NCBI GenBank assembly: GCA_034003725.1
Contig: JAVEYB010000003.1
Coordinates: 175,486 to 239,485 of the forward strand
DNA: 64,000 nucleotides
Direction of reading: 5' to 3'
Source: Candidatus Zixiibacteriota bacterium
GTDB taxonomy: Bacteria; Zixibacteria; MSB-5A5; GN15; FEB-12
Below, piece after piece: positions 1 through 64,000 of this stretch. Under the pieces are notes generated by a model that saw only the letters and a program-made list of their open reading frames with translations, searched no databases and had not been told where the DNA came from. Position numbers and translations under genes: made by a program. Within the stretch, counting starts at the first letter, position 1; every line of letters begins with the position of its first letter.

Positions 1-1
1 G

Positions 2-187
2 TACTACTACCTGCGGGTGGTGAAGACGTGTTATTTCGACGATGCCGAGCACGCGCCGCAGGCCGTGTTCGTGCCGGCGACGGTCGGCCTCGTGCTGTTC
101 GTGACTACGGTCGGCACGCTTGGATTCGGTCTGTTCCCCCAGCAATTGCTCCAGTTCACCAGACAGGCGATATTCGCCTTCCTCTGA
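2..187 (+). CDS. nuoN: NADH-quinone oxidoreductase subunit N, C-terminal end (partial)
   Basis: The window opens inside a reading frame that ends at a TGA at 185-187, giving 61 residues. The start YYYLRVVKTCYF matches the conserved C-terminal region of NuoN and related antiporter-like subunits of complex I. A hydrophobic segment (VGLVLFVTTVGTLGFGLF) follows and then a short tail. NuoN is a proton-pumping membrane subunit of respiratory complex I. It is usually the last gene of the nuo operon, and the terminator directly downstream agrees with that. The family call rests on a short fragment; another NuoL/M/N-type subunit is possible. Confidence 0.7.
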   Translation, partial: YYYLRVVKTCYFDDAEHAPQAVFVPATVGLVLFVTTVGTLGFGLFPQQLLQFTRQAIFAFL

Positions 188-206
188 TGCAACGGTGTTC
201 CTGATA

Positions 207-240
207 AAAGAAGGGCCGCCTTCAGCAGCGGCCCTTTTTC
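207..240. terminator. Bidirectional intrinsic terminator between nuoN and purF
   Basis: A 7-bp perfect stem (213-219 with 228-234) has an 8-nt loop. It is followed by five T on the plus strand and preceded by an A-rich stretch, so it can serve as a U-tract terminator in both directions. It sits between two convergent genes. Confidence 0.85.
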
Positions 241-257
241 GTTTTGAATAAATCGGT

Positions 258-1655
258 TCAGGATCCCAGCCGGAATTTGCCGTTGATGTCCGGCACGGCA
301 ATGGGGTACTTGCCGGAGAAGCATCCGTCGCAGAATCCAATCGATGGCAGCGACTTCATCGACAGCATACCTTCGAGCGACAGATACCGCAGGGAGTCGA
401 CTTCGAGATACTTCTCGATCTCCTCGACCGTCATATTCGCCCCGATCAGCTCTTTGCGGGTCGGCATGTCGATCCCGAAAAAGCACGGCGAGATGATCGG
501 GGGAGAGGAGATGCGCAGGTGTATTTCTTTGGCCCCGGCGTCGCGAAGCATTTTCACCAGTTTTTTCGAGGTAGTCCCGCGCACGATCGAATCGTCGACC
601 ACGACTACCCGCCGGCCCTCGAGGACGCCCCGCACCGGGTTGAATTTCACTTTCACGTCGAGATCGCGGATGTGCTGTTCGGGGTCGATAAACGAGCGGC
701 CCACGTAGTGATTGCGGATCAGGCCGATCTCGAAACGGATTCCCGACTCCTCCGCAAAACCGAGCGTCGCCGTATTGGCCGAGTCCGGGATACCGATCAC
801 GATGTCGGCGTCGACCGGATGCTCGCGGGCAAGGCGGCGGCCGAGCCGACGCCTTATCTTGTCGACATTCTCCCCGAACACCTTCGAGTCCGGACGGGCG
901 AAGTAGACGTATTCGAATATGCACGCCGCGTGGCTTTTCCGCCGGCGCACGAATGTCGATTCAAGCCCCCGCTCGGAGATTTCCAGAACCTCGCCCGGCT
1001 CGATATCGCGGACGTACTCGGCGCCGATGATATCAAACGCGCAGGTTTCAGACGCGATTGCCCAGGCGTCGCCGAATTTCCCCAGCGCCAGCGGTCGAAA
1101 ACCGAGCGGATCGCGGGCGGCGATAAGCGAGTTGTCCGTCAGCATCGCCAGTGAAAACGCGCCCCGTACCTTGCTCAGGGCGTCACGGATACGTTCAATC
1201 CGCGTCTCCCGCTTGGACGTCGCCACCAGGTGCAGGATGATCTCGGTGTCCGATGTCGTCTGGAAAATCGAGCCGCGAGCGTCCAGCTTCTGACGCATCT
1301 CCAGCGAGTTCGTGAGGTTGCCGTTGTGCGCGATCGCCAGGTTCCGCGATCGATTGGTGATAATGAACGGCTGGATATTCACCAGCGAGGACGCCCCGGT
1401 GGTGCTGTATCGGGTATGACCTATGGCTTTGCCGCCGGGCAGTCGCTGAATGATCTCCGGGTCGGAAAAGACCTCCGATACCTCGCCCATCCCCTTGTAA
1501 AGATGAATGTGCTCGCCATCCGAGGTGACGATTCCGGCCGATTCCTGTCCGCGATGCTGAAGGGCGTACAAACCCAGGTAGGTAAGTTCGGCGGCCCGGT
1601 CGCTTCCATAGATGCCGAATACGCCGCACTGATCGTGAATAACGTTCTCAAGCAT
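258..1655 (-). CDS. purF: Amidophosphoribosyltransferase
   Basis: This enzyme makes 5-phosphoribosylamine from PRPP and glutamine, the first committed step of purine synthesis. The 465-residue protein has a short propeptide ending before Cys10 (CGVFGIYG), which would be the N-terminal nucleophile of the glutaminase domain. The PRPP-binding loop is VVVVDDSIVRGTTSKK in the C-terminal phosphoribosyltransferase domain. Cysteines in AACIFEYVYFARP, SPCFFGID and FCDGCFSG match the four [4Fe-4S] ligands of Bacillus-type PurF, so this is the Fe-S, propeptide-processed form. The gene stands alone with its own promoter (1691-1718) and terminator. Confidence 0.97.
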   Translation of the reverse strand: MLENVIHDQCGVFGIYGSDRAAELTYLGLYALQHRGQESAGIVTSDGEHIHLYKGMGEVSEVFSDPEIIQRLPGGKAIGHTRYSTTGASSLVNIQPFIITNRSRNLAIAHNGNLTNSLEMRQKLDARGSIFQTTSDTEIILHLVATSKRETRIERIRDALSKVRGAFSLAMLTDNSLIAARDPLGFRPLALGKFGDAWAIASETCAFDIIGAEYVRDIEPGEVLEISERGLESTFVRRRKSHAACIFEYVYFARPDSKVFGENVDKIRRRLGRRLAREHPVDADIVIGIPDSANTATLGFAEESGIRFEIGLIRNHYVGRSFIDPEQHIRDLDVKVKFNPVRGVLEGRRVVVVDDSIVRGTTSKKLVKMLRDAGAKEIHLRISSPPIISPCFFGIDMPTRKELIGANMTVEEIEKYLEVDSLRYLSLEGMLSMKSLPSIGFCDGCFSGKYPIAVPDINGKFRLGS

Positions 1656-1690
1656 GGCCAGTCGTCCTCGGCTGCTGGTGCAAAAAGCCT

Positions 1691-1718
1691 ATAATAGGCC
1701 GTCGTCCGGCAATGTCAA
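1691..1718 (-). promoter_or_regulatory. Sigma70-type promoter of purF
   Basis: On the minus strand a consensus TTGACA (1713-1718) lies 16 bp from TATTAT (1691-1696), about 35 bp upstream of the purF ATG. Confidence 0.75.
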
Positions 1719-1930
1719 CAGGTTTCATCGGCGGGCATGACTGTGAACGCCGCTGCAGGGTGACCGGTTCCGGCAAGTCCGCCGCCCCCTGGGGGGACAC
1801 AAAAGTGGTAGCAAAACAGAATGCCGGACAGTATCTTACGGCGTACTTATCGGAATTACACCACCGGCGCTTTTTGTCGCCGTAATGCACCCGGTTTGCT
1901 CTGAGGTCTACTGATCGAATCAGAGCTTGT

Positions 1931-2710
1931 ATGGACAACACAGAATTCAACAAGTATGAGATTCTGCAGTCGCTGGCCCGGGCCGGCGCCGACGGGGAGG
2001 ATGTTGCCGCCTCCGCCCAGACCGCCCTTGCCCGGGTTGCCGGGCTGATCGGTTTGAGCGCCGCCGCCATGTACCTCTGGGATTCGGACATGACGGTTAC
2101 GCTGCAGGTGGTCCACGCGGAATCCGACGGACACAAGAACCGCCTCGCCGAGCTGGAAGCCGACCTGTTTCTGGGCCTTCGCCAGAAACGGCGCCTGCTG
2201 TCCGCGTACCTCTCGTTCGCGGGAGAACCGACTGTCCATACGTTTACGATGCCGCTTCGCCATCGCTCCAGGGTTTTCGGCGCCGTGATCGGTCTGCAGG
2301 AAGGAAAACGTACGGTGATTGCCGAGGACCTGTTCCTCGAGGCCCTGGCGGCGTCCATCGCGCTTAATGCGCTGGCGTCGGATCTGACCGGCGGGCAGGC
2401 AGGATCGCCCGAGCAAATCGAGGCCGAGCGGCTCGGCGCGATTATTGAAACGGCGGTAACGGTCAACCACGAAATCAACAATCCCCTCACCGCGATACTC
2501 GGCAACATTCAGCTTCTGCTGATGAAGAAGGATAATCTGGACGAAGAAACGACGCGTAAACTCCGGGTAGTCGAGCAGTCGGCGCTGAAGATTCGCGATG
2601 TCACGCAGCGGCTCCTGCGGATAACCCACGCCCGAAGCGTCGAGTATGTCGAGGGCACCAATATGCTTCAGTTGCCCGACGACGAATCCGAAACGAAATC
2701 CGGTTCCTGA
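1931..2710 (+). CDS. GAF-domain protein with histidine-kinase H-box but no ATPase domain
   Basis: The 259-residue soluble protein has a GAF-like sensor region (about residues 20-155) and then a DHp/HisKA segment. Its H-box reads VNHEINNPLTAILGNIQLLL (about residues 182-201), and the second DHp helix runs to about residue 235. The chain ends about 25 residues later, so the HATPase_c domain of a normal histidine kinase (N, G1, G2 boxes) is missing. The protein could dimerise and be phosphorylated on the histidine by a partner kinase, but could not phosphorylate itself. No response regulator is adjacent. Its last 43 bases overlap the convergent hydrolase gene. Whether this is a truncated kinase or a designed phosphotransfer protein is not settled by the sequence. 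Confidence 0.8.
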   Translation: MDNTEFNKYEILQSLARAGADGEDVAASAQTALARVAGLIGLSAAAMYLWDSDMTVTLQVVHAESDGHKNRLAELEADLFLGLRQKRRLLSAYLSFAGEPTVHTFTMPLRHRSRVFGAVIGLQEGKRTVIAEDLFLEALAASIALNALASDLTGGQAGSPEQIEAERLGAIIETAVTVNHEINNPLTAILGNIQLLLMKKDNLDEETTRKLRVVEQSALKIRDVTQRLLRITHARSVEYVEGTNMLQLPDDESETKSGS

Positions 2711-3516
2711 GCCTTCAGGCTGTCTTCGGTCGCCGCAGACATTCTCACGGCAAACAACCACGTCAATACATCGGGGATGACGCGCTCATCGGCGTACAGC
2801 AGGTCGGTGCCGTGCTGTGAGCCCGGGTAGCCTTTGACCAGCCAGCCGGTATTCTTGCTCGTTGCCAGCATCTGGCAGGTCTCGAATGAGTAGGTGTCGC
2901 CGCGACTCGACACAAACAGCACCTCGCCCTTGAAATTCCGAAACGCGTCGGCCGGGCGAAGACCGTGATAGTCCGACCCGGGGGACAGAGCGACGACGTG
3001 CGTGACACGGGGGAGAAGTCCCGTCAAAAGAAGCGCGGTGTTGGCGCCGATCGACGCGCCGACAACTATGAGACGAGTCGTGTCGAGTCGATCTCCGTGT
3101 TCGGCGTATACGTGGGCGATCAGCGATGCCACGTCGGACGGCATCATCGCATACTCGGCCCGCCCCATCGAACGAAAATCCAGCGTATCCTTGACGCGCG
3201 TCCGAGAAGCGCCATGCCCGCGCAGATCGACCGCCAGCATGTGAGGGAGAGGTATCGACGGCCGGGTGGTGTCGGCTTCGAAATATTCACGGACCCGGTT
3301 AATGAAGCTTCGGTAGCTGTCGAGCGTTTGTCCGCGCATCGGCAGCAGCACGAGCAGCCCGGCGGGTTCCGGCGACAGCGACTCAAACCACTCCGCGTGC
3401 AATCCGAGAGAGTCCGGCGTCGTGATGCTGACAGGATTGCCTGTCGGTTGAGGCTGTGCCACGAGGACCGGCGATATCACTGACCAGAGTACTGCTGCGA
3501 GACAACATGAGCGCAT
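2668..3516 (-). CDS. Secreted alpha/beta hydrolase
   Basis: The 282-residue protein begins with a Sec signal peptide (MRSCCLAAVLWSVISPVLVA). The ATG at 3516 was chosen because GAGGAGG lies just upstream. The mature part looks like the alpha/beta-hydrolase fold: VDLRGHG, a nucleophile elbow GASIGA (about residue 150), an acidic residue in a later strand (about SSRGDTY), and a late His in GSQHGTD. It resembles dienelactone-hydrolase/acyl-peptidase-like enzymes; the substrate cannot be read from the sequence. It probably acts in the periplasm. Its 3' end overlaps the GAF/H-box gene on the other strand by 43 bp. Confidence 0.8.
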   Translation of the reverse strand: MRSCCLAAVLWSVISPVLVAQPQPTGNPVSITTPDSLGLHAEWFESLSPEPAGLLVLLPMRGQTLDSYRSFINRVREYFEADTTRPSIPLPHMLAVDLRGHGASRTRVKDTLDFRSMGRAEYAMMPSDVASLIAHVYAEHGDRLDTTRLIVVGASIGANTALLLTGLLPRVTHVVALSPGSDYHGLRPADAFRNFKGEVLFVSSRGDTYSFETCQMLATSKNTGWLVKGYPGSQHGTDLLYADERVIPDVLTWLFAVRMSAATEDSLKAQEPDFVSDSSSGN

Positions 3517-3573
3517 GGGTATCCTCCTCACCACTTATACCGAGAATAGCCGATGGCCGCTCACAACTCAATG

Positions 3574-3604
3574 AAAAACGGCGCCCTCGTAGGCGGGGCG
3601 CCGT
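3574..3604 (-). terminator. Intrinsic terminator after the secreted helical protein gene
   Basis: An 8-bp perfect stem (3579-3586 with 3596-3603) is followed by five T in the minus-strand direction. It lies about 25 bases after the stop codon of the gene at 3630-4346. Confidence 0.8.
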
Positions 3605-3629
3605 CTTATGGTCTGATGGGCGTGACTGA

Positions 3630-4346
3630 TTACAGGTAACGCTCGCCGAATTCGGTAACCTGGGCGTTCAGGGCGGCCGCGTGCTCGGAATAAGCGGCCA
3701 TATCGTTGTTGTCGCAGCATTCCTTCAGTTTCGTGGTGAGCGCCTGGATCGACTCGAACCGCTTCAGGATGTCGTCCTTGCTCCACACCAGAAGGTTCGG
3801 CAGGGATTCTTCGTTCAGCGATGCGGCTTTCGTCACCAGCGTTTCAGTGGAGCCGACGATGCCCTCATGGTTGTTTGCGGGAAGATGTTCGTTGACGATC
3901 AGTCCCAGCGTTACTTTCAGGGCCTCGAATTCCTTGTAACTGATCGGCATCAGGGCCGCTGCGGAGCGCTCGAACGCCGTGTGCAGGTCCGGCATCAGGG
4001 CGTACGCTTTGTCCTTGTCGCCCTCGGCGCAGGCGGCTGCGTACTGCTCTACCAGGTTGCCGAATTCCTTGCGGCATTCGTTGAAGTGCGCTTTTTTCAC
4101 GTCGCTCTTGAATTCAGGACGCATCGCCTGTATTTCCACGAACGCCTCTTTGAACTTCGGACCCGCTTCAATCAGCGCGTCGAAATTGGAATCCGGATAC
4201 GCGTGGTGCCAGGCCGGCGCCATTACGTGATGAAATGTTTCAAACCCGCTGTGCCCCATCTCCGCGGCCTTGTCCGCCGGACACTGTGCCGCCGCGCCGG
4301 CAGCCACCAGCATTGCCGACATCAACATCACCCAAACCAGTTTCAT
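3630..4346 (-). CDS. Secreted alpha-helical protein of unknown function
   Basis: The 238-residue protein has a clear signal peptide (MKLVWVMLMSAMLVAAGAAA, cleavage near AQC). The mature part is rich in Ala, Glu, Lys and His and looks like a four-helix-bundle or repeat-helix protein. It has several Cys (including KECCDNND) and a His-rich start (FHHVMAPAWHHAY). No CXXCH haem motif is present, so it is not a c-type cytochrome by sequence. GGAGAG precedes the ATG. It lies 36 bp after the flavin oxidoreductase gene and before a terminator, so the two may be co-transcribed. I do not recognise the family. Confidence 0.8.
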   Translation of the reverse strand: MKLVWVMLMSAMLVAAGAAAQCPADKAAEMGHSGFETFHHVMAPAWHHAYPDSNFDALIEAGPKFKEAFVEIQAMRPEFKSDVKKAHFNECRKEFGNLVEQYAAACAEGDKDKAYALMPDLHTAFERSAAALMPISYKEFEALKVTLGLIVNEHLPANNHEGIVGSTETLVTKAASLNEESLPNLLVWSKDDILKRFESIQALTTKLKECCDNNDMAAYSEHAAALNAQVTEFGERYL

Positions 4347-4382
4347 ACTCTCTCCTGAATCGCGGTTATTATTGACCCAACG

Positions 4383-5531
4383 CTAAATGACGTTTTGTTC
4401 TTCGATCAGCTCCCCTTTGGCGAATCGTTCGGGGGAGAGGTCGGAAATGTCAATCGACGGCTTTCGGCCGGTGATGATTTCCATGCTCACGATACCGGCG
4501 GCCGGCGCGTGCATGAAGCCGTGCCCGGAGAATCCGGTGACATGAAACATGCCCCCGACCGAGGGTTCCCAGCCGATCACGGCGCGGTGGTCCGGGGTCG
4601 TCTCGTACAGGCCGGTCCACTTGTTGGCAACTTCAGCGGTCTCGAGCTGCGGAATGCGGTCCAGCGCCCGCTCGAGAATCGCATCGGTGTACTCCGGCTG
4701 AATGGAACAGTCAAACGTCGGCTTGGTGTTTTTGTCGGCCCAGCCGAGCAGGATTCCCTTGGACTCTTTGTGGCAGTAGAGGCCGGAGGCGACGTCGACG
4801 ACCATCGGGAAATAGGGTTCCATGAAATCGAGTTCGGCGGTGGTGACACATTGCCGTGGGTAAGGCTGGACCCGAAGATCGGCGCCCACCATCTTCGCGA
4901 CAACTCCCGACCAGGCTCCGGCGGCGTTGATGACCAGCGGGGTCGCGATGTCGCCTTTTTTCGTCCGGACCTTCGCTACCCGGCCGTTGTGCGTATCGAT
5001 CCCGGTCACGTCGGCCTCGATCTCCAGCTCCACGCCGTTCCGGCGCGCGCCATGCTCGTACCCCGACAAAAACTCCGCGGGATCGCCGAGACCGTCTTCA
5101 TGGCAGAAGGTGGCGAGCTTGATATCGTCGATACGTACGTGCGGCGCGTACCGACCGATCTCACCCGGCTCGAGCAATTCCGCCTTCAGGCCGAGTGAGC
5201 GCTGCAGATCGTACGCGTCTTTGAACAACTTGATATCCTCGTCACGGGACAGCAGAAACATGTAGCCGACCTGGTCGAACAGCGCCGGTCGGCCGGTTTC
5301 GGCCTCGAAGTCCGCGAAAATCTTCTCGGACAACATCGACATCTCGATATTCACCCGCGTGGTGAACTGCGCCCTGATGCCGCCGGCGGCCTTGGACGTC
5401 GACCCGGAACCGAAGAAGCGCTCCTTCTCCAGCAGGACAATATGACCAAACTTCTCACGCGCGAGGTAGAATGCGGTTGCCATCCCGATGATGCCACCGC
5501 CGATCACTACGGCATCCGCTGTCTGTCTCAT
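4383..5531 (-). CDS. FAD-dependent oxidoreductase, DAO/sarcosine oxidase beta-like family
   Basis: The 382-residue flavoprotein has an N-terminal Rossmann FAD motif (VVIGGGIIGMATAFYLA, about residues 8-24) and a C-terminal FAD motif (GMFHVTGFSGHGFMHAPAAG). This is the architecture of the DAO superfamily, which oxidises secondary or D-amino acids such as sarcosine, proline or glycine. The C-terminal signature is closest to single-chain sarcosine-oxidase-beta-like dehydrogenases. The ATG at 5531 is preferred over the in-frame TTG/GTG just upstream because AAGGGG lies 9 bp before it. The substrate is unknown. A promoter and a short inverted repeat precede it. Confidence 0.85.
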   Translation of the reverse strand: MRQTADAVVIGGGIIGMATAFYLAREKFGHIVLLEKERFFGSGSTSKAAGGIRAQFTTRVNIEMSMLSEKIFADFEAETGRPALFDQVGYMFLLSRDEDIKLFKDAYDLQRSLGLKAELLEPGEIGRYAPHVRIDDIKLATFCHEDGLGDPAEFLSGYEHGARRNGVELEIEADVTGIDTHNGRVAKVRTKKGDIATPLVINAAGAWSGVVAKMVGADLRVQPYPRQCVTTAELDFMEPYFPMVVDVASGLYCHKESKGILLGWADKNTKPTFDCSIQPEYTDAILERALDRIPQLETAEVANKWTGLYETTPDHRAVIGWEPSVGGMFHVTGFSGHGFMHAPAAGIVSMEIITGRKPSIDISDLSPERFAKGELIEEQNVI

Positions 5532-5568
5532 AATCACCAACCCCTTGGGTTAAATACCTGGCACGCTA

Positions 5569-5584
5569 CGTGAACTTTTTCACG
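5569..5584. promoter_or_regulatory. Inverted repeat in the leader of the flavin oxidoreductase gene (possible operator)
   Basis: CGTGAA-CTTT-TTCACG is a perfect 6-bp inverted repeat with a 4-nt spacer. It lies about 14 bp downstream of the predicted -10 box, between promoter and start codon, where a repressor site would be expected. Function is inferred from position only. Confidence 0.4.
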
Positions 5585-5597
5585 AAAATGCCGCCGT

Positions 5598-5625
5598 AAA
5601 GTAACACATTAGACTACCAAGTCAA
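5598..5625 (-). promoter_or_regulatory. Sigma70-type promoter for the flavin oxidoreductase gene
   Basis: Minus strand: TTGACT (5620-5625), 16-bp spacer, TACTTT (5598-5603), located about 65 bp upstream of the ATG at 5531. Confidence 0.55.
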
Positions 5626-5713
5626 GTGCGATCCGGTAATAACGACTTCCGCGCCGCTCCGGCCGGTTTTAAACTTGTGGTCTCTCGAGAGCGGTGTAGA
5701 TTGCAGTTCACCT

Positions 5714-7453
5714 ATGAAGTTCAAGTCGCTGCAGCTCTCGCAGACCAACTTTCTGATTCTCCTGTCACTGATAGTGGGGACAGCTACCGGTCTGGGCGCC
5801 TACGGTTTTCGCGTCCTGATCGAGTATTTCAACCACCTGTTTTTCGGCATGACCGACCAGATCCTCACCACCAGCGTCGCCGGAGACCTCTTCGGCGGCA
5901 TCAAGTGGTGGCTCCCGCTGATACCGATGGCGGGCGGGCTGCTGGTGGGACCGATTGTCTACAAGTATGCGTCCGAAGCCAAAGGGCACGGTGTCCCTGA
6001 GGTCATGAACGCGGTCGCCCGTCTCGGCGGTATTATCCGGCCGCGTGTCGCCGCCGCCAAAACGATCGCCTCGGCCATCTGTATCGGTTCCGGGGGGTCG
6101 GCCGGCCGCGAGGGTCCGATCGTCCAGATCGGCTCGGCCATAGGCTCCACCATCGGTCAGTGGTTCCGCCTCTCCGGCAATCGCGTCAAAGTACTGGTGG
6201 GCAGCGGCGCCGCCGCCGGCATCGCGGCCGTCTTCAACGCGCCGATTGCCGGCGTCATTTTCGCCCTCGAAATCATCCTCGGCGACTTCGCCGTCAAAAC
6301 CTTCTCGCCGGTCCTCTTGTCGGCGGTCGTGTCGTCGCTTATCACGTGGTCGCTGGTCGGCAACTATCCCGCCTTCACGGTGCCGGGCTACTCGCTGGTA
6401 TCCGCCTGGGAAATACTCCTCTACGTGATAATGGCCGTCGGACTCGGCGGAGTCGCGGTCGGCTTCACGCGTATGCTCGACGCCACCGAGACTTTCTTCG
6501 ACAGGCTCAAGATGCCGAATATGGCCAAACCCGCCCTCGGCGGTCTCCTGCTGGGCGGCATTGCCGTGATCTATCCGCAGGTGCTGGCCGACGGCTACCA
6601 GACGATCACCCTTACCCTGCACGGGCAGCTCGACGTTTGGCTGCTGGCCGTTTTGATTGTCATGAAAATACTGGCCACCTGCTTCACGCTCGGCTCCGGC
6701 AACTCCGGCGGCATTTTTGCCCCCTCGCTGTTTATCGGCGCCGTGAGCGGCGGCGCATTCGGAGTTCTCGTCAATTACCTCTTTCCGGGATCCACCGCCA
6801 CGCCCGGCGCCTACGCCCTCGTCGGTATGGCCGGCATGGTGGCCGGAGCAACCCACGCCCCTATCACCGCCATGCTCATCATCTTCGAAATGACCCGGGA
6901 CTACCGGATCATTCTGCCCCTGATGGTGACGGTCGTCATTTCCACCCTGGTCGCGGGTCGCCTGTTTCCGCACTCCATTTATACGGTTAAGCTTTTCAAG
7001 CGCGGAATCGACCTTCGCGGCGGCAAAGACGTCAATGTGCTGCGGTCCCATCGGGTGCGCGACGTCATGGACTCCCGGTTCGAGATCATTCCGACGGCCA
7101 CGCCGCTGGTGGAAATCTTTCGCCGTCTCGAAGAGTCTCGAGAATCATATTTCGTCGTTGAAGACCGGGCCGGTTTGCTGCGGGGAGTCATATCGTTTCA
7201 GGACCTGAGGGCCCATCTCAGCCAGCACGAACTGGATAACCTGGTGGTTGCCGCCGACCTGGTCGCGCCGGGCACGGTGACCGTATTCGACGACGACGAC
7301 CTCGGAGTCGCCTACGAGATCTTCGGCCAGCGCGACTACACCCTGATACCGGTCGTGACGCGATCCACCCCCGGCAAAGTCATCGGCGTGGTTCGACGCG
7401 AAGAACTTGTCGACTACTATAACAAGCGGTTGATTGACACTCTTCGAAGCTGA
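5714..7453 (+). CDS. ClC-family chloride channel/antiporter with C-terminal CBS pair
   Basis: The 579-residue membrane protein carries the ClC selectivity-filter signatures GHGVPEV, GSGGSAGREGP (with the gating Glu) and GSGNSGGIFAPSL, spread over about ten hydrophobic segments. Two CBS domains follow (about residues 445-570, starting at VRDVMDSRF). CBS pairs in ClC proteins often bind adenine nucleotides and gate transport. The ATG at 5714 was chosen as the first one before the hydrophobic core; upstream TTG codons are poorer. A terminator follows immediately, so the gene is probably a single transcription unit. Channel versus H+/Cl- antiporter cannot be decided here. Confidence 0.93.
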   Translation: MKFKSLQLSQTNFLILLSLIVGTATGLGAYGFRVLIEYFNHLFFGMTDQILTTSVAGDLFGGIKWWLPLIPMAGGLLVGPIVYKYASEAKGHGVPEVMNAVARLGGIIRPRVAAAKTIASAICIGSGGSAGREGPIVQIGSAIGSTIGQWFRLSGNRVKVLVGSGAAAGIAAVFNAPIAGVIFALEIILGDFAVKTFSPVLLSAVVSSLITWSLVGNYPAFTVPGYSLVSAWEILLYVIMAVGLGGVAVGFTRMLDATETFFDRLKMPNMAKPALGGLLLGGIAVIYPQVLADGYQTITLTLHGQLDVWLLAVLIVMKILATCFTLGSGNSGGIFAPSLFIGAVSGGAFGVLVNYLFPGSTATPGAYALVGMAGMVAGATHAPITAMLIIFEMTRDYRIILPLMVTVVISTLVAGRLFPHSIYTVKLFKRGIDLRGGKDVNVLRSHRVRDVMDSRFEIIPTATPLVEIFRRLEESRESYFVVEDRAGLLRGVISFQDLRAHLSQHELDNLVVAADLVAPGTVTVFDDDDLGVAYEIFGQRDYTLIPVVTRSTPGKVIGVVRREELVDYYNKRLIDTLRS

Positions 7454-7482
7454 GGCGGCCGGCCGCGACGACCGCCTTTTTT
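7453..7482 (+). terminator. Intrinsic terminator after the ClC gene
   Basis: The stem AGGCGG (7453-7458) pairs with CCGCCT (7472-7477). The loop is G/C-rich and six T follow (7477-7482). The stem begins at the last base of the stop codon. Confidence 0.7.
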
Positions 7483-7523
7483 GAAGGCTTGCGGTCGTCT
7501 CGCCGAGCCGGTACTTTTTCGCT

Positions 7524-9836
7524 ATGTCGGCCCATCCAAGACTGCGCCAGGATCTCATCTCATCTCCGACCGTCGTCGACGGCGATACGCTGTACACGAT
7601 CAAGGACCCGGTCACGGGAAAGTTCTTCCGCCTGCGCGAACCGGAGTTCTGGCTGATCAACAGGCTCGACGGTACGCGGTCTGCCGAGGATGTCGCGCGC
7701 CTCTTCAACGAGAACTTCGGCGCCCGGCTGCAGGCTGCCGATGTCCAGCAGTTTGTCGACCTGCTCGGCGGGCTGTGTTTCCTGGAAGACCACCGCTCAG
7801 AGCAGGAGTTGATGCGTGCGGCGGGCAGCCGCTTCGCGGCACGGACCCTGTTTGGACGGCTTCTGTACATTCGCTTCAAAGCTTTCAAGCCCGGCAGGAC
7901 TCTCGACCGGCTTGCGGCGTGGTATCGGCCCTTTCATCGACTGCTCTGGTTGCTTGTCGCAACCGCCGTTATCGTTTTCGGCGTAATCGTGATGTTCGCC
8001 AACGCGCGCGAGTTCGCTGCTATCAATATCGATCGCCTGCTGACCGTCGGTCACGTACTGACCATCATGACGGCCCTGTTCGTGCTGATCGTCTTCCATG
8101 AGTTTGCCCACGCCCTGGCCTGCCGATATTACGGCGGCTCCGTCCGCGAAATGGGCTTTTTGCTGATGTATTTCCAGCCTTGCTTCTACTGCGATGTTTC
8201 CGACGCCTGGCTGTTTCCGGAAAAACGCCAGCGGATAGTCGTGACGCTGGCCGGGCCGTTCATGCAACTGCTGCTGACCGCGATCGCCGTGCTGATATGG
8301 CGCGTGACCGTACCCGGGACAATCATCAGCGAAGTGGCGCGCGTCCTCGTGGTCGTCAGCTCGGTCAGCTACCTGTTCAATTTCAACCCCCTGATCAAGC
8401 TGGATGGCTATTACCTGCTGTCCGACTGGCTGGAAATCACCAATCTCCGATCGAAATCTTTCGACTATTTCGCCAACGCAGTCAGGCGCCACGTGTTGGG
8501 ATGGGACATCCCGGCCGTACAGGTCACACGCCGCGAGCGCCGGATTTACCTCCTCTACGCCGTTGGTGCGCTGGCCTATTCCGCGTTTCTCATTGCCTTT
8601 GTACTGTACCTGCTCGGACGGCTGCTGATCGGCGCGTGGGGAGGGGCCGGATTGCTGTTGTTAGCTGCCGTTGTGTTGTTTATCTTGCGCCAACAGTTTG
8701 TCGATTTGGCGAAGGGAATCGTCACTCACATTCACCATATGCGCGCCCTGCTCAAACATCCTGTTCGGCTGGCCATACACGTGGCCGTCGCAGCCGCCGT
8801 GATCGTGGTCCTGGTGGCGGTGCCGTTTCCGTACCGGGTGTCCGGCGAAGTTATCGTCCGGCCGATCGCCTCATACCGGCTTTCCATGAACGATTACGGC
8901 CTGATCGAAAGCAGTCTCCGGCGGGGCGGCGTGAATCCCGACCAGAAGTTCTCCATCCTGCAGATGAACAACGCCGAAATGGGTGTGCTCGAACTGGTGC
9001 CGATTGTCCGCGATGGCCAGGTCATTATTGAGGCGGATACGATCGCTATCCTGACCAGCAACCAGGTGGTACAGGAAATATCCGAGGCCGAGGCGGAGCT
9101 GGGCCGGCTGCAAAGCGAGCTTGATCTCCTTCGCGCGCCGCCCAAAAAGGAGGAAGTGCAGGAGGCCGAATCGGAGCTGGCCGCCGCGCGTGCCGCATAC
9201 GAGAAAAAGCGCAGCGACTTGCAGCGCGCCGAGGAGTTGTTCCGCAAAAGCCTGATATCGTCCGAGGAGTTGGAGAACCGCCGATCGGACATGAAAATCG
9301 CCCTCGCCGACTGGCAACGACTGGGATCGTCGCTGGATCTGCTCAAGTCGCCGCCTCGCCCGCAGGAAGAGACTGTGCTTGTCCGGTCGATTGACAAGCA
9401 GAAAGCACGCCTCCAGTTCTTGCGGTCACAGGGCGACGCGCAGGTTATCACGGCGCCGTTCTCAGGGGTCGTCTCGCGCAATCCCAATGATGCGATCATC
9501 ATGTCGGTGATCGATGACAATCCGGTTGAACTGCTCGTCCCCGTCAACGACTTCGACATCACGCGCGTAAATGTCGGACAAACGGTCAAACTCAAGGTCC
9601 GCTCCTATCCGCACCGGGTGTTTGCCGGCGAAGTGGTAAGAATTCCCGAGGCGGCGACCGTCGCACAAGAACAACAATACTTCCCGGTGACGGTGGTCGT
9701 GGACAATTCCGACGGTCGGCTGGCCGACGGCATGACCGGGTACGCCAAAATAGAGACCGGACGGTCTTCGTTACTGGGGCTGCTGTACTACAAGTTTCTC
9801 TCGAAAATTCGGGTCGAGTTCTGGTCCTGGTGGTAG
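7524..9836 (+). CDS. PqqD-like / M50 site-2 metalloprotease / HlyD-type adaptor fusion protein
   Basis: The 770-residue protein has three parts. Residues 1-95 resemble PqqD peptide-binding domains (TIKDPVTGKFFRLREPEFWL and a following helical wing). Residues 140-420 are a multi-span M50 protease: the zinc motif HEFAH is at about 192-196 and the third-ligand motif NFNPLIKLDGYYLLSD at about 287-301. Residues 425-770 are a membrane-fusion (HlyD/biotinyl-lipoyl) region with a long coiled coil (about 490-615). Such fusions are seen with peptide maturation and export loci, where PqqD-like domains bind leader peptides. No ABC transporter or radical-SAM gene is adjacent, but a 24-codon gene with its own promoter lies 260 bp downstream. 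The ATG has no strong ribosome-binding site. Confidence 0.85.
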   Translation: MSAHPRLRQDLISSPTVVDGDTLYTIKDPVTGKFFRLREPEFWLINRLDGTRSAEDVARLFNENFGARLQAADVQQFVDLLGGLCFLEDHRSEQELMRAAGSRFAARTLFGRLLYIRFKAFKPGRTLDRLAAWYRPFHRLLWLLVATAVIVFGVIVMFANAREFAAINIDRLLTVGHVLTIMTALFVLIVFHEFAHALACRYYGGSVREMGFLLMYFQPCFYCDVSDAWLFPEKRQRIVVTLAGPFMQLLLTAIAVLIWRVTVPGTIISEVARVLVVVSSVSYLFNFNPLIKLDGYYLLSDWLEITNLRSKSFDYFANAVRRHVLGWDIPAVQVTRRERRIYLLYAVGALAYSAFLIAFVLYLLGRLLIGAWGGAGLLLLAAVVLFILRQQFVDLAKGIVTHIHHMRALLKHPVRLAIHVAVAAAVIVVLVAVPFPYRVSGEVIVRPIASYRLSMNDYGLIESSLRRGGVNPDQKFSILQMNNAEMGVLELVPIVRDGQVIIEADTIAILTSNQVVQEISEAEAELGRLQSELDLLRAPPKKEEVQEAESELAAARAAYEKKRSDLQRAEELFRKSLISSEELENRRSDMKIALADWQRLGSSLDLLKSPPRPQEETVLVRSIDKQKARLQFLRSQGDAQVITAPFSGVVSRNPNDAIIMSVIDDNPVELLVPVNDFDITRVNVGQTVKLKVRSYPHRVFAGEVVRIPEAATVAQEQQYFPVTVVVDNSDGRLADGMTGYAKIETGRSSLLGLLYYKFLSKIRVEFWSWW

Positions 9837-9975
9837 GGGAAAATTTTTCCATCTCGCGGTGTGATTCATTCACTCACACAGCTATCTCCATATGCGCTAT
9901 TGCGTAATGTCACACGTACTGAGCGCGTGTATGGGAGGCTCGTGGGCGGATATTCCTGACGTGCAACTTTGCACC

Positions 9976-10003
9976 TTGACAAAAAGTCGTTGCGCGGTAT
10001 TTT
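9976..10003 (+). promoter_or_regulatory. Sigma70-type promoter for the 24-codon gene
   Basis: Consensus TTGACA (9976-9981), 16-bp spacer, TATTTT (9998-10003). It lies about 95 bp upstream of the small gene's ATG and after the M50 gene, so it should drive a separate short transcript. Confidence 0.6.
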
Positions 10004-10097
10004 ATTAGCACATCTTGTCATTCCGTGCGGCCCTTCTTTGTCGCACCCCGCGGCATAGGATGCCGATAACCTATAACCTCAAGCAGGGGAGTTGTCC

Positions 10098-10172
10098 ATG
10101 GATTACAAACTCAGTGTCGAAGTCCTGGAAGCTCGCATTGCTCCGATGCCGTTCAGCTTGGGCGGACAGTAA
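10098..10172 (+). CDS. Candidate 24-residue peptide (possible precursor or leader peptide)
   Basis: A short frame runs from ATG 10098 to TAA 10170. It has a good ribosome-binding site (GGGGAG, 7 nt spacing), a near-consensus promoter about 95 bp upstream and a strong hairpin about 220 bp downstream. The peptide is mixed acidic/hydrophobic, contains EVLEARIAP and ends in SLGGQ, so it carries a GG pair near its end. No family is recognised. Its position directly after the PqqD-M50-HlyD gene suggests it could be a substrate, but that is inference. The same frame stays mostly open after two stops (to 10353), so a longer ancestral peptide or a recoded product is conceivable. Confidence 0.5.
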   Translation: MDYKLSVEVLEARIAPMPFSLGGQ

Positions 10173-10393
10173 TCGGTAGATGCCATGTATCGGGCGCAGT
10201 AGTGTCCGAACATGCCGCATGGACATCGCTCGTCAGATCGCAGTGTGCGGAAGCCGGTGTGTGATTTCACCGGCCGAGACGATGAAATCTGCCTCCAATA
10301 CGGTAAGATATCGTCGCACACCGCGAAGATGCTGCGTGTCGCATGCGGAACCTGAGAATTCAGGTTGACTTCGCAAAGCACATACGATGTGCC

Positions 10394-10419
10394 AAAGGCA
10401 GGAGCTCGCTCCTGCCTTT
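10394..10419 (+). terminator. Long perfect hairpin ending the small-gene transcript
   Basis: A 12-bp perfect stem (10394-10405 with 10408-10419) has a 2-nt formal loop, followed by the T-rich GTCGTTTTC. Between the 24-codon gene and this hairpin (10173-10393) I see no convincing gene. A 62-codon Cys-rich frame at 10180 lacks a ribosome-binding site. Confidence 0.7.
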
Positions 10420-10463
10420 GTCGTTTTCATACGACTCGTTTCGGGATGGGCGGGGACTAAAGA

Positions 10464-13442
10464 TCAGCGAGACCTCTTGCTCAGCCTGGCGCCAAGATGC
10501 TGAACCTGGGTGACGAGATACGTCAGGTGGCGCTGGCTCTGGTAGAGCGCTCTGTCCTCGGGGTCCGTGATCGAATCGGCAACCTGTTTGGCGAACCGCA
10601 GACCGTTGCGAAGGTGCTCGTAACAGGCTTCATAGTCGTTCTGTCCCGCGTAGAATCTTCCGAGCAGCGTGTGAATCGTGACCAGCTCCGGGACAAGGCC
10701 GCTGCCGGCGGCGTGCGTTCGCGCCGTTTCGAGGTAACGCAGCGCAAGTTCGGTTTCACCGGTCAGGATCATGGCCTCTCCCAGCGCGGCGGCCATGCGG
10801 CCCGTTTCGATATCGACGTACTCGGGAAGCGGTTTGCCCGTCGACATGATTGCCTTCAGCGTTGACTCGACCTTCGCTCTGTCGCCGGCTTCAAGTGCCG
10901 CTTCCAGTACTGCGAACCACGACAGGTACGCTTCCCGTGGCAAATGCAGTTGCCGGCACAGTTCGAGGACGAGGGCGTGATCGGCTTTGTCCGGGTCGAC
11001 TCGCAGCGCCAGAAGCAGCGCGTTGAGCCGTTCATGGGCGAGACCGCGTTTCTCCGCCTGCCGGGCTGCATCGAGCGCGCCGTCAAGCGCGAGTTGCCGA
11101 TCGCCGACCGCATGGCGAAGCGACGCGCGCTGTACCGCAAGGTTGAGCGAATTGATGTTGTCATCGAGCCGTGCCGCCAGTGTGGCTCCATGATCGAACT
11201 CCTCCAACGCATCGCAGAGCCTGCCCAGGCGCTTATAGACAATTCCCATGCTGACATGCAGCGCAGCCAAGCTTGGCTGGTCGTCAAGAGCGTCCGCAAG
11301 CGTAATCCCTTCGCTAAGATACGAGAGGGATTCGCGAAGGCGGCCGGCGCTGATCATCACGCCCGTGAGATTGTGCAGGTTGAAGAGTATCTCTTTCTTG
11401 TTGCCGACGGCGCGGTTGATCTCAAGCGATTCGCTCAGATAGTCGAGTGCCGCCTGAGAGTCTCCGATAATCTTGAGCACGTACCCGAGGTTGTTGAGGG
11501 TACGCGCCAGTCCGACCCGGTCGACGATCTGGCGTTGGATAGCCAGCGCATTTTCGAACAGGACTTTGGCGCGGGCGTGCCGCCCCTCAACGAAAAATGC
11601 CGTCGCCAGATTACTGAGACTGCTCGCGATGTCGGCTCCGGCGTTGAGACGACGCTGGATGCGAAGCGCCTTCAGGTAGTTTTTCCTGCACGCCCGCCAC
11701 TCGTTGCGCAGCCAGTGAAGGTTGCCGATGTTGTTCAGCGTGTGCGAGAGTTCGAGTTCGTCGCCCAGGTCCGTGTAAATCTCGCGGGCCTTTTCGAGCG
11801 CCGACAGCCCTTCGTCGGTCTGCTGCTTCATCCTGTACACGTCGCCGAGATCCTTATACGACTCGGCGAGCAGCTTGTCGGGCGGACGGCCGTCGTACAG
11901 CTCGATCAGTCTCCGGTAAGACCGCAGGGCCGGTTCCGTATCTCCGGCGCGCTTTTCGATATCGCCCCGCGTCATGTACAGCAGCCGTACGTCGAACGAC
12001 CTGCCGGTCATGTCGGCCAGTGCGAATACCGCATTCAGCACGACATACGCGTGTTTCTGGTCGCCGGCTTTTTCCAGAGCCAGCGCCGCTTGGTCGGCGC
12101 ATTCCGCAGCGCGTGTGAGATTTCCCGCCCGCAGGTACAGCGATGCCGCGAGTCCGTAGTCACAAGCGGCACTGGCCGCTTCGGCATGAGCCGGGGCCAG
12201 CCGCTTTATTGTCGCGGGGCGAAGCAGACCGCCGAGCAACACCGCAAGCGGACTGCCGGTCGGCCGAACGTCGCCGACACTGAACGCCGCCTCCGCTGCC
12301 ACCGCCTCGCGCACTGTATCCTTTTTCTGCCGGAACGACAGCGCGGCGAACTTCGCGAGCGCCGCTCTCCGCATGCATGCCGGCCAATAAAATCCCCGGC
12401 CGACGACATACCGAGCCGCTTCGTAGACGGCCATGCCCCTGCGGAAGGTCGCCGTCAGCGCCGCTTTGAGCGCTTGCGGATCACCGCCCGTGATGCAGTC
12501 GATATGGGCGCGGTCCCGGGGGCGTACGTCAATCCACCGATCAAGCATCTCGGCATATCCGGAATCACCGAGCACATGCCACGGCGCAAGCGCCTTTCTA
12601 AACGGATAGGTCGCTCCCAGCGTTTCCAAATGCCGGCAGACTTCCCAGGCGTCGGCGGGACGATCCTTTTCATCGACGGCCAAAAGTCGTCGCACCAGAT
12701 CGGCGAATCCTTCGGACATCTCCGGGCGAAACGGTATCGGGTCGGGGTAATCGCCCTCGCGAACGCGGCTCGATACCCGCACCGGGTCGCTCTCGCCATG
12801 CAGGAACGGATGTCTGCCGGTTATCAATTGGTAAGCGATCACGCCGAGCGCAAAGAGGTCGGATCGATGACTCGTCTTTCCGTCAACAATCGTCTCCGGG
12901 GCCATGTAGCCGACCGTGCCTGCCCCGAGGCGTGACGTCTCCGGCTCATCGATGCGGCGCCCCAGCGAGAAGTCCGACAGGCGCACGAAAAACAAGCCCC
13001 GTCCGATGCGCGCGCGCCAGTCTGGCGGCAGAAAGAAATTGGAGGATTTCAGATCTCCGTGCACCAGTCGAACTGCATGCAGGTATTCCAACACGGCGGC
13101 TGCGGCGGAGATCAGGTTGCAGGCGTCGGCAAACGACTCGGCGCGGCCGACCGTATCGAGCGTCGGGCCGCTGCAGAGTTCAAGAAGCAGATAGTCGGGA
13201 TCGCGATGTGGCGGTTCAAGAATCCGCACCAGGCCGGGATACCGCAGCGAGCCGATCAGCTCGAATTCCCGTTGAGCGAGTCGTGAGAAGTCAACCTCGG
13301 CGTTGCCGCCGGCAGCGAGCGGGTATTTGGCCGCCGCCTCGCGGCCCAGGCGGGTCGAAAAGACACGCGCAACATCGGCGGTGCCCCCGCGTCCCAGGGG
13401 AGCGATAAATCGAAGGTCGGGGCTCGCGAACGGGGCGTCCAT
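10464..13442 (-). CDS. Serine/threonine protein kinase with C-terminal TPR array
   Basis: The 992-residue protein begins with a eukaryotic-type kinase domain (about residues 10-275). It has a glycine-rich loop (LGRGGTADV), ATP-anchoring Lys39 (AAAKY), catalytic loop HGDLKSSN (Asp130, Asn135), and the metal-binding motif DFS instead of DFG (Asp157). The activation segment ends in APE (VGYMAPET). HGD replaces HRD, so it is not an RD-type kinase. Residues about 400-990 are a long helical repeat region of the TPR type, suited to protein recognition. No transmembrane segment is evident. The gene starts 12 bp after the histidine kinase at 13455-15257, so they form one transcript and may share a pathway. 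Confidence 0.93.
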   Translation of the reverse strand: MDAPFASPDLRFIAPLGRGGTADVARVFSTRLGREAAAKYPLAAGGNAEVDFSRLAQREFELIGSLRYPGLVRILEPPHRDPDYLLLELCSGPTLDTVGRAESFADACNLISAAAAVLEYLHAVRLVHGDLKSSNFFLPPDWRARIGRGLFFVRLSDFSLGRRIDEPETSRLGAGTVGYMAPETIVDGKTSHRSDLFALGVIAYQLITGRHPFLHGESDPVRVSSRVREGDYPDPIPFRPEMSEGFADLVRRLLAVDEKDRPADAWEVCRHLETLGATYPFRKALAPWHVLGDSGYAEMLDRWIDVRPRDRAHIDCITGGDPQALKAALTATFRRGMAVYEAARYVVGRGFYWPACMRRAALAKFAALSFRQKKDTVREAVAAEAAFSVGDVRPTGSPLAVLLGGLLRPATIKRLAPAHAEAASAACDYGLAASLYLRAGNLTRAAECADQAALALEKAGDQKHAYVVLNAVFALADMTGRSFDVRLLYMTRGDIEKRAGDTEPALRSYRRLIELYDGRPPDKLLAESYKDLGDVYRMKQQTDEGLSALEKAREIYTDLGDELELSHTLNNIGNLHWLRNEWRACRKNYLKALRIQRRLNAGADIASSLSNLATAFFVEGRHARAKVLFENALAIQRQIVDRVGLARTLNNLGYVLKIIGDSQAALDYLSESLEINRAVGNKKEILFNLHNLTGVMISAGRLRESLSYLSEGITLADALDDQPSLAALHVSMGIVYKRLGRLCDALEEFDHGATLAARLDDNINSLNLAVQRASLRHAVGDRQLALDGALDAARQAEKRGLAHERLNALLLALRVDPDKADHALVLELCRQLHLPREAYLSWFAVLEAALEAGDRAKVESTLKAIMSTGKPLPEYVDIETGRMAAALGEAMILTGETELALRYLETARTHAAGSGLVPELVTIHTLLGRFYAGQNDYEACYEHLRNGLRFAKQVADSITDPEDRALYQSQRHLTYLVTQVQHLGARLSKRSR

Positions 13443-13454
13443 ACCGCGCCGCGC

Positions 13455-15257
13455 CTATTCCGGCCTGGACTGGAAACGGGGGAGGATCAACTGGAACATC
13501 GTGCCCTTCCCCGGCGTCGATGACGCCACCAGCTCGCCGCCGTGTCCCTCGACGATCTTCTTGCAGTTGTACAGCCCCAGGCCGTGTCCGCCCTTTTTGG
13601 TTGTGAAGTGCAGCGTGAAAATCTTGCTCACCGTCTCCTCGGACATGCCCACGCCGTTGTCCGTCACCTTCACCGACACGGTTTCGTGGCTGCGACGATA
13701 CTTGGCCTCGATGCCGATTTCCCGTTTGAAGTCCTTGTCGCTTTCTTCGTTCGTCCGCTGATCGATGGCGTCCACCGCGTTGTTCAGCAGGTTCATCAGG
13801 ACCTGCTGGATCTGACCGACGTCGATCTCCACGTTGGGCAGGTCGTCGGCAAGATCGAGCGTAAAATGCACGGTTTTGAACCTCGGCTGTATCCGCAGCG
13901 AGAACAGCAGGTCGTCGATCAGGTGGCGCACGTCGTAACTGATATACTCGGGCTCCGGCTTTGAGAAGTCCATCAGGCTGTCGACAAAGCGCTTGATCTT
14001 GAAAACGTTTTCGACAATCGACTTGCTGTTGAACTTCGCTTTTTCATAGCGCTCGTTGGTCAGGTTCATGCCGAGCAACTCGGCGTTGTTCGAGATAATG
14101 GACAGGTAGTTGTTCAGCTCGTGAGCCACCGATGCCGCCATCTCGCCGCGTGCGACGAGCTTTTCGGACAAAATAACGTACCGCTCCATAGTCACCTTTT
14201 CGGTAACGTCTTCGATCGCCATCACCAGACCGTCGCCGCCTCCCGGTACTTGCGGGATAGGCGACATCTTGATCGAAAGAACCTTCTCGATATAACCGGT
14301 GTCGTGGAAAAACCGGGCGTCTGCAAACTCCTCGCCCGTGGCAAACACGGTGTTGATCATCCGGTGCCACCGGCTCTTCTGGTTCGCCGGCAGCAGATCC
14401 AGAAAGACGGTCGGCGACTGAGTATCGCCGATCAGCGCCAAATCCTTGCGATTGAGATCGAATATCTCCAGCGCCGCAGGATTGATCGTGGCGATATGTC
14501 CCGACGAGTCGATCACGACAATGCCCACCGGCGAGCTTTTCACCACGGAATCCGAATACCGCTTCAGGTGCAGCAACGAATCGTAAATACGAGCGTTGTG
14601 CAGCGCGTTCGATACCATCTGCGCGTACAATTCGAACAAGTACAGGTCGGCCTTCAAAAACATCTTCGTCTGACTCGAATTGTCGAGATAGATGACGCCG
14701 ATCACTTCCGACTTCACCGTGAGCGCGACGCACATGATCGATCGCAAATGCAGCTCGACAACCGACTTCTGCGAAGCGTACCGCTCGTCGGCCATCGCGT
14801 CCGACGTATATATGGAGCGCCCGGTGGCGACCACTTCCGACGCCACGCTGGAGGAGATCCGGTAGTCGTCGCTTTGCATCTCGTCTTTGCTGAGGTTGTA
14901 CGCGGCCCGGGTCTGCAGCTGCCCGTCCTCGTCAAGCAGCATGATCAACCCGCGCTCAGCCTGCATGAACTCGATCGCCTTGTGCATGACATTCTGCAGA
15001 ACGTCATCGAGCACCAGTGTCGAGTTGATCGCCATGGACACTTCGAGCAGCGCCCGAAGATCAGTGGTATGTGCCGCGCCTCCCTGATCTTCGGTCTGTA
15101 TACGCGGATTCGCTTCCGCTACCTGATCGAGTGTCGCTTCGAGATCGGCGAACAGATCCGCAGGCATCGGCCCGCTGTCATTCATGCCCCGTTCATCGCG
15201 CGATTTCTCGGCGAGGCCCCCCGGATTCCGACGCTTTTCCTCTTGCGTACGATTCAT
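13455..15257 (-). CDS. Cytoplasmic GAF-PAS sensor histidine kinase
   Basis: The protein of about 600 residues has a GAF domain (about 65-215), a PAS domain (about 225-345), a DHp H-box (SVAHELNNYLSIISNNAELL, about 372-391) and an HATPase_c domain. The ATPase has its N box at NLLNNAVDAID, G1 at DNGVGM and G2 at KGGHGLGLYNCKKI. No membrane segment is present, so it senses an intracellular signal. ATG 15257 and the GTG one codon upstream are both possible starts. No receiver is adjacent; it is followed by the Ser/Thr kinase gene and could act on that pathway or on the regulator at 17891-19234. Confidence 0.93.
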   Translation of the reverse strand: MNRTQEEKRRNPGGLAEKSRDERGMNDSGPMPADLFADLEATLDQVAEANPRIQTEDQGGAAHTTDLRALLEVSMAINSTLVLDDVLQNVMHKAIEFMQAERGLIMLLDEDGQLQTRAAYNLSKDEMQSDDYRISSSVASEVVATGRSIYTSDAMADERYASQKSVVELHLRSIMCVALTVKSEVIGVIYLDNSSQTKMFLKADLYLFELYAQMVSNALHNARIYDSLLHLKRYSDSVVKSSPVGIVVIDSSGHIATINPAALEIFDLNRKDLALIGDTQSPTVFLDLLPANQKSRWHRMINTVFATGEEFADARFFHDTGYIEKVLSIKMSPIPQVPGGGDGLVMAIEDVTEKVTMERYVILSEKLVARGEMAASVAHELNNYLSIISNNAELLGMNLTNERYEKAKFNSKSIVENVFKIKRFVDSLMDFSKPEPEYISYDVRHLIDDLLFSLRIQPRFKTVHFTLDLADDLPNVEIDVGQIQQVLMNLLNNAVDAIDQRTNEESDKDFKREIGIEAKYRRSHETVSVKVTDNGVGMSEETVSKIFTLHFTTKKGGHGLGLYNCKKIVEGHGGELVASSTPGKGTMFQLILPRFQSRPE

Positions 15258-15353
15258 CACCCTTGGCCTCTGTGTATTCGATTGTCTTCTATACAGATAT
15301 CGGACGAATACCGGAGGGGTTTAACGGGCCGGAAGGATTATTTTGGGCGATGA

Positions 15354-15998
15354 CTACGGTCGAGGCAAAATCTCAGCCGGTGAGAACGGCCGCGACTCTA
15401 TCTTAAACGTCTCCCGTCCGTATCCGGTGATCTCGAGGAATCCGGAAAACAAGGTGGACAAAAACGACGGGCCCCCGTCGACATCCCCCGGGGCCGGATT
15501 GATTCCTATGCCCGCCAACGAGATAGACGTTATCTCCAGCTTCAGAAAATAGCGCCGCTCCGTCTCCAGCGAATCGGCTTTGATCAGTGGGATGGTGATC
15601 GAGTCCGCCAGATACTCGGCCAGACCGGCAAGCGACGAGAACGATCTCTCTTCGGTTGAGTCGACCCCCAACGGCCGCAGAACCCAGAGCTCGGTGAGAA
15701 TCCGATACGACAGCAGCCACGCGCGCCCGGTCTCGGCGGCTTTCACCGCTCCGAACAGTCGCCTCGGCCGATTGAGACTTGCCCGGCACTCGATCGCGTG
15801 GTCGATGCCGTCTTCAATTCGCTCGATGACCGGAGTCCGAAGCAGGCCCGACAGATCGACCCACGCCGTTACGGAGTCGTCAACCAGCAGAATATCGAAC
15901 GCGAAGTCGACCTGCCTGTCATCGGCCCGGACAGCCGCACCGGTGCCCGCGCCTGCCAGCAGGATGGTCAACAGCACGATCTGCAGAGCGGCACGCAG
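15354..15998 (-). CDS. Exported DUF4390-like protein
   Basis: The mature part (QVDFAFDILLVDDSV onward) resembles DUF4390, a family of small exported proteins often found beside NtrY/NtrX-type two-component genes, as here. It would have a signal peptide (RAALQIVLLTILLAGAGTGAAVRA). The start is uncertain: no ATG or GTG fits a signal peptide, and a CTG at 15998 gives the best one. Starts further upstream would overlap the barrel gene. The frame itself is convincing, since it begins just as the upstream gene ends. Function of the family is unknown. Confidence 0.65.
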   Translation of the reverse strand: MRAALQIVLLTILLAGAGTGAAVRADDRQVDFAFDILLVDDSVTAWVDLSGLLRTPVIERIEDGIDHAIECRASLNRPRRLFGAVKAAETGRAWLLSYRILTELWVLRPLGVDSTEERSFSSLAGLAEYLADSITIPLIKADSLETERRYFLKLEITSISLAGIGINPAPGDVDGGPSFLSTLFSGFLEITGYGRETFKIESRPFSPAEILPRP

Positions 15999-16011
15999 CG
16001 GCCGGGCCCGA

Positions 16012-17760
16012 TCAGAAACTGTGCTCGCACCGGGCGTATACCTGGAGATCCTTGTCCTCCGCGCCGTCGAGCCGTTGTGCCAGCGATACCCGGAAATAAT
16101 CACCAATGTACAGCGCTCCACCCAGCGACTGCTTCCATTCAATATCCCCGTTCAGCGGCGAATCGTTGCTGATCTGTCCCACATCATACAGTACGCCGAG
16201 CGCAAAATCCGATTTGGGGAAGCGGAACCGGTATTCGAGATTCGCCAGCCAGAAACGCTTCCCGATGAACTCCTTGTGTTTGTACCCGCGAAGCGTGCCG
16301 AGGCCGCCCATATAATAACGTTTCTGCATGGGCAGGTATCCGTCCGAGGCGCCCACCACAAGCCGTGAAATCAGCATGATCCGCGAGTGAATCTCCTGAT
16401 ACCGGGCAGCCGAGAACTGGTACCGGCGATAGTCGTAGTCAGACGACAGCTTGTCGTCGGACCACTCGATCTGCCCGGTCAGGTTCCAGGCCGAAAAATC
16501 GTACGGGTGTTTCTCGTCGCGGGTGTCAAACGCCCCCCGAATCACAAGCGCCGCCGTCGTTCCGGTGTCGATTTCCGCGATACCCCGGTCGCGGATCGAC
16601 GGGTCCACCCGGTGGAAGTTGCGTGGGAACTTCTTGTCGCCGCCGAACAGCGACCAGAGATCACGCTCCGCCTCGAACCAGCGCGTTTCGTCGTACCGGT
16701 AACCGGTCTCGATCTGGAGGTATTCGACCGGCTTCACCCGATAGTACAAATATCCGCCCGTGCGTTCATAGTAGTCACGGAAGTCCTCCGTGACCAGCAA
16801 CGTGTACACGTTGTTCTCGTTTCTGGACAGCAGCCACTCGTCTTCAGTGGCGAGTTCCTTGTACGCGACCCCTCCGATCGCCATAGGCATCTCCCGCCAG
16901 AGGGTCTGCTCGACACCGAACCTCAGCCGCGAACGCTTCGACTCGAACGCGTATCCAACCTCGGCTACCACGTTCGGCAGCAGCGAGTCGCGATCCCGAT
17001 ACTCGAATCGCGCCAGCGGCGTAATTCCGTCAACCCGGTTGTAGTACGCCGTGCCGCTCAGTGAACTCTCGTTGATGGAGCGGTAGAACCGGCGGCTGCG
17101 ACCCTTCTGCTCGGCCGTGCCCGTATAGACGATTCCGTACACCGATGCATCGCGGGCGATTTGCACCTTGCCGGTCACCGATGCAACGTCGCCGCGCGCG
17201 ACCGCGTCAGGAGCGACATAAATGCCGCCGAACAGCGTTACGATATCCTTGTTGACCTCCCCGAAAACGTCTATATCGCCGGTCACGGAGAAAATGAATC
17301 CCCGCACGAACGATCCTTCCTCGACTCGCACGTTGTCAAAAGCGCGAATCATGTTGCCGCGACGGAGCCGGGCGATGTCCGGATCGGCGCTGTCCCCGCG
17401 GTAGAAGACGATCGATGTCCCCTCATCGTCGTCAAACACCCGCATGTCAACGATGTCGTCGTACGCGAACGTGGTCCCTTTGATCTCGAGCCCCGTGGCG
17501 TCGAATCGTATCCCGCTCGCCAGACGGACCTCTGCCGCGTCGTGCTCAACCGACTCCAGCGGTATCTCGTACGACCGTGTCCCACCCTCTTCAGGAACTG
17601 TGATAACGAGTACCTGGTCGTCGAACGCTATCCAGAAGAACTCGGCCCTGGTCGACGCTGCCTGGTATTCTTTGTACTGGGGCTCAGCCGCCGCCGCTAT
17701 GATGTGCATGACACCGAAGAAGAGCAGCGCAGCTGCCAATGTATTCCTGACGCGATGCAT
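16012..17760 (-). CDS. Outer-membrane beta-barrel protein with bactofilin-like N-terminal repeat region
   Basis: The 582-residue protein has a signal peptide (MHRVRNTLAAALLFFGVMHI...); the ATG at 17760 has GGAGG 4 nt upstream. The N-terminal 130 residues are beta-rich. Residues about 140-220 show short hydrophobic-glycine repeats (GDIDVFGEVNKDIVTLFGG, VASVTGKVQIARDASVYG) like the beta-helix of bactofilins and other polymer-forming proteins. The rest is a barrel of the Omp85/surface-antigen type with GLGTLRGYKHKEFIGKR and a terminal Phe, the usual barrel-assembly signal. A transport or surface role is likely. It lies downstream of the NtrC-like regulator. Confidence 0.8.
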   Translation of the reverse strand: MHRVRNTLAAALLFFGVMHIIAAAAEPQYKEYQAASTRAEFFWIAFDDQVLVITVPEEGGTRSYEIPLESVEHDAAEVRLASGIRFDATGLEIKGTTFAYDDIVDMRVFDDDEGTSIVFYRGDSADPDIARLRRGNMIRAFDNVRVEEGSFVRGFIFSVTGDIDVFGEVNKDIVTLFGGIYVAPDAVARGDVASVTGKVQIARDASVYGIVYTGTAEQKGRSRRFYRSINESSLSGTAYYNRVDGITPLARFEYRDRDSLLPNVVAEVGYAFESKRSRLRFGVEQTLWREMPMAIGGVAYKELATEDEWLLSRNENNVYTLLVTEDFRDYYERTGGYLYYRVKPVEYLQIETGYRYDETRWFEAERDLWSLFGGDKKFPRNFHRVDPSIRDRGIAEIDTGTTAALVIRGAFDTRDEKHPYDFSAWNLTGQIEWSDDKLSSDYDYRRYQFSAARYQEIHSRIMLISRLVVGASDGYLPMQKRYYMGGLGTLRGYKHKEFIGKRFWLANLEYRFRFPKSDFALGVLYDVGQISNDSPLNGDIEWKQSLGGALYIGDYFRVSLAQRLDGAEDKDLQVYARCEHSF

Positions 17761-17890
17761 ATATCCTCCGTTTTCCCCACTACCAAACAAACCTCGTGCC
17801 AAAAGTGCAAGTGTTGAATTGACGGGGGATTGCCCTTTCATGCCAGTGATTTTGTGGCAGAGGAACACGGACGTGCACAGAATTTGTTCT

Positions 17891-19234
17891 TCACGCCTTC
17901 AGGCCGAGGTCTTTGATTTTGCGTGACAGGTTGGCCCGGTCCACACCCAGAATCCGTGCCGCCTCAGAGATGTTGCCGCCGGCCTGTGACAGGGCGTCTT
18001 CGATAACCGACCGCTCGAAGCGCGCCAACTGGTCCGCAAGAGATAATATCGGTTCCTTTGCCGGTGACGACGCCACTCCCGCCGGAGTGGACTGGGCGCG
18101 AAGTTGTTCGATGCCGACGGTCTGGCCGGAATGGAGGATACAGATTCGTTCGATCAGGTTCTTGAGCTGACGCACATTGCCCGGAAAGGGCTGCACGGTC
18201 AGCCACGCCAGCGCGTCGCCGGACAGACGTGTCGAACCGGTCGGGTCGAAGCGATGCAGAAACGCGCCGGCCAGCATCGGGATGTCATCGTGCCGTGCGG
18301 AAAGAGTCGGCACGTCGACAAGAAAGACGGAGATCCGGTAGTACAAATCCTCCCGGAAGGCGCCGTCCGCGACCATCCTGCGCAGGTCGCGATTCGTCGC
18401 GCAGACCACTCGCACGTCGACACGGCGGTGTCGCTCCGAGCCGAGCGTCTCGATTTCTCCCGTTTCAAGCACTCGAAGCAGCTTCGCCTGGCACGCGCGG
18501 GGGAGATCGCCGATTTCATCGAAGAAAATGGTGCCGCCGTCGGCAAGAACAAACTTGCCGGCATGGTCCTTGACCGCGCCCGTGAACGACCCCTTGACAT
18601 GACCGAACAGCTCGGATTCAAACAACGTCTCCGGAATGCCCGGGCAATTGACTTTTATGAATGGCCTGGTACGGCGGGGACTCTCGAGCACGAGGCGGGT
18701 GGCAACTAGTTCCTTGCCCGTGCCGTTGGCGCCCGTGATGAGGACCGTCGTGTCTGCTGTCGCAACCTGGCTGATGGTGTTGCGAAGACGCTTCATTGCG
18801 GCTGACTCGCCCACCATCGGCGACTCCCGGTCCAAATCGTCGGCCGCTGCCCGACGCTGGCGGGCGGCCTCCGCAACCAGCAACGCCGCCTTGACCGATG
18901 CAATCAGCTTTTCCGGTGAGACCGGTTTCTCCAGAAAGTCGACCGCCCCCAGCCGTACGGCTTCCAGCGCCATCGGTATGTCGGCCTGTCCGGAAATCAT
19001 CAGCACCTCGACCGGCAGGCGGGTAGCGGATATCTCGCGAAGGCACTCCAGCCCGGACTTCCCCGGCAGCTGGATATCGAGCAGGACGAGATCGACGTCA
19101 CTTCGTCCGATTGCCGTCAGCGCCTCTTCGGCCGATTGCGCCACCACCGCCTCGTATCCCTCGTCGGCCAGCAGAGACGAAAAGGACCGCGTGATATTGG
19201 GTTCGTCGTCGACAATGAGGATTCTCGCCGGCAT
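17891..19234 (-). CDS. Sigma-54-dependent response regulator, NtrC/NtrX family
   Basis: The 447-residue regulator has a receiver domain (phosphoacceptor Asp53 in LLDIQLPGKSG), an AAA+ domain with Walker A GANGTGKE (about 170) and the sigma-54 contact motif GSFTGA (normally GAFTGA), and a C-terminal Fis-type helix-turn-helix (NISEAARILGVDRANLSRKI). It would activate sigma-54 promoters when phosphorylated. The cognate sensor ends 3 bp upstream of its start, so the pair is translationally linked. Confidence 0.96.
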   Translation of the reverse strand: MPARILIVDDEPNITRSFSSLLADEGYEAVVAQSAEEALTAIGRSDVDLVLLDIQLPGKSGLECLREISATRLPVEVLMISGQADIPMALEAVRLGAVDFLEKPVSPEKLIASVKAALLVAEAARQRRAAADDLDRESPMVGESAAMKRLRNTISQVATADTTVLITGANGTGKELVATRLVLESPRRTRPFIKVNCPGIPETLFESELFGHVKGSFTGAVKDHAGKFVLADGGTIFFDEIGDLPRACQAKLLRVLETGEIETLGSERHRRVDVRVVCATNRDLRRMVADGAFREDLYYRISVFLVDVPTLSARHDDIPMLAGAFLHRFDPTGSTRLSGDALAWLTVQPFPGNVRQLKNLIERICILHSGQTVGIEQLRAQSTPAGVASSPAKEPILSLADQLARFERSVIEDALSQAGGNISEAARILGVDRANLSRKIKDLGLKA

Positions 19235-19237
19235 GGC

Positions 19238-20671
19238 TCAGGACCTTTTTGTCAGAGAGATCGTCACCGTGGTGCCTTCACCCTCGCGCGAAACGATATC
19301 AAGCTGCCCGCCCATCTCTGCGACCGATTTTTCCACGATTGCCAGTCCCAGTCCGTGCCCCTGCGGCTTGGTCGTGAAATACGGAAGGCGCGCCGATGCC
19401 AGTGTTGACTCATTCATCCCCGGTCCGTGGTCGGCGACGGCGATGTCCACCCGATGCGGATGCTCGGTCACGCTGACCGTCACGTTTCCCTTTCGGTCGG
19501 TGGCGTCCAGCCCGTTCTGAATCAGGTTGTGCAGGGCCTCGCGAAGGTAGGCGACGTCGACCGCGACCACACAGGGCTGCTCCGGCAACTGCGCATCGAC
19601 CCGGTACGGCGCGTCGGCGTCTCTATACAATGTCAGCAGGTTGCCGACCAGCTCGTTGAGGTCGGTTTCCACTAAGGCAGGTGGCGGCAGTTTGGCGAGG
19701 TGCGAGAACCGCTCCGCCAGTTGTTTCAGATGGCGAACCTCATCCGAGGCCGCCTTGAGCGGCTCGTATACCTTGTCGTACTGGTCGCTGTCGATCAGCA
19801 GACGCTCCATACGGTAGAGGGAGACGAGAATCGGCTGCAGCGGGTTTTTCAACTCGTGTGCGAACCGGCGGGCCACCTGCCGCCACGCCGCCACCCGTTC
19901 GGTCGCCCGCAGGCGCGCGGTCGTGCTTTCCAGCTGGATCGCCATCTGGTTGAAGCGCTCGATCAGGTTGCGGACTTCCTGTTCCCCTCGGGGCTCAACG
20001 CGCGCGCGAAAGTCGCCGTCCGCGATGCTTGTCGCCGCATCGCTGAGTTCGGCCAGCGGTTGCGCCAGACTGCGCGCCAGGTGGCGGGAGCGGAGCGACG
20101 CAAACAAAACCGTCGCAAGGGCGAGGGTCAAAAACAGTCCGCCGAGAAATATCGTATAGCGCGACTGCAACTCGCGGAACCCGGACCGTCCGGCCATGTC
20201 GCGCTGGATCGCCCGCTCGAGCGATCGAAACTGAGTCCCGTGCGCGAACCCCGCCACGAGAAGCCGGTCACCCATCTGGACGGCCCGGTACTGGTAAATC
20301 CTGCCCCCGGCGTCGGCGTACCCCTGATCGCGCGAGCGTGCCGCCAGCAATATCGCCGCCGCCGCGTCCGGCCCCACCACGTCGGCGCCGCGGGGAAGTT
20401 CCACCACGCCGTCGACTGCTCGAAGCACGAAGTCCGCGGAGACCGCGCTGAGCGTATCGGCCGAATATCGGGAAAGATCATCCGCAAGACGGCTGTACAG
20501 CAGCCCGGCATAATACTCCGCCACCGTGTTTCGTCCCTCGTTGTCGTATCCGAAGCTGGACGATCCCGCGTGTACGACGAGATAATACCCCGCCGCCGCG
20601 AGAACCGCGGCCGGGACAAGCGAGAAACCCAGAAACAAACGAAAGAGCTTTTGCCCGAACCCGATTGCCAT
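19238..20671 (-). CDS. Membrane sensor histidine kinase, NtrY-like
   Basis: The 477-residue protein has an N-terminal membrane helix (about 10-32), an extracytoplasmic sensor region (about 35-170), a second helix (about 172-190), a HAMP domain (about 195-250), a DHp box (FAHELKNPLQPILVSLYRME) and an HATPase_c domain with NGLDATD, DHGPGM and GHGLGLAIVEK. It lies directly before the NtrC-like regulator (3-bp gap) and 5 bp after the NUDIX gene. The signal sensed is not evident. Confidence 0.95.
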   Translation of the reverse strand: MAIGFGQKLFRLFLGFSLVPAAVLAAAGYYLVVHAGSSSFGYDNEGRNTVAEYYAGLLYSRLADDLSRYSADTLSAVSADFVLRAVDGVVELPRGADVVGPDAAAAILLAARSRDQGYADAGGRIYQYRAVQMGDRLLVAGFAHGTQFRSLERAIQRDMAGRSGFRELQSRYTIFLGGLFLTLALATVLFASLRSRHLARSLAQPLAELSDAATSIADGDFRARVEPRGEQEVRNLIERFNQMAIQLESTTARLRATERVAAWRQVARRFAHELKNPLQPILVSLYRMERLLIDSDQYDKVYEPLKAASDEVRHLKQLAERFSHLAKLPPPALVETDLNELVGNLLTLYRDADAPYRVDAQLPEQPCVVAVDVAYLREALHNLIQNGLDATDRKGNVTVSVTEHPHRVDIAVADHGPGMNESTLASARLPYFTTKPQGHGLGLAIVEKSVAEMGGQLDIVSREGEGTTVTISLTKRS

Positions 20672-20676
20672 GTCAT

Positions 20677-21186
20677 TTATTTCCGGCGAAACCGTTCATT
20701 GTAGTCTGCCAGCGCCTGCACGTGCGCCTGGAACGCGATATTGCGCGGCGTGGCGTCAAACGGAAAAAACACCGCCTCCGACGCATCGTCCCCCGGCGCC
20801 AACTCGCCGCCGATCCGGCGCCCATGGTAAAGAATCAACACGGCGTTGTTACGCCAGTCGTCCCGGCCGCTGTACACCTCAAACAGACCCGTCAATTCTA
20901 TATCCAGCCCCGTCTCTTCCTTCACTTCCCGGATCGCCGTCGTCGTCGGATGTTCATCCCACTCCATGAATCCCGCGGGGATTGTCCAGTCGCCGATTCG
21001 CGGCGGGTGGGCGCGCCGGACCAGCAGGATGCGGTCGCCCTCCACGAGGATCGCTCCCGCCGCCGGGATCGGGTTCTGGTAGTAGATGTAATCGCACGAT
21101 TCGGACGGACAGGCCAGCCGCCGACGGCCGTCGGCGATTACCTCCTGAAGCGGTGTGGCGCAGCGCGGACAATACCGAAACCCCAT
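20677..21186 (-). CDS. NUDIX hydrolase with N-terminal zinc ribbon
   Basis: The protein of about 169 residues starts with a zinc-ribbon-like segment (CPRC ... CPSESC), as in NudC-like hydrolases. The NUDIX box follows, GFMEWDEHPTTTAIREVKEE, continuing to TGL. NUDIX enzymes cleave nucleoside diphosphates linked to another group. The ATG at 21186 is chosen because AAGGA precedes it; an upstream ATG at 21246 would overlap the phosphatase gene by 29 bp and lacks a clear ribosome-binding site. The substrate is unknown. It sits inside the signalling array, possibly as a passenger gene. Confidence 0.85.
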   Translation of the reverse strand: MGFRYCPRCATPLQEVIADGRRRLACPSESCDYIYYQNPIPAAGAILVEGDRILLVRRAHPPRIGDWTIPAGFMEWDEHPTTTAIREVKEETGLDIELTGLFEVYSGRDDWRNNAVLILYHGRRIGGELAPGDDASEAVFFPFDATPRNIAFQAHVQALADYNERFRRK

Positions 21187-21217
21187 ATAGAGGTCCTTGC
21201 GCGCGAAGAGCGCCTGT

Positions 21218-23494
21218 TCATCGAATGTCTTGTACTTGTCGTTCATCGAGTACGGCCCCCCGCGTGGTCATCTTCAGCGTTATTATCGTGGTGTCGTCCT
21301 GCGGCGGCGTCGACGGATCGAACGCCCGCACGTCATCCAGTATTCCTTTCATGAGGTCGTCCGGCTCGAGGTGGCGGTTGGACCGTACGAAGTCGCGTAT
21401 GCGTTGCTCGCCGTACTCCTGGCCCATCTCATTCATCGCCTCGGACAACCCGTCGGTGAAGAAAAACATCACGTCCCCCGGAGACAGGCCGACTCTCGTC
21501 GACTGGTACTCCATAAACGGAAACGCGCCGATCACCGGGCCGCCGATCTCCAGCAACTCGATATCCCCGTTCGAACGCACCAGAATCGGGTAGTTGTGGC
21601 CGGCGTTGGCGTATTCGAATTCGCCGGTCTCCCGGTCCAGTTCCCCGTAGAACAGCGTCACGTACTTTTCGGACGACGTCGACAGCGCAATCTGCTTGTT
21701 CATGTTCCTCAACATGGCCGCGATCGAATTCCCGTTGTTGACCTCGCTGTGGATGATCGCCTGTATCTGCGCAATCAGCAGGGCTGCCGGCATGCCCTTG
21801 CCCGACGCGTCGGCGATCACGATCCCCACCCGCGATCGGCCGTCGATCTGGATGAAGTCATAGAAGTCTCCTCCGACCGTTCGCGACGGTTCCGAGACCG
21901 CACAGATCACCGAGCAGGGGAGACTGGGCGGCTGCGACGGCAACAGATCGAGCTGAATCTGCCGCGCCATGGTGACTTCTTCCTGCAGACGGATTCGCTC
22001 CAGCGAGTCGACATACAGCCGTGCGTTGGTGAGCGCCGACACCATCTGGTTGGAGAGCACCCCCAGCAGATTGTAATCCTCGGGAGAGTAGCGATACCCG
22101 GCCACTTTCGCCGTCAGCGCCAGGAATCCCAAAAGGTGCTCGGTGTCCTTCATGGGAAGGATGAGCTTGACGCGAAGTTCCGTGAGCGTATCGGCCAGCG
22201 ACGAACCCTCCCCGTAGTCCGCCAGCGACGCATATGACGTCGGGCGGTCGAGCAGGTTGATCCCCCGCAACATCATGTCGTCGCGCCGAACGATCGTGCG
22301 ACGCGCGTAGTCGTCGCTGGGAAGAATCGCGTATTCGCCGATCTCGTCGTCGTACAATACGAAAAACACTTTCTCGACCAGCATCGCCGTCTTCATCGTA
22401 TCCTCGATCTTCCGGCGAAGTTCGGTCGGGTCGAAAACCGAGATGATGTCGCGGGAGAACCGCTCGATAATGTTGCGATGGTCGCTGCGGGTGCGCATGA
22501 ACATCGACCGTATGGCGCCGTCGATCCAGTTCGAAATCGGCTGGAACAGCAGCAGCATCAGGATAATGAGAATGTACCCGACGATCTCCGCCCGCTCGCC
22601 GAACAACGGCCGGGTGAATTCGGTGACGCGGACGCCGATCACGATATACAGCCCGACCAGCGCCGCCGATGTCACCGTGTAGATCAGCGACTGGCGAAAC
22701 ACGAGTCGTACGTCCAGAAACTGGTGCCGCACGATTGCATACACCACGAACACCGTCCCCACCAGCGCCGCCGCGAGAAAGATCGCCTCGCGCACCTCTT
22801 CGGTCACCGTGCTTGCCGCCAGCAGGCTGCCCAGCAATCCCGCGACATACAGGCCGATTCCCAGCCGCACCGCCCACACCATCGCCTCGGTCTGCGGGAC
22901 CAGGCGCGGATTCGTCTGCAGCCGCCGGCCGGACTCGAGAAAGTACACCGCCACCGCCACGTACAGCAGATTGATCGAACCGAAGATCGCCGCCTGATTG
23001 GAAATGATATACCCGATAAGCAGCAGCATGATCTGCAGGACATAGGCGAACGGCCGCATCAGGGCCCCCGAGAACCCGCCCTGCGCTTCACTCGCCGACA
23101 CCGTCACCAGAAGCCGGTCTATGTCGAAAAAGAACAGCACCAGAATCAGGTGGATCACCTGGGGGATAAACACGAAATAGCGGAACCGCGGATGACGGAA
23201 CTCCCTGAGGCGATCGACCGGGAAATACCATGAGAAAACCACGAGCGTGGGGAAGAACAGCTCCCACATGTGGTACAGGTTGTACATGGCCGAGCCGCCC
23301 GTTCCCGGCGCCGGCTGCTGCATGATCGAATCAATCGCAACCGCCAGCGGTCCGAGCCCGGCAAAAAACAATACTCCCCCGGTCGCGCGGTTCAGACGGC
23401 TGCCGAAGTTGTCCCGGACGACCGTAATCGCCAGAAACACCAGGAAGCCACCCACCACGAAGTGGAGGAGGGTTTTTACCAGCTCAGCATCCAT
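21218..23494 (-). CDS. Membrane-bound SpoIIE/PP2C-type protein phosphatase with 7TM-like and GAF regions
   Basis: The 758-residue protein has about eight to nine N-terminal hydrophobic helices (residues 8-320), a GAF-like segment (about 335-500), a short coiled region and a C-terminal SpoIIE phosphatase domain (about 520-750). The metal-binding PP2C motifs are VGGDFYDFI, ADASGKGMPAAL and DVMFFFTDGLSEA. This is the architecture of RsbU/SpoIIE-type phosphatases that reactivate phosphorylated STAS proteins. The STAS protein and its kinase are encoded just upstream, so the three form a partner-switching module. The membrane part probably receives the signal. Confidence 0.93.
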   Translation of the reverse strand: MDAELVKTLLHFVVGGFLVFLAITVVRDNFGSRLNRATGGVLFFAGLGPLAVAIDSIMQQPAPGTGGSAMYNLYHMWELFFPTLVVFSWYFPVDRLREFRHPRFRYFVFIPQVIHLILVLFFFDIDRLLVTVSASEAQGGFSGALMRPFAYVLQIMLLLIGYIISNQAAIFGSINLLYVAVAVYFLESGRRLQTNPRLVPQTEAMVWAVRLGIGLYVAGLLGSLLAASTVTEEVREAIFLAAALVGTVFVVYAIVRHQFLDVRLVFRQSLIYTVTSAALVGLYIVIGVRVTEFTRPLFGERAEIVGYILIILMLLLFQPISNWIDGAIRSMFMRTRSDHRNIIERFSRDIISVFDPTELRRKIEDTMKTAMLVEKVFFVLYDDEIGEYAILPSDDYARRTIVRRDDMMLRGINLLDRPTSYASLADYGEGSSLADTLTELRVKLILPMKDTEHLLGFLALTAKVAGYRYSPEDYNLLGVLSNQMVSALTNARLYVDSLERIRLQEEVTMARQIQLDLLPSQPPSLPCSVICAVSEPSRTVGGDFYDFIQIDGRSRVGIVIADASGKGMPAALLIAQIQAIIHSEVNNGNSIAAMLRNMNKQIALSTSSEKYVTLFYGELDRETGEFEYANAGHNYPILVRSNGDIELLEIGGPVIGAFPFMEYQSTRVGLSPGDVMFFFTDGLSEAMNEMGQEYGEQRIRDFVRSNRHLEPDDLMKGILDDVRAFDPSTPPQDDTTIITLKMTTRGAVLDERQVQDIR

Positions 23495-23532
23495 ATAAGA
23501 CTTCTGTCAGGCTTACAGGCGTGCGGATAGTG

Positions 23533-23955
23533 TCAGGCAATCGCTTTCGAGATGCTGATGGTCGTCCCCCGCTTGCTCACCGCGATGTCGACTTTGTCCA
23601 TCAGCTGCTCGACGATAAATATCCCGCGGCCGACTTCCTTCAGCAGATTTTCTTCCTTGAGCGGGTCGTCAATCTCGGCCGGATTGAACCCCGTGCCCTC
23701 GTCGGCGACATCGATCGTTACCGTGTCGCCCTCTCGTCGCATCGAGACCGTTACCACTCCGTTCGGCGACGCCTTGTTGCCGTGCACGACGGCGTTGTTG
23801 ACCAGTTCCGACACCGATATCGCGATGTCGGCGATAACGGAGGCGGAGGTGCCCCAGTCGCGCAGCAGGCCCTCGACGAATTCGTCCACATCGGCAAGGA
23901 ACCGCGTGCTCGAGGGGATGATGATCGTGTTTCCGGATATCTGCGGTTTGTCCAT
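23533..23955 (-). CDS. RsbW/SpoIIAB-like anti-sigma regulatory kinase
   Basis: The protein of about 140 residues is an HATPase_c_2 domain with the N box ELVNNAVVHGN, G1 box DVADEGTGFN and G2 box EVGRGIFIVEQLMD. Such kinases phosphorylate a STAS partner and bind a sigma factor or other target. The start at 23955 (GGAG 11 nt upstream) leaves out 11 residues of a longer frame that lacks a ribosome-binding site. It sits between the STAS and SpoIIE-type genes. No sigma factor gene is adjacent. Confidence 0.92.
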   Translation of the reverse strand: MDKPQISGNTIIIPSSTRFLADVDEFVEGLLRDWGTSASVIADIAISVSELVNNAVVHGNKASPNGVVTVSMRREGDTVTIDVADEGTGFNPAEIDDPLKEENLLKEVGRGIFIVEQLMDKVDIAVSKRGTTISISKAIA

Positions 23956-24044
23956 AGATGACGGCACTCCAAAAAAACAGGCAGACATCCGGACGACGCC
24001 TACCTGCCATAGGTATGATATTACAGCGATATGATCTGCATCGG

Positions 24045-24386
24045 CTAGCGTTCGAAGCTTTTGATGGCGTCTTCGACGCTATCGTGAGTCTCAAACACCG
24101 TCACCAGTTTGGTGATGGTCAGAAGTGACTGGATCTTGTCGGTCACGTTGGCCAGTTTCAACTCACCCTGGTTGTTGCGAAGCGTCGTGTAGCCCGAGAT
24201 CAGAATACCGAGTCCGGTCGAGTTCATCCAGTCGACCTGGGCCAGATCGATCACGACGCGCTTCTGGTTTTTCTCGATGTACTCATACAGCTTATCGTGC
24301 AGCAGGCTAGCGTCCGGACCGCCCATGATTTTTCCTTTTGGCTCCAGAATCACCACGTCGTCCTGAATGCGGTCACTGAGTTTCAT
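24045..24386 (-). CDS. STAS-domain anti-anti-sigma factor
   Basis: The 113-residue single-domain STAS protein has the phosphorylation loop DWMNSTGLGIL, with Ser56 as the expected target. It starts the partner-switching module. When unphosphorylated it would sequester the RsbW-like kinase and free that kinase's target. A promoter-like sequence lies about 150 bp upstream, so the whole minus-strand array probably begins here. Confidence 0.94.
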   Translation of the reverse strand: MKLSDRIQDDVVILEPKGKIMGGPDASLLHDKLYEYIEKNQKRVVIDLAQVDWMNSTGLGILISGYTTLRNNQGELKLANVTDKIQSLLTITKLVTVFETHDSVEDAIKSFER

Positions 24387-24532
24387 GTCGCCAGCGCCTC
24401 CCGAATGTGGTTACAGGTCAGTACGTTACAAACATGGTCGGGTTTCAAGGTCGGGCTGCTCATGCCGATCATCGGCATCCATCCACGTCTCGTCTCACGC
24501 GGCTCAGGCATCCCGAAATCCGCCTAACTTGT

Positions 24533-24562
24533 TAATTAGCTTGGTAGTGGGGGGAAAGTCAA
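24533..24562 (-). promoter_or_regulatory. Candidate promoter of the partner-switching operon
   Basis: Minus strand: TTGACT (24557-24562), 18-bp spacer, TAATTA (24533-24538), about 150 bp upstream of the STAS gene. The intergenic stretch is AT-rich compared with its surroundings. Confidence 0.45.
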
Positions 24563-24566
24563 GGGC

Positions 24567-24595
24567 TTTTCGGGCGGCCGCGCCCCGCCCGAAAA
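24567..24595. repeat. Inverted repeat between two minus-strand operons
   Basis: TTTTCGGGCGG (24567-24577) pairs perfectly with CCGCCCGAAAA (24585-24595), making an 11-bp stem with a 7-nt loop. It lies between the stop of the Fe-S protein gene (24619) and the STAS promoter. Neither strand has a T tract after the hairpin, so it is not a canonical terminator, though it could still stall or protect the upstream transcript. Confidence 0.6.
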
Positions 24596-24618
24596 ACCCC
24601 CTGCGTAGGTCTCGATAT

Positions 24619-25056
24619 CTAGATCGCCGGACGAAGCGCGGTTGCCGTCAACGGCTTGTACTCAAGAGCTTTGGTCGGACAGAACTTTGCACACGCCGGG
24701 TCGCCGCCGCACAGATCACATTTGACCACCAGGCCCTGCGGCTCGTCGAACAACGAACACCCGAACGGACAAGCCGCAATACAGGCCATGCACTTCACGC
24801 ATTTCGCCTGATTGATCTCCATCGCCCCGGTCTCCGGGTTGCGGGCGATCGCACCGACCAGGCACGATTTGGCGCAGGCGGGATCCTCGCACTGCAGGCA
24901 CGTCACCGGAATGAACAGGTCCTTGAACCCGCCGCCGAGGGCGAAGATGCGCGTGCGTCCCTGCTTGCCGTCTCTGGCGTGCGCGAACGAACACGCCAGC
25001 TCGCAGGTGCGACAGCCGATGCACAGCTCCGGCTTCACGACAAACCGATGGGTCAT
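24619..25056 (-). CDS. Four-cluster ferredoxin-like electron-transfer protein (DmsB/HycB/CooF type)
   Basis: The 145-residue protein has four cysteine groups: CIGCRTCELAC, CLQCEDPACAKSC, CVKCMACIAACPFGC and CDLCGGDPACAKFC. This is the four-[4Fe-4S] pattern of DmsB, HycB and CooF electron-wire subunits. No Tat signal is present, so it is cytoplasmic. The ATG overlaps the preceding stop (ATGA) and follows GGAGGAG. It is the last gene of the nine-gene operon and probably passes electrons between the NADH module and the 2-oxoacid oxidoreductase or another partner. Confidence 0.93.
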   Translation of the reverse strand: MTHRFVVKPELCIGCRTCELACSFAHARDGKQGRTRIFALGGGFKDLFIPVTCLQCEDPACAKSCLVGAIARNPETGAMEINQAKCVKCMACIAACPFGCSLFDEPQGLVVKCDLCGGDPACAKFCPTKALEYKPLTATALRPAI

Positions 25057-25832
25057 TTCTTCTCCTCCGTGACGCTCCAGCGTGTGATGGCGGCCATCGT
25101 CGACACCAGTTCTCCCCGGTGGGATTCGTCGTTTACCCGGAAGTACTCCTTCGGTAGGTCGCGATGCTCGCTCAGATACTCCGCAAACTCCCGGGTGATG
25201 GTCGGTCGGCCGGTCTTTTCGCACGTCAGCAGCTCGAATGTCCTGTCCCAGATCTTCCGGGTGGCGCCGTTGTCTTCGTATTTGATATACCGGGTCGGGC
25301 ACGCTTGTGCGCACGCGAGGCAGCCGACACAGGCCGGCGGCGGCTGGTGCAGCGGCGGCGCCACTTCGCGGCCGTGCCCCCGGTTCACCATCGATATCGC
25401 CGAAAACCCCATTTCGTCGCACACGCGCGTACAAATCCCGCACAGAATGCAGTCGTTCGGCTCCGGCACGACCTCGAACGTTGTCTTCGTCAACCCGTGT
25501 TCCGCCGCCAGCTTCTGGATGAGCGGCGTATGGGGATTCCGCGCCAGAAACAGATCCAGCAGGCTTTTGCGCAACTCGATTATCGTGTCGCTGTGCGTGC
25601 TGACAATAAGGTCCTGTTCGGCGGGGTAGAGGCAGGCGGTCACGTGGTTCTTCCAGCCGTTCCAGGACTCCTTGGTGATCTCCACCATGCACAGGCGGCA
25701 GCCGCCGTACGGTTCCACCGCCTCGTGGTGACACAGCGCCGGGACGTCGATCCCCATCCGCCGGATTACGGCGAGCAGGTATTCACCCTTTTCCGCCTGA
25801 ACGACCTTGCCGTTTATGGTCAGTGTTACCAT
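25053..25832 (-). CDS. NuoG/HydA-N-like Fe-S subunit without catalytic domain
   Basis: The 259-residue protein has an N-terminal [2Fe-2S] ferredoxin domain (CHHEAVEPYGGCRLC, then ACLYP) and a region corresponding to the NuoG His-Cys motif segment. A pair of [4Fe-4S] motifs follows (CILCGICTRVC and CVGCLACAQACP), and then a C-terminal tail of about 90 residues. The hydrogenase or molybdopterin domain that normally follows in HydA, HndD or FdhA is absent, so this is an electron-relay subunit like HoxU. It lies between the NuoF-like subunit and the four-cluster protein, in the order of HydABC/Bfu-type NAD-dependent complexes. Confidence 0.9.
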   Translation of the reverse strand: MVTLTINGKVVQAEKGEYLLAVIRRMGIDVPALCHHEAVEPYGGCRLCMVEITKESWNGWKNHVTACLYPAEQDLIVSTHSDTIIELRKSLLDLFLARNPHTPLIQKLAAEHGLTKTTFEVVPEPNDCILCGICTRVCDEMGFSAISMVNRGHGREVAPPLHQPPPACVGCLACAQACPTRYIKYEDNGATRKIWDRTFELLTCEKTGRPTITREFAEYLSEHRDLPKEYFRVNDESHRGELVSTMAAITRWSVTEEKK

Positions 25833-25842
25833 GCGTTACTCC

Positions 25843-27699
25843 CTAAAAGACCGCGATCGCGTCCCGGGTGCACGCCGCCACGCAGGCGCCGCACTTGGTG
25901 CACAGCTCCTGGTTGATGACGTGCGGTTTGGTTTTCCTGCCCGTGATGGCGTGCACCGCACAGGCGGAAATACAGGCCATGCAGCCGTCGCACTTCTCGG
26001 GGTTTATCTCGTACGTGATCAACTCGCGGCACACGCCGGCCGGACACCGGTGGTCCCGAATGTGCGCCAGATACTCGTCGCGGAAATTCGAGATGGTCGA
26101 CAAAAACGGGTTCGGACCCGACTTGCCCAGACCGCACAATGACCCCAGCACCACCATCTCCGACAGGCGCTCCATCTTTTCGATATCCTGCTCCGTCCCG
26201 CGACCTTCGCTGATGGCGATCGCGAGCTTGTGCAACTGGTAGAGCCCCTCCCGACAGGGAATGCACTTCCCGCACGATTCGGAGACGAGGAAGGACAGGA
26301 AGTACTTCGCGACGTCCACCATGCAGGTCCGGTCGTCCATCACGATCATGCCGCCCGATCCCATCATCGAACCGTGCGTGGTCAGGGTATCGAAATCGAC
26401 CGACAGGTCGAGATGCTTCTCGGCCAGACAGCCGCCCGATGGTCCGCCGGTCTGGACGCCTTTGAAGGGACGGTCCTTGAGGAGGCCGCCGCCGATATCG
26501 AATACGATCCTGCGCAGCGTCGTTCCCATCGGCACTTCGATCAATCCCGTATGCCGGACTTTGCCGACCAGCGAGAATGCCTTGGTGCCCGCGTTTTTCG
26601 GCGCGCCGATCGATGTAAACCACTCGGCGCCGTTGGTGATGATCAACGGCACGTTGGCGTAGGTCTCGACATTGTTCAGAACGGTCGGCTTGTCCCAAAG
26701 GCCTTTGACGACCGAGCGCACATACTTGGCGCGCGGCTCGCCGACATTGCCCGCCACCGACAGCATGAGCGCCGAGGATTCCCCGCACACGAATGCGCCG
26801 GCGCCCCGGTTGATGTGAATCCGCAGCGAAAAGCCGGTGCCGAGAATGTTGTCGCCCAGAAGGCCGAGCCCTTCGGCCTGTTCGATCGCCTTCTGCAGGT
26901 TGATCACGGCCAGTGGGTATTCCTCGCGCACATAGATATACCCGTCGTTGGCGCCGACCGCGAAGGCCGCGACAACCATGCCTTCCAGCACGGTGTGGGG
27001 ATCGCCTTCCATGATGGCGCGGTCCATGAACGCCCCCGGGTCGCCCTCGTCGCCGTTACAAACGACATAACGAACGTCGGATTCGACCGCCCGGCACGAC
27101 GCCCACTTGCGGCCCGCGGGAAATCCGCCGCCGCCCCGGCCGCGAAGGTTCGACTTCGTAATCTCGTCGATCACGTTTTCCGGGGTCATGTGCAGCAGCG
27201 CTTTCGCCGCGCCGTCGTAGCCGCCGACCCGAATGTAGTCGTCGATATCACACGCGTTGATCTTGCCCAGGTTGCGCAGGGCCAGACGGGTCTGGTACTT
27301 GTAAAAGGGAACGTCCGGATACGTCGCGATCGCCTCGTTGCTGTGCGGGTCGTGGTATACCAGCCGCTCGATCACCTCGTCGCCCGCGACTGACTTTTCG
27401 ATAATCTCCGCGACGTCCTTCACCTTCACCTTGGTGTACAGAATCTGCGCGGGCTCGATCGCTACCAGCGGAGACTTCTCGCAAAACGAATGACAGCCGG
27501 TCTTTTTGACCGCCTCCACCGTCACGCCCGCGATCCGTTTCTTCGCGAGTTGTTTCGTGAACTCCTCGCTGATCTGCTCGGAACCCGACGCCAGGCAGCC
27601 CGGGCCGTGACACACCATGATCTTCTTGGTCAGCTTCCGATCGGCGTCGACCAGCTTCTTGCGGTAGTCGCGTAATTGTTTTTCGGACTCGATGCGCAT
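25843..27699 (-). CDS. NuoF/HydB-like NADH-binding flavoprotein subunit with extra Fe-S domains
   Basis: The 618-residue protein has an N-terminal thioredoxin-like [2Fe-2S] domain (about 1-110, CHGPGC), the NADH/FMN-binding core (GRGGGGFPAGRKW near 189-201), a SLBB region, a [4Fe-4S] site (ESCGKCIPCREG near 484) and a C-terminal 2[4Fe-4S] ferredoxin (CDGCMACISAC, CTKCGACVAAC). This extended form is typical of HndC/HydB subunits of bifurcating hydrogenases and the related Bfu family, not of complex I NuoF. It would bind FMN and NAD(P)H. GAGG precedes the ATG, 1 bp after the NuoE-like stop. Confidence 0.93.
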   Translation of the reverse strand: MRIESEKQLRDYRKKLVDADRKLTKKIMVCHGPGCLASGSEQISEEFTKQLAKKRIAGVTVEAVKKTGCHSFCEKSPLVAIEPAQILYTKVKVKDVAEIIEKSVAGDEVIERLVYHDPHSNEAIATYPDVPFYKYQTRLALRNLGKINACDIDDYIRVGGYDGAAKALLHMTPENVIDEITKSNLRGRGGGGFPAGRKWASCRAVESDVRYVVCNGDEGDPGAFMDRAIMEGDPHTVLEGMVVAAFAVGANDGYIYVREEYPLAVINLQKAIEQAEGLGLLGDNILGTGFSLRIHINRGAGAFVCGESSALMLSVAGNVGEPRAKYVRSVVKGLWDKPTVLNNVETYANVPLIITNGAEWFTSIGAPKNAGTKAFSLVGKVRHTGLIEVPMGTTLRRIVFDIGGGLLKDRPFKGVQTGGPSGGCLAEKHLDLSVDFDTLTTHGSMMGSGGMIVMDDRTCMVDVAKYFLSFLVSESCGKCIPCREGLYQLHKLAIAISEGRGTEQDIEKMERLSEMVVLGSLCGLGKSGPNPFLSTISNFRDEYLAHIRDHRCPAGVCRELITYEINPEKCDGCMACISACAVHAITGRKTKPHVINQELCTKCGACVAACTRDAIAVF

Positions 27700-27700
27700 A

Positions 27701-28156
27701 TTACCTCTTCGCGACCAGCTTCTTGACCGTGTTCACTTTGCACTGCGGGTGATAGCGTTCGTTGGTCATCACCACCGGCGCCATCGCGCAGGCGCCCACG
27801 CAGCCGACCACCTCGAGCGTAAACTTGCCGTCGGCGGTCGTCTCGCCGGCTTTGATCTTCAGCGCCGTTTCCATCTGTTCCTGAATCTGCCGCGCGCCCC
27901 GGATATGGCAGGCCGTGCCGATACACACCCGCACCACCGTGTCGCCCTTCTTGTTCAGAGAAAAGGCGTTGTAAAACGTCGATACCGAAAATACCTTCGA
28001 CAGCGGCACGCCCAGCGACTTCGCCGTCTGTTCCAGCGCCTCACACGGCAGGAAGCTGAACTCCTTCTGGATGTCCTGAAGGACCATGATGAGCGACGAC
28101 GGCTGCTGGGGATAACGACCGATAATCTCCGGCACCTTCGCAAGGTCGTGCTTCAT
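27701..28156 (-). CDS. NuoE/HydC-like [2Fe-2S] subunit
   Basis: The 151-residue thioredoxin-fold ferredoxin has ligand groups CIGTACHIRGA and CVGACAMAP, as in NuoE, HndA and HydC. It begins with a helical segment containing IIGRYPQQPSSLIMVLQDIQ, usual for the family. Its ATG overlaps the stop of the oxidoreductase gamma-subunit gene (ATGA), showing that the NADH module and the 2-oxoacid oxidoreductase are translated from one message. Confidence 0.94.
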   Translation of the reverse strand: MKHDLAKVPEIIGRYPQQPSSLIMVLQDIQKEFSFLPCEALEQTAKSLGVPLSKVFSVSTFYNAFSLNKKGDTVVRVCIGTACHIRGARQIQEQMETALKIKAGETTADGKFTLEVVGCVGACAMAPVVMTNERYHPQCKVNTVKKLVAKR

Positions 28157-28728
28157 GCCTTTACCTTCTTTCCGGGGGCGCTCTTCGCGGCTTTTTGTCC
28201 CAGTTCGTACCCCGCTTTCATCACGGCGCGGTTGATGTCCAGCAAATCCTTCTTCGACCCCAGCTTCTCTTCCAGCACCGCCAGCAGGTTCTCATACTTG
28301 ACGACCCCCGTGGCTCCCACGAACGCGCTGAGCATGGCGATATTCGTGGCTTTCGGCGACCCGGCGTCGAGCGCCATCCGGTTGGCCGGCACGAGAATTT
28401 CGGTGATATCCGTGCGCTCCGTGGTAACGTCGATCAGCGACGAATTCACTATCAGCAACCCACCCGCCTTTATCCGGGGGCTGAATTTGTCGAACGACGG
28501 TCGGTTGAACACGACCGCCGCCCGCGGACTGGATATGATCGGAGAGCCGATCCGCGCGTCCGAGATTACCACCGTGCAGTAAGCCGTACCGCCGCGCATT
28601 TCCGGACCGTACGACGGCAGCCACACCACGTTTTTGCCTTCCTTGATGCCGGTGTAGGCGAGAAGCTGCCCGGCGACCATGATTCCCTGGCCGCCGAATC
28701 CGGCCCAGAGCACCTCATACTGTCCCAT
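28153..28728 (-). CDS. 2-oxoacid:ferredoxin oxidoreductase, gamma subunit
   Basis: The 191-residue gamma domain has WAGFGGQGIMVAGQLLAYTG at the N terminus and the conserved SYGPEMRGGTAYC segment, as in KorC/VorC/PorG proteins. It bridges the alpha and beta subunits. The ATG at 28728 shares one base with the beta-subunit stop (TGATG). A longer in-frame extension upstream is rejected because it lies wholly inside the beta gene. Confidence 0.95.
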   Translation of the reverse strand: MGQYEVLWAGFGGQGIMVAGQLLAYTGIKEGKNVVWLPSYGPEMRGGTAYCTVVISDARIGSPIISSPRAAVVFNRPSFDKFSPRIKAGGLLIVNSSLIDVTTERTDITEILVPANRMALDAGSPKATNIAMLSAFVGATGVVKYENLLAVLEEKLGSKKDLLDINRAVMKAGYELGQKAAKSAPGKKVKA

Positions 28729-29498
28729 CAGCGCACCCCCGCACTGTCCGGCTGCTTGAAGCAGCCGAGCGGATAGTAGCTGAACATGTTTTTCTCCAGC
28801 CATTTGGTCGCTTCGGTCGGCGTGAGACCCCAGTTCGTCGGGCAGGTCGACAACACCTCGACCAGCGAGAAACACGTCCCGGATGTCTGGTATTCAAACG
28901 CCCGCCGCACGGCTTTTTTCGCGCGAATGATGTGCATCGGCGAATGCACCGACACGCGCTCGATATACCCCGGCGTCACCAGCGTCGCCAGCAGCTCCGA
29001 CATGCGGACCGGATACCCGGTCACACTCGTGTCGCGGCCGTGCGGACACGTCGAGGTGATCTGTCCCGCCAGGGTCGTCGGCGCCATCTGACCGCCCGTC
29101 ATCCCATAAATCGCGTTGTTCACGAATACAACGGTGATTTTTTCGCCCCGGTTGGCGGCGTGCACGATTTCACCCATGCCGATCGACGCCAGGTCGCCGT
29201 CCCCCTGGTACGTGAACACGATCATGTCGGGACGGATACGCTTGAATCCGGTGGCCAGCGCCGGCGCCCGGCCGTGCGGCGCCTCCAGAAAGTCGCAGTT
29301 GAAGTAATTGTAGATCAGCACCGAGCATCCCACCGGCGCCACGCCGACCGCACGTTCGCGAAGCCCCAACTCGTCCAGCGACTCCGCCACCAGCCGATGA
29401 ATGATCCCGTGCGTACAGCCCGGACAGTAATGGGTCACGGTCTCGGCAAGCGACTCCGGTCGCCGGAATATCGTTTTGTGTGCCTGTTCGATGTGCAT
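28728..29498 (-). CDS. 2-oxoacid:ferredoxin oxidoreductase, beta subunit (thiamine diphosphate-binding)
   Basis: The 256-residue subunit carries the ThDP motif ([20 protein letters not shown] ... [12 protein letters not shown]) and the Cys pair CPGC near the N terminus that helps bind the proximal [4Fe-4S] cluster. It decarboxylates the 2-oxoacid and passes electrons to ferredoxin. The sequence type is the VorA/KorB group, which covers 2-oxoisovalerate and 2-oxoglutarate enzymes; the exact substrate is not fixed by sequence alone. Confidence 0.94.
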
Positions 29499-29501
29499 AG
29501 G

Positions 29502-30629
29502 TTATCCCTTGCGCGCGCGCTTCGAAACCGACCCGGTCGTCCGCCCGACCTTCGCCCGCGCCGACTTCTTCAACAGGTTCTTGATCTGCTCTTTCGCTTC
29601 CTCGGGCGACGGCACGATTCCGCCGGTCCGCCCGAAAAATCTCACCGGCTTCACTCCCTGTACCACCCGCTCCACGTCCTCGACCATCTGCCCGCAGCTC
29701 ATCTCGATCACCAGTATCGACTCGATGTTTTTGGCGTCGACCTCTTCGCGAAGCTCCTTCTCCGGATAGGGGAACAGGCTGATCGGCCGGAACAACCCCA
29801 CCGAGACGCCCTCACGCTCCAGCTCGTCGATCGCCGTCTGGCAGATACGCGCCATCGTTCCGTACGAAACGATCAGCAGCTCGTTTTTCGGATTGATCTT
29901 GTACCGCTCGAACCGCACTTCCTCGGCCTTCATCTGCTCGTACTTGCGGTGCAGAGTCAGCGAGTTCTCTTCCAGCTTGAGCGGATCCAGAAACAGCGAC
30001 TTGATAATTCTCGGCTTGCGCCCCCGGGCGCCCGTGGCCGCCCACGCCTCGTTGGCCGTCGGATCGCCCGCGTCGAATGTGTCCGGGAACTCCACCGGCT
30101 CCATCATCTGGCCGATCATGCCGTCGCCCACGATCATCACCGGGTTGCGATACTTTTCCGCGAGCCGGAACGCGCTCATCGTCAAATCCACGGCCTCCTG
30201 GATCGAGGACGGGGCCAGACACAACACGCGGTAGTCGCCGTGTCCGCCGCCTTTGGTCGCCTGGAAATAATCCGACTGCGCGGGAAGTATGCCGCCGAGG
30301 CCCGGACCGCCGCGCATGATATTTAGCATGACGCACGGCAGCTGCGCGCCCGCGATATATGAAATCGCCTCCTGCATAAGGGAGATGCCGGGGCTCGACG
30401 ACGATGTAAACACGCGCCGCCCAGTGGACGCCGCGCCGAACAGCATGTTGCCCACCGCGATCTCGCTCTCGGCCTGCAGGAAGACGCCGCCCACCTCCGG
30501 CATGCGCCGCGCCAGATACTCCGCCACCTCCGTCTGCGGCGTGATCGGGTAACAAAAATAGTTGGTCGCGCCTGCCCGGATCGCCGCCTCGGCGATCGCC
30601 TCGTTGCCCTTCATCAATATTCTCGCCAT
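29502..30629 (-). CDS. 2-oxoacid:ferredoxin oxidoreductase, alpha subunit (VorB/KorA-like)
   Basis: The 375-residue protein starts MARILMKGNEAIAEAAI, typical of alpha subunits annotated VorB. It has the pyrimidine-binding region (AGATNYFCYPITPQTE), the segment QAESEIAVGNMLFGAASTGR and TSSSSPGISLMQEAISYIAG, and domain II further on. The ATG at 30629 follows GAGGA with 6 nt spacing. It is split from the gamma domain, so the complex is a four-subunit enzyme with the ferredoxin at 30649-30882. Confidence 0.94.
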   Translation of the reverse strand: MARILMKGNEAIAEAAIRAGATNYFCYPITPQTEVAEYLARRMPEVGGVFLQAESEIAVGNMLFGAASTGRRVFTSSSSPGISLMQEAISYIAGAQLPCVMLNIMRGGPGLGGILPAQSDYFQATKGGGHGDYRVLCLAPSSIQEAVDLTMSAFRLAEKYRNPVMIVGDGMIGQMMEPVEFPDTFDAGDPTANEAWAATGARGRKPRIIKSLFLDPLKLEENSLTLHRKYEQMKAEEVRFERYKINPKNELLIVSYGTMARICQTAIDELEREGVSVGLFRPISLFPYPEKELREEVDAKNIESILVIEMSCGQMVEDVERVVQGVKPVRFFGRTGGIVPSPEEAKEQIKNLLKKSARAKVGRTTGSVSKRARKG

Positions 30630-30648
30630 ACCGGTTCCTCTACGCAGC

Positions 30649-30882
30649 TCAATACTGGAACAGCACGTACCTCGTCCCGTGCGTGTGAACCTCGATCGCG
30701 GCATCGGGACACGTGATCGCACAAATGGTGCAGCCGATACAGCGCGACGGGTCGTGCATCTGCGCGTAAAAATACCCGCGCACCGTGATGTCTTTCGACA
30801 GCGACAATATCTGCTGCGGACAGGCTTTCACGCACAGCTCACAACCCTTGCAATGGTTTTTGTCGATTGTAACGCCTGGCAT
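30649..30882 (-). CDS. 2[4Fe-4S] ferredoxin, delta subunit of the 2-oxoacid oxidoreductase
   Basis: The 77-residue protein has two clusters (CKGCELCVKACP and CIGCTICAITCP) separated by an insertion. This is the form of VorD/KorD delta subunits that precede the alpha gene. It gives the enzyme its Fe-S relay. It starts 30 bp after the P-loop gene. Confidence 0.94.
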   Translation of the reverse strand: MPGVTIDKNHCKGCELCVKACPQQILSLSKDITVRGYFYAQMHDPSRCIGCTICAITCPDAAIEVHTHGTRYVLFQY

Positions 30883-30912
30883 GCGGTCTCCCTTTATCTG
30901 CAGGCACTCCCG

Positions 30913-31626
30913 TCAGGCCCGCTTCTCCCACGGCTTGACCAGCGACCGGTCCAGCGGCAGGGCCGCGAGATCCTTCACACGCGATGTCATCTCTTCGACG
31001 ATCGGACGGAGGGCGCTGACAAACACGATCGGCAGCCCGGTCGCCTCGCTGACGTGCCGCGTCAGCGACAGCCCCTGCAGCACCGTGTCCGTGGTCGTAT
31101 ATTCGAGCAAATGGGTGTTGCCGATCAGCCCGGTAAACCGAAGCCGCGAGGCCGTCTCGATCTCCCCGATCAGCTTCCGCGTTCCCTCCACCGTCGATGT
31201 AAACGGCCGGTTGGCGTTCAGCACCAGAAAAAGCTCGTAGCTGTCCGGCATAAATGCGTCGGCCAGCGAACTCAATACACGCGATCCGACATCGTCGCCG
31301 CCGACATCGAGGATCAAGTACCCGTCGTGCTGCTTGATCGCGCTGTGTATTTCGGGGATTATTATCGGCAGGTCGGCATGCACCTGGTCGCCGGGGGGAA
31401 CGATCGAACGAACACCCAGCGCCGCCAACTGTGATGCCGCCTCACGCGAGCGGAAATACGGATTGACAATATCAAGATCCGCGATAGCCACCGGTTCGGG
31501 CTGCGTGAGGGCGAGAAAGCGCGCCAGGTTTACGGACACTTCCGACTTCCCCGAACCATACCCGCCGACAATCACCAGCAGGCGCTTGTTGAACGAAGGA
31601 AGTCTATATTGTCCCAATTCAACCAT
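30913..31626 (-). CDS. P-loop ATPase of unknown role heading the oxidoreductase operon
   Basis: The 237-residue protein has a Walker A motif GGYGSGKSEV, the segment IADLDIVNPYFRSREA (resembling the switch region of MinD/CobQ-type NTPases) and a Walker B-like LILDVGGDDVGS. GAGGG lies just upstream of the ATG at 31626; in-frame upstream codons are ignored. Being first in the operon, it could help assemble or load metal clusters into the complex, but no direct evidence shows this. I do not recognise a named family. Confidence 0.75.
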   Translation of the reverse strand: MVELGQYRLPSFNKRLLVIVGGYGSGKSEVSVNLARFLALTQPEPVAIADLDIVNPYFRSREAASQLAALGVRSIVPPGDQVHADLPIIIPEIHSAIKQHDGYLILDVGGDDVGSRVLSSLADAFMPDSYELFLVLNANRPFTSTVEGTRKLIGEIETASRLRFTGLIGNTHLLEYTTTDTVLQGLSLTRHVSEATGLPIVFVSALRPIVEEMTSRVKDLAALPLDRSLVKPWEKRA

Positions 31627-31731
31627 GACACCCTCGGACGTGTACGGCAGCCGCACCGACTCTGTAAGCCGCTGTCCGGTCTGCCCTTGTATAATAGAAA
31701 CCAAAAACGTCCTAATTACTCTTCGATTACT

Positions 31732-31760
31732 AATATCGCCCGCCAACCACCGAAAGTCAA
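31732..31760 (-). promoter_or_regulatory. Promoter of the oxidoreductase operon
   Basis: Minus strand: TTGACT (31755-31760), 17-bp spacer, GATATT (31732-31737), about 105 bp upstream of the first gene. A second -10-like TATTATA lies nearby at about 31690-31696 without a good -35 box. Confidence 0.5.
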
Positions 31761-31795
31761 GCGCAGTTGTGAAAAAAATAACGAAGATGGTCGCC

Positions 31796-31824
31796 TTGAC
31801 AGAGTCGTCGAAGATTATTATGTT
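31796..31824 (+). promoter_or_regulatory. Sigma70-type promoter for the lipoprotein/citryl-CoA lyase pair
   Basis: Consensus TTGACA (31796-31801), exactly 17-bp spacer, TATGTT (31819-31824), about 40 bp upstream of the ATG. It diverges from the oxidoreductase operon promoter. Confidence 0.65.
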
Positions 31825-31863
31825 GTGCCGCTGTAAATACTTATGCCTTAATAAGGGTACCTA

Positions 31864-32727
31864 ATGGCTCCTGTTTTTCATATAAAATCTGTCGCCCGCC
31901 GTCGCGGCCAACAAATCACCTTCATCTGGATCGCCGTGGTGTCGCTCGTCTGCCTCGGTTTGCTTTTTGTCTCCTGCAGCCGGGCTGAGAAACGCGGTGA
32001 CCGGCCCGCTCCCGACGGACCATCGATTTACGACGACCCGAAATATGCGGGATGGCAATTCTACGAGTGCGGACAGGTGAAACTGTTTCATCCGCCTTTG
32101 CACCTGCACGAGGCCGAGTTCCCCGATCGGTGCACGATGTACAACCGCTCCATTACTAACATCAGCGAGATCCTCGGCATCACCCGCCCGTGGGACACGC
32201 TGGTCGTGTTCACGTACACCGGCTACGGTCAGGGGCGGGAACTCACCGGACGTCTGTACCCGTTCGCACAGGACAGCATCATCCACTTCTGGGTCCCGTC
32301 GTTTGTCGGACCGACCCTGACCGACTGGATGATCCCGCACTGGGCGCCCGGCACGCCCAAGTACGGGTTCTGGCGCCACGGTCTTCGCGCGCTGTTTGAT
32401 TTCTCCGGCCAGAACTACCACCGCGGCGTCTATGACCTGATCGAGGCGGGCCGATTCATCCCGCTGGACAGCCTCGTCCGCGACACCTCGATCGACAGCG
32501 ATACGGAGCGGGAGCAGTCCGCCGAGGCGGCCTCGTTTATCGCCTATGTCCTTGCCGATTTCGGTCCCGCGACCCTGCGCCGCGCGTATTCGTCGAAACT
32601 GATCTTCAACGAGATGGTCATCCGCGAGTTCAACCGCACGACCGATTCGCTGCAGGCCGACTGGCTCGCCTTCGCCCGCGAGTACGTGCCCGACTCCATC
32701 TGGCAATCCTATAAAAACGTGAGATAA
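31864..32727 (+). CDS. Lipoprotein of unknown function
   Basis: The 287-residue protein has a basic start, a hydrophobic helix and a lipobox LFVSC (about residues 34-38), so it should be lipid-anchored. The mature part contains WDTLVVFTYTGYGQGREL and HWAPGTPKYGFWRHGLRALFDF and no recognised catalytic motif. The overall layout suggests a peptidase-like or binding protein, but I cannot assign a family. It precedes the citryl-CoA lyase-like gene by 23 bp and the two are probably co-transcribed. Confidence 0.8.
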   Translation: MAPVFHIKSVARRRGQQITFIWIAVVSLVCLGLLFVSCSRAEKRGDRPAPDGPSIYDDPKYAGWQFYECGQVKLFHPPLHLHEAEFPDRCTMYNRSITNISEILGITRPWDTLVVFTYTGYGQGRELTGRLYPFAQDSIIHFWVPSFVGPTLTDWMIPHWAPGTPKYGFWRHGLRALFDFSGQNYHRGVYDLIEAGRFIPLDSLVRDTSIDSDTEREQSAEAASFIAYVLADFGPATLRRAYSSKLIFNEMVIREFNRTTDSLQADWLAFAREYVPDSIWQSYKNVR

Positions 32728-32750
32728 TCTTTCGCATAAGGGGTGTATGT

Positions 32751-33515
32751 ATGGCCGAGGAAAAGTGGCGTACGTCGATCACCGATATCGGGCCCGGCAA
32801 AATAAACGTCCGGGGCTACCGGATCACCGATATCATGGAACGGCTCTCCTACGCGGAGACGGTCTATCTCATTCTCAAGGGAGAACTGCCGAACAAGGCC
32901 GAGGCGGCCCTGATGAACGCGATCCTCGTTTCATCGGTTGACCACGGTGCGTCACCGCCGTCGGTGCTGGGGACCCGCACTGTCGTCTCCGGCGGCAATT
33001 CGCTCAACGCCGCGCTCGCCGGCGGCGTCCTCGTCATCGGCGACTCGCACGGCGGCGCGATCGAGCAGTCGGCAAAAATCATGCAGGAGTGGGCCAAAAA
33101 GGACGGCGACCCCGCACACCTCGCATCACAGATCGTCGACTGGCTCTCTGAAAAGAAAATCCGCATGCCCGGTTTCGGACACCGGCTGCACAATGTCGAT
33201 CCGCGCACCGGCAAGCTCTTTGATATCGCCGCCACGCACGGCTACTCCGGCCGACACATCGAGTTGTGCAAAGCGATCGAAAAAGCGCTCAACGATAAAC
33301 TCGGCAAGGCCCTGCCGATTAATGTCGACGGCGCTATCGCGGCCGTGATCTCCGACATGGGCTTCGACTGGCGGCTCGGCAAGGGCTTTTTCATCATCTC
33401 GCGCATGCCGGGTCTGCTGGCCCATGCGTATGAGGAGATGACGAGGGAGAAGCCGATGCGCAAGCTCGGCCCGATGCCGTTCGAGTACGACGGCCCGCCG
33501 GAGAGAGGTATGTAA
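32751..33515 (+). CDS. Citryl-CoA lyase-like protein (small citrate synthase family member)
   Basis: The 254-residue protein has conserved citrate synthase motifs, HGASPPS (catalytic His region), GDSHGGAIEQ and PGFGHRLHNVDPR. It lacks about 120-170 N-terminal residues compared with citrate synthase. That length fits citryl-CoA lyase, which in Hydrogenobacter splits citryl-CoA into acetyl-CoA and oxaloacetate in the reverse TCA cycle. AAGGGG precedes the ATG. No citryl-CoA synthetase gene is nearby. The neighbouring 2-oxoacid:ferredoxin oxidoreductase would also serve a reductive cycle, but both genes also occur in heterotrophs. A role in side-chain degradation is an alternative. Confidence 0.8.
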   Translation: MAEEKWRTSITDIGPGKINVRGYRITDIMERLSYAETVYLILKGELPNKAEAALMNAILVSSVDHGASPPSVLGTRTVVSGGNSLNAALAGGVLVIGDSHGGAIEQSAKIMQEWAKKDGDPAHLASQIVDWLSEKKIRMPGFGHRLHNVDPRTGKLFDIAATHGYSGRHIELCKAIEKALNDKLGKALPINVDGAIAAVISDMGFDWRLGKGFFIISRMPGLLAHAYEEMTREKPMRKLGPMPFEYDGPPERGM

Positions 33516-33521
33516 CGGGTG

Positions 33522-33626
33522 GCCCACCCGTCTCGGGTGGGAATGACAAGGCTGAAACGCAGGGAATACCACTCGGTCGCCCACAGCTTGCTGTGGGGAC
33601 TCAACTTGGGCAAACAATGTGCGTGG
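33522..33626. repeat. 105-bp direct repeat, copy A
   Basis: This 105-bp unit recurs at 33734-33838 with two mismatches and the same length. It starts with a palindrome (CCCACCCGTCTCGGGTGGG) and contains a second hairpin around CCCACAGCTTGCTGTGGG. Confidence 0.9.
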
Positions 33627-33733
33627 CCCGGGTGGCCCACCCTTTGGGTGGGTTTCTTCTTCAGTTTGTGCGTTTCTCAACATGGGTAACAGATGAGACT
33701 CACTACATGGGTAACCCTTTTGTGGCCCGAGTA

Positions 33734-33838
33734 GCCCACCCGTCTCGGGTGGGAATGACAAGGCTGAAACGCACGGAATACCACTCGGTCGCCCACAGCT
33801 TGCTGTGGGTACTCAACTTGGGCAAACAATGTGCGTGG
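33734..33838. repeat. 105-bp direct repeat, copy B
   Basis: The second copy of the unit at 33522-33626, offset by 212 bp. Between the copies is a related palindrome (GGGTGGCCCACCC, near 33631) and a short AT-richer stretch. Confidence 0.9.
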
Positions 33839-33869
33839 TGTACGTCCTCGTGCACCACGCGACTGAACG

Positions 33870-33921
33870 GTCGGGCGGGTCCGTCTTCGAACCCGCCATA
33901 ACACACTGAACATCACCATGC
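33870..33921. repeat. 52-bp dispersed repeat, copy 1
   Basis: Identical over 52 bp to 34622-34673. It contains a hairpin-forming GGCGGGT...ACCCGCC. Its last bases include the ATG of the small membrane protein frame at 33918. Confidence 0.9.
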
Positions 33922-34307
33922 ACCACTTCTCGACCATCATCAAACTCTCCCGCACCGCGGTGCCGCTTAACATGCTCCTGCTGATGGCGATCATTCTCGT
34001 CAGCGCCGCCGGACCATCGAAAAAGCTGATTCCCTGGGGCTTCATCGCCTTCGCCGCACTGATGGCCGTCGTGTTTACACTCAATGTCGTCACTATGCTG
34101 AAAATGGGACCACAAACCCGCCGACTCCGCGAACTCTTCCGCCTCGGCGGACTGATCGCGACCATCGGTCTGGCGCTCTATTTGCCCGCAGTCGCGTTTA
34201 CGTCGCAGCAGTTCCTCACGAATACACTCAATCCCGCTGTCGAGTCGATTGCGTTTGCTGCCGTCTTTGTTGATCTGATGGTCCTGGCGTCCGTCGGCAG
34301 AGCGTAG
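33918..34307 (+). CDS. Small membrane protein of unknown function
   Basis: The 129-residue frame encodes about four hydrophobic helices (MLLLMAIILVSAAG, LIPWGFIAFAALMAVVFTL, GGLIATIGLALYLPAVAF, SIAFAAVFVDLMVLASVG) with a positive loop, which fits a real membrane protein. The start is uncertain: ATG 33918 has no ribosome-binding site and sits in a copy of a repeat, so a later Met (for example at 33972) may be used. It is flanked on both sides by repeats. Confidence 0.55.
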   Translation: MHHFSTIIKLSRTAVPLNMLLLMAIILVSAAGPSKKLIPWGFIAFAALMAVVFTLNVVTMLKMGPQTRRLRELFRLGGLIATIGLALYLPAVAFTSQQFLTNTLNPAVESIAFAAVFVDLMVLASVGRA

Positions 34308-34308
34308 C

Positions 34309-34480
34309 CGAGTAGCCCACCCGTCTCGGGTGGGGTCTTTCTTCCCGGGTGGCCCACCTTCCAGGTGGGTTCCCGTGAAACGATTCTGTTCCAACCGAGT
34401 AGCCCACCCCTCCGGGGTGGGCTCGACTCACCCCCAACCGAGTAGCCCATCTCCTATGGGGTGGGTTCGACTCGCCCAAA
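34309..34480. repeat. Cluster of short palindromic repeats
   Basis: Three GAGTAGCCCA units (about 34309, 34396 and 34439), each followed by a self-complementary GGGTGGG-type arm, plus a GGTGGCCCACC unit (about 34349). The same elements occur at 33518, 33631, 33729 and 34678. They resemble REP-like intergenic palindromes. No coding potential is visible here. Confidence 0.8.
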
Positions 34481-34503
34481 CCGAGTAATCCCGCAAAGAA
34501 GTT

Positions 34504-34545
34504 CCGTCGGGTGCTAGTCCGCCGAAGGCGAACGACACCCGACGG
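34504..34545. repeat. Large stem-loop in the repeat island
   Basis: CCGTCGGGTG (34504-34513) pairs perfectly with CACCCGACGG (34536-34545). The 22-nt loop holds its own small hairpin (CGCC-GAA-GGCG). There is no T tract, so it is not a simple terminator. Confidence 0.8.
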
Positions 34546-34621
34546 CATCTCATCGCTTTTCAGAAACGTTCCGCCGCATGCTCGGTCGACTGCGACAAGC
34601 CAAAACATTGAAAGAAGCGCT

Positions 34622-34673
34622 GTCGGGCGGGTCCGTCTTCGAACCCGCCATAACACACTGAACATCACCATGC
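34622..34673. repeat. 52-bp dispersed repeat, copy 2
   Basis: Identical to 33870-33921. Here it is followed directly by another GGTGGCCCACCCTTTGGGTGGG hairpin and no gene. Confidence 0.9.
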
Positions 34674-35344
34674 GCCCGGGTGGCCCACCCTTTGGGTGGG
34701 TTTCCTTTCATCCTTGTGCGTTTCCGTCCACGTGCACCACGCGACAGAACGATGGCATCCGGCGCCCGCCCATTGCCTCGTTCGCCATTAAAACGTAGGC
34801 CCAGTCTGTCTTTGAACCCACGGCCCGACGTTGGATTACCGGCGACCCCTCGCCTGAGCGACAGGCCCTGACACTCGCGCCCCCGGCCCACGCTTTCACT
34901 ACAGCATCGATGGTTTTAATTGCGCAGCCCCCTCTAGTAGAGAGGTCAGCCACGGACACGAGGACTGTTGTATGTCGCCGTACGGCACACGGATAGATAC
35001 TAACCGCAACTTCATCAACACGATCCGGCGGAGAATCAAAAATGGGGGCCCCCATAAAATGACAAAACGAACCTATTTCTCTGTAACCGTATTGGGGACA
35101 TGCAACTACAGCGAATTTTTCGTTTTTCGCGCCCCGCGCTTCACTGGTGACGGACCAGCCGCGGACCGCTCAGGCAGTCGAACGATCCCGCCCCGACACG
35201 CGTCTATAGACTGCCTCGGGTGTGAAAAGCATCTGAGGTGGCACACACGTGAGGGAGGGATGCCCGCGTCGTATGTCGACACCTGCCGCGCCGCAGTCCG
35301 TGTCGAGACAAACGGATCTGTCCGTGCCCCGTGCTGCGCGGCAG
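34674..35344. other. Non-coding stretch of the repeat island
   Basis: I see no convincing gene in this 670-bp segment. It holds a repeat hairpin at its start, a short inverted repeat around CCTCTAGTAGAGAGG (near 34932), and a perfect 14-bp palindrome ATGGGGGCCCCCAT (35042-35055). Open frames here lack ribosome-binding sites and protein-like composition; one runs into the terminator at 35345-35376. Confidence 0.6.
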
Positions 35345-35376
35345 AAAAAAAGGCGAACCGCTTTGGTTCGCCTTTT
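35345..35376 (-). terminator. Intrinsic terminator (bidirectional) after the DUF5684-like gene
   Basis: The stem GGCGAACC (35352-35359) pairs with GGTTCGCC (35365-35372), extended by A/T pairs on both sides. T runs follow in either direction. It lies just past the stop codon of the minus-strand gene at 35400. Confidence 0.85.
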
Positions 35377-35399
35377 GTGCGATAGATGTCGCCGACCGC

Positions 35400-35789
35400 T
35401 TACGCCACAGACTGCGGCTGGCGCGGCTGGCTCGGGCTCTTCGGCGGGAACGGGCCCTCCCGGTTGTCCGAACCGGTGAACGCAAGAATGCCCACCGTTA
35501 CGAGATTGACCACCGGCACGAGCGTACAGAATCCGAGGAACCCGGATTTGCCGACGGCTTTGGCCACGTCGATCCACAGGATGGCGAAAATCACGATGTT
35601 CACCAGCGGCACCAGCATCAGCAGGAACCACCACATCGGCTTTCGCGCCATCTGAAGCAACAGCAGGCTGTTCAGGATCGGAATGAACGACCACCAGGCG
35701 TTATTGCTGCAACCGACCTTCTGAGCCAGCTTGAACTGGGCATACGAGTCGCCAACCCCCGGCCGGTCGCCCGCTCGGGATTGTTGCAA
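35400..35789 (-). CDS. DUF5684-like small membrane protein
   Basis: The protein of up to 129 residues has three hydrophobic stretches and the pattern NAWWSFIPILNSLLLLQMA, KPMWWFLLMLVPLVNIVIF and KSGFLGFCTLVPVVNLV. This repeat of tryptophan- and proline-rich helices is typical of DUF5684 proteins. No ATG begins the frame and the TTG at 35789 has no clear ribosome-binding site, so the N-terminal helix seen in longer relatives may be missing or the start may lie elsewhere. Function is unknown. It is followed by a strong terminator. Confidence 0.7.
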   Translation of the reverse strand: MQQSRAGDRPGVGDSYAQFKLAQKVGCSNNAWWSFIPILNSLLLLQMARKPMWWFLLMLVPLVNIVIFAILWIDVAKAVGKSGFLGFCTLVPVVNLVTVGILAFTGSDNREGPFPPKSPSQPRQPQSVA

Positions 35790-35859
35790 AAATGAACACG
35801 GGCTGATACCCGCCAGTTAGCTGTTGTTCGACCGCCCGATTCGGCCTATACTCGGATTC

Positions 35860-37029
35860 ATGGCCATTGTCGCCGAAAAGATCAGCCAGACCGCCGGCAT
35901 TCTCGACGAACTCGACCTTGACCTGTGGCTGGTGTTTGTCCGCGAGACGCGGATGCTGGCCGACCCGGTCTGCGACCTGGTGGTCGGTCACGACGTCACC
36001 TGGCAGTCGTTTTTTGCCTTCACCCGCGCGGGTCGGTCGATTGCCCTTGTCGGCAACTTCGACCGCGACATCTTCACCCGCGACGGATACTACGGCGACG
36101 TGCGCACGTACACCGAAGGCGTGGGAGAGTCGATCCGGAGGCTGCTGCGCGAGCTGGACCCGTCGACCATCGCGGTCAACTACTCGATCGATAACCCGGC
36201 CGCCGACGGTCTCACGCACGGGATGTATCTCGCGCTGTGCGAATACATGAAAAATACGCCGCACCGGGATCGGCTGGTGTCCGCTCAGGCCGTCTGTTCG
36301 GCGCTTCGCAGCCGCAAGACGCCGACTGAAATCGCTTGCCTCACGGCGGCGGCCGCGATGGCGGTCGACGTCTGGAACGAAGCCGGGCCGCAGATCGCCG
36401 TTGGCATGTCCGAGCGGGACGTGGCCGCGGTGGTCGACGGACTCATCCACGCACGAGGCGCAAAGACCTCATTCGAGACAGCCGTCAACGCCGGCGACAA
36501 GACCAGTCCGGGGCACGGCCTGCCCACCGACGCCCGACTCGCGCACGGCGACCTCATGCATATCGACTTCGGCGTCGAGCTCGACGGCTACTGCTCGGAC
36601 TTGCAGCGGCTGATCTATTTCCGCCGACCCGGCGAGGCCTCTCCGCCCGGGGAGCTGAGCGACGCGTTTGAGACGGTCAACCGCATCATTACGGAGACCG
36701 CGCGAGTCACCCGCCCCGGGGCGCGCGGCTGCGAGATCGACGCGCTCGCGCGGAGCATGCTGCGCGACGAAGGGTATCCTGCGTACGAGCACGCACTCGG
36801 ACATCAGCTCGGCCGATCCGTTCACGATGGCGGCGCCATTATCGGCCCCGAGTGGGAGCGCTACGGCTCGACTCCGATGATGCCGCTCGAAGAAAATAAT
36901 GTCTTTACGCTCGAGCTCGAAATCCTGCTGCCGGGGATCGGCTGCGTGGGGCTCGAGGAAGACGTACGTGTAACCGGTCGCGGCGCCGAGTTCCTGTGCC
37001 CGCGACAAGTGGAGTTGATTATCAGATGA
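35860..37029 (+). CDS. M24-family metallopeptidase (Xaa-Pro aminopeptidase-like)
   Basis: The 389-residue cytoplasmic protein has an N-terminal creatinase-like domain (about 1-155) and a C-terminal pita-bread peptidase domain. The five metal ligands fit MHIDFGV, CSDLQR, LGHQLGRSVHDGG, FTLELEI and GLEEDVRVT. It would remove N-terminal residues next to proline or act on a dipeptide. ATG 35860 has only a weak ribosome-binding site. The stop overlaps the next gene start (ATGA), so they are co-transcribed. Confidence 0.92.
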   Translation: MAIVAEKISQTAGILDELDLDLWLVFVRETRMLADPVCDLVVGHDVTWQSFFAFTRAGRSIALVGNFDRDIFTRDGYYGDVRTYTEGVGESIRRLLRELDPSTIAVNYSIDNPAADGLTHGMYLALCEYMKNTPHRDRLVSAQAVCSALRSRKTPTEIACLTAAAAMAVDVWNEAGPQIAVGMSERDVAAVVDGLIHARGAKTSFETAVNAGDKTSPGHGLPTDARLAHGDLMHIDFGVELDGYCSDLQRLIYFRRPGEASPPGELSDAFETVNRIITETARVTRPGARGCEIDALARSMLRDEGYPAYEHALGHQLGRSVHDGGAIIGPEWERYGSTPMMPLEENNVFTLELEILLPGIGCVGLEEDVRVTGRGAEFLCPRQVELIIR

Positions 37030-37844
37030 AACGGCTTATTCCGCTTGTGTGTCTTCTGCTTCTGGCGCTGTCATGCGGCGGCAAGAAGGAAGTTGCTGAT
37101 GAAACGCGGCCGACGATTCAGCCCGTTAACGTGCGCGTCGAGCCCGGACATGAAAAACTCACCGTCACCTGGGAAAAACGCGGCGACGGCCTGTTCAGCG
37201 GCTATAACATCTACATCAGTCAGACGCCGCTGGCGTCGCTGTCGGGACCATACCCGGAGCCGTTCAATCCGGCGCCCTCCCCGGGCGATACCGATCCGAC
37301 CGACAATATCGAACACTTCGAAGCAGCCGGCCTTACCCAGGGTGCCACATATTATGTCTCGGTCCGCGCCGTCTATCCCGACCGCACCCTGTCGGCGCCG
37401 TCCAACGAGGTGATGACCGCGACCGGCGGCCGTGGCGTCATGGACCTCGGCATGCGGTACAACGCTCAGCAAGACGGCTTCTCGTTCGTGTCCGACGGCT
37501 TTGTCGAAGCCGACGATTTGGCTAACGATCTCTACTACTACAACGCCGCCGGATCGCACTTTCTGGCCTCTCCCATCCGGCTCAACGGGTTTCTGCGCAA
37601 CTCCCGGCTGTACAAGCTGCCGGTGCGTGGTTCGCTCGATGACGCCCGCGCGTCGCTGGCCGACTACACCGGCCGTCCTGCCGATGATCGCGTGGAGATA
37701 ACGGTCGGGGACTGGGTGCTCGTGCGCACCGACGACAACACGCATGCCCTGATCAATGTGACCGGAGTCGCGGGCGCCGGTCCCGATGCCATCGTGCAGT
37801 TGTGGTACGCCTACTGCTCCCTTCCCGACGTACTGCTGTTTTAG
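37026..37844 (+). CDS. Lipoprotein with a fibronectin type III domain
   Basis: The 272-residue protein has a signal peptide and lipobox LALSC at Cys17. Residues about 35-135 look like an Fn3 domain (VRVEPGHEKLTVTWEKRG, then TQGATYYVSVRAVYPD). The remainder is beta-rich (GFSFVSDGFVEADDL, DDRVEITVGDWVLVRTDDN) without a recognised fold. It is probably held on the inner leaflet of the outer membrane or on the surface. It overlaps the peptidase gene by 4 bp. Confidence 0.85.
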   Translation: MKRLIPLVCLLLLALSCGGKKEVADETRPTIQPVNVRVEPGHEKLTVTWEKRGDGLFSGYNIYISQTPLASLSGPYPEPFNPAPSPGDTDPTDNIEHFEAAGLTQGATYYVSVRAVYPDRTLSAPSNEVMTATGGRGVMDLGMRYNAQQDGFSFVSDGFVEADDLANDLYYYNAAGSHFLASPIRLNGFLRNSRLYKLPVRGSLDDARASLADYTGRPADDRVEITVGDWVLVRTDDNTHALINVTGVAGAGPDAIVQLWYAYCSLPDVLLF

Positions 37845-37970
37845 GCTGCGCGACCGCCCCCGGCAGCGGGCTCGTCGATAATCCGGGTCCACTTATTGCT
37901 TGCCCGGACGGACGGTTTTGCGTACTTCTGGGATGTCATACAACCGACCACACAATCCGGGAGCAGGATT

Positions 37971-39527
37971 ATGAAAACCATATCTGCGGGATTATATGCC
38001 CGCCTGCTGGCAGTGTGTCTCGCCGCGGCGTGCGTCGCTGTGTCGTCGGCGGAGGCCGTCAGCCTGGACGAACTCGCGACACTGATTGACTCGGCGCGCG
38101 CGGTCGAAGCGCCGGTGTTCGCCCCGAAGACCTTCCAGAAGGCGCTCGACAAATACGACGACGCCAAAATGCAGGCCGAGCGCGGCAAGGTGCAGACGGA
38201 AATCGACAAGTACGTCGCACAGTCGCAGGAATTCGTGGAAAGCGCCTTCAAGGCGACCGAAGTCGCGCGGCTGATGCTCGCCGATTATGTCGGCCCTCGC
38301 GCGAAAGCTCGCGACGCCCGGGCGCATGAGCTGGTACCGGAGTTGTATCAGGCAGCCGAAATCCAGTTCATGAAGGGGACGGAGAAAATCGAAGCGGGCG
38401 GCGTCAAGGACGGTCTCAAAGAGGCCGAGAAGGCAGTGGCGCTGTTTGACGCCGCGGAGCTCGCCGCTATCCAGGTCGATCTGCTGGGGACGGCCGACCG
38501 ACTGATCTCCGAGGCGGTCAACGATGAGGCGGTCAAGTATGCGCCGGTTACGTTGGACAAGGCGCGGTCGGCCCGCGCCAAGGCCGACTCGGTGCTGCTG
38601 TTCAACCGGTACGACCGCGTTCAGGCGACCGTTCATGCCGAACGAGCCGAATATGAGGCGCGCCACGCATCAAACATCGCCCAGAGCGTCCGCTCCCTCA
38701 ATCGCAATGATCAGGCGTGGGAGAAACTGATGCTCGTGTACGAGATTGAGATGGACAAGATCGGCTCCGCCCTCGGCTACGAGCTCCTGCCGTTTGACCG
38801 GGGGCCGTCAGCCGCCGCAGATTCGGCGAAAGCCGGTATCGCACGCCTGCAATCGCAGCATCAGCAGTTGAGCGCCGCCGACGATCAGGCGTCGGAGACC
38901 ATGGCCGCTACACTCCATCGACTGGGCGCAGAACCGGGCGGCGACGACGATCTTGTCGCGCGGGCGACCCAGCTTGATGCGCGCGTATCCGATCTGCTCG
39001 ACCGTACGAGCGAACTCGCGAAGACGATCGAGACGGAAAAACAGCGCCTGTCGGAGCTGTCGCAACAGCACGAGCAGGTCTCGGCCGAACTCGAGGTGCG
39101 TCAGCAGCGCGAAGCGAAAGTCAGGATGGCCAAGGCTATCATCAACCCGTCCGAGGGTGATGTGCTGTTCAACGCGTCAGGCGACATCGTTCTTCGGCTG
39201 CACGGTCTCGCCTTCGACGTCGGCAAGTCCGACATCACCGATAAGCAGGCTCCGCTCCTCCAGAAAGTGCAGGAAGTGGTGGCGATGTTCCCCGAGGCGC
39301 GTCTGCGAATCGAAGGTCACACGGACGCTACGGGCAACGAAACAACCAACCAGCAGCTGTCTGAGAAGCGGGCGTACGCGGTGATGCAATACCTTCGTCA
39401 ATCCATGTCGCTCGCCGCGGAAAACGTGACGGCCGTCGGCTACGGTTCGGAAAAACCGGTGGCTTCCAATCAGAGCGCGGAAGGTCGCGCGAAAAACCGA
39501 CGGATCGATATCATCATAATGCAGTAG
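37971..39527 (+). CDS. OmpA-family peptidoglycan-binding protein with coiled-coil body
   Basis: The 518-residue protein has a signal peptide (MKTISAGLYARLLAVCLAAACVAVSSAEA). A long helical, Ala/Glu/Lys-rich body (about 30-390) probably forms coiled coils. The C-terminal OmpA domain (about 395-515) contains VLRLHGLAFDVGKSDI, LRIEGHTDATGNETTNQQLS and SAEGRAKNRRIDI, the peptidoglycan-contact motifs. GGAG lies upstream of the ATG. It anchors the outer membrane or a complex to the cell wall and begins the envelope operon. Confidence 0.92.
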   Translation: MKTISAGLYARLLAVCLAAACVAVSSAEAVSLDELATLIDSARAVEAPVFAPKTFQKALDKYDDAKMQAERGKVQTEIDKYVAQSQEFVESAFKATEVARLMLADYVGPRAKARDARAHELVPELYQAAEIQFMKGTEKIEAGGVKDGLKEAEKAVALFDAAELAAIQVDLLGTADRLISEAVNDEAVKYAPVTLDKARSARAKADSVLLFNRYDRVQATVHAERAEYEARHASNIAQSVRSLNRNDQAWEKLMLVYEIEMDKIGSALGYELLPFDRGPSAAADSAKAGIARLQSQHQQLSAADDQASETMAATLHRLGAEPGGDDDLVARATQLDARVSDLLDRTSELAKTIETEKQRLSELSQQHEQVSAELEVRQQREAKVRMAKAIINPSEGDVLFNASGDIVLRLHGLAFDVGKSDITDKQAPLLQKVQEVVAMFPEARLRIEGHTDATGNETTNQQLSEKRAYAVMQYLRQSMSLAAENVTAVGYGSEKPVASNQSAEGRAKNRRIDIIIMQ

Positions 39528-39544
39528 CGGGGCGCGAGCGCGAC

Positions 39545-40840
39545 GTGAGCGGAAACATCGTTAAAAGAGCATCGTGGGTTGTCCTTTGTCTGACCCTTGC
39601 AATGTCCGGACCGGCATCCGCTGTTGAGAGTGCGGACAGCACGCTGGCGAGGGAGCCGCAACCCCGGCGAAAGTCGCTCGGCGACGTACTTCTGGCCGTT
39701 CCCAGTACGTTGATCACCATACCCGCATACGCGCTCAAAGGACTAGCGTGGGGGGTGGTCACGCTGACGACGCAGGACACCTTTGTCGGCGAGATCGTGA
39801 GATACTTCTCCCGGCCGCAGGCGACGGTTGCCCCGCTTGTATCCTACGAGGCTAACGAGGGACTTGCCGGAGGCGTCGCAGTTCGGCGGTGGAACACGTT
39901 CGGCAACGGGGATCGCACGCGTTTGAAGCTGCTTTATTCGTGGCATGACTACAGCACCGCGGATCTGAAGTACACGCACCTCGGTGCGGCCGACAGCGCG
40001 CTTCGAATCGGTTTCAACGCTTCGTACGACCGCATGCCCCGCGAGACCTATTACGGCCCGGGAAACGGTGCGGCCGAACATGATGAAGTCGCGTTCACGA
40101 TGGAACGCACCCGGGTTCGCGGTAACGTGTCGCTGTATCCGTCTCGTGGCTGGACTATCGGGGCATTTGCGGGTTACAGCGATTACAACATTTTCGACGG
40201 TCGCGATCCCGACCGGCTCGGCGACCTGGCTGCGATTCGGGAGCGCTTCAGTCTCTCGTCGGCCGATACCCGGTCGACACAGTTTGTCACGATCGGCGGC
40301 GGGCTCGAATCCGACAACCGCAATAGCGGCGGGCAACCGTCGCGCGGAGGTCGCCGCTCGCTCGATGTAAGTTACCACACGGGAGTCGGCAGCGACGACG
40401 ATATCGAATTCGTCCAAACGCGGTTCGAGGCGAGCCAGTACATCGATCTCTTTGAGAAGCGCATCCTGGCCATTCGCGTGATTGCCCAGGACATCGACCG
40501 CTCCCGCAGCGCATCGCCGAACCCGTTCTACCTGTTGAGCTCCCTGGGAGGCGCGGAGTCTTTGCGGGGTTACCGGACCAACCGCCTTGTCGACCGCGAC
40601 ATGGCGCTGGTCACGATCGAGTATCGCTATCCAATCTGGGATGTGATCGATGCGTTCCTGTTCCTTGATGAGGGACGTGTCTTTCATTCGATCAGCAACG
40701 AACTCAGTCTGCGCGACTGGAAGTACTCGGCCGGATTCGGTCTGCGTGTCTGGAATCCCGATGAAGTTGTGGTGTCGGCCCAGATCGCCAAGAGTGACGA
40801 CGGCGTGCAGTTTTTCTTCCACGCGGGCCAGGACTTCTGA
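39545..40840 (+). CDS. Outer-membrane beta-barrel protein, Omp85/surface-antigen type
   Basis: The 431-residue protein begins at a GTG and has a signal peptide (ASWVVLCLTLAMSGPASA). After a short linker it shows alternating beta strands and the barrel signature GGAESLRGYRTNRLVDRD, with a terminal Phe. POTRA domains are absent, so it resembles short surface-antigen barrels rather than BamA. It is 17 bp after the OmpA gene and 2 bp before the kinase-like lipoprotein gene, so the three are clearly one unit. Confidence 0.85.
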   Translation: MSGNIVKRASWVVLCLTLAMSGPASAVESADSTLAREPQPRRKSLGDVLLAVPSTLITIPAYALKGLAWGVVTLTTQDTFVGEIVRYFSRPQATVAPLVSYEANEGLAGGVAVRRWNTFGNGDRTRLKLLYSWHDYSTADLKYTHLGAADSALRIGFNASYDRMPRETYYGPGNGAAEHDEVAFTMERTRVRGNVSLYPSRGWTIGAFAGYSDYNIFDGRDPDRLGDLAAIRERFSLSSADTRSTQFVTIGGGLESDNRNSGGQPSRGGRRSLDVSYHTGVGSDDDIEFVQTRFEASQYIDLFEKRILAIRVIAQDIDRSRSASPNPFYLLSSLGGAESLRGYRTNRLVDRDMALVTIEYRYPIWDVIDAFLFLDEGRVFHSISNELSLRDWKYSAGFGLRVWNPDEVVVSAQIAKSDDGVQFFFHAGQDF

Positions 40841-40842
40841 GT

Positions 40843-42582
40843 ATGCATTCCAATCGACTGCGGTTGCGGCTTCGACTAATGTTCGCCGTCGTGTCATGTG
40901 TAACGGCGCTGGCCGTTGTCGGCTGCGGTGGGCCGCCCTCGATTCGGCCCGATCTGGCGTATGCCCGCGACGCGGACGATCGCCCGGTTGAACAGATGGA
41001 GTCGCGAGATCCGTCTTTGGAGTGGGAGACGGTGGACCGCACGTTGTTCGTGCAGGCCGAGCAGGCGCTTGATCTCAGGAGGGGATTCGGCAGCTTCTGG
41101 GGATCACCGATCCAGGCCGCGAACATGAATCGGTTCGACGACGTGCCCGACTGCGCATGGTTCACGAACAGACACGGGCGGTCTCCACTTACGCCCGACG
41201 ACATCCGCACCGGCATTGCCTTGACCCCGGGCCCCGATACGACCGGGCCGTGGCTCGTGTTTCGACCCAAAATTCAGGGGGCAACGGTCGGATTCTGGAT
41301 TCAGGACGCCCGGGGAGACGAATACATTATCAAGTTCGACCCCGTCGGGTACCCCGAGTTGTCCACCGCCGCGGCTGCGATGGGGGCACGGTATCTTCAT
41401 GCCTGCGGCTACAACGTGCCGCAGGAAACGATCGTCTACTGGCGGCCGGAGTGGCTGTCAATCAAGGATGGGGCCACAATCACGGATGCCGACGGAACGA
41501 AGCGTCTCATGACCCGCGCCGACGTCGACAGCATTCTCGCTCGCGTTCAACATCAGCCTGACGGATCGATTAGATCGCTGGCATCGTTGTCACTCGCCGG
41601 GACCGGCACTCTCAAAGGTCCGTTCAGTTATGACGGCCGGCGCGACGATGATCCAAACGACTGGTGCGATCACGAGGACCGTCGCGAACTTCGCGGCCTG
41701 TACGTGATCGCTTCACTCATCAACCATTATGATCTCAAGGACCAGAACACGCTCGATGTGTTTGTCCGGACCGACGGCGACCGGGGCTACCTTCAGCATT
41801 ACCTGATCGACTTCGGCTCTACTTTCGGCTCCGACGGCCGGGGCCCAAAACATCCGCGCAAGGGTTACGCCAACGGGTTCGATCTCAAAGACGTGCTGAT
41901 CTCCTGGGCGACGCTCGGACTGAAGCGCTGGGCGTGGCAGGACAACGTGCCCAGTCCGTATCCCTCGATCGGTATGTTTGAGTCCGAGAATTTCCATCCG
42001 GGGACTTTCGATCCGATCGTTCCCAATCCCGCATTCGACAACATGACCGACCGCGACGCGTACTGGGGAGCGAAGATTGTCATGGCATGGCGCGATGAAC
42101 ATCTCAGGGCGCTGGTGGCATCCGGTGAGTTCTCGGATTCCGCGGCTGCCGAGTACCTCTTCCAGCGGCTGGTGGAGCGGCGCGACAAGATCGGGCGCCA
42201 CTGGTTCTCACGAGTGAATCCGTTGGATTATATCGAGGTCCTCGGCGGCGGGCATGGGATGTTGATTTCGTTCGATGACTTGTCGGTGCGATACGGACTC
42301 GAGCCGGAGGTCGGCAATCGCTATCACTATGTTGTCAAATATGACGGCAACGAGGTGGTGTCAGGAGTGAGTGAGGAGTCCGCCGTAGTTCTGTCGATTA
42401 CCGATCTGGCGTCGATGGCCGAAGTGTATAAAGCGGGGAACGAGGACAAGGACCATCTGTATCGACTGGAGATTCGCACCGAGCGACCGGGGAAGAAGCT
42501 GAGTAAGCCGACGGTTGTCTGGCTGTGGTACGACGATCAGGAATCGTCTTTCGAATACGTGGGATTGGAGCATGTCGATTAG
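40843..42582 (+). CDS. Exported lipoprotein with protein-kinase-like catalytic motifs
   Basis: The 579-residue protein has a lipobox ALAVVGC (Cys28), so it is lipid-anchored outside the cytoplasm. The core shows kinase-like motifs in the usual order: Lys164 in EYIIKFDP (ATP-binding Lys), Glu172 in PELSTAAAAMGARYL, HYDLKDQN at 295-302 (like HRDLKxxN; Asp297, Asn302) and IDFGS at 322-326 (Asp323, like DFG). The spacing suits an atypical kinase of the HipA/CotH/Fam20 type. The C-terminal 200 residues have no recognised domain. ATP is not normally present in the periplasm, so the substrate or donor is a puzzle. It overlaps the next gene by 11 bp. Confidence 0.75.
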   Translation: MHSNRLRLRLRLMFAVVSCVTALAVVGCGGPPSIRPDLAYARDADDRPVEQMESRDPSLEWETVDRTLFVQAEQALDLRRGFGSFWGSPIQAANMNRFDDVPDCAWFTNRHGRSPLTPDDIRTGIALTPGPDTTGPWLVFRPKIQGATVGFWIQDARGDEYIIKFDPVGYPELSTAAAAMGARYLHACGYNVPQETIVYWRPEWLSIKDGATITDADGTKRLMTRADVDSILARVQHQPDGSIRSLASLSLAGTGTLKGPFSYDGRRDDDPNDWCDHEDRRELRGLYVIASLINHYDLKDQNTLDVFVRTDGDRGYLQHYLIDFGSTFGSDGRGPKHPRKGYANGFDLKDVLISWATLGLKRWAWQDNVPSPYPSIGMFESENFHPGTFDPIVPNPAFDNMTDRDAYWGAKIVMAWRDEHLRALVASGEFSDSAAAEYLFQRLVERRDKIGRHWFSRVNPLDYIEVLGGGHGMLISFDDLSVRYGLEPEVGNRYHYVVKYDGNEVVSGVSEESAVVLSITDLASMAEVYKAGNEDKDHLYRLEIRTERPGKKLSKPTVVWLWYDDQESSFEYVGLEHVD

Positions 42583-43840
42583 GTACTCCCGTCGACTCGT
42601 GCTGCCGACGCTGCTGCTCGCAGTATCAATATCATTCGGATTTGGCATTCCCGCGACCTCTGAAACGATTACGGGAACGCGGTTCGAGCAGTACACGCAG
42701 TGGCAGAACCTGCCGCTTCAGGAGTATCTCCGTGTCATTCTTGCTGACGAGGAGGGGGCCGTGGCTCTCGGGCCACTCGATCCGTTGATCGCGACGAAAC
42801 CGCACAGCTTCGGCTATCACGAAGTGCGCGTGCTGTGTGCCGATTTGGAGGCGGCGAGAAATGCGGTGGAATTGATCAAGGCGGGTGATTCGTTGCCGGT
42901 GCACCGAGTCTTCTGGTATCAGGACAAGGTTTCGGAGCCGCCCCCGAATGGGCTCAGGGCGGCACTCGTGACCTTCGAGAACGGCCCGTCAATTGTCGTG
43001 ACAACAATTAATCAGATGCGATTCTTGGTTTGGGCGAGAGAGACGCTCATGGAATCGCGCCTGCAGGTTGATCCGGAGGCCCTTCGCGAGTATGCGAGAG
43101 CAGTTTCGGACTACCTGTTCGCGCTCGACAAGGGCTTTGATGAGGCGTCGGCCCCGATAGCGACAGAGTACAATCTCCCTGAGGAAGTTGATTTCTATGC
43201 GCGGCCGCCCGACTATGTCATCGAGGGCTACCAGAACTACAAAGATTTCCTCGGTGTTCACGCCCCAATCCACACCGACTATGCTACTGGGATCCTGTCA
43301 TTTGTCCCGGGTGATTCCCTGCTGCAAGCGATCAAGGCGGGCGCACCGGAGGCGCTCTTCCCGAACAAGGAGGCGCCGATGTTTCAGGAGGAATATCGCA
43401 AGTTCCTCGAACGCGGGGGGGATGTTCGCACTCTGAAGACCCTCACGCGCGAGGGATTCGATACACTCCAGGCGGGCGAATACTTCTTCGCAGTGGGTGC
43501 GAACGGGACGGTTCGGTTCGGGCGGGAACTGCTCCGCGATGAGGTCGAGCGAATCGAGCAGGAGACCGGGCGCAAGGTACCTCGTGCGAACCATGCCTTC
43601 CTGTTTCCCGGCGAAGCTATCCTGACGGCGGGAGCGTTTTTCATCGCCCGCGACACGGTTCCCCGTATCGTCGAGGTCAACGCGCAGTCCGGGCATTACT
43701 TCTACAGCAACGTCTCGGCTACCATACGAGATGATATAGCGGTGCGGTCCGACTACTATCTCGGAACGCTCGGACACTTCTTTATTGCGCTGGACAGCCT
43801 GGGAATTCCCTATGACGGGGTTCTCATCAGCAAAATGTGA
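42572..43840 (+). CDS. Secreted protein with C-terminal HxFLxxGE...SGHY motif, function unknown
   Basis: The 422-residue protein has a signal sequence (about 1-28). Residues about 35-330 are unrecognised mixed alpha/beta. The C-terminal part has HAFLFPGEAILTAGAFFI (341-358) followed by NAQSGHYFYS (370-379). This pattern recalls a short module found near the ends of various bacterial effector-like proteins, where a SGHY signature follows a GE-containing hairpin. The match is by eye. It overlaps the kinase-like gene (start within its last codons) and is 4 bp before PAP2, implying joint work. Function is not assigned. Confidence 0.7.
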   Translation: MSIRYSRRLVLPTLLLAVSISFGFGIPATSETITGTRFEQYTQWQNLPLQEYLRVILADEEGAVALGPLDPLIATKPHSFGYHEVRVLCADLEAARNAVELIKAGDSLPVHRVFWYQDKVSEPPPNGLRAALVTFENGPSIVVTTINQMRFLVWARETLMESRLQVDPEALREYARAVSDYLFALDKGFDEASAPIATEYNLPEEVDFYARPPDYVIEGYQNYKDFLGVHAPIHTDYATGILSFVPGDSLLQAIKAGAPEALFPNKEAPMFQEEYRKFLERGGDVRTLKTLTREGFDTLQAGEYFFAVGANGTVRFGRELLRDEVERIEQETGRKVPRANHAFLFPGEAILTAGAFFIARDTVPRIVEVNAQSGHYFYSNVSATIRDDIAVRSDYYLGTLGHFFIALDSLGIPYDGVLISKM

Positions 43841-43844
43841 CGCC

Positions 43845-44696
43845 ATGAACTCATCCCATGTTGTTCGACGACTCACCCGGGCCTTTGCAGCGGCCCTGCT
43901 GGCTGTCGCATGCTCGGCAGCCGCCGACACGCGAACGTACATGAGCGGGGGAAAGGTGGCGCTTGTGGGAATCGGTTCGGCGACGGTGTATGGGGTGGGG
44001 CACTTCGTGAAGAGCGCCGATGCCGCCGCCGTGCCGCGCTGGTCGCGCCCCGGCGGATTGGAACGACGCCTTCAATACGTGCTCGGCGGCGGTTTCCATG
44101 CCGGCAAGACCAACTTCCTCGATTCGGACGCCGGCTCTGCGCTGACTCCGGCGATGGGGCTGATCACCGTCGGTCTCGCCGATCTCACCTGGCCTCAGGG
44201 CGATCGCGAAAAGACGTTTCTTCAGGATCAATTCCTGATTTGGTCCGGGCTGATCGCCACGAAAGGGATCACCGACCTGTCAAAAGGCTTGTTTCGCCGC
44301 ACGCGCCCGGTAGTCGCTTTGGAGCCGGATCTTGCTCCGCGCGGGATGAGTCCGCGCTACCGACACCAGTCCTTTTTCTCCGGCCATGCATCGAGCGCCT
44401 TCTTTTCGATGGCCTACACCAATATCAGGATTCGATCGATCATGCGCAGCCGCCTCTCGGCCGCAGAGTATCGTGACTGGCGGTGGCTCCCGCCGACCGT
44501 GTTTTTCTCCTGGGCCGGGTATGTCGGCTGGAGCCGCATTCATGCGTTCAAACACTACGTGTCCGATGTGCTGGCCGGGTCGCTGGTGGGATGGCTGCTG
44601 GCTGAGCTTTTTCACGCGCTGGGAGAAGAAGACGCTGTATCCGACTCACACACGGCCCCGACCCCCATGGTTTTCCAGGTGAGCATGACCTTCTGA
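43845..44696 (+). CDS. PAP2-family phosphatase, exported or membrane-associated
   Basis: The 283-residue protein has the three acid-phosphatase motifs: KGLFRRTRP (Lys147, Arg153), SFFSGH (Ser179-His181) and SRIHAFKHYVSD (Arg231, His237, Asp241). PAP2 enzymes remove phosphate from lipid or soluble phosphates outside the cytoplasm. The N terminus has a signal-like stretch with Cys23, possibly a weak lipobox. It closes the envelope operon, next to the kinase-like lipoprotein, so one protein may reverse a phosphorylation made by the other (inference). Confidence 0.88.
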   Translation: MNSSHVVRRLTRAFAAALLAVACSAAADTRTYMSGGKVALVGIGSATVYGVGHFVKSADAAAVPRWSRPGGLERRLQYVLGGGFHAGKTNFLDSDAGSALTPAMGLITVGLADLTWPQGDREKTFLQDQFLIWSGLIATKGITDLSKGLFRRTRPVVALEPDLAPRGMSPRYRHQSFFSGHASSAFFSMAYTNIRIRSIMRSRLSAAEYRDWRWLPPTVFFSWAGYVGWSRIHAFKHYVSDVLAGSLVGWLLAELFHALGEEDAVSDSHTAPTPMVFQVSMTF

Positions 44697-45028
44697 GGCC
44701 TGTTGGCAGGATTCTCCTGTCGGCCGCGAATGTGTATCGCTGCGGTCTATGATTCAATCGCCGAGATTTTTCGGGCGCCCCGTAATTTCTTGTTAATAAG
44801 CAAGTTAAGCGAGGCCGAATGGAGGCGGCATTGTCCGGCGTGGCGGAATCAGAATCAATACAGCCAAAAGCGGTTGCCCCTCGACATTCGCGATACTATC
44901 TTGACCTCACTGCAGGATCCGGGGGCCGGGCACTTTCCTGATCGTGCGACGCGTAAATGGGGACCATCTGACTCCATTTCGCGTTATGCAGATAGACGAG
45001 TGTGACCCATGTTGACAAGGAGTGAGCC
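44697..45028. other. Intergenic region before the tyrosine catabolism genes
   Basis: This 332-bp stretch holds no gene. It has an AT-rich near-palindrome CTTGTTAATAAGCAAG (44789-44804), an isolated -10-like TACTAT (44894-44899) without a well-spaced -35, and an inverted repeat AAATGG...CCATTT near 44957-44981. It ends with a strong ribosome-binding site (AAGGAG) for hppD. A regulated promoter is likely here but I cannot place it. Confidence 0.5.
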
Positions 45029-46168
45029 ATGAGCAAAGGACTGGCAATCCGGGGATACGATTTCGTGGAGTTTTATGTCGGATCGGCCAAGATGGTCGCC
45101 TACTGGTATGCCAAAGCCCTCGGAATGGATATCACCGCCTATCTCGGCCCAGAAACCGGCGTGCGCGACCGCGTTTCCTATTACCTGACCAAAAATAACG
45201 TCAAGTTTGTCGTGACCTCACCGGTGCAGCCCGGCTGCTACGACGTGTACGGTTTCCTGCAGCAGCACGGCGACGGCGTAAAGCGCTGGTCGGTGGAGGT
45301 TGACGACGTGGATGAAGCGTTCCGTTATGCCACGGCGAACGGGGCCGTCATGGTCTACCGGCCGGTAAAGCTGGAGGACCACCATGGCTATGTCGAACAG
45401 GCCGCCATCCGGCTCTATGACGACACGGAGCTGGTATACATCAATCGCGACAATTACGATTATCTCTTCAAGCCCAAGTACTGCGAGCCGCCTGTGAAGC
45501 TGAATATCGAGACGATAGACACCGGCATCCAGCAGATCGATCACATCGTCGGCAACGTGCGCGAGAACGAAATGAACCTGTGGGCGGACTATTTCAACAA
45601 AACCATGAACTTCGAGACGTTCGTCGATTTCAAGGCCGGGGATATCGGGACGAAATACTCGGCGTTGCTTTCCAAGGTCGTACGGACGCGCGACTCGAAA
45701 ATCCGCAACCCCATCAACGAGCCCTTCGAGGGGCTCAAGAAGTCGCAGATCGAAGAATACATCGAGCAATATCACGGTTCCGGCGTGCAGCACATCGCGA
45801 TCGCCACCGACGATATCATCTCGACCATCGATGCGCTTCGTCGCAACGGCGTCGAGTTTCTCCGTGTGCCGGATACCTACTACGATATGCTCCGCAAGCG
45901 CGCTGATCTGAACATCAACGAGAGCATCGAGGATTTGCAGCGGCTCGGTATCCTGTGCGATCTCGAAGGAGACGGATATTTGCTCCAGTTGTTCACGAAA
46001 CCGACCGGCGACCGCCCCACGTTTTTCTTTGAGTTCATACAGCGGACCGGCAATTCGCAGGGCTTCGGCAAAGGCAATTTCCAGGCTCTTTTCGAATCGA
46101 TAGAGCTTGACCAGCAGCTCCGGGGCAACCTCGAGAGAGATCCGAGCGAGGTTATGCCGCCGTGCTGA
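45029..46168 (+). CDS. hppD: 4-Hydroxyphenylpyruvate dioxygenase
   Basis: This enzyme converts 4-hydroxyphenylpyruvate to homogentisate. The 379-residue protein has two vicinal-oxygen-chelate halves. The Fe(II) ligands are His172 (QQIDHIVGN), His255 (VQHIAI) and Glu335 (TFFFEFIQR), with the C-terminal FGKGNFQALFESIE segment that closes the active site. AAGGAG precedes the ATG by 6 nt. It starts the plus-strand catabolic run and is followed 36 bp later by homogentisate dioxygenase. Confidence 0.98.
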   Translation: MSKGLAIRGYDFVEFYVGSAKMVAYWYAKALGMDITAYLGPETGVRDRVSYYLTKNNVKFVVTSPVQPGCYDVYGFLQQHGDGVKRWSVEVDDVDEAFRYATANGAVMVYRPVKLEDHHGYVEQAAIRLYDDTELVYINRDNYDYLFKPKYCEPPVKLNIETIDTGIQQIDHIVGNVRENEMNLWADYFNKTMNFETFVDFKAGDIGTKYSALLSKVVRTRDSKIRNPINEPFEGLKKSQIEEYIEQYHGSGVQHIAIATDDIISTIDALRRNGVEFLRVPDTYYDMLRKRADLNINESIEDLQRLGILCDLEGDGYLLQLFTKPTGDRPTFFFEFIQRTGNSQGFGKGNFQALFESIELDQQLRGNLERDPSEVMPPC

Positions 46169-46204
46169 ACCAGTATCCGACAGTGACAGGAAGAAAGGAC
46201 GACG

Positions 46205-47368
46205 ATGCCGTTTTACCATAAGGTGGGGGACATTCCCCGGGTCAAACATACCACCTTCTACAAGAAGGATGGGGCCTCGCTCTACCGCGAAGAACTCTTT
46301 TCGAGCAAGGGCTTTTCCGGCGTCTATTCGAACAAGTATCATTATCATCTTCCCACCGCCGTGAAGTCTTCGAAGCCGATCGACCTCCATAAAGACGTCA
46401 CGTGGCCCGACGCGCCGGTGCTGTACCTTCATTTCTTCACGGACAACCGGAAGACGCCGGGTGATTTCGTGACCTCGCGCAACGTGTTCCTGTACAACCC
46501 GCAGTGCATCGTCTCTACCGCTCACCCCACCGAGGACACGGACCGGTTCTACCGCAACGCCTATGCGGCCGAGTACGTCTTTGTGCATCGCGGCAGCGGG
46601 GAGTTTCTCAGCGAGTTCGGACGCATCTCGTTTGAACCCGGCGACCAGTTCATTATTCCCCGTGCCGTCACGCATCAGTTCAAATTCGACTCATACGACG
46701 GCGACAACAAGCTTCTGATCGTGGAATCCGGAACGGCCTATGAGATTCCGAGTCATTACCGCAACGACTATGGTCAGATGGAAGAGCATGCCCCGTACTG
46801 CGAGAGGGACTTCAAGACTCCCGAATACATGCAGCCGCACGACGAAACGGGCGAGTTCAGCATAATTCTGAAAGCCGGCCACCGGTTTTTCGAGCACATC
46901 GTTCCCCACCACCCGTTTGATGTCGTGGGGTGGGACGGCTTCTTGTATCCCTTTGCGTTTAATATCAAGAGCTATCACCCGAAGGTTGGTCGCATTCACT
47001 TGCCGCCGCCGGTGCATTTGGCCTTCAACACCCAGCATTTCGTGATCTGCAATTTCAATCCGCGGCCCTTCGACTGGCACGAAAATGCGATTCCGGCCCC
47101 GTATTTCCATTCAAACATCGACAGCGACGAAGTCCTGTATTATGTCGAGGGAGACTTCATGTCCCGGAAGGGCGTTAAAGAGGGGTCGGTCACGCTTCAC
47201 CCCGGGGGATTGCCCCACGGACCGCAGCCGGGCAAAACCGAGGCCTCGATCGGCGCCAAGGGGACCGACGAGTACGCGATCATGATCGACACGTTCGCGC
47301 CCCTCGTGCCGACCGTGAATGCCCGCGACACGATGGACCCCGCATATGCCCGCTCGTGGCTGGAGTAA
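46205..47368 (+). CDS. hmgA: Homogentisate 1,2-dioxygenase
   Basis: This enzyme opens the homogentisate ring to maleylacetoacetate. The 387-residue protein has the cupin iron site in the region FDWHENAIPAPYFHSNIDSDE (His and Glu ligands) with a later HPGGLPHGP. The length is somewhat shorter than the 430-440 residues of human and Pseudomonas enzymes, as in many bacterial homologues. It lies between hppD and the aminotransferase gene. Confidence 0.95.
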   Translation: MPFYHKVGDIPRVKHTTFYKKDGASLYREELFSSKGFSGVYSNKYHYHLPTAVKSSKPIDLHKDVTWPDAPVLYLHFFTDNRKTPGDFVTSRNVFLYNPQCIVSTAHPTEDTDRFYRNAYAAEYVFVHRGSGEFLSEFGRISFEPGDQFIIPRAVTHQFKFDSYDGDNKLLIVESGTAYEIPSHYRNDYGQMEEHAPYCERDFKTPEYMQPHDETGEFSIILKAGHRFFEHIVPHHPFDVVGWDGFLYPFAFNIKSYHPKVGRIHLPPPVHLAFNTQHFVICNFNPRPFDWHENAIPAPYFHSNIDSDEVLYYVEGDFMSRKGVKEGSVTLHPGGLPHGPQPGKTEASIGAKGTDEYAIMIDTFAPLVPTVNARDTMDPAYARSWLE

Positions 47369-47487
47369 TCGGTCGATGATTCCGCTTGACGGATTCGGGG
47401 ACAGACGTGACCTTTAGTGTACGAGTAAACGCGTCGACGTCCACCCGAATCGGTCGGTTGAACTGCCGCCGGCCAGCGAGAGACACC

Positions 47488-48600
47488 ATGGTGAAGATAC
47501 CGAAGCACACCCGGGACCTGAAACCGTACAAAGAGGGCAAGCCGATCTCCGAACTCGCTCGTGAGAAGCAGCTTGCCCGTATCGTCAAGCTTGCCTCCAA
47601 CGAGAACCCGCTGGGCCCGTCGCCCATGGCGCTGACCGCGCTGGCCAAAGCCGCCGGTGAGCTTCACCGGTATGTTGATCCGCGCGCGGCCGACCTTGTC
47701 GCCAAACTGGCTCCCCGGATCAACAAGTCGCCAAAACAGATCATCTTCGGCCACGGCACCGATGCCCTGCTCGGGTATATCGTCAACGCCTTTTCATACG
47801 AGGGTGACAAGGTGTTGACGTCGGAAGGCACGTTCATCGGTATCTACGTCAATACCACCAAGCTGGGCCGACGCATTCGCCAGGTGGCGCTGAAGAACTA
47901 CGGGTTTGATCTCGATGCGATCGCTGACGCCATTTCTGGCGACACTCGCATCATTTACCTCGCGAATCCCAACAACCCGACCGGAACCATGTTTACGGAT
48001 CGTGAATTCACGGCGTTCATGGACCGCATCCCGTCCGATATTCTCGTGATTCTCGACGAGGCCTACGCTGCCTACGCGATGGAACACGAGGGATATCCCG
48101 ACGGGTTGTCGTACGACTATGAAAACGTGATCGTCACGCGAACGCTTTCCAAAGTGTACGGGCTGGCCGGTCTTCGTGTCGGCTATGCGGTCGGACCGGA
48201 AACGCTTATACAGGATCTGTACAAGGTCAAACTGCCGTTCGAGCCGAACAGCTTTGCGCAGGCCGCAGCGATTGCGGCGCTCGACGATGAGGAGTTTTTG
48301 CGGCGAACGCTGGAGACCAACCGACGGTCGCTGGCCATGTTGAATGAAGGACTGGATCGGCTCGGCCTGGAGCATGTTCCGACCTACGCCAATTTTATCA
48401 TGCTGCTGCTGCCGTCTCAGGAGACGGCCCGCCAGTTTTACGAGCACTGCCTCGATCGAGGGCTGATCATCCGCCCCATCGCGCCGTTTGGTATTCCCAA
48501 CGGTATCAGGATTAACTCCGGCACGGAAGAGGAGACCGAGTTTGCCCTCACCGTGCTTGAGGAAGTGACCGCGCTCCTTCTGCATCCGGTGGGAGACTAG
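47488..48600 (+). CDS. Fold-type I aminotransferase, HisC-like (probable aromatic aminotransferase)
   Basis: The 370-residue PLP enzyme has LASNENPLGPSP, NPNNPTGT, LDEAYAAYA and the Schiff-base lysine motif RTLSKVYGLAGLRVGY. Sequence alone fits histidinol-phosphate aminotransferases and the related aromatic amino acid aminotransferases. Placed between homogentisate dioxygenase and fumarylacetoacetase-type genes with no his genes nearby, it probably makes 4-hydroxyphenylpyruvate from tyrosine. ATG 47488 is preferred over further upstream codons. Confidence 0.85.
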   Translation: MVKIPKHTRDLKPYKEGKPISELAREKQLARIVKLASNENPLGPSPMALTALAKAAGELHRYVDPRAADLVAKLAPRINKSPKQIIFGHGTDALLGYIVNAFSYEGDKVLTSEGTFIGIYVNTTKLGRRIRQVALKNYGFDLDAIADAISGDTRIIYLANPNNPTGTMFTDREFTAFMDRIPSDILVILDEAYAAYAMEHEGYPDGLSYDYENVIVTRTLSKVYGLAGLRVGYAVGPETLIQDLYKVKLPFEPNSFAQAAAIAALDDEEFLRRTLETNRRSLAMLNEGLDRLGLEHVPTYANFIMLLLPSQETARQFYEHCLDRGLIIRPIAPFGIPNGIRINSGTEEETEFALTVLEEVTALLLHPVGD

Positions 48601-48632
48601 AGTCCGGGCAGAACCAGCAAAGGACTACGAGC

Positions 48633-49652
48633 ATGAAGTTTGTCTCTTTTAGAACGACTGCGGGTGAAGAACGTCTCGGGCTGCATGTCGACGGCAAAGT
48701 ATACGACATGCAGGAGAATGCACGTATCGTGAACAAGACACTGCCGTCGACGATGAGCGAGTTTCTCTGGGGCGGCGATCGATTAATGGATGAGGCGCGC
48801 CGCCTGCTCGAGGATATCCTCCGAGGGAAAGCCGATCTCGTCGTTCAGACGTACACACCGATGGCGCCCGTGCCGCGTCCGACTTCCTGCCGCGATGCGT
48901 ATGCGTTTCGACAGCATGTCGCGGCCGCACGGCGAAATCGCGGGGTCGAGATGATTCCCGAGTTCGACCAGTTCCCCATATTCTACTTCACCAACCACAA
49001 CAGCATCATCGGCGAGGGAGACTGTCTGGTCGAATGCGACCACCTGCAGAAACTCGATTTCGAGCTCGAAGCCGCCGTGGTAATCGGCAGGAAGGGTAAA
49101 AACGTGGCGGCGGAAGAGGCCGATTCGTTTATCGCCGGGTATACGATCATGAATGACTTCTCTGCCCGGGTCCTGCAGATGGAAGAGATGAAACTCAACC
49201 TTGGACCGGCCAAGGGCAAGGACTTCGCGACCGCCATCGGCCCGTGGCTCGTGACGCCCGACGAGTTGACCGATCGACGAATCGACACGCCTTTCGGCCG
49301 GCAGCACGACCTTCGAATGACCGCGACCCACAACGGCAAACTGGTCTCGGACGGCAACCTGAAGGATATGACCTTCACGTTCGCGGAAATCATCGAGCGC
49401 TGTTCCTATGGCGTCGAGATCTTTCCCGGCGATGTCATCGGCTCCGGCACGGTCGGTACGGGATGTTATCTGGAATTAAACGGCACCCGGGCTCGTGAAG
49501 CCGCCGAACAGGGACACGCGTTCGAGCCGGTGTGGTTGCAGGACGGCGATACGATTGAACTCGAAATAGAAAACCTCGGGTCGCTGACAAACCGGATCGT
49601 CAGCGCCGACCGCCAATACTCAATTCTCGCCAGGAAGAAGAACGTCGGGTGA
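48633..49652 (+). CDS. Fumarylacetoacetate hydrolase family protein
   Basis: The 339-residue protein has the FAH-family core with metal-binding DFELEAAVVIG, MNDFSARVLQ and GDVIGSGTVGTGC. In this cluster it would cleave fumarylacetoacetate, or maleylacetoacetate directly, to fumarate (or maleate) and acetoacetate. No isomerase of the maleylacetoacetate type is present in the window, so the direct substrate is open. It is 4 bp before the flavin reductase-like gene. Confidence 0.92.
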   Translation: MKFVSFRTTAGEERLGLHVDGKVYDMQENARIVNKTLPSTMSEFLWGGDRLMDEARRLLEDILRGKADLVVQTYTPMAPVPRPTSCRDAYAFRQHVAAARRNRGVEMIPEFDQFPIFYFTNHNSIIGEGDCLVECDHLQKLDFELEAAVVIGRKGKNVAAEEADSFIAGYTIMNDFSARVLQMEEMKLNLGPAKGKDFATAIGPWLVTPDELTDRRIDTPFGRQHDLRMTATHNGKLVSDGNLKDMTFTFAEIIERCSYGVEIFPGDVIGSGTVGTGCYLELNGTRAREAAEQGHAFEPVWLQDGDTIELEIENLGSLTNRIVSADRQYSILARKKNVG

Positions 49653-49656
49653 TTTT

Positions 49657-50622
49657 ATGATTCATGTCGAGCCCCGGGAGTTGTCGGTTCGCGACGTACA
49701 CTGGCTGTTGCTCGGCGGCGTGGCGCCGCGTCCAATCGCGCTGGTGTCCACGATTTCCGCGTCCGGCACGGTCAATTTGTCCCCGTTTTCGTTTTATAAT
49801 GCATTCGGCGCCAATCCCCCGGTGGTCGCGTTCTCGCCCTCGACACGGGGAAGGGACGGTACGAAAAAAGACACGTATCGAAATATCATGGAAACACGGG
49901 AATGCGTCATTCAGGCCGTGACTTATGATCTCGTCCAGCAGGTCTCGCTGGCGTCGACAGAGTTTCTCCCCGAGGTCGACGAATTTGTCAAGGCCGGGCT
50001 GACGCCGGAACCATCCGATCTGGTTCGGCCGCCGCGCGTCAAGGAATCACCGTTCCAGATGGAGTGTCGGTTGATGCAGATGGTGCCGCTCGGCGACGGC
50101 CCGGTGTCGGGAAATCTTGCGATCTGCGAGGTTGTGAAATTTCACGCCGCCGACGACTTGTTCGAACGCGGGATCATCGTGCCCGACCGTATCGACCTGG
50201 TCGGCAGAAACAGCGGCAACTGGTACACGCGGGCGAGCGGCGCGGCGGTCTTCGAGGTTCCGAAACCCACCGAACGTCATGGTATCGGGGTCGACCGCCT
50301 GCCGGATCATATCCGGACATCTCGCATCCTCTCGGGCAACAACCTCGCTCAACTGGCGGGAGTCGAGGCGGTACCGACCGCAGAGGAAGCCCGGCGCGTG
50401 CTGTCCGGGCTCGATCGAAGTGTTGCGCCCGAAGTCTCGGCGGAAGCGTTCAGTCGTGCCGCGCGGAGAAACGACTTCGAGGCTATGCTGGCCATCGCAG
50501 CCTCGATGACGGATCTGCCCCGTGACGAACGGCGTCACCTGCTCGAACTGACCGCGAAAACGGCGCTGGATGAAGGCGACGTTTACTTCGGATGGGCCGC
50601 CCTGTTGCTGATCGTCGACTAG
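49657..50622 (+). CDS. Flavin reductase-like (FMN-binding split-barrel) protein
   Basis: The 321-residue protein begins with the split-barrel domain (LLLGGVAPRPIALVSTISAS, then NLSPFSFYNAFGANPPVVAF), as in NAD(P)H:FMN reductases of the DIM6/NTAB group. A C-terminal extension of about 100 residues is helical (PTAEEARRVLSGL). The family sometimes lies near homogentisate genes in Bacteroidota-like genomes. It could provide reduced flavin or protect the pathway, but no direct role is shown. Confidence 0.85.
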   Translation: MIHVEPRELSVRDVHWLLLGGVAPRPIALVSTISASGTVNLSPFSFYNAFGANPPVVAFSPSTRGRDGTKKDTYRNIMETRECVIQAVTYDLVQQVSLASTEFLPEVDEFVKAGLTPEPSDLVRPPRVKESPFQMECRLMQMVPLGDGPVSGNLAICEVVKFHAADDLFERGIIVPDRIDLVGRNSGNWYTRASGAAVFEVPKPTERHGIGVDRLPDHIRTSRILSGNNLAQLAGVEAVPTAEEARRVLSGLDRSVAPEVSAEAFSRAARRNDFEAMLAIAASMTDLPRDERRHLLELTAKTALDEGDVYFGWAALLLIVD

Positions 50623-50674
50623 CGGTCGGCGCACAAGCCTGCACGATCCACGCAACGGAGGGAGCGCTGCGGAT

Positions 50675-52618
50675 ATGAAACCGCTCTGGGAACCACCTGC
50701 CGATTACATCCCGAGAACCGAAATGAGCCGCTATATGGGCTGGCTTGCAGATCGCCTCGGCCGGCATTTCAACTCATACGCCGAGCTGTACGATTGGTCC
50801 ATCAATAACGTCGAGGCGTTCTGGCAGTCGATATGGGAGTTCATGGAAATCGTCCACTCGCGTGAGTTCGGTGAAGTCCGGACCGGATCGGAGATCTGGA
50901 ACAGCGTGTGGTTCGAGGGGGCGCGGCTGAATTTCGCCGAAAATCTCCTGCGATACCGCGACAACCACACGGCGATCGTCGCCTGTGCCGAAGACGATAC
51001 CGCGCGACGCCTTACGTACGCTCAGTTGTACCGGCAAGTGGCAGCCTGTGCCTCCGGTCTGAAACGGCTCGGCGTCGGTACCGGTGATCGGGTGGCGGCC
51101 ATCGTTCCGAACAGCGCCGAGGCCGTTATCGCCATGCTCGCGACAACTTCTCTCGGCGCCATATGGTCCTCCTGCTCGCCGGATTTCGGTTCTCAGGGAG
51201 TACTGGACCGCTTCGGGCAGATTGCTCCCAAAGTCCTGTTTGCCGCCGACAGCTGTCGATACAACGGCAAAAATATCGACATCACTGACCGTGTCGCCGA
51301 AGTGATAGCGAAAATTTCCAGTATCGAACGCGCCGTCGTTTTTGATCATCTCGGAGAGCAGTCGGGACCGCTCCCGCCGAAGTCGATCTCCTGGGACGGC
51401 CTGATGGATCCCTCGGCGAAAGAGGTCACCTTCGAACAACTGCCATTCGACCAACCTGTCTACATCATGTATTCGTCGGGAACGACCGGGAAGCCGAAAT
51501 GCATCGTCCACGGCGCCGGGGGAACGTTGCTCCAGCACGCCAAGGAACATCGGCTGCATACCGATATCCGGCGGGACGACGTTGTGTTCTACTACACGAC
51601 TTGCGGATGGATGATGTGGAACTGGCTGGTCGGCGTGCTGTCGTCTGGCGCCACGATCGTCTTGTACGATGGATCGCCGTCCCACCCGACGTTGGGGACT
51701 TTGTGGAAACTGGCGGAACAGGAGAGAATCTCGGTATTCGGGACTTCGCCGAAGTATCTGACGGCATTGGAGGATCGTCACGTCCGACCGGGCGAGAAAT
51801 TCGACCTGAAAGCGCTGCGCACGATTCTATCCACGGGTTCACCGCTGGCGCCGGCCAATTTCGAATACGTGTATCGACATATCAAGCCCGACATCCAACT
51901 GGCGTCCATTTCCGGGGGCACCGATATCATTTCCTGCTTTATGCTTGGATGTCCCATCCTGCCGGTGTATTCCGGCGAGATACAGTGCCGGGGCCTGGGG
52001 ATGAAGGTCGAGACGTTCAACGACCGGGGAGAACCGGTTCTCGATGAGGTCGGCGAACTGGTCTGCACCGCACCGTTCCCGTCGCGGCCGGTGTTCTTCT
52101 GGGATGATGCCGACGGCGCCAGGTATCGCAACGCTTATTTCGACCGGTGGCCCGGAGTCTGGCACCACGGCGACTACATCCGTATCACGCCTCGCGGCGG
52201 GGTTATCGTATACGGGCGGTCCGACGCCACCTTGAACCCCGGCGGGGTTCGGATCGGTACGGCGGAGATATATGGTCCGGTCGAGGCGCTGCCGGAGATC
52301 GCCGACAGCCTCGCTGTCGCCCAGCAATGGGGCAGCGACGTTCGAATCGTGTTGTTCGTTGTGCCCGCCGAAGGGGTGACGTGCGACGACGCGCTTCGAG
52401 GGAAAATCCGCGACGCCATCCGTACGGCGCGGTCGCCGCGACACGTACCCGCCAAAATAATCGCGGTCAAGGACATCCCCCATACGCTCAACGGCAAGAA
52501 AGTAGAGATCGCCGTCACCCGGATCATTCACGGCTTCGATGTCGCCAATCGTGAGGCGCTGGCCAACCCCGGGTCACTGGAGCAGTTTCGTTCGCTGCCG
52601 GACCTTCAGGAACCGTGA
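50675..52618 (+). CDS. aacS: Acetoacetyl-CoA synthetase
   Basis: The 647-residue ANL-family ligase has the acetoacetate-CoA ligase pattern: IWNSVWFEGARLNFAENLL near the N terminus, the AMP-binding loop YIMYSSGTTGKPKC, the TTCGWMMWN region and the C-terminal lysine segment (TLNGKKVEIAV). It activates the acetoacetate released from fumarylacetoacetate to acetoacetyl-CoA, for thiolysis to acetyl-CoA. It follows the fumarylacetoacetase and flavin reductase genes in the same direction. Confidence 0.95.
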   Translation: MKPLWEPPADYIPRTEMSRYMGWLADRLGRHFNSYAELYDWSINNVEAFWQSIWEFMEIVHSREFGEVRTGSEIWNSVWFEGARLNFAENLLRYRDNHTAIVACAEDDTARRLTYAQLYRQVAACASGLKRLGVGTGDRVAAIVPNSAEAVIAMLATTSLGAIWSSCSPDFGSQGVLDRFGQIAPKVLFAADSCRYNGKNIDITDRVAEVIAKISSIERAVVFDHLGEQSGPLPPKSISWDGLMDPSAKEVTFEQLPFDQPVYIMYSSGTTGKPKCIVHGAGGTLLQHAKEHRLHTDIRRDDVVFYYTTCGWMMWNWLVGVLSSGATIVLYDGSPSHPTLGTLWKLAEQERISVFGTSPKYLTALEDRHVRPGEKFDLKALRTILSTGSPLAPANFEYVYRHIKPDIQLASISGGTDIISCFMLGCPILPVYSGEIQCRGLGMKVETFNDRGEPVLDEVGELVCTAPFPSRPVFFWDDADGARYRNAYFDRWPGVWHHGDYIRITPRGGVIVYGRSDATLNPGGVRIGTAEIYGPVEALPEIADSLAVAQQWGSDVRIVLFVVPAEGVTCDDALRGKIRDAIRTARSPRHVPAKIIAVKDIPHTLNGKKVEIAVTRIIHGFDVANREALANPGSLEQFRSLPDLQEP

Positions 52619-52731
52619 GTTCGAAACTCCTTGCCTCACCCGGGCCCCGGGAATATATTGTGAAATGGACTTTTTGGACCGATTCAATCGAATAAAATAC
52701 CGTATTCACATGAGGCTGGAGGATTGATTCC

Positions 52732-54588
52732 ATGACGCGCGGGACCACGCGATTTACCGACGGCTTTTTCCGGGCGCCCGGGGTAGACCGTACAGGCGCC
52801 GGACCGATCGCCAGCGAGTACGTCCCCATCTGGGACGTGGTCGACAATGAGAATCTCAAGAAACTGCCCAGACATCTCAAACAGTTTGTCGTCGATCAGC
52901 AATACGAAAAGTACACACCGGTCGACCACGCCGTCTGGCGGTACGTCATGCGCCAGAATTTCGCCTTCCTGAAAGATCACGCTCACGAGTCGTACACGGA
53001 GGGGCTGAAGAAGACCGGAATCGGAATCGAGAAGATTCCAAGCGTCTACGAGATGAATGACATCCTGTCACGAATCGGCTGGGCCTGCGTGACGGTCGAC
53101 GGTTTCATTCCTCCGGCCGCCTTCATGGAGTATCAGGCCTACCGTGTGCTCGTAATCGCCGCCGACATGCGCCAGATCAATCATATCGAATACACCCCGG
53201 CTCCGGATATCATCCACGAGGCGGCCGGACACGCCCCCATTATCGCGGATCCGGAATACGCGGAATACCTCCGGCGGATCGGTGAAGTAGGCGCCAAAGC
53301 GATGTCTTCGAGAAAAGACTTCGAGTTGTACGAGGCCATCCGCCACCTGTCCATCCTCAAAGAACTGCCGAATCCCGATCCGGAAGAAGTGAAGGCGGCG
53401 GAGAATGCCGTGGAGTACGGCCAGGCGAATCTCGGCACGCCGTCGGAGATGGCGCTGCTGAGTCGCCTGCACTGGTGGACTGTGGAATACGGCCTGATCG
53501 GTACCCTTGACAATCCCAAGATATACGGCGCCGGTTTGCTCTCATCGATCGGGGAATCCGCCAATTGCGTAACGCCGAAGGTAAAAAAGCTCCCGTACAA
53601 TCTCCAGACTGCGGACTTTGCCTTTGATATCACGACCCAGCAGCCGCAGCTGTTCGTTACGCCCGATTTCCGGCACCTGATCGACGTACTCGAGGAATTC
53701 GCCGACGGGATGGCATTTCGTACGGGCGGCGTTTCGGGGCTGACGAAGGCAATCGAGTGCAACAACGTTTCGACCGCCGTGTATTCTTCGGGCCTGCAGG
53801 TTTCCGGCGTTTTCACCGGCGTGACGGTTGACGAGCACAATCGCCCCGTGTACATCAAGACGACCGGCGCCACCGCCCTCGCGGTCGAATACAAACAACT
53901 CGAGGGACACGGCAAAGTCTATCACGCCGACGGATTCGGCTCGCCGGTAGGCAAGCTTAAAGGCGTGGACCAGCCGATTGAACGCATGTCCGACGGCGAC
54001 CTGCGGTCGCACGGGCTGGTTCCGGGCCGGCGGAGCAACTTCACGTTCGAGAGCGGAATCACCGTTGACGGATTGCTGGAGCGGGTTGAACGCAGAAACG
54101 ACAAGGTCGTCCTGCTCGTCTTTTCGGACTGCTCCGTCAATAACGGTTTGACCGTATTGTTCGATCCGACGTGGGGCGCCTACGATATGGCGGTCGGCGC
54201 CGAGATCGTTTCCGTCTTCTGCAGCGCCGCCGACAAGGACGCCTACGAGCAACCGTCGCTGGTGCCGAAAGAACGCACCGTCAAACTCGACTACGACGAC
54301 AAGACCCGCGCCCTGCAGAACATATACGCCATTATTCGCGCCTATCGCACCGAGAACAAAACAGATGATTCCATCGTTGCGTTGTATGAGTCGCTGAGAG
54401 CAGAACACCCGAACGATTGGCTGGCGTCGTTGGAGATTCTCGAGATTCTCGTTTCGAGAGGAATTTTCGCCGACACTGCGGACCGGATTCGGGATGAGTT
54501 GAATCGCACGGCGACTGCGCAGGAACACCTGCGGAAACTGATCACCGACGGGCTGTATCTCGTCGATAACCCGTTCAAGAAGGTGTAA
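52732..54588 (+). CDS. phhA: Aromatic amino acid hydroxylase (probable phenylalanine 4-hydroxylase), long form
   Basis: The 618-residue protein contains the non-haem iron site HEAAGH (His162, His167) and Glu252 (TVEYGLIG), the pattern of tetrahydrobiopterin-dependent aromatic hydroxylases. It oxidises phenylalanine to tyrosine using O2 and tetrahydrobiopterin. Bacterial phenylalanine hydroxylases are usually about 260-300 residues. This one has an added C-terminal region of about 280 residues of unknown role, containing RKNDKVVLLVFSDCS-like segments, and no N-terminal ACT domain. It is followed by the carbinolamine dehydratase gene, 15 bp away. Confidence 0.93.
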   Translation: MTRGTTRFTDGFFRAPGVDRTGAGPIASEYVPIWDVVDNENLKKLPRHLKQFVVDQQYEKYTPVDHAVWRYVMRQNFAFLKDHAHESYTEGLKKTGIGIEKIPSVYEMNDILSRIGWACVTVDGFIPPAAFMEYQAYRVLVIAADMRQINHIEYTPAPDIIHEAAGHAPIIADPEYAEYLRRIGEVGAKAMSSRKDFELYEAIRHLSILKELPNPDPEEVKAAENAVEYGQANLGTPSEMALLSRLHWWTVEYGLIGTLDNPKIYGAGLLSSIGESANCVTPKVKKLPYNLQTADFAFDITTQQPQLFVTPDFRHLIDVLEEFADGMAFRTGGVSGLTKAIECNNVSTAVYSSGLQVSGVFTGVTVDEHNRPVYIKTTGATALAVEYKQLEGHGKVYHADGFGSPVGKLKGVDQPIERMSDGDLRSHGLVPGRRSNFTFESGITVDGLLERVERRNDKVVLLVFSDCSVNNGLTVLFDPTWGAYDMAVGAEIVSVFCSAADKDAYEQPSLVPKERTVKLDYDDKTRALQNIYAIIRAYRTENKTDDSIVALYESLRAEHPNDWLASLEILEILVSRGIFADTADRIRDELNRTATAQEHLRKLITDGLYLVDNPFKKV

Positions 54589-54603
54589 GCGAGGCGGTTT
54601 GCG

Positions 54604-54933
54604 ATGCAGAATCTCAGCCGGAAACGGTGTGTGCCCTGCGAGGGCGGAATTGACCCGCTGACCCGAGACCAGTTTGAAGTTTATCTCGAGCAGTTGCCGG
54701 ACTGGACGGTGCTCGACGACAAGTCTCTTGAGCGGGAGTTCCGTTTCAAGGATTTCGTCGAGGCTATGGCGTGGGTCAATAAGGTAGCAGAAATCGCCGA
54801 GGACGAGGGACACCACCCGGACATCTACATCCACGGGTGGAACAAGGTCCGGATCACGCTCTGGACGCACGCGATCGGCGGTCTGTCGATCAACGACTTC
54901 GTCGTCGCCAGCAAAATCGACCGCATCAGGTAA
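54604..54933 (+). CDS. phhB: Pterin-4a-carbinolamine dehydratase
   Basis: The 109-residue protein has the family signature EDEGHHPDIYIHGWNKVRIT with the catalytic His residues. It dehydrates 4a-hydroxytetrahydrobiopterin, the by-product of phenylalanine hydroxylation, to start cofactor recycling. It is 15 bp downstream of phhA, so they form a pair. A dihydropteridine reductase is not visible in the window. Confidence 0.96.
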   Translation: MQNLSRKRCVPCEGGIDPLTRDQFEVYLEQLPDWTVLDDKSLEREFRFKDFVEAMAWVNKVAEIAEDEGHHPDIYIHGWNKVRITLWTHAIGGLSINDFVVASKIDRIR

Positions 54934-55001
54934 GCCCGATTCATGTGGAGACAGATGGGGAGACGTTTGTCGGCGTCTCACTTTGTCCCTGATACACAGG
55001 G

Positions 55002-55694
55002 TTACAACGTCCCGGCTATATTGCCCACACGGATAGAGTCTATGAGAACGTCGGACGGCCGCGAGAGCGCAAATGCGACCGCCTCGGCCACTTCATCCGG
55101 ATTCAGCATCTTTTCGCGCGGGAAATCCCCGGAGACGCTGTTCCACAGGGCGGTATTGGTTGCGGACGGCGTGACGGTGATGACGCGGATACCGCGCGGG
55201 CGAAGTTCCTCGCGCAGCGCGCGAGAGAATCCATCCAGCGCAAACTTGCTCGCGCAGTAACTGCTCCAGTTCGCAAATCCCGATTCCGCGGCGATCGAGA
55301 GAATATTGACAATCGTCCCGCCTGAAGTCATAAAGGGAACGAGATTCTTTACGAGCAAAAACGGCACCGTGACGTTGATATCCAGCGTGCGACGCCATTC
55401 GTCTTCGGTCAGCTCTTCCACCGGCTTGACAAACGCCACGCCGGCATTGTTGACGAGTACGTCGAGGGGACCGGCGCCAGCCGCGTCGACAATCGATTGG
55501 ATCCCGGCCTCACCGTGCAGGTCGGCGAAGATTGGAACGCCGGTTGCCCGTTTCGACTCGACCAGCGCCGCGGTCTTCCGCAGGGCGTCCTTGTTGCGGC
55601 CGTGTACATAGACCGTCCTGCCCTCCCCGGCCAGCCGGACCGCGATTGCTCTCCCGATGCCCTGACTCGCGCCCGTAATCAGAATACGTTTCAA
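55002..55694 (-). CDS. Short-chain dehydrogenase, sepiapterin reductase-like
   Basis: The 230-residue SDR has ITGASQGIGRAIAVRL (NADPH site), NNAGVAF and the catalytic YCASK. A TTG start at 55694 is supported by GGAG upstream and overlaps the PTPS stop (TTGA). Following folE and the PTPS fusion in one operon, it would reduce 6-pyruvoyl-tetrahydropterin to tetrahydrobiopterin, the sepiapterin reductase step. That assignment is by context; SDRs are poorly predicted by sequence. Confidence 0.82.
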   Translation of the reverse strand: MKRILITGASQGIGRAIAVRLAGEGRTVYVHGRNKDALRKTAALVESKRATGVPIFADLHGEAGIQSIVDAAGAGPLDVLVNNAGVAFVKPVEELTEDEWRRTLDINVTVPFLLVKNLVPFMTSGGTIVNILSIAAESGFANWSSYCASKFALDGFSRALREELRPRGIRVITVTPSATNTALWNSVSGDFPREKMLNPDEVAEAVAFALSRPSDVLIDSIRVGNIAGTL

Positions 55695-56914
55695 CGAGAA
55701 TCTCCCTGTCTTCGTACGGTGAATCGATTGTTCGGAGTCTCCCACAGCCGTGTCCGCCACAGACGATCGTCGAGGGCCTTCTGCAGACGCGGCCACAGTG
55801 TTGTTACCATGTTTTCGGCGGTGCTGGGTCGGTCCCGGAAGTCATCAGTGTCGAGATCGAGATGGCGGAATCGCCACGGCTCGAGGACAGAGTCCACGGA
55901 CTTATAGGCGCGATCGAGGTCGAACAGCGTCCCGCTCCGCTCATCGAGCGTACCACCGACAGTTGCTTCGAGTCGGTACAAGTGCCCATGCCCGGCTGCG
56001 TTATTGCACTTGTCATACACCTCGACGTTTTCAAGCTCAGTCAACCGGGAGCTGTGCAACCGATGAGCCGCATGGAAACTGCTCTCGATTCCCAGGAAAG
56101 TGATACCGCCACGATGAAATTCCGCGAAGAATCGGGGATTTTCGTGCAGTCGCACGCGATTGACCGGCAGCGAGGCGCCAAGTCGTTCGAAGGCGTACCG
56201 CGCGAGTGTCTCGGTGGTCACCGGCAGGCTTTTTAGTCCCGAGACTTCATCATTCAGGTAGTGATGGTCCAGTTCTTCATAGAGCGACGACAGCGCCCGC
56301 TCCGACTCCGACGGAGGAACAATCATGCCGTAACTGCCGTCCACCGGACCATCCAGCGTAACACGCACGCGATAGCCGTGACCATGTATGTTGACGGCCT
56401 TTCCAAACAGCTCCCGGTTCTGCTGATCCGTCAGGTGTGGTGACACGGTTCTCCGGGCGGCGGAGAAATCAATCGTGAAGTGCCGTTCGATCCGTCCGCC
56501 CGCGTACGCGGTTGCCGCCGAAGTGTCGGTCTCCTCCAGATGACACACCACCGGCTGCGCCGACTCACCCGAAAAGGCGGAGCGGATATCTTCGAACAGA
56601 CAGGCAACGAGATTCTCCGGCGTGGGGGGAATGGAATCGAACGGCGACGTATCGACATTGAGAAACTTGTGGTCGTAGCGGGCTGAGAGGATATCGTTTA
56701 CACGTTTTTTGATTGTCGTTACGTTGATGATCATGCCGTCCCGCGCATCGACAGCGCCGTGGAAAACGGTGTACAGCGTGAAGTTGTTGCCGTACCCGTG
56801 CGGGCCGCCGATCCTGCGGCCGAAAAACTGTCGGTTTTTCTGCGGGTCCCAGTCGGGGACGTAGTATCGATGCGATGACGAGAATTCGAACCGCTTGCTC
56901 AAGGTCAGATACAT
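55691..56914 (-). CDS. Triple 6-pyruvoyltetrahydropterin synthase fusion
   Basis: The 407-residue chain holds three tandem PTPS-like domains (about 1-130, 142-265, 271-405). Single PTPS proteins are about 120-150 residues. Zinc and active-site residues are unequal. Domain 1 has His15, His39 (PHGYG, second His replaced by Tyr41), Asp81-His82 and Glu127/128. Domain 2 lacks the first His (FSAARRT) but has HGHG (His177, His179), DHH (216-218) and Glu258. Domain 3 has His284, the only catalytic-type Cys303 (KCNN), HGH (309-311) and Glu392. Domain 3 therefore has a complete zinc site and the Cys. The enzyme makes 6-pyruvoyl-tetrahydropterin from dihydroneopterin triphosphate. It is coupled to the SDR by overlap and is 17 bp after folE. 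Confidence 0.9.
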   Translation of the reverse strand: MYLTLSKRFEFSSSHRYYVPDWDPQKNRQFFGRRIGGPHGYGNNFTLYTVFHGAVDARDGMIINVTTIKKRVNDILSARYDHKFLNVDTSPFDSIPPTPENLVACLFEDIRSAFSGESAQPVVCHLEETDTSAATAYAGGRIERHFTIDFSAARRTVSPHLTDQQNRELFGKAVNIHGHGYRVRVTLDGPVDGSYGMIVPPSESERALSSLYEELDHHYLNDEVSGLKSLPVTTETLARYAFERLGASLPVNRVRLHENPRFFAEFHRGGITFLGIESSFHAAHRLHSSRLTELENVEVYDKCNNAAGHGHLYRLEATVGGTLDERSGTLFDLDRAYKSVDSVLEPWRFRHLDLDTDDFRDRPSTAENMVTTLWPRLQKALDDRLWRTRLWETPNNRFTVRRQGDSR

Positions 56915-56931
56915 AGGGTCATCTAACGCCG

Positions 56932-57501
56932 CTACATCCCGCGACGCCCGCTGATTCCGCGTATCAGGCTGAAAAACTCAGCCCGGGTTGCCTGATCGTC
57001 GTGGATTTCACCGAGCACACAAGATGTCGTCATTACGGAGTTCTGCTTTTGCACGCCGCGCATCATCATGCACAGATGCTGCGCCTCGATGACCACCCCG
57101 ACTCCCTTCGCATTCGTGTACCGCTGAATCGTGTCGGCAATCTGCCGGGTCAGATTCTCCTGGATCTGCAGGCGGCGGGCAAAGACGTCTACTATGCGGG
57201 CCAGTTTCGACAGGCCGATAACTTTGCCGTTGGGCAAGTACGCCACGTGCGCTTTGCCGAAAAACGGCAGCAGGTGATGCTCACACATCGAGTACAACTC
57301 GATATCCTTGACCACCACCATCTCACTGGTATCCGACTCAAACACGGCGCTGTTAACAATCTGTTCGACATCCGCCGAGTATCCCTGTGTGAGAAACTCC
57401 AGCGCCTTGGCGGCCCGTTTCGGTGTGTCCCGAAGACCCTCGCGATTCAGGTCCTCCCCGATTCCGCTGAGCAACTGCCGGTAGGCTTCCTGTAACGACA
57501 T
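56932..57501 (-). CDS. folE: GTP cyclohydrolase I
   Basis: The 189-residue enzyme converts GTP to dihydroneopterin triphosphate. The zinc ligands are Cys73 and His76 ([10 protein letters not shown]) and Cys144 (HLCMMMRG), with the usual [20 protein letters not shown] core. It leads the minus-strand pterin operon (folE, PTPS fusion, SDR), which is convergent with phhA-phhB. A GAGGA ribosome-binding site is present. It could also feed folate synthesis, but the neighbours favour biopterin. Confidence 0.98.
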
Positions 57502-57687
57502 GATCTGCGATTCCTCTTTATAGTACGGAATGCGGCTTTGATTGCCGTACCGTCCTGCTTTACAACGATTCCGGACAGTATTGGTTCCGGATTACATCGT
57601 GGATATCTACGCCTATGGTACGATGCGCGTTGGTTCGGTCCAAGTGGTTTGTCCGATGAGGGGATTCTCACCGGCCGTGTGGACGTA

Positions 57688-60600
57688 CTATCTCAAAAGA
57701 AGCATCTTCCGGCTGACATCGGTTCCGTCAGTCCTGAGTCGATAGAGATAAACGCCGGACGCGGCCCGATTGCCGCTCTCGGTTGTGCCGTCCCAGACGA
57801 CCGTGTGTATCCCGGCCGGCCGGTAGTTGTCGACCAACGTTTTGACCCGCTGTCCAAGCACGTTGTAGATAGCAAGTCGCACGTGACCCGCCGATACAAC
57901 ACTGAACCTGAGGGTTGTGGTGGGATTGAACGGATTGGGGTAGTTCTGATGCAGTTCGACCGACGAAGGAAGCGGCGGTTCGTCCGGGTCTTCGCTCCCG
58001 GTGGGGACGCCAAGCATGAACCAGTCGACAAGGGATCGCACGCCGTCCGTATCCAGGTACCAGAGGTGTTCCGCGATTGCCATGGCGCGGCCCTGCCCGT
58101 GTTCCTTCAGAACCGCGCACGGATGACCATGCACCCGGGAAGTGGCCGGATACCGGCTTTCGAACGCAAAGACGACCGCTGAGGAATCGGAAACCCCGAA
58201 TGCCGACGCCATAGCCGCCGATGTGGTCGGCCAGTAACCTTCCATACCCCCAAGAAGGGGATAAGGGAGAGAGTCATACAGCAAGAATGGCAGAGACGCG
58301 TTTTGGGGGACCGCCCGCACGAATCCGAGCATGCTGTCGATCAACGGCGGATCGGTGTTAGTGGCGTACCAGCGCAGGCCGGTCTGGAAAACCGAGTCAA
58401 CTCCAAACAACCGCTCCATCGCGCTGTCCACGGACCGATATGCCGGTGCTGCGCCAAACCAGTCGGCGCCCGTCTTGCCGAAAAACGAACCGCAGTATAT
58501 TACGCTCCCGCCCGCGTCGAGAAGGTCATGGATTGCGGTCGGCGGAAGCATGTTCAGGGCGTAGTCTCGAAGGCCGTCATCGATAATCACGCAGCGGTAG
58601 CGCAGAAGCTCACGCCACCAGAGGGAGTCGGTAATCTGATTCTCGGGCAGTGAGAGATTGCGGATCTCATACGAATACCGGGAGAGGACGTCGTCATAGA
58701 AAGAGGTGACAGTCTCCAGAGCCACTCCCTGCCCGTAGGGCGATGAGTACGTGAGCACGCCGATATCGGCGGTCACCGCGGGTCGCTCAACCGCGCGTGC
58801 GGGCCGCGAAAACCACGATTCAAAACCGTTCCGATCGGTGCCCGCCACGACATACAGGCAGCCGTGTATCGGCGAATCATCCGCAAATGAGAACGTGTTG
58901 CCGTCAACCTCTGCATAACTGTCACGCTGATAGTAGTAGTAGGTGATTCCGTCGACCACCACCGTATCACGGGCGGTACGGAAAGCCAGAGACTCGCCGG
59001 TGTCATAATAAGAGTGGAAGCACGTTGTGTCCGGATCGCCCGGCTCAAAGCGATAGACCGAAAAATGATCAAACATCGACGGCTCGTCGTGCGACCACGT
59101 GAGTACGGCCGGATCACCCGGTAAGTACAGTACTCTCGACCGATCGAATTCCGGGGCGGTCGCGCGAGCCCCGGCTCGTGCCGGGACAGGTTCCGTTCGT
59201 TCGCCTTCGCCAAGGGCAGTGATGTGACTCACAGAAAGATAGTAGAGGGTGTCAGGGCTGAAAGTCGTGATCGTGTACTGCCGCTCGGGACCAATTTCAT
59301 CGACGAGCATCAGTGATTCGGGTTTTACCCAGGGAGCAATCGCTCCCGGATGAGGGAAATCGGTGAACGGCACACCGCCGGCAAAAACGCGATACCCGGT
59401 TACCTCGGGCAGACCCCAGGGATCCCAGCTAAGTACAACGGAGTCGATCGATTCATGCGCCACGGCGAATCCCACCGGGGGCTGCATCGGATCGATCAGT
59501 GCCTCGGCCAGAAGCCGGGCGTTTGCCGATGTGGCCATCGCGTCCGACATGTTCAGGCTCATGCGGTACAGGTCCGGGTAGTCAGGCAGGAATTGAAGGA
59601 TAGTAGGATCACGGTGTACCCATCGCCCCACAAACATAGTGTACAACAGCCGGATGCTTGAGTCTGCGGGAAGGTCGAACGGGCCGGTCGACATCAGGAA
59701 CCGAATATCGCCTCCGTCGTAGAGGTCAAGCGCTGCGGCGGCCGGCGGCGCCATCCAGATGTCGTCGTCCGTACCTATTTCGGTGATGTACCACTGGTCG
59801 TAATCCCACTCGGGGAAACGTAACATATGGTATTTGTTCTGGTCGCCGTACGGTTCTCCTGTGCCTCCCGTACCGTAGTCATGGTAGACAGTGTCCCGTC
59901 GACGAGGTCCGAAGTCATCCGCTCCCCCAAGTGTATATACCCGCCACCAGTTGAAGCTTGTGTCTCGGGCAGTGAATGAACTGCCGAGAAATTGAAAGGC
60001 GAATAACCGGGTTGGACTTCGCCCCGTGAAATCCCCCGACTGCGGATCGCCGTCATTGTCGACGACATATGCCATACCGCTCGATCGGAGCGATCCGATC
60101 ATATCATCTTCGAACCCGTATGTGGACTCGTACATTATGTCCGCGTCGAGGAAGATGCCAACATAACCGTCGGTAATGTCGTTGCGGCTGATATTCGTGA
60201 TTACCATGTCGTACACGACAGCCTTGTTGTGACCGGCATCGTACCGAACGTGGGAGCGGTTTGCGATCCTCAATCCGAGCGGGATGTGGTTCCGGCCGCT
60301 GGCATCGGGCACGACTCCGGTTGTTGCCGTGTCATAAAACTCCGCCCGCAGTCCGAAGTCCGCCGGGGTCGGTATCGTTGTCACCGACCGAAAAGAGGCT
60401 GTCGGCGGAGACATTTCGTTGGAAAGTGGAAAAGTGTTGTCCCTGCTCGCCGACACCAGCGTATCGCCGCCGCTGATACCACCGATCCAGATGCCGCCCG
60501 CGAACAGGTAGATGAGGTCGCTTCCCTCCGGTGATTCGAATGCCATGCAGCTGTTCCCGGCGCTGCAATTGCCCGGACAATCTGACCGAGCCGACATAAA

Positions 60601-60822
60601 CGTCCCAAAACAATCAAACGTCGTGCTGATTTCGGATGTGGTCTGGTTTCCCGAACAGACCGGCCACTGGATGCCCGTGGAATCGCTTGTAAGGCTTGCA
60701 GATAGCGTGTCTTTGCTACGATCGCTGTCATCTCCGATTCCGCGCGCACGTGATATCACCCGAAGATGGCCGATTACCATCAGCGCGCACAATAGAACTG
60801 CCGCCCACCACCGAACCCTCAT
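57688..60822 (-). CDS. Very large exported protein with Por-type (T9SS) C-terminal sorting domain
   Basis: The 1044-residue protein has a signal peptide (MRVRWWAAVLLCALMVIGHL; ATG 60822 with GAGGG upstream). A long N-terminal region with Cys and Gly motifs (FDCFGTFMSARSDCPGNCS) follows, then an Fn3-like segment (about 520-620) and a further beta-rich part. The C-terminal 85 residues have ELHQNYPNPFNPTTTLRF and end in KMLLLR, the type A sorting signal of type IX secretion. Residue ranges for internal domains are approximate. It would be secreted or surface-attached. Its function is unknown; no catalytic motif is obvious. Confidence 0.88.
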   Translation of the reverse strand: MRVRWWAAVLLCALMVIGHLRVISRARGIGDDSDRSKDTLSASLTSDSTGIQWPVCSGNQTTSEISTTFDCFGTFMSARSDCPGNCSAGNSCMAFESPEGSDLIYLFAGGIWIGGISGGDTLVSASRDNTFPLSNEMSPPTASFRSVTTIPTPADFGLRAEFYDTATTGVVPDASGRNHIPLGLRIANRSHVRYDAGHNKAVVYDMVITNISRNDITDGYVGIFLDADIMYESTYGFEDDMIGSLRSSGMAYVVDNDGDPQSGDFTGRSPTRLFAFQFLGSSFTARDTSFNWWRVYTLGGADDFGPRRRDTVYHDYGTGGTGEPYGDQNKYHMLRFPEWDYDQWYITEIGTDDDIWMAPPAAAALDLYDGGDIRFLMSTGPFDLPADSSIRLLYTMFVGRWVHRDPTILQFLPDYPDLYRMSLNMSDAMATSANARLLAEALIDPMQPPVGFAVAHESIDSVVLSWDPWGLPEVTGYRVFAGGVPFTDFPHPGAIAPWVKPESLMLVDEIGPERQYTITTFSPDTLYYLSVSHITALGEGERTEPVPARAGARATAPEFDRSRVLYLPGDPAVLTWSHDEPSMFDHFSVYRFEPGDPDTTCFHSYYDTGESLAFRTARDTVVVDGITYYYYQRDSYAEVDGNTFSFADDSPIHGCLYVVAGTDRNGFESWFSRPARAVERPAVTADIGVLTYSSPYGQGVALETVTSFYDDVLSRYSYEIRNLSLPENQITDSLWWRELLRYRCVIIDDGLRDYALNMLPPTAIHDLLDAGGSVIYCGSFFGKTGADWFGAAPAYRSVDSAMERLFGVDSVFQTGLRWYATNTDPPLIDSMLGFVRAVPQNASLPFLLYDSLPYPLLGGMEGYWPTTSAAMASAFGVSDSSAVVFAFESRYPATSRVHGHPCAVLKEHGQGRAMAIAEHLWYLDTDGVRSLVDWFMLGVPTGSEDPDEPPLPSSVELHQNYPNPFNPTTTLRFSVVSAGHVRLAIYNVLGQRVKTLVDNYRPAGIHTVVWDGTTESGNRAASGVYLYRLRTDGTDVSRKMLLLR

Positions 60823-60989
60823 CGGCACGCCCTCGTAACTCCCTGTTTCCAGCCGGCCCGCTACGCTCTCGGAGATGAACTGGCGATTGGTTGTCGACCG
60901 ACTCCGGCCACACAAAATGGACGAAACTGAAGACCGTCCGTTCAATGTCCAAAGAATCGTTCCCGTGTCACGGGTTACGACAAAATCGC

Positions 60990-61018
60990 TTGAATTGTCG
61001 ATGCTGCCCCGTTACTTT
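60990..61018 (+). promoter_or_regulatory. Candidate promoter of gatE-gatD
   Basis: TTGAAT (60990-60995), 17-bp spacer, TACTTT (61013-61018), about 40 bp before the gatE GTG. Both boxes are only moderate matches. Confidence 0.35.
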
Positions 61019-61058
61019 ACCGCCCGTTACCGAACCGTGAGGATGAAAGGGACAAAAC

Positions 61059-63059
61059 GTGTCACGTCCGACCACCCGGAACTCCGGGCTGACAGCCGCT
61101 GAAAACTACAAGAAAACCCGTCGATTGGTCGGTTATGTCCCGCGTCGCGAAGCCACCCGGGAAACGTACCGCCAGCTCGGCTTCAAGTGCGGGCTCGAAA
61201 TCCACCAGCAGCTTCTCACGGAAAAAAAGCTCTTCTGCCACTGTCCCGCCGGCTTCTACCAGGCACCCGGGGAGTTCGACGCCGAACTGGTTCGGCACAT
61301 GCGGCCGACGCTGTCCGAGTTGGGAGAATACGACGGCACGGCGCTGATGGAGTTCCGGACCCGAAAGAACATCATTTACCGGATCAAAAACGAAACCGCC
61401 TGCACGTACGATATCGACGACACGCCGCCGTTTCGCATAAACCGTCAGGCGCTCGATATCGCCATTGAGATAGCGCTTATGCTCAAGACCAATGTCGTCG
61501 GCGAACTGCACATCACGCGCAAGCAGTATCTCGACGGCTCCATTCCGACCGGGTTTCAGCGCACCGCGATTGTCGGTATCGAAGGGGAAATCCCGATCGC
61601 CGAGAAAAAAGTGCGGATTATCCAGCTCAGTATCGAAGAAGATTCCTGCCGCGAAGTATCGGATATCGGTCATTACCGAACCTACACGACCGACCGCCTG
61701 GGGATGCCGCTTATAGAAATGGTCACCTATCCTGACATGCTCACACCGGACGAAGCGGCGGAGGCGGCGAATTACCTGCGGTTTCTCACGCGCAGTTCGG
61801 GCAAGGTTCGCACGGGGATCGGAGCTGCCCGCGAAGACGTCAACGTGAGCGTGACCGGCGGTACCCGCGTGGAAATAAAAGGGGTATCGCACATTCGCTG
61901 GATTCCGGAACTCACGCACAACGAAGCCTACCGGCAATGGGCGCTGCTCCGGATCGCCGAACAACTTCGGGAACGAGTCGCCGATCCAATCTCGTGGAAA
62001 ATCACGCACCGGGAGATCACGCCGGATATGATCGGCGCGGATTGTGCGCCTGTCGAAGCGGCCTACGCGGCCGGACAGCATATCGTCGCCGTCAATCTCC
62101 CGCATTTCGCCGAATACCTGTCGTTTTTTACCGGACCCGGGCGGAGCTTCGCCGACGAAATATCGGACCGACTTAAGGTGATTGCCTGCCTCGAAAAGCC
62201 CAATATGACCTCGTCGGAAGCCCTGTCGCCGGTGATCGACAGCGAAGGATGGGCAAATATCCGTTTCCTGCTGGGCTCTGCCGATGACGATGCCCAGATC
62301 ATATTCTGGGGCCCCGAAGCGGACATCGCAACCGCGCTCCTTACGATCGAAGAGCGATGTCAGCTCGCCTATAAGGGCGTCCCGAACGAAACGCGCAAGT
62401 CGCTGCCTGACGGGACGACGGTCTTCGAACGCGTGCTCCCCGGGCCGGACCGGATGTATCCCGATACTGACTCAGCCCCGATTCCGATTACCGGCGAACA
62501 GATCGAAACTATTCGCGCGGGCTTGGCGGTCGACGTCTCAATGCGTGCGGCCCAGCTTCACCGATGGAAAGTCCCCGCACACATGCACCCGTTCCTTCTC
62601 CGGTACAATCTCGTGCCCGTTATCGAGTCGATTGTCGAGAACCACGCGTTTGCACCGCGGATGGTCGCATGCCTGATGGGTCAGGTGCTCAGAAACATCC
62701 AGGGAGCATGTGTGGGCCGCCCGGTGCCCGACTACCAGACGCTCGGTACCCTGTTTGCGGAGACAGCACGGAGAAACCTCGTACCCGAGATACTGAAAGA
62801 CCTGATACCGCTGTGGTACCGCTACCCCGGCGATTCCTTCGACTCCCTGCTCGAGCAGGTGAGTTACCGGCAGGCGACTTCGCGCGACGCAGCCGATGCG
62901 ATACCTTCGCTTCGTGCCGAGTTTGAGGCGCACCGACCCGAGCGTCAGCCCGACGCCGAAATAGACTGGATCGTCGGCCGGCTTCGCCCGATTGCGCTGG
63001 GTAATGTGCCGCTTGCTGAGGTCCGTCGCATGGTGGCCGAGGAGGTGTCCCGTGGCTGA
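61059..63059 (+). CDS. gatE: Glutamyl-tRNA(Gln) amidotransferase subunit E (archaeal type)
   Basis: The 666-residue protein starts at a GTG preceded by AAAGGG. The GatB/GatE kinase-like core has GLEIHQQLLTEKKLFCHCP, YDIDDTPPFRINRQ, QLSIEEDSCREV and DRLGMPLIEMVTYPDM. The length and the inserted region about 260-440 (with WKITHREITPDMIGADC) fit GatE, which has an AspRS-like insert, and not GatB (about 480 residues). The C-terminal helical tail binds tRNA. It transfers ammonia to Glu-tRNA(Gln) after phosphorylation. GatDE is known as the archaeal system; here it sits in an otherwise bacterial context. gatD follows with an 8-bp overlap. Confidence 0.93.
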   Translation: MSRPTTRNSGLTAAENYKKTRRLVGYVPRREATRETYRQLGFKCGLEIHQQLLTEKKLFCHCPAGFYQAPGEFDAELVRHMRPTLSELGEYDGTALMEFRTRKNIIYRIKNETACTYDIDDTPPFRINRQALDIAIEIALMLKTNVVGELHITRKQYLDGSIPTGFQRTAIVGIEGEIPIAEKKVRIIQLSIEEDSCREVSDIGHYRTYTTDRLGMPLIEMVTYPDMLTPDEAAEAANYLRFLTRSSGKVRTGIGAAREDVNVSVTGGTRVEIKGVSHIRWIPELTHNEAYRQWALLRIAEQLRERVADPISWKITHREITPDMIGADCAPVEAAYAAGQHIVAVNLPHFAEYLSFFTGPGRSFADEISDRLKVIACLEKPNMTSSEALSPVIDSEGWANIRFLLGSADDDAQIIFWGPEADIATALLTIEERCQLAYKGVPNETRKSLPDGTTVFERVLPGPDRMYPDTDSAPIPITGEQIETIRAGLAVDVSMRAAQLHRWKVPAHMHPFLLRYNLVPVIESIVENHAFAPRMVACLMGQVLRNIQGACVGRPVPDYQTLGTLFAETARRNLVPEILKDLIPLWYRYPGDSFDSLLEQVSYRQATSRDAADAIPSLRAEFEAHRPERQPDAEIDWIVGRLRPIALGNVPLAEVRRMVAEEVSRG

Positions 63060-64000
63060 GAAAGCGATGGAGGGCTACAAGGGCGAGGCGCTGGCGACGC
63101 TGGAGAAGTTCCACTCGCGGGTATGGAGCGAGTCGCTGGTCAGTACGACGCGCGGCGACTTCACCGGCATTATTCTGCCGCGGTCGGAAAACGACGACGA
63201 CCGTCACATCGTCTTGAAACTGGTGACCGGTTACAACATCGGTATCGCCGTCGATACGATCACCAACATCACCGAGCAGGGATACAAGCAGGCCCACTAC
63301 AAAATCCCCGAGAAGCAGTTCCCGGTAACCGAGGGTCTGCCGCATGTCAAGCTGCTCGGTACCGGAGGCACGATCGCGTCGCGACTCGATTATCGCACCG
63401 GTGCCGTAATCCCGGCCTTCACACCGGGGGAATTGTACGGCGCCGTCCCGGAACTTGCCGACATCTGCAACCTGACGACCGATAAGCTGTTCGCCGTATT
63501 CAGCGAGAATATGGGTCCCAGCCAGTACAAAGAACTCGCGATCGCGATCGGCCGCGAGATTGAAAACGGGATCGACGGAATCGTCATCGGGCACGGTACC
63601 GACACCATGCATCACACGGCGTCGGCGCTGGCCTTCATGGTCCAGGATCCGCCCGTCCCGATCGTGCTGGTCGGCTCACAGCGTTCGTCGGACAGGCCGT
63701 CATCCGATGCGGCGCTGAATCTCATTCATGCGACCAAAACCGCGGCGGAATCGGACATCGCCGAAGTCATGGTCTGCATGTTCGGGCCGACATCGGACAA
63801 GTACGGCCTGCTGCATCCCGGCACGCGTGTTCGCAAAATGCACTCTTCGTATCGCTCGACCTTTCGGACGATCGGCGATATTCCCATAGCGACCGTCGAC
63901 CGAAACAAAATCACACCGCTGAAGGACACCTACAAACGACGTCGTCGGGACCGGCACGTGAAGATCACGCCGGTGTTTGAAGAGCGGGTGGCGATGGTCT
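63052..64000 (+). CDS. gatD: Glutamyl-tRNA(Gln) amidotransferase subunit D (archaeal type), 3' end outside the window
   Basis: The frame begins at GTG 63052 (GGAGG 7 nt upstream), inside the gatE end, and is open to the window edge (316 residues visible of an expected 420 or so). Residues 1-95 are the GatD-specific N-terminal domain. The L-asparaginase-type glutaminase domain follows with Thr104 (GTGGTIAS), Thr183-Asp184 (GHGTDTM) and Lys229 (HATKTAAE), matching the catalytic threonines, Asp and Lys of GatD. It releases ammonia from glutamine for GatE. The stop codon is not in the window. Confidence 0.95.
   Translation, partial: MAEKAMEGYKGEALATLEKFHSRVWSESLVSTTRGDFTGIILPRSENDDDRHIVLKLVTGYNIGIAVDTITNITEQGYKQAHYKIPEKQFPVTEGLPHVKLLGTGGTIASRLDYRTGAVIPAFTPGELYGAVPELADICNLTTDKLFAVFSENMGPSQYKELAIAIGREIENGIDGIVIGHGTDTMHHTASALAFMVQDPPVPIVLVGSQRSSDRPSSDAALNLIHATKTAAESDIAEVMVCMFGPTSDKYGLLHPGTRVRKMHSSYRSTFRTIGDIPIATVDRNKITPLKDTYKRRRRDRHVKITPVFEERVAMV

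Follow-up and report, generated by a model that had tools for sequence, protein, structure and literature searches.

A conserved small-peptide gene associated with an RRE-M50-HlyD fusion protein and a TPR kinase in Zixiibacteriota: a candidate peptide-signalling cassette

A 64-kb stretch of the genome (3.7 Mb, 99.5% complete) of a Candidatus Zixiibacteriota bacterium, referred to here as the window, carries on its plus strand a gene for a large fusion protein followed by a frame of 24 codons and, converging on the latter from the minus strand, a Ser/Thr kinase gene that adjoins that of a histidine kinase. The features are the following:

7524..9836, plus strand: RRE(PqqD)-M50-HlyD fusion of 770 aa, a predicted leader-binding intramembrane peptidase with a periplasmic adaptor
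7524..7808, plus strand: PqqD-like RRE at the N-terminus of the fusion (residues 1-95; beta strands 12-18, 21-27 and 34-38; alpha helices 39-46, 54-65 and 71-83)
7941..8693, plus strand: M50 site-2-protease membrane domain of the fusion (residues ~140-390; HEFAH at 192-196, NPLIKLDGYY at 288-297)
8826..9833, plus strand: HlyD/MacA-type periplasmic adaptor domain of the fusion (residues ~435-770)
9976..10003, plus strand: sigma-70-like promoter of the peptide gene, TTGACA-16-TATTTT, its -35 box conserved within the genus
10051..10065, plus strand: 5'UTR hairpin CGGCAT-AGG-ATGCCG, with hairpins at the same place in other genera
10085..10091, plus strand: Shine-Dalgarno sequence AGGGGAG, with the ATG 6 nt downstream
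10098..10172, plus strand: 24-codon precursor gene (75 nt; MDYKLSVEVLEARIAP followed by MPFSLGGQ; full frame MDYKLSVEVLEARIAPMPFSLGGQ)
10098..10145, plus strand: predicted leader MDYKLSVEVLEARIAP, comparable to the daptide leader ELExMEAP (PMC10036551)
10146..10169, plus strand: predicted 8-residue core MPFSLGGQ (family consensus xGxSxGGQ)
10393..10420, no strand assigned: 12-bp hairpin with a T tail, in the gap where the peptide and kinase genes converge; it resembles a terminator on the plus strand
10464..13442, minus strand: Ser/Thr kinase of 992 aa, without a predicted TM helix, whose C-terminal part is an LGN-like TPR superhelix; candidate receptor of the peptide
13455..15260, minus strand: GAF-PAS-histidine kinase, a candidate downstream partner, which in most of the family comes after the TPR kinase

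The preliminary description had read the large protein as a leader-binding-like domain, a membrane zinc protease and a membrane-fusion adaptor joined in one chain, and profile searches agree with it. Pfam recognizes M50 (4e-8) and HlyD_3 (2e-8), and the NCBIfam model daptide_HExxH (NF041824) covers residues 24-395 (1e-69), with a score of 235.5 bits (238.3 in the genome search) that lies under its curated cut-off of 300 bits; the epipeptide protease YydH/LiaK (NF058609) also matches over the M50 core (E=3e-13). The HExxH residues (H192, E193 and H196) and the NPLIKLDGYY motif are invariant in 20 homologues, and hydropathy predicts seven TM helices. As for the N-terminal domain, PF05402 matches the window protein weakly (E=0.008) but hits 11 of 15 homologues, at best with 7.6e-7; among PDB sequences, a profile of the domain matches a PqqD best (3g2b; weak, E=0.055), and the AlphaFold2 model of the domain, with a mean pLDDT of 79, shows the order beta-beta-beta-alpha-alpha-alpha. 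Since Foldseek with the whole fusion model returned HlyD-type adaptors only, the RRE assignment rests on PF05402, the NF041824 match and the fold order. Fusions of this kind are found in 100 of 132 Zixiibacteriota genomes.

Is the 24-codon frame a gene at all? A profile built only from the peptides of other families finds it in the 64-kb window with E=2.5e-10, the runner-up being at 5.4, and gives no score below 4.6 in the reversed window. A location-blind six-frame search of whole genomes retrieves the peptide, mostly in a single copy, from 104 of the 132 genomes of the phylum at E<=0.01 (a hand tally from the match listing). Both invariant Leu positions use all six Leu codons, and the invariant Pro is likewise written with each of its four codons, a synonymous variation which indicates that the peptide is selected at the protein level. 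On sequence grounds, then, the frame is a real, phylum-wide peptide gene, and it matches nothing in Pfam and NCBIfam scans. In its own genome the peptide HMM matches once only at E<=1, so no large second substrate is seen. The LEPR-XLL surface-protein motif was weighed for its resemblance to LE.R, and was set aside after a literature search had returned nothing relevant and given this single match.

The precursors are 22-35 residues long across the family. Leader positions that are invariant or nearly so are L, E, LE, A and P, in a consensus L..E.LE.[RK]IAP (also given as [VI]E.LE.[RK]IAP) in which L, E and P are invariant, and the core follows xGxSxGGQ, with a length of 6-9 residues in 97 of 113 copies. 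The closest precedent is that of the daptides, in which a site-2 protease with an RRE fused to its N-terminus (MpaP/DapP, NF041824) removes a leader ending in ELExMEAP, the mature product starting after the Pro (PMC10036551). The architecture of the peptidase is alike, and the two leader consensuses are related but different. Unlike the daptide peptidase, however, the fusion adds a HlyD domain; none of the modifying enzymes dapB/C/D/M appears among the Pfam-scanned neighbours or the genes common to the relatives' loci; the 8-residue core contrasts with the invariant C-terminal Thr of daptide precursors, the cores here ending in GGQ or variants and none in Thr; and the partner here is a TPR kinase. 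Membership in the daptides was rejected for the lack of Dap enzymes and C-terminal Thr and for the score below cut-off. The epipeptide system resembles this one in using an M50 protease (YydH/LiaK, NF058609) to mature a small peptide, but relies on a radical-SAM epimerase and an ABC exporter, neither of which is present here, where RRE and HlyD parts are added instead.

The tiny gene had also been credited with a near-consensus promoter, a good ribosome-binding site and a strong hairpin. Taken within the window alone, promoter and hairpin are near chance (one found of each, against 0.5 and 0.3 expected), and the gene's own promoter draws its support from comparison: the genus of the window conserves the -35 box as well as the 5'UTR, and 53 of 81 orthologous peptides have promoter-like sites upstream when shuffles predict 7.7. 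As for the ribosome-binding site, a Shine-Dalgarno run lies upstream of 70 of the 81 in a narrow scan. The hairpin stands as a structure, 12 bp with its T tail, although not as one that exceeds chance in the window. The 5'UTR has features of its own: about 50 nt within 10010-10097 are nearly invariant in the genus, and perfect hairpins (stem of at least 6) occur in this region in 24 of 80 genomes against 1.6 expected, so that some control at the RNA level is possible.

A recurring small frame beside homologues of the fusion had been proposed as a check, and such a frame indeed adjoins the fusion in nearly every family-level relative. Across the 132 genomes of the phylum, 96 have both fusion and peptide, 4 the fusion only, 8 the peptide only and 24 neither (Fisher ~1e-15, from a hand-counted cross-table uncorrected for MAG incompleteness or shared ancestry). 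Family f4 has its fusion gene at a distance of ~20 kb or on a different contig, next to pepP/accB/accC-type genes, and the peptide is still found tail-to-tail with the kinase. Two individual genomes deserve mention. G030 (L101:8708-8782) has a peptide with a decayed core end, GGWSNGRP, and an intact kinase, the fusion being absent from the genome, and G073 has two copies of the peptide, one beside the fusion (L129:10706-10768) and one elsewhere (L200:6772-6834), neither of which adjoins a TPR kinase.

What the preliminary description missed is the gene on the opposite strand. Peptide and Ser/Thr kinase-TPR gene are tail-to-tail in 72 of the 81 genomes with fetched loci, mostly 20-110 nt apart, and outside the order the partners likewise combine Pkinase and TPR (one with AAA_16); in a few genomes (G073, G107, G110) the peptide lies away from a TPR kinase. 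Of 61 relatives, 48 have the fusion together with the kinase, 8 have neither and 5 are discordant (1 + 4). The window kinase contains TPR_12 (Pfam, 8.7e-32), K39, D130, N135 and D157 are kept in 16 of 16 aligned kinases, and several Asn of the TPRs are invariant. In its structural model (pLDDT 90), the N-terminal half best matches PknB/CaMKII-type kinases, and the top Foldseek matches of the C-terminal half are the TPRs of LGN/Pins (5a7d, 6hc2), which share the superhelix but are eukaryotic scaffold proteins without a kinase domain. TPR domains of LGN/Pins bind extended peptides. The TPR kinase is thus a more constant neighbour of the peptide than the protease is, and this turns the interpretation away from an exported product and toward a signal: the maturation and export locus initially proposed keeps its link between peptide and protease, with export as a presumed step and the emphasis displaced. 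This linkage also bears on another explanation, with the kinase there incidentally, in which the peptide would give rise to a small cofactor, in the manner of PqqA and PQQ, or would serve the M50 protease as a structural subunit or an inhibitor. A PqqD-like domain next to a 24-aa precursor does resemble PqqA/PqqD, and the leader is strongly conserved, but the loci share no recurrent gene for maturation, radical-SAM or other, and families with an unlinked protease retain the linkage to the kinase, all of which makes this explanation highly improbable.

The reading that we prefer, to which we give a probability of roughly 60%, is that of a cassette in which a daptide-like leader peptidase would free an unmodified peptide of ~8 residues that regulates the adjacent TPR kinase. 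The 22-35-residue precursor would be made from its own promoter, as the conserved promoter and Shine-Dalgarno sites suggest, and its leader would be bound by the N-terminal RRE of the fusion, in keeping with homology and co-occurrence. The M50 domain would then cut after the invariant Pro16, by the daptide precedent (PMC10036551), freeing a core that is usually of 7-8 residues and here would be MPFSLGGQ; no modifying enzyme would be needed. The suggestion that the peptide is a substrate beside its processing protein gains from the daptide-like leader and from the co-occurrence of both genes in two phyla (see below), the processing itself being deduced. The HlyD part may carry the core toward a TolC-type outer-membrane channel or control its release; in line with the earlier remark that the usual ABC transporter is missing, neither a TolC nor an ABC gene is found among the genes examined at the locus, nor an ABC transporter among the genes common to the relatives' loci, and TolC-family/OEP proteins are encoded elsewhere in the genome. 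The convergent Ser/Thr kinase would be the cognate receptor, a role to which its constant linkage, co-loss and fold point, with the TPR superhelix binding the core and setting the kinase output, probably jointly with the adjacent GAF-PAS histidine kinase. Against this reading it can be argued that the adjacency of the kinase could have other reasons, such as phosphorylation of the peptide, and that G030 keeps peptide and kinase without the fusion.

A signal between cells is possible, yet how would it return? The kinase has no TM helix and its genome has no SBP_bac_5/OppA-type binding protein (PF00496), which 11 of 14 control genomes do have, so the usual re-import route is missing: either some other importer is present or the kinase detects the precursor or the core within the cell that makes them. 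The same two observations, together with a leader conserved as strongly as the core and a convergent single-copy layout throughout the phylum, favour a cell-autonomous gauge, in which cytoplasmic precursor binds the TPR kinase and is removed by the protease-exporter, so that the kinase would read the state of membrane or export and not population density. Nevertheless, the size of the precursor and its Pro-ending leader suit cleavage to a short core, TolC homologues are present, and where the kinase is lost it is the core that changes and not the leader; we therefore regard such a gauge as unlikely. That loss concerns four genomes of one genus (G031, G078, G079 and G080), which lack a kinase orthologue genome-wide. 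In its place the peptide gene is multiplied, to seven copies in L079, four in L073 and five in G031, where a contig break splits the set; the core has changed to S[RK][YWF]Gx[DE], and the arrays adjoin the retained GAF-PAS histidine kinase. As a single clade, these genomes count as one event. Tandem arrays of 4-7 genes with this core are located at L079:12462-14171, L073:12488-13584, L209 and L103, and the repeats of the first include a recurring terminator-like unit.

A second phylum was sampled (118 genomes), that of an Armatimonadetes-labelled MAG carrying a distant fusion. The fusion occurs in exactly four of these genomes and the best peptide hits (E<=0.0131) in the same four (Fisher 1.3e-7). 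Their LE.RIAP-type peptides adjoin membrane signalling proteins, namely HD-GYP proteins (L089, L216, L217) and two GGDEF proteins plus one SpoIIE phosphatase (L215), and in most cases a single peptide gene immediately precedes each of them. It is chiefly because two lineages couple one and the same leader to different kinds of signalling output that we take the peptide for a signal. The second phylum also weighs on the alternative of a true RiPP or effector (antimicrobial or some other secreted product), whose core Ser the kinase would phosphorylate or whose production it would merely regulate. Leader processing with the help of an RRE is typical of RiPPs, most families conserve the core Ser and a LanC-like gene follows a truncated kinase in G057; but the Ser is missing at that place in some members of family f16 (GGFIGGGS, AGFIGAGS), the core is strongly conserved phylum-wide in single copy without the immunity, modification or ABC genes of bacteriocins, and the neighbours in the second phylum are second-messenger and phosphatase proteins instead of modifying enzymes. 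Indeed, no RiPP modifying enzyme is constant beside the peptide in any family, the kinase remaining a conceivable one, and the LanC-like neighbour was dropped as a modifying enzyme because it was seen only once. Taken together, a RiPP or effector appears distinctly unlikely. In L215:600-9310, some seven peptides, the majority of which have W.R or FWR at the end, are interleaved with the two GGDEF and the SpoIIE genes, a layout that looks like one peptide per receptor.

The published features of RRNPP systems are a small propeptide, Sec secretion, a receptor of 250-500 aa, TPRs and adjacency of the two genes (PMC10075063). Three of these five are found at our locus, which suggests that the cassette works like RRNPP systems without being a member. 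As in RRNPP(A) pairs (Rap-Phr, PlcR-PapR, AimR-AimP), a tiny propeptide gene directly adjoins a TPR protein, the core is short and C-terminal, and tandem propeptides occur. In RRNPP systems the peptide comes back through an Opp permease, binds in the TPR groove and changes the activity of its receptor. Unlike them, the candidate receptor has 992 aa and a kinase domain, the 24-aa precursor shows by inspection no hydrophobic stretch in place of a Sec signal, no PF00496 protein for Opp re-import is encoded in the genome, and a dedicated RRE-protease-adaptor is present, with convergent genes, in a diderm uncultured phylum and not in Firmicutes. In the literature searched for PqqD with M50 and HlyD, or RRE with site-2 protease and HlyD, the daptide paper alone matched, and no paper was found describing the combination of peptide, fusion and TPR kinase. 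This leads us to propose, tentatively and at slightly less than even odds, a new class of bacterial peptide signalling, in which a single-chain RRE-protease-adaptor would cleave and export precursors with LE.RIAP leaders, every precursor having a signalling protein of its own as genetic partner (in Zixiibacteriota a TPR kinase, elsewhere an HD-GYP, GGDEF or SpoIIE membrane protein), and the whole would form a modular ligand-receptor system shared by uncultured diderm phyla. Peptide signalling via TPR proteins is known from Firmicutes and their phages. If the proposal is true, TPR-linked signalling would extend to uncultured diderm bacteria, there served by a kinase partner and by a protein dedicated to maturation and export, and RRE-guided peptide processing would be tied to signalling instead of natural-product chemistry. 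As there is a named candidate for each role, from ligand through processing enzyme to receptor, the proposal lends itself to direct testing in a heterologous host; and as the peptide gene is too short for the usual gene callers, such systems may be widely overlooked.

Two further observations concern the surroundings of the kinase. In G057 (L102:6823-10812) it is truncated after residue 716 and followed by a partial kinase and the LanC-like cyclase, with the kinase C-terminus and the peptide elsewhere in the contig (L208), which reflects a rearrangement or a misassembly. In the window, the minus-strand block at 13455-20671 encodes the GAF-PAS histidine kinase, a DUF4390 protein, an Omp85-type protein, a sigma-54 response regulator and a HAMP histidine kinase, and much of it is kept with the cassette in relatives.

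Follow-up and report, generated by a model that had tools for sequence, protein, structure and literature searches.

Introduction

In rat 6-pyruvoyltetrahydropterin synthase (PTPS), the catalytic Cys is contributed by one subunit and Asp88 and His89 by its neighbour. The enzyme is a dimer of trimers with active sites located between adjacent monomers (PMC7546909), and the title of Burgisser et al. 1995, a work cited in PMC7546909 and PMC2229834, names the catalytic triad as intersubunit. When any one of the three His residues is lost, metal binding and activity are both abolished (PMC10767420). CxxxxxHGH is the motif of PTPS-II, and CxxxHGH and ExxHGH mark other classes of the family (PMC5041015). 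Biopterin is considered rare among bacteria (PMC13259868).

Here we describe, in a window of 64,000 nucleotides, a gene whose product carries three unequal PTPS domains in one chain. No publication on three-domain, two-domain, tandem or fused PTPS was found in a search limited mainly to open-access literature. Two T-folds per chain are already known (urate oxidase). The gene is a natural experiment: in it, an obligate homo-oligomer has been fused into one chain, which left its three interfacial sites free to diverge.

Results

Domain organisation and distribution of the three-domain PTPS

PF01242 was matched three times along the 407-aa ORF in a profile search (4e-66), and the ORF also passed the cut-off of TIGR00039. 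The fusion of three PTPS domains, first proposed in a sequence-only reading of the window, was thus borne out, and the further three-domain cases that the reading had suggested looking for were found both among relatives and in Verrucomicrobia. Full-length orthologues (identity 42–66%) are present in 18 of 60 related genomes, and complete chromosomes with an orthologue include CP070674 and CP070756. In a phylum sample of 132 genomes, the full-length form was limited to one family-level group. When 84,980 species were scanned, the best 80 loci placed the three-domain PTPS only in Zixibacteriota and Verrucomicrobia, save a few unnamed MAGs. The verrucomicrobial carriers are Chthoniobacterales wherever the order is named, and 12/384 genomes of that class have the gene. 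Single-domain PTPS were seen in other families of the phylum (L023–L026, L137); in those of L023–L026 the motif is Cx5HGH and the Asp-His is intact.

A sequencing or assembly artefact was ruled out. Orthologues occur in many genomes, including complete chromosomes, and in two phyla, which excludes a sequencing error. The three domains of the window protein have diverged to a pairwise identity of only ~26–31% over roughly 100 residues, and are therefore no recent or assembly-made repeat.

Table 1. Features of the locus, with coordinates in the window.
Feature	Coordinates	Strand	Basis or remark
phhA, aromatic amino acid hydroxylase, long type	52732..54588	+	NF010657 2.8e-238; PDB 7vgm 9.6e-164
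Pterin-4a-carbinolamine dehydratase (PCD, phhB-like)	54604..54933	+	PF01329
SDR, candidate sepiapterin reductase	55002..55694	-	PF00106; TTG start overlaps PTPS stop (TTGA)
Three-domain PTPS, 407 aa	55691..56914	-	3 x PF01242; 53 distinct three-domain homologues
Domain 3 (aa 271-407): complete Zn site, Cys, Glu; Asp-His lost	55694..56104	-	
R348-F349, where rat PTPS has Asp88-His89	55868..55873	-	rat alignment
C303, catalytic Cys of CxxxxxHGH (PTPS-II) motif	56006..56008	-	aligned to rat PTPS Cys42; PMC5041015
Domain 2 (aa 141-270): A153/A173 replace Zn His/Cys; HGH, Asp-His, TTE, Glu kept	56105..56494	-	
D216-H217 of domain 2, proposed catalytic Asp-His of working site	56264..56269	-	53/53
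Domain 1 (aa 1-140): Zn half decayed, no Cys, Asp-His kept	56495..56914	-	alignment; AF2 elements E2-15 to E132-137
D81-H82 of domain 1 (rat D88-H89)	56669..56674	-	53/53
folE, GTP cyclohydrolase I, upstream, 17-nt gap	56932..57501	-	PF01227, NCBIfam FolE

Active-site residues of the three domains

Residues were counted in the 53 distinct three-domain homologues, which come from one Zixibacteriota family-level group and from Verrucomicrobia, and were numbered after rat PTPS by phmmer alignment. In domain 1, the Asp88-His89 equivalents are kept in all the 53 proteins. The sequence-only reading had one domain without a zinc His of the HGH motif. The loss was confirmed in domain 1, but it is larger than had been claimed, both His being replaced in the window protein (Y41 and N43). 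All three Zn His of this domain are kept by 13/53 homologues, which makes their loss lineage-specific in this alignment. Among Zixibacteriota the three positions read HHH, HYN, YFS, YYG, AHY, RHA, RTL and others, a range of variation as expected under relaxed selection. Cys was absent from the aligned catalytic place of domain 1 throughout the 53-homologue alignment. The Glu133 equivalent, position 128, is Glu in 42/53.

At domain 2, the place of His23 is occupied by Ala in 52/53 homologues, in agreement with the earlier statement that another domain lacks the first Zn His. The place of Cys42 is Ala, Ser or Thr across the homologues. Eight other site residues of this domain, H177, H179, D216, H217, T233, T234, E235 and E258 (His48, His50, Asp88, His89, Thr105, Thr106, Glu107 and Glu133 in rat numbering), are each found in 53/53.

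Domain 3 had been singled out as the one with a complete zinc site and the Cys, and it is indeed the only domain of the window protein with three Zn His. H284, C303, H309, H311, E367 and E392 (His23, Cys42, His48, His50, Glu107 and Glu133 of the rat enzyme) are each conserved in 53/53. The sequence-only reading overlooked that its Asp-His is lost (R348-F349 in the window protein). In the homologues, His89 is kept by one and Asp88 by seven; 10 residue types are seen at position 88 and 7 at position 89. The residue at 349 is Y or F in most Zixibacteriota and D or N in Verrucomicrobia. H351, two residues past the lost His89, is present in 53/53. The PDB sequences nearest to domain 3 are animal PTPS (worm, 1.7e-23; rat, 8.2e-23). 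Because the catalytic Asp-His is missing, domain 3 probably cannot act as an active domain on its own.

As the PTPS triad is intersubunit, the losses in the three domains are complementary: the Asp-His is retained in domains 1 and 2 (53/53) and the Zn, Cys and Glu residues in domain 3 (53/53), where the His89 position is kept in 1/53.

Two-domain relatives and the domain tree

Two-domain PTPS of ~270 aa were found in Chloroflexota, Poribacteria, Bacillota, Armatimonadota, Acidobacteriota and one Gemmatimonadota genome. In 43 such proteins the Asp-His is present in both domains of 6, in the C domain only of 17 and in the N domain only of 20, and none lacks it in both (nominal Fisher 2.4e-7, shared ancestry uncorrected). 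The C-domain Cys is kept in 43/43. In Poribacteria, Chloroflexus and Acidobacteria, complementation is in the direction seen in the three-domain protein. In Acidobacteria both His89 and His91 are absent from the C domain, and the N domains of the same proteins keep Asp-His. In Armatimonadota and Gemmatimonadota, Cys and Asp-His are gone from the N domain and the C domain is complete; from these complete domains, C-only sites appear possible in two-domain PTPS.

These results bear on an alternative explanation, in which domain 3 is the sole catalytic domain, acting alone or with copies, H351 replaces His89, and domains 1 and 2 are a scaffold. The invariant Zn site, Cys and Glu of domain 3 and the invariant H351 would fit such an enzyme, and the complete C domains of Armatimonadota and Gemmatimonadota indicate that C-only sites seem to exist. 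We nevertheless regard this explanation as unlikely. A pure scaffold leaves unexplained the Asp-His of domains 1 and 2 and the eight site residues of domain 2, all strictly conserved. The many residue types in domain 3 show that its Asp-His is free to vary, and in Acidobacteria it is the C domain that lacks His89 and His91 and the N domain that keeps Asp-His.

Across the two-domain loci (L065–L113, e.g. L084, L097, L066), losses of Cys and Asp-His are lineage-specific and complementary or one-sided, mostly in genes beside folE and an SDR gene. From whole two-domain chains, a ring of three T-folds is impossible without mixing chains. In a Bacillus (L097:8530-12503), folE-PTPS-SDR is situated between genes for an EAL-domain protein and a histidine-kinase-like ATPase, a possible signalling link. 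Searched by similarity to the window PhhA, the loci fetched had no phhA near two-domain PTPS.

A quick tree of the domains was built from 134 columns and 121 rows. Domains 1, 2 and 3 each form one clade (97, 99 and 98, respectively). Domain 1 is placed with the N domains of two-domain PTPS (91), and domain 3 with Chloroflexi C domains and animal PTPS (94). Domain 2 stands apart, with limited branch support for deep placement. The Zixibacteriota set and the Verrucomicrobia set of three-domain proteins lie on opposite sides of a branch. From this placement, the three-domain PTPS looks like a two-domain ancestor to which a middle domain was added, fused once.

Predicted structure of the whole chain

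The whole three-domain chain was modelled by AlphaFold2 with a pLDDT of 94.7 and a pTM of 0.91. Such a pTM points to one well-defined domain arrangement, as expected if the chain replaces a homotrimer. In the model, every domain follows the order beta-beta-alpha-alpha-beta-beta, beta1 being followed by an additional helix, and beta4 is separated from beta1 of the next domain by just 3–4 residues. The best PDB matches of the model in Foldseek are animal PTPS (TMt 0.90–0.92, rmsd 1.1–1.3), and the fold matches the human and rat enzymes. Among the 50 PDB matches listed there is no chain with three T-folds. The longest matches listed are urate oxidase and GTP cyclohydrolase IB, weak alignments of ~300–370 columns with an rmsd of 8–17 A; these enzymes are the precedents for two T-folds per chain.

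The earlier proposal that a fused trimer of unequal domains replaces the subunit ring stands in part. The fusion is real in two phyla and the model has one domain arrangement. For lack of Asp-His, however, domain 3 is probably not active by itself, and a composite site shared between domains, with a further pocket conserved but altered and another decayed, is the better reading.

Genomic context and the predicted pathway

folE, the PTPS gene and the SDR gene form an operon on which the phhA and pterin-4a-carbinolamine dehydratase genes converge. Nearly every PTPS homologue is adjoined by folE and an SDR gene, and phhA is nearby in most three-domain loci. In 61 related genomes, the three-domain PTPS and phhA occur together in 15, the former alone in 4, the latter alone in 3 and neither in 39 (Fisher 3.5e-8, kinship uncorrected). 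The four genomes with the three-domain gene and no detected phhA (G004, G027, G029 and G031; loci L019, L007, L006 and L009) may have another user of the cofactor or be incomplete. A large ORF adjoining folE (57688-60945, minus strand) has a C-terminus (ELHQNYPNPFNPTTTLRFSV...) resembling a type IX secretion sorting domain.

Because the folE-PTPS-SDR operon faces phhA and the dehydratase gene, the three-domain PTPS is best read as a BH4-type (PTPS-II) enzyme serving phenylalanine hydroxylase, and tetrahydrobiopterin is probably the cofactor made. FolE would act first, PTPS would convert dihydroneopterin triphosphate to 6-pyruvoyl-tetrahydropterin and the SDR would follow, with PhhA as user of the cofactor and PCD as its recycler. 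By its sequence the SDR is not specifically sepiapterin-reductase-like, the sepiapterin reductase of C. tepidum (2bd0) being one among many PDB matches.

Another reaction of the COG0720 family, that of QueD (queuosine) or of PTPS-III (folate), was also considered. The protein passes the TIGR03367 QueD cut-off as a whole-protein sum (118 bits). This assignment is very improbable, and a queuosine or folate role was rejected on three grounds: the own genome lacks a genuine queC (best match 4e-4, whereas true carriers give full-length matches at 1e-64 to 1e-79), it has FolB (5.1e-32), and the motif of domain 3 is Cx5HGH rather than Cx3HGH or ExxHGH. In addition, a second match, single-domain and QueD-like, is present in six of the genomes with the three-domain PTPS. 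The own genome carries no PTPS gene besides the three-domain one.

Discussion

We favour, with moderate confidence, a PTPS-II of a BH4-type pathway with a composite active site shared between domains. Where an ordinary PTPS trimer has three identical subunits, this enzyme would have the three T-fold domains of one chain, and two chains would form the usual two-ring assembly. As the sites lie between subunits, each domain can lose one half-site. Domain 3 has Zn and Cys residues but no Asp-His and would therefore need a neighbour; domains 1 and 2 keep the missing half. The most likely partner, judged by residue conservation, is domain 2. The Zn half of domain n would meet the Asp-His of domain n-1. 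By this rule there would be one working site per chain, composed of the Zn ligands H284, H309 and H311 with C303 and E392 of domain 3, and D216-H217 of domain 2. A second pocket would be made of H177, H179, E235 and E258 of domain 2 and D81-H82 of domain 1. Having no Cys and only two Zn His, it should not carry out the PTPS reaction; it may bind pterin. In the third pocket, domain 1 would supply its Zn half and domain 3 the position of its lost Asp-His, and this pocket would be dead.

Conservation favours the n/n-1 rule in that it would bring together the Zn side of domain 1 and the Asp-His side of domain 3, both of which have decayed. That these two halves, in the domains at opposite ends of the chain, have decayed together suggests ring closure. 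A fused order that follows the ring order fits the short beta4-beta1 spacing of the model, as expected. We thus infer a closed ring with neighbour pairing of this handedness. With the opposite handedness, domain 1 would provide the Asp-His for domain 3, and the conserved Zn half of domain 2 would lie against the position where domain 3 has lost its own. Either of domains 1 and 2 could partner domain 3, both having kept Asp-His in 53/53. However, the opposite arrangement would join a pocket half that is strictly conserved, that of domain 2, to an Asp-His that has been lost, and would leave the conserved Asp-His of domain 2 facing the decayed Zn half of domain 1. The complementary losses in two-domain PTPS also combine the Zn half of the C domain with the Asp-His of the N domain, as in the n-1 rule, subject to ring size there. 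Opposite handedness is, on these grounds, distinctly improbable.

Under the n/n-1 pairing, the pocket between domains 2 and 1 might be a dedicated second pterin site, either a sensor of product or end-product or the seat of a Zn-free partial reaction; this we put forward only tentatively, as a possibility on the doubtful side. If true, regulation or a division of labour would be built into this PTPS. Because its domains can be mutated singly within the same polypeptide, unlike those of a homohexamer, the fusion also makes the intersubunit nature of the triad testable. In Zixibacteriota and Verrucomicrobia, mostly uncultured, the locus suggests that phenylalanine hydroxylase is supplied by a BH4-type pathway.

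Comparison with known systems

PTPS-II (rat 1b66, human 3i2b, C. elegans 2g64) shares with the three-domain protein the domain fold and the folE and SDR context, and with domain 3 the Zn-His3 and Cys-x5-HGH motif. PTPS-II is a hexamer of identical single-domain subunits, whereas here three unequal domains make up each chain, the Asp-His is gone from the domain bearing Zn and Cys, and two of the three sites are not canonical. QueD/PTPS-I (E. coli 4ntk) has the same T-fold (TMt 0.86) and type of Zn site. It differs in being a single domain with Cx3HGH in a queC/queE/queF context; the three-domain PTPS has Cx5HGH and a genome without a real QueC. PTPS-III, the FolB replacement, has ExxHGH and occurs where folB is absent; here domain 3 has the Cys motif and FolB is present. 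The two-domain PTPS has the same folE-PTPS-SDR neighbourhood, and its N and C domains group with domains 1 and 3, respectively. It has no middle domain, and a ring built from it would need another size or a mixture of chains. Urate oxidase and GTP cyclohydrolase IB differ in chemistry and carry two T-folds per chain; the three-domain PTPS carries three.
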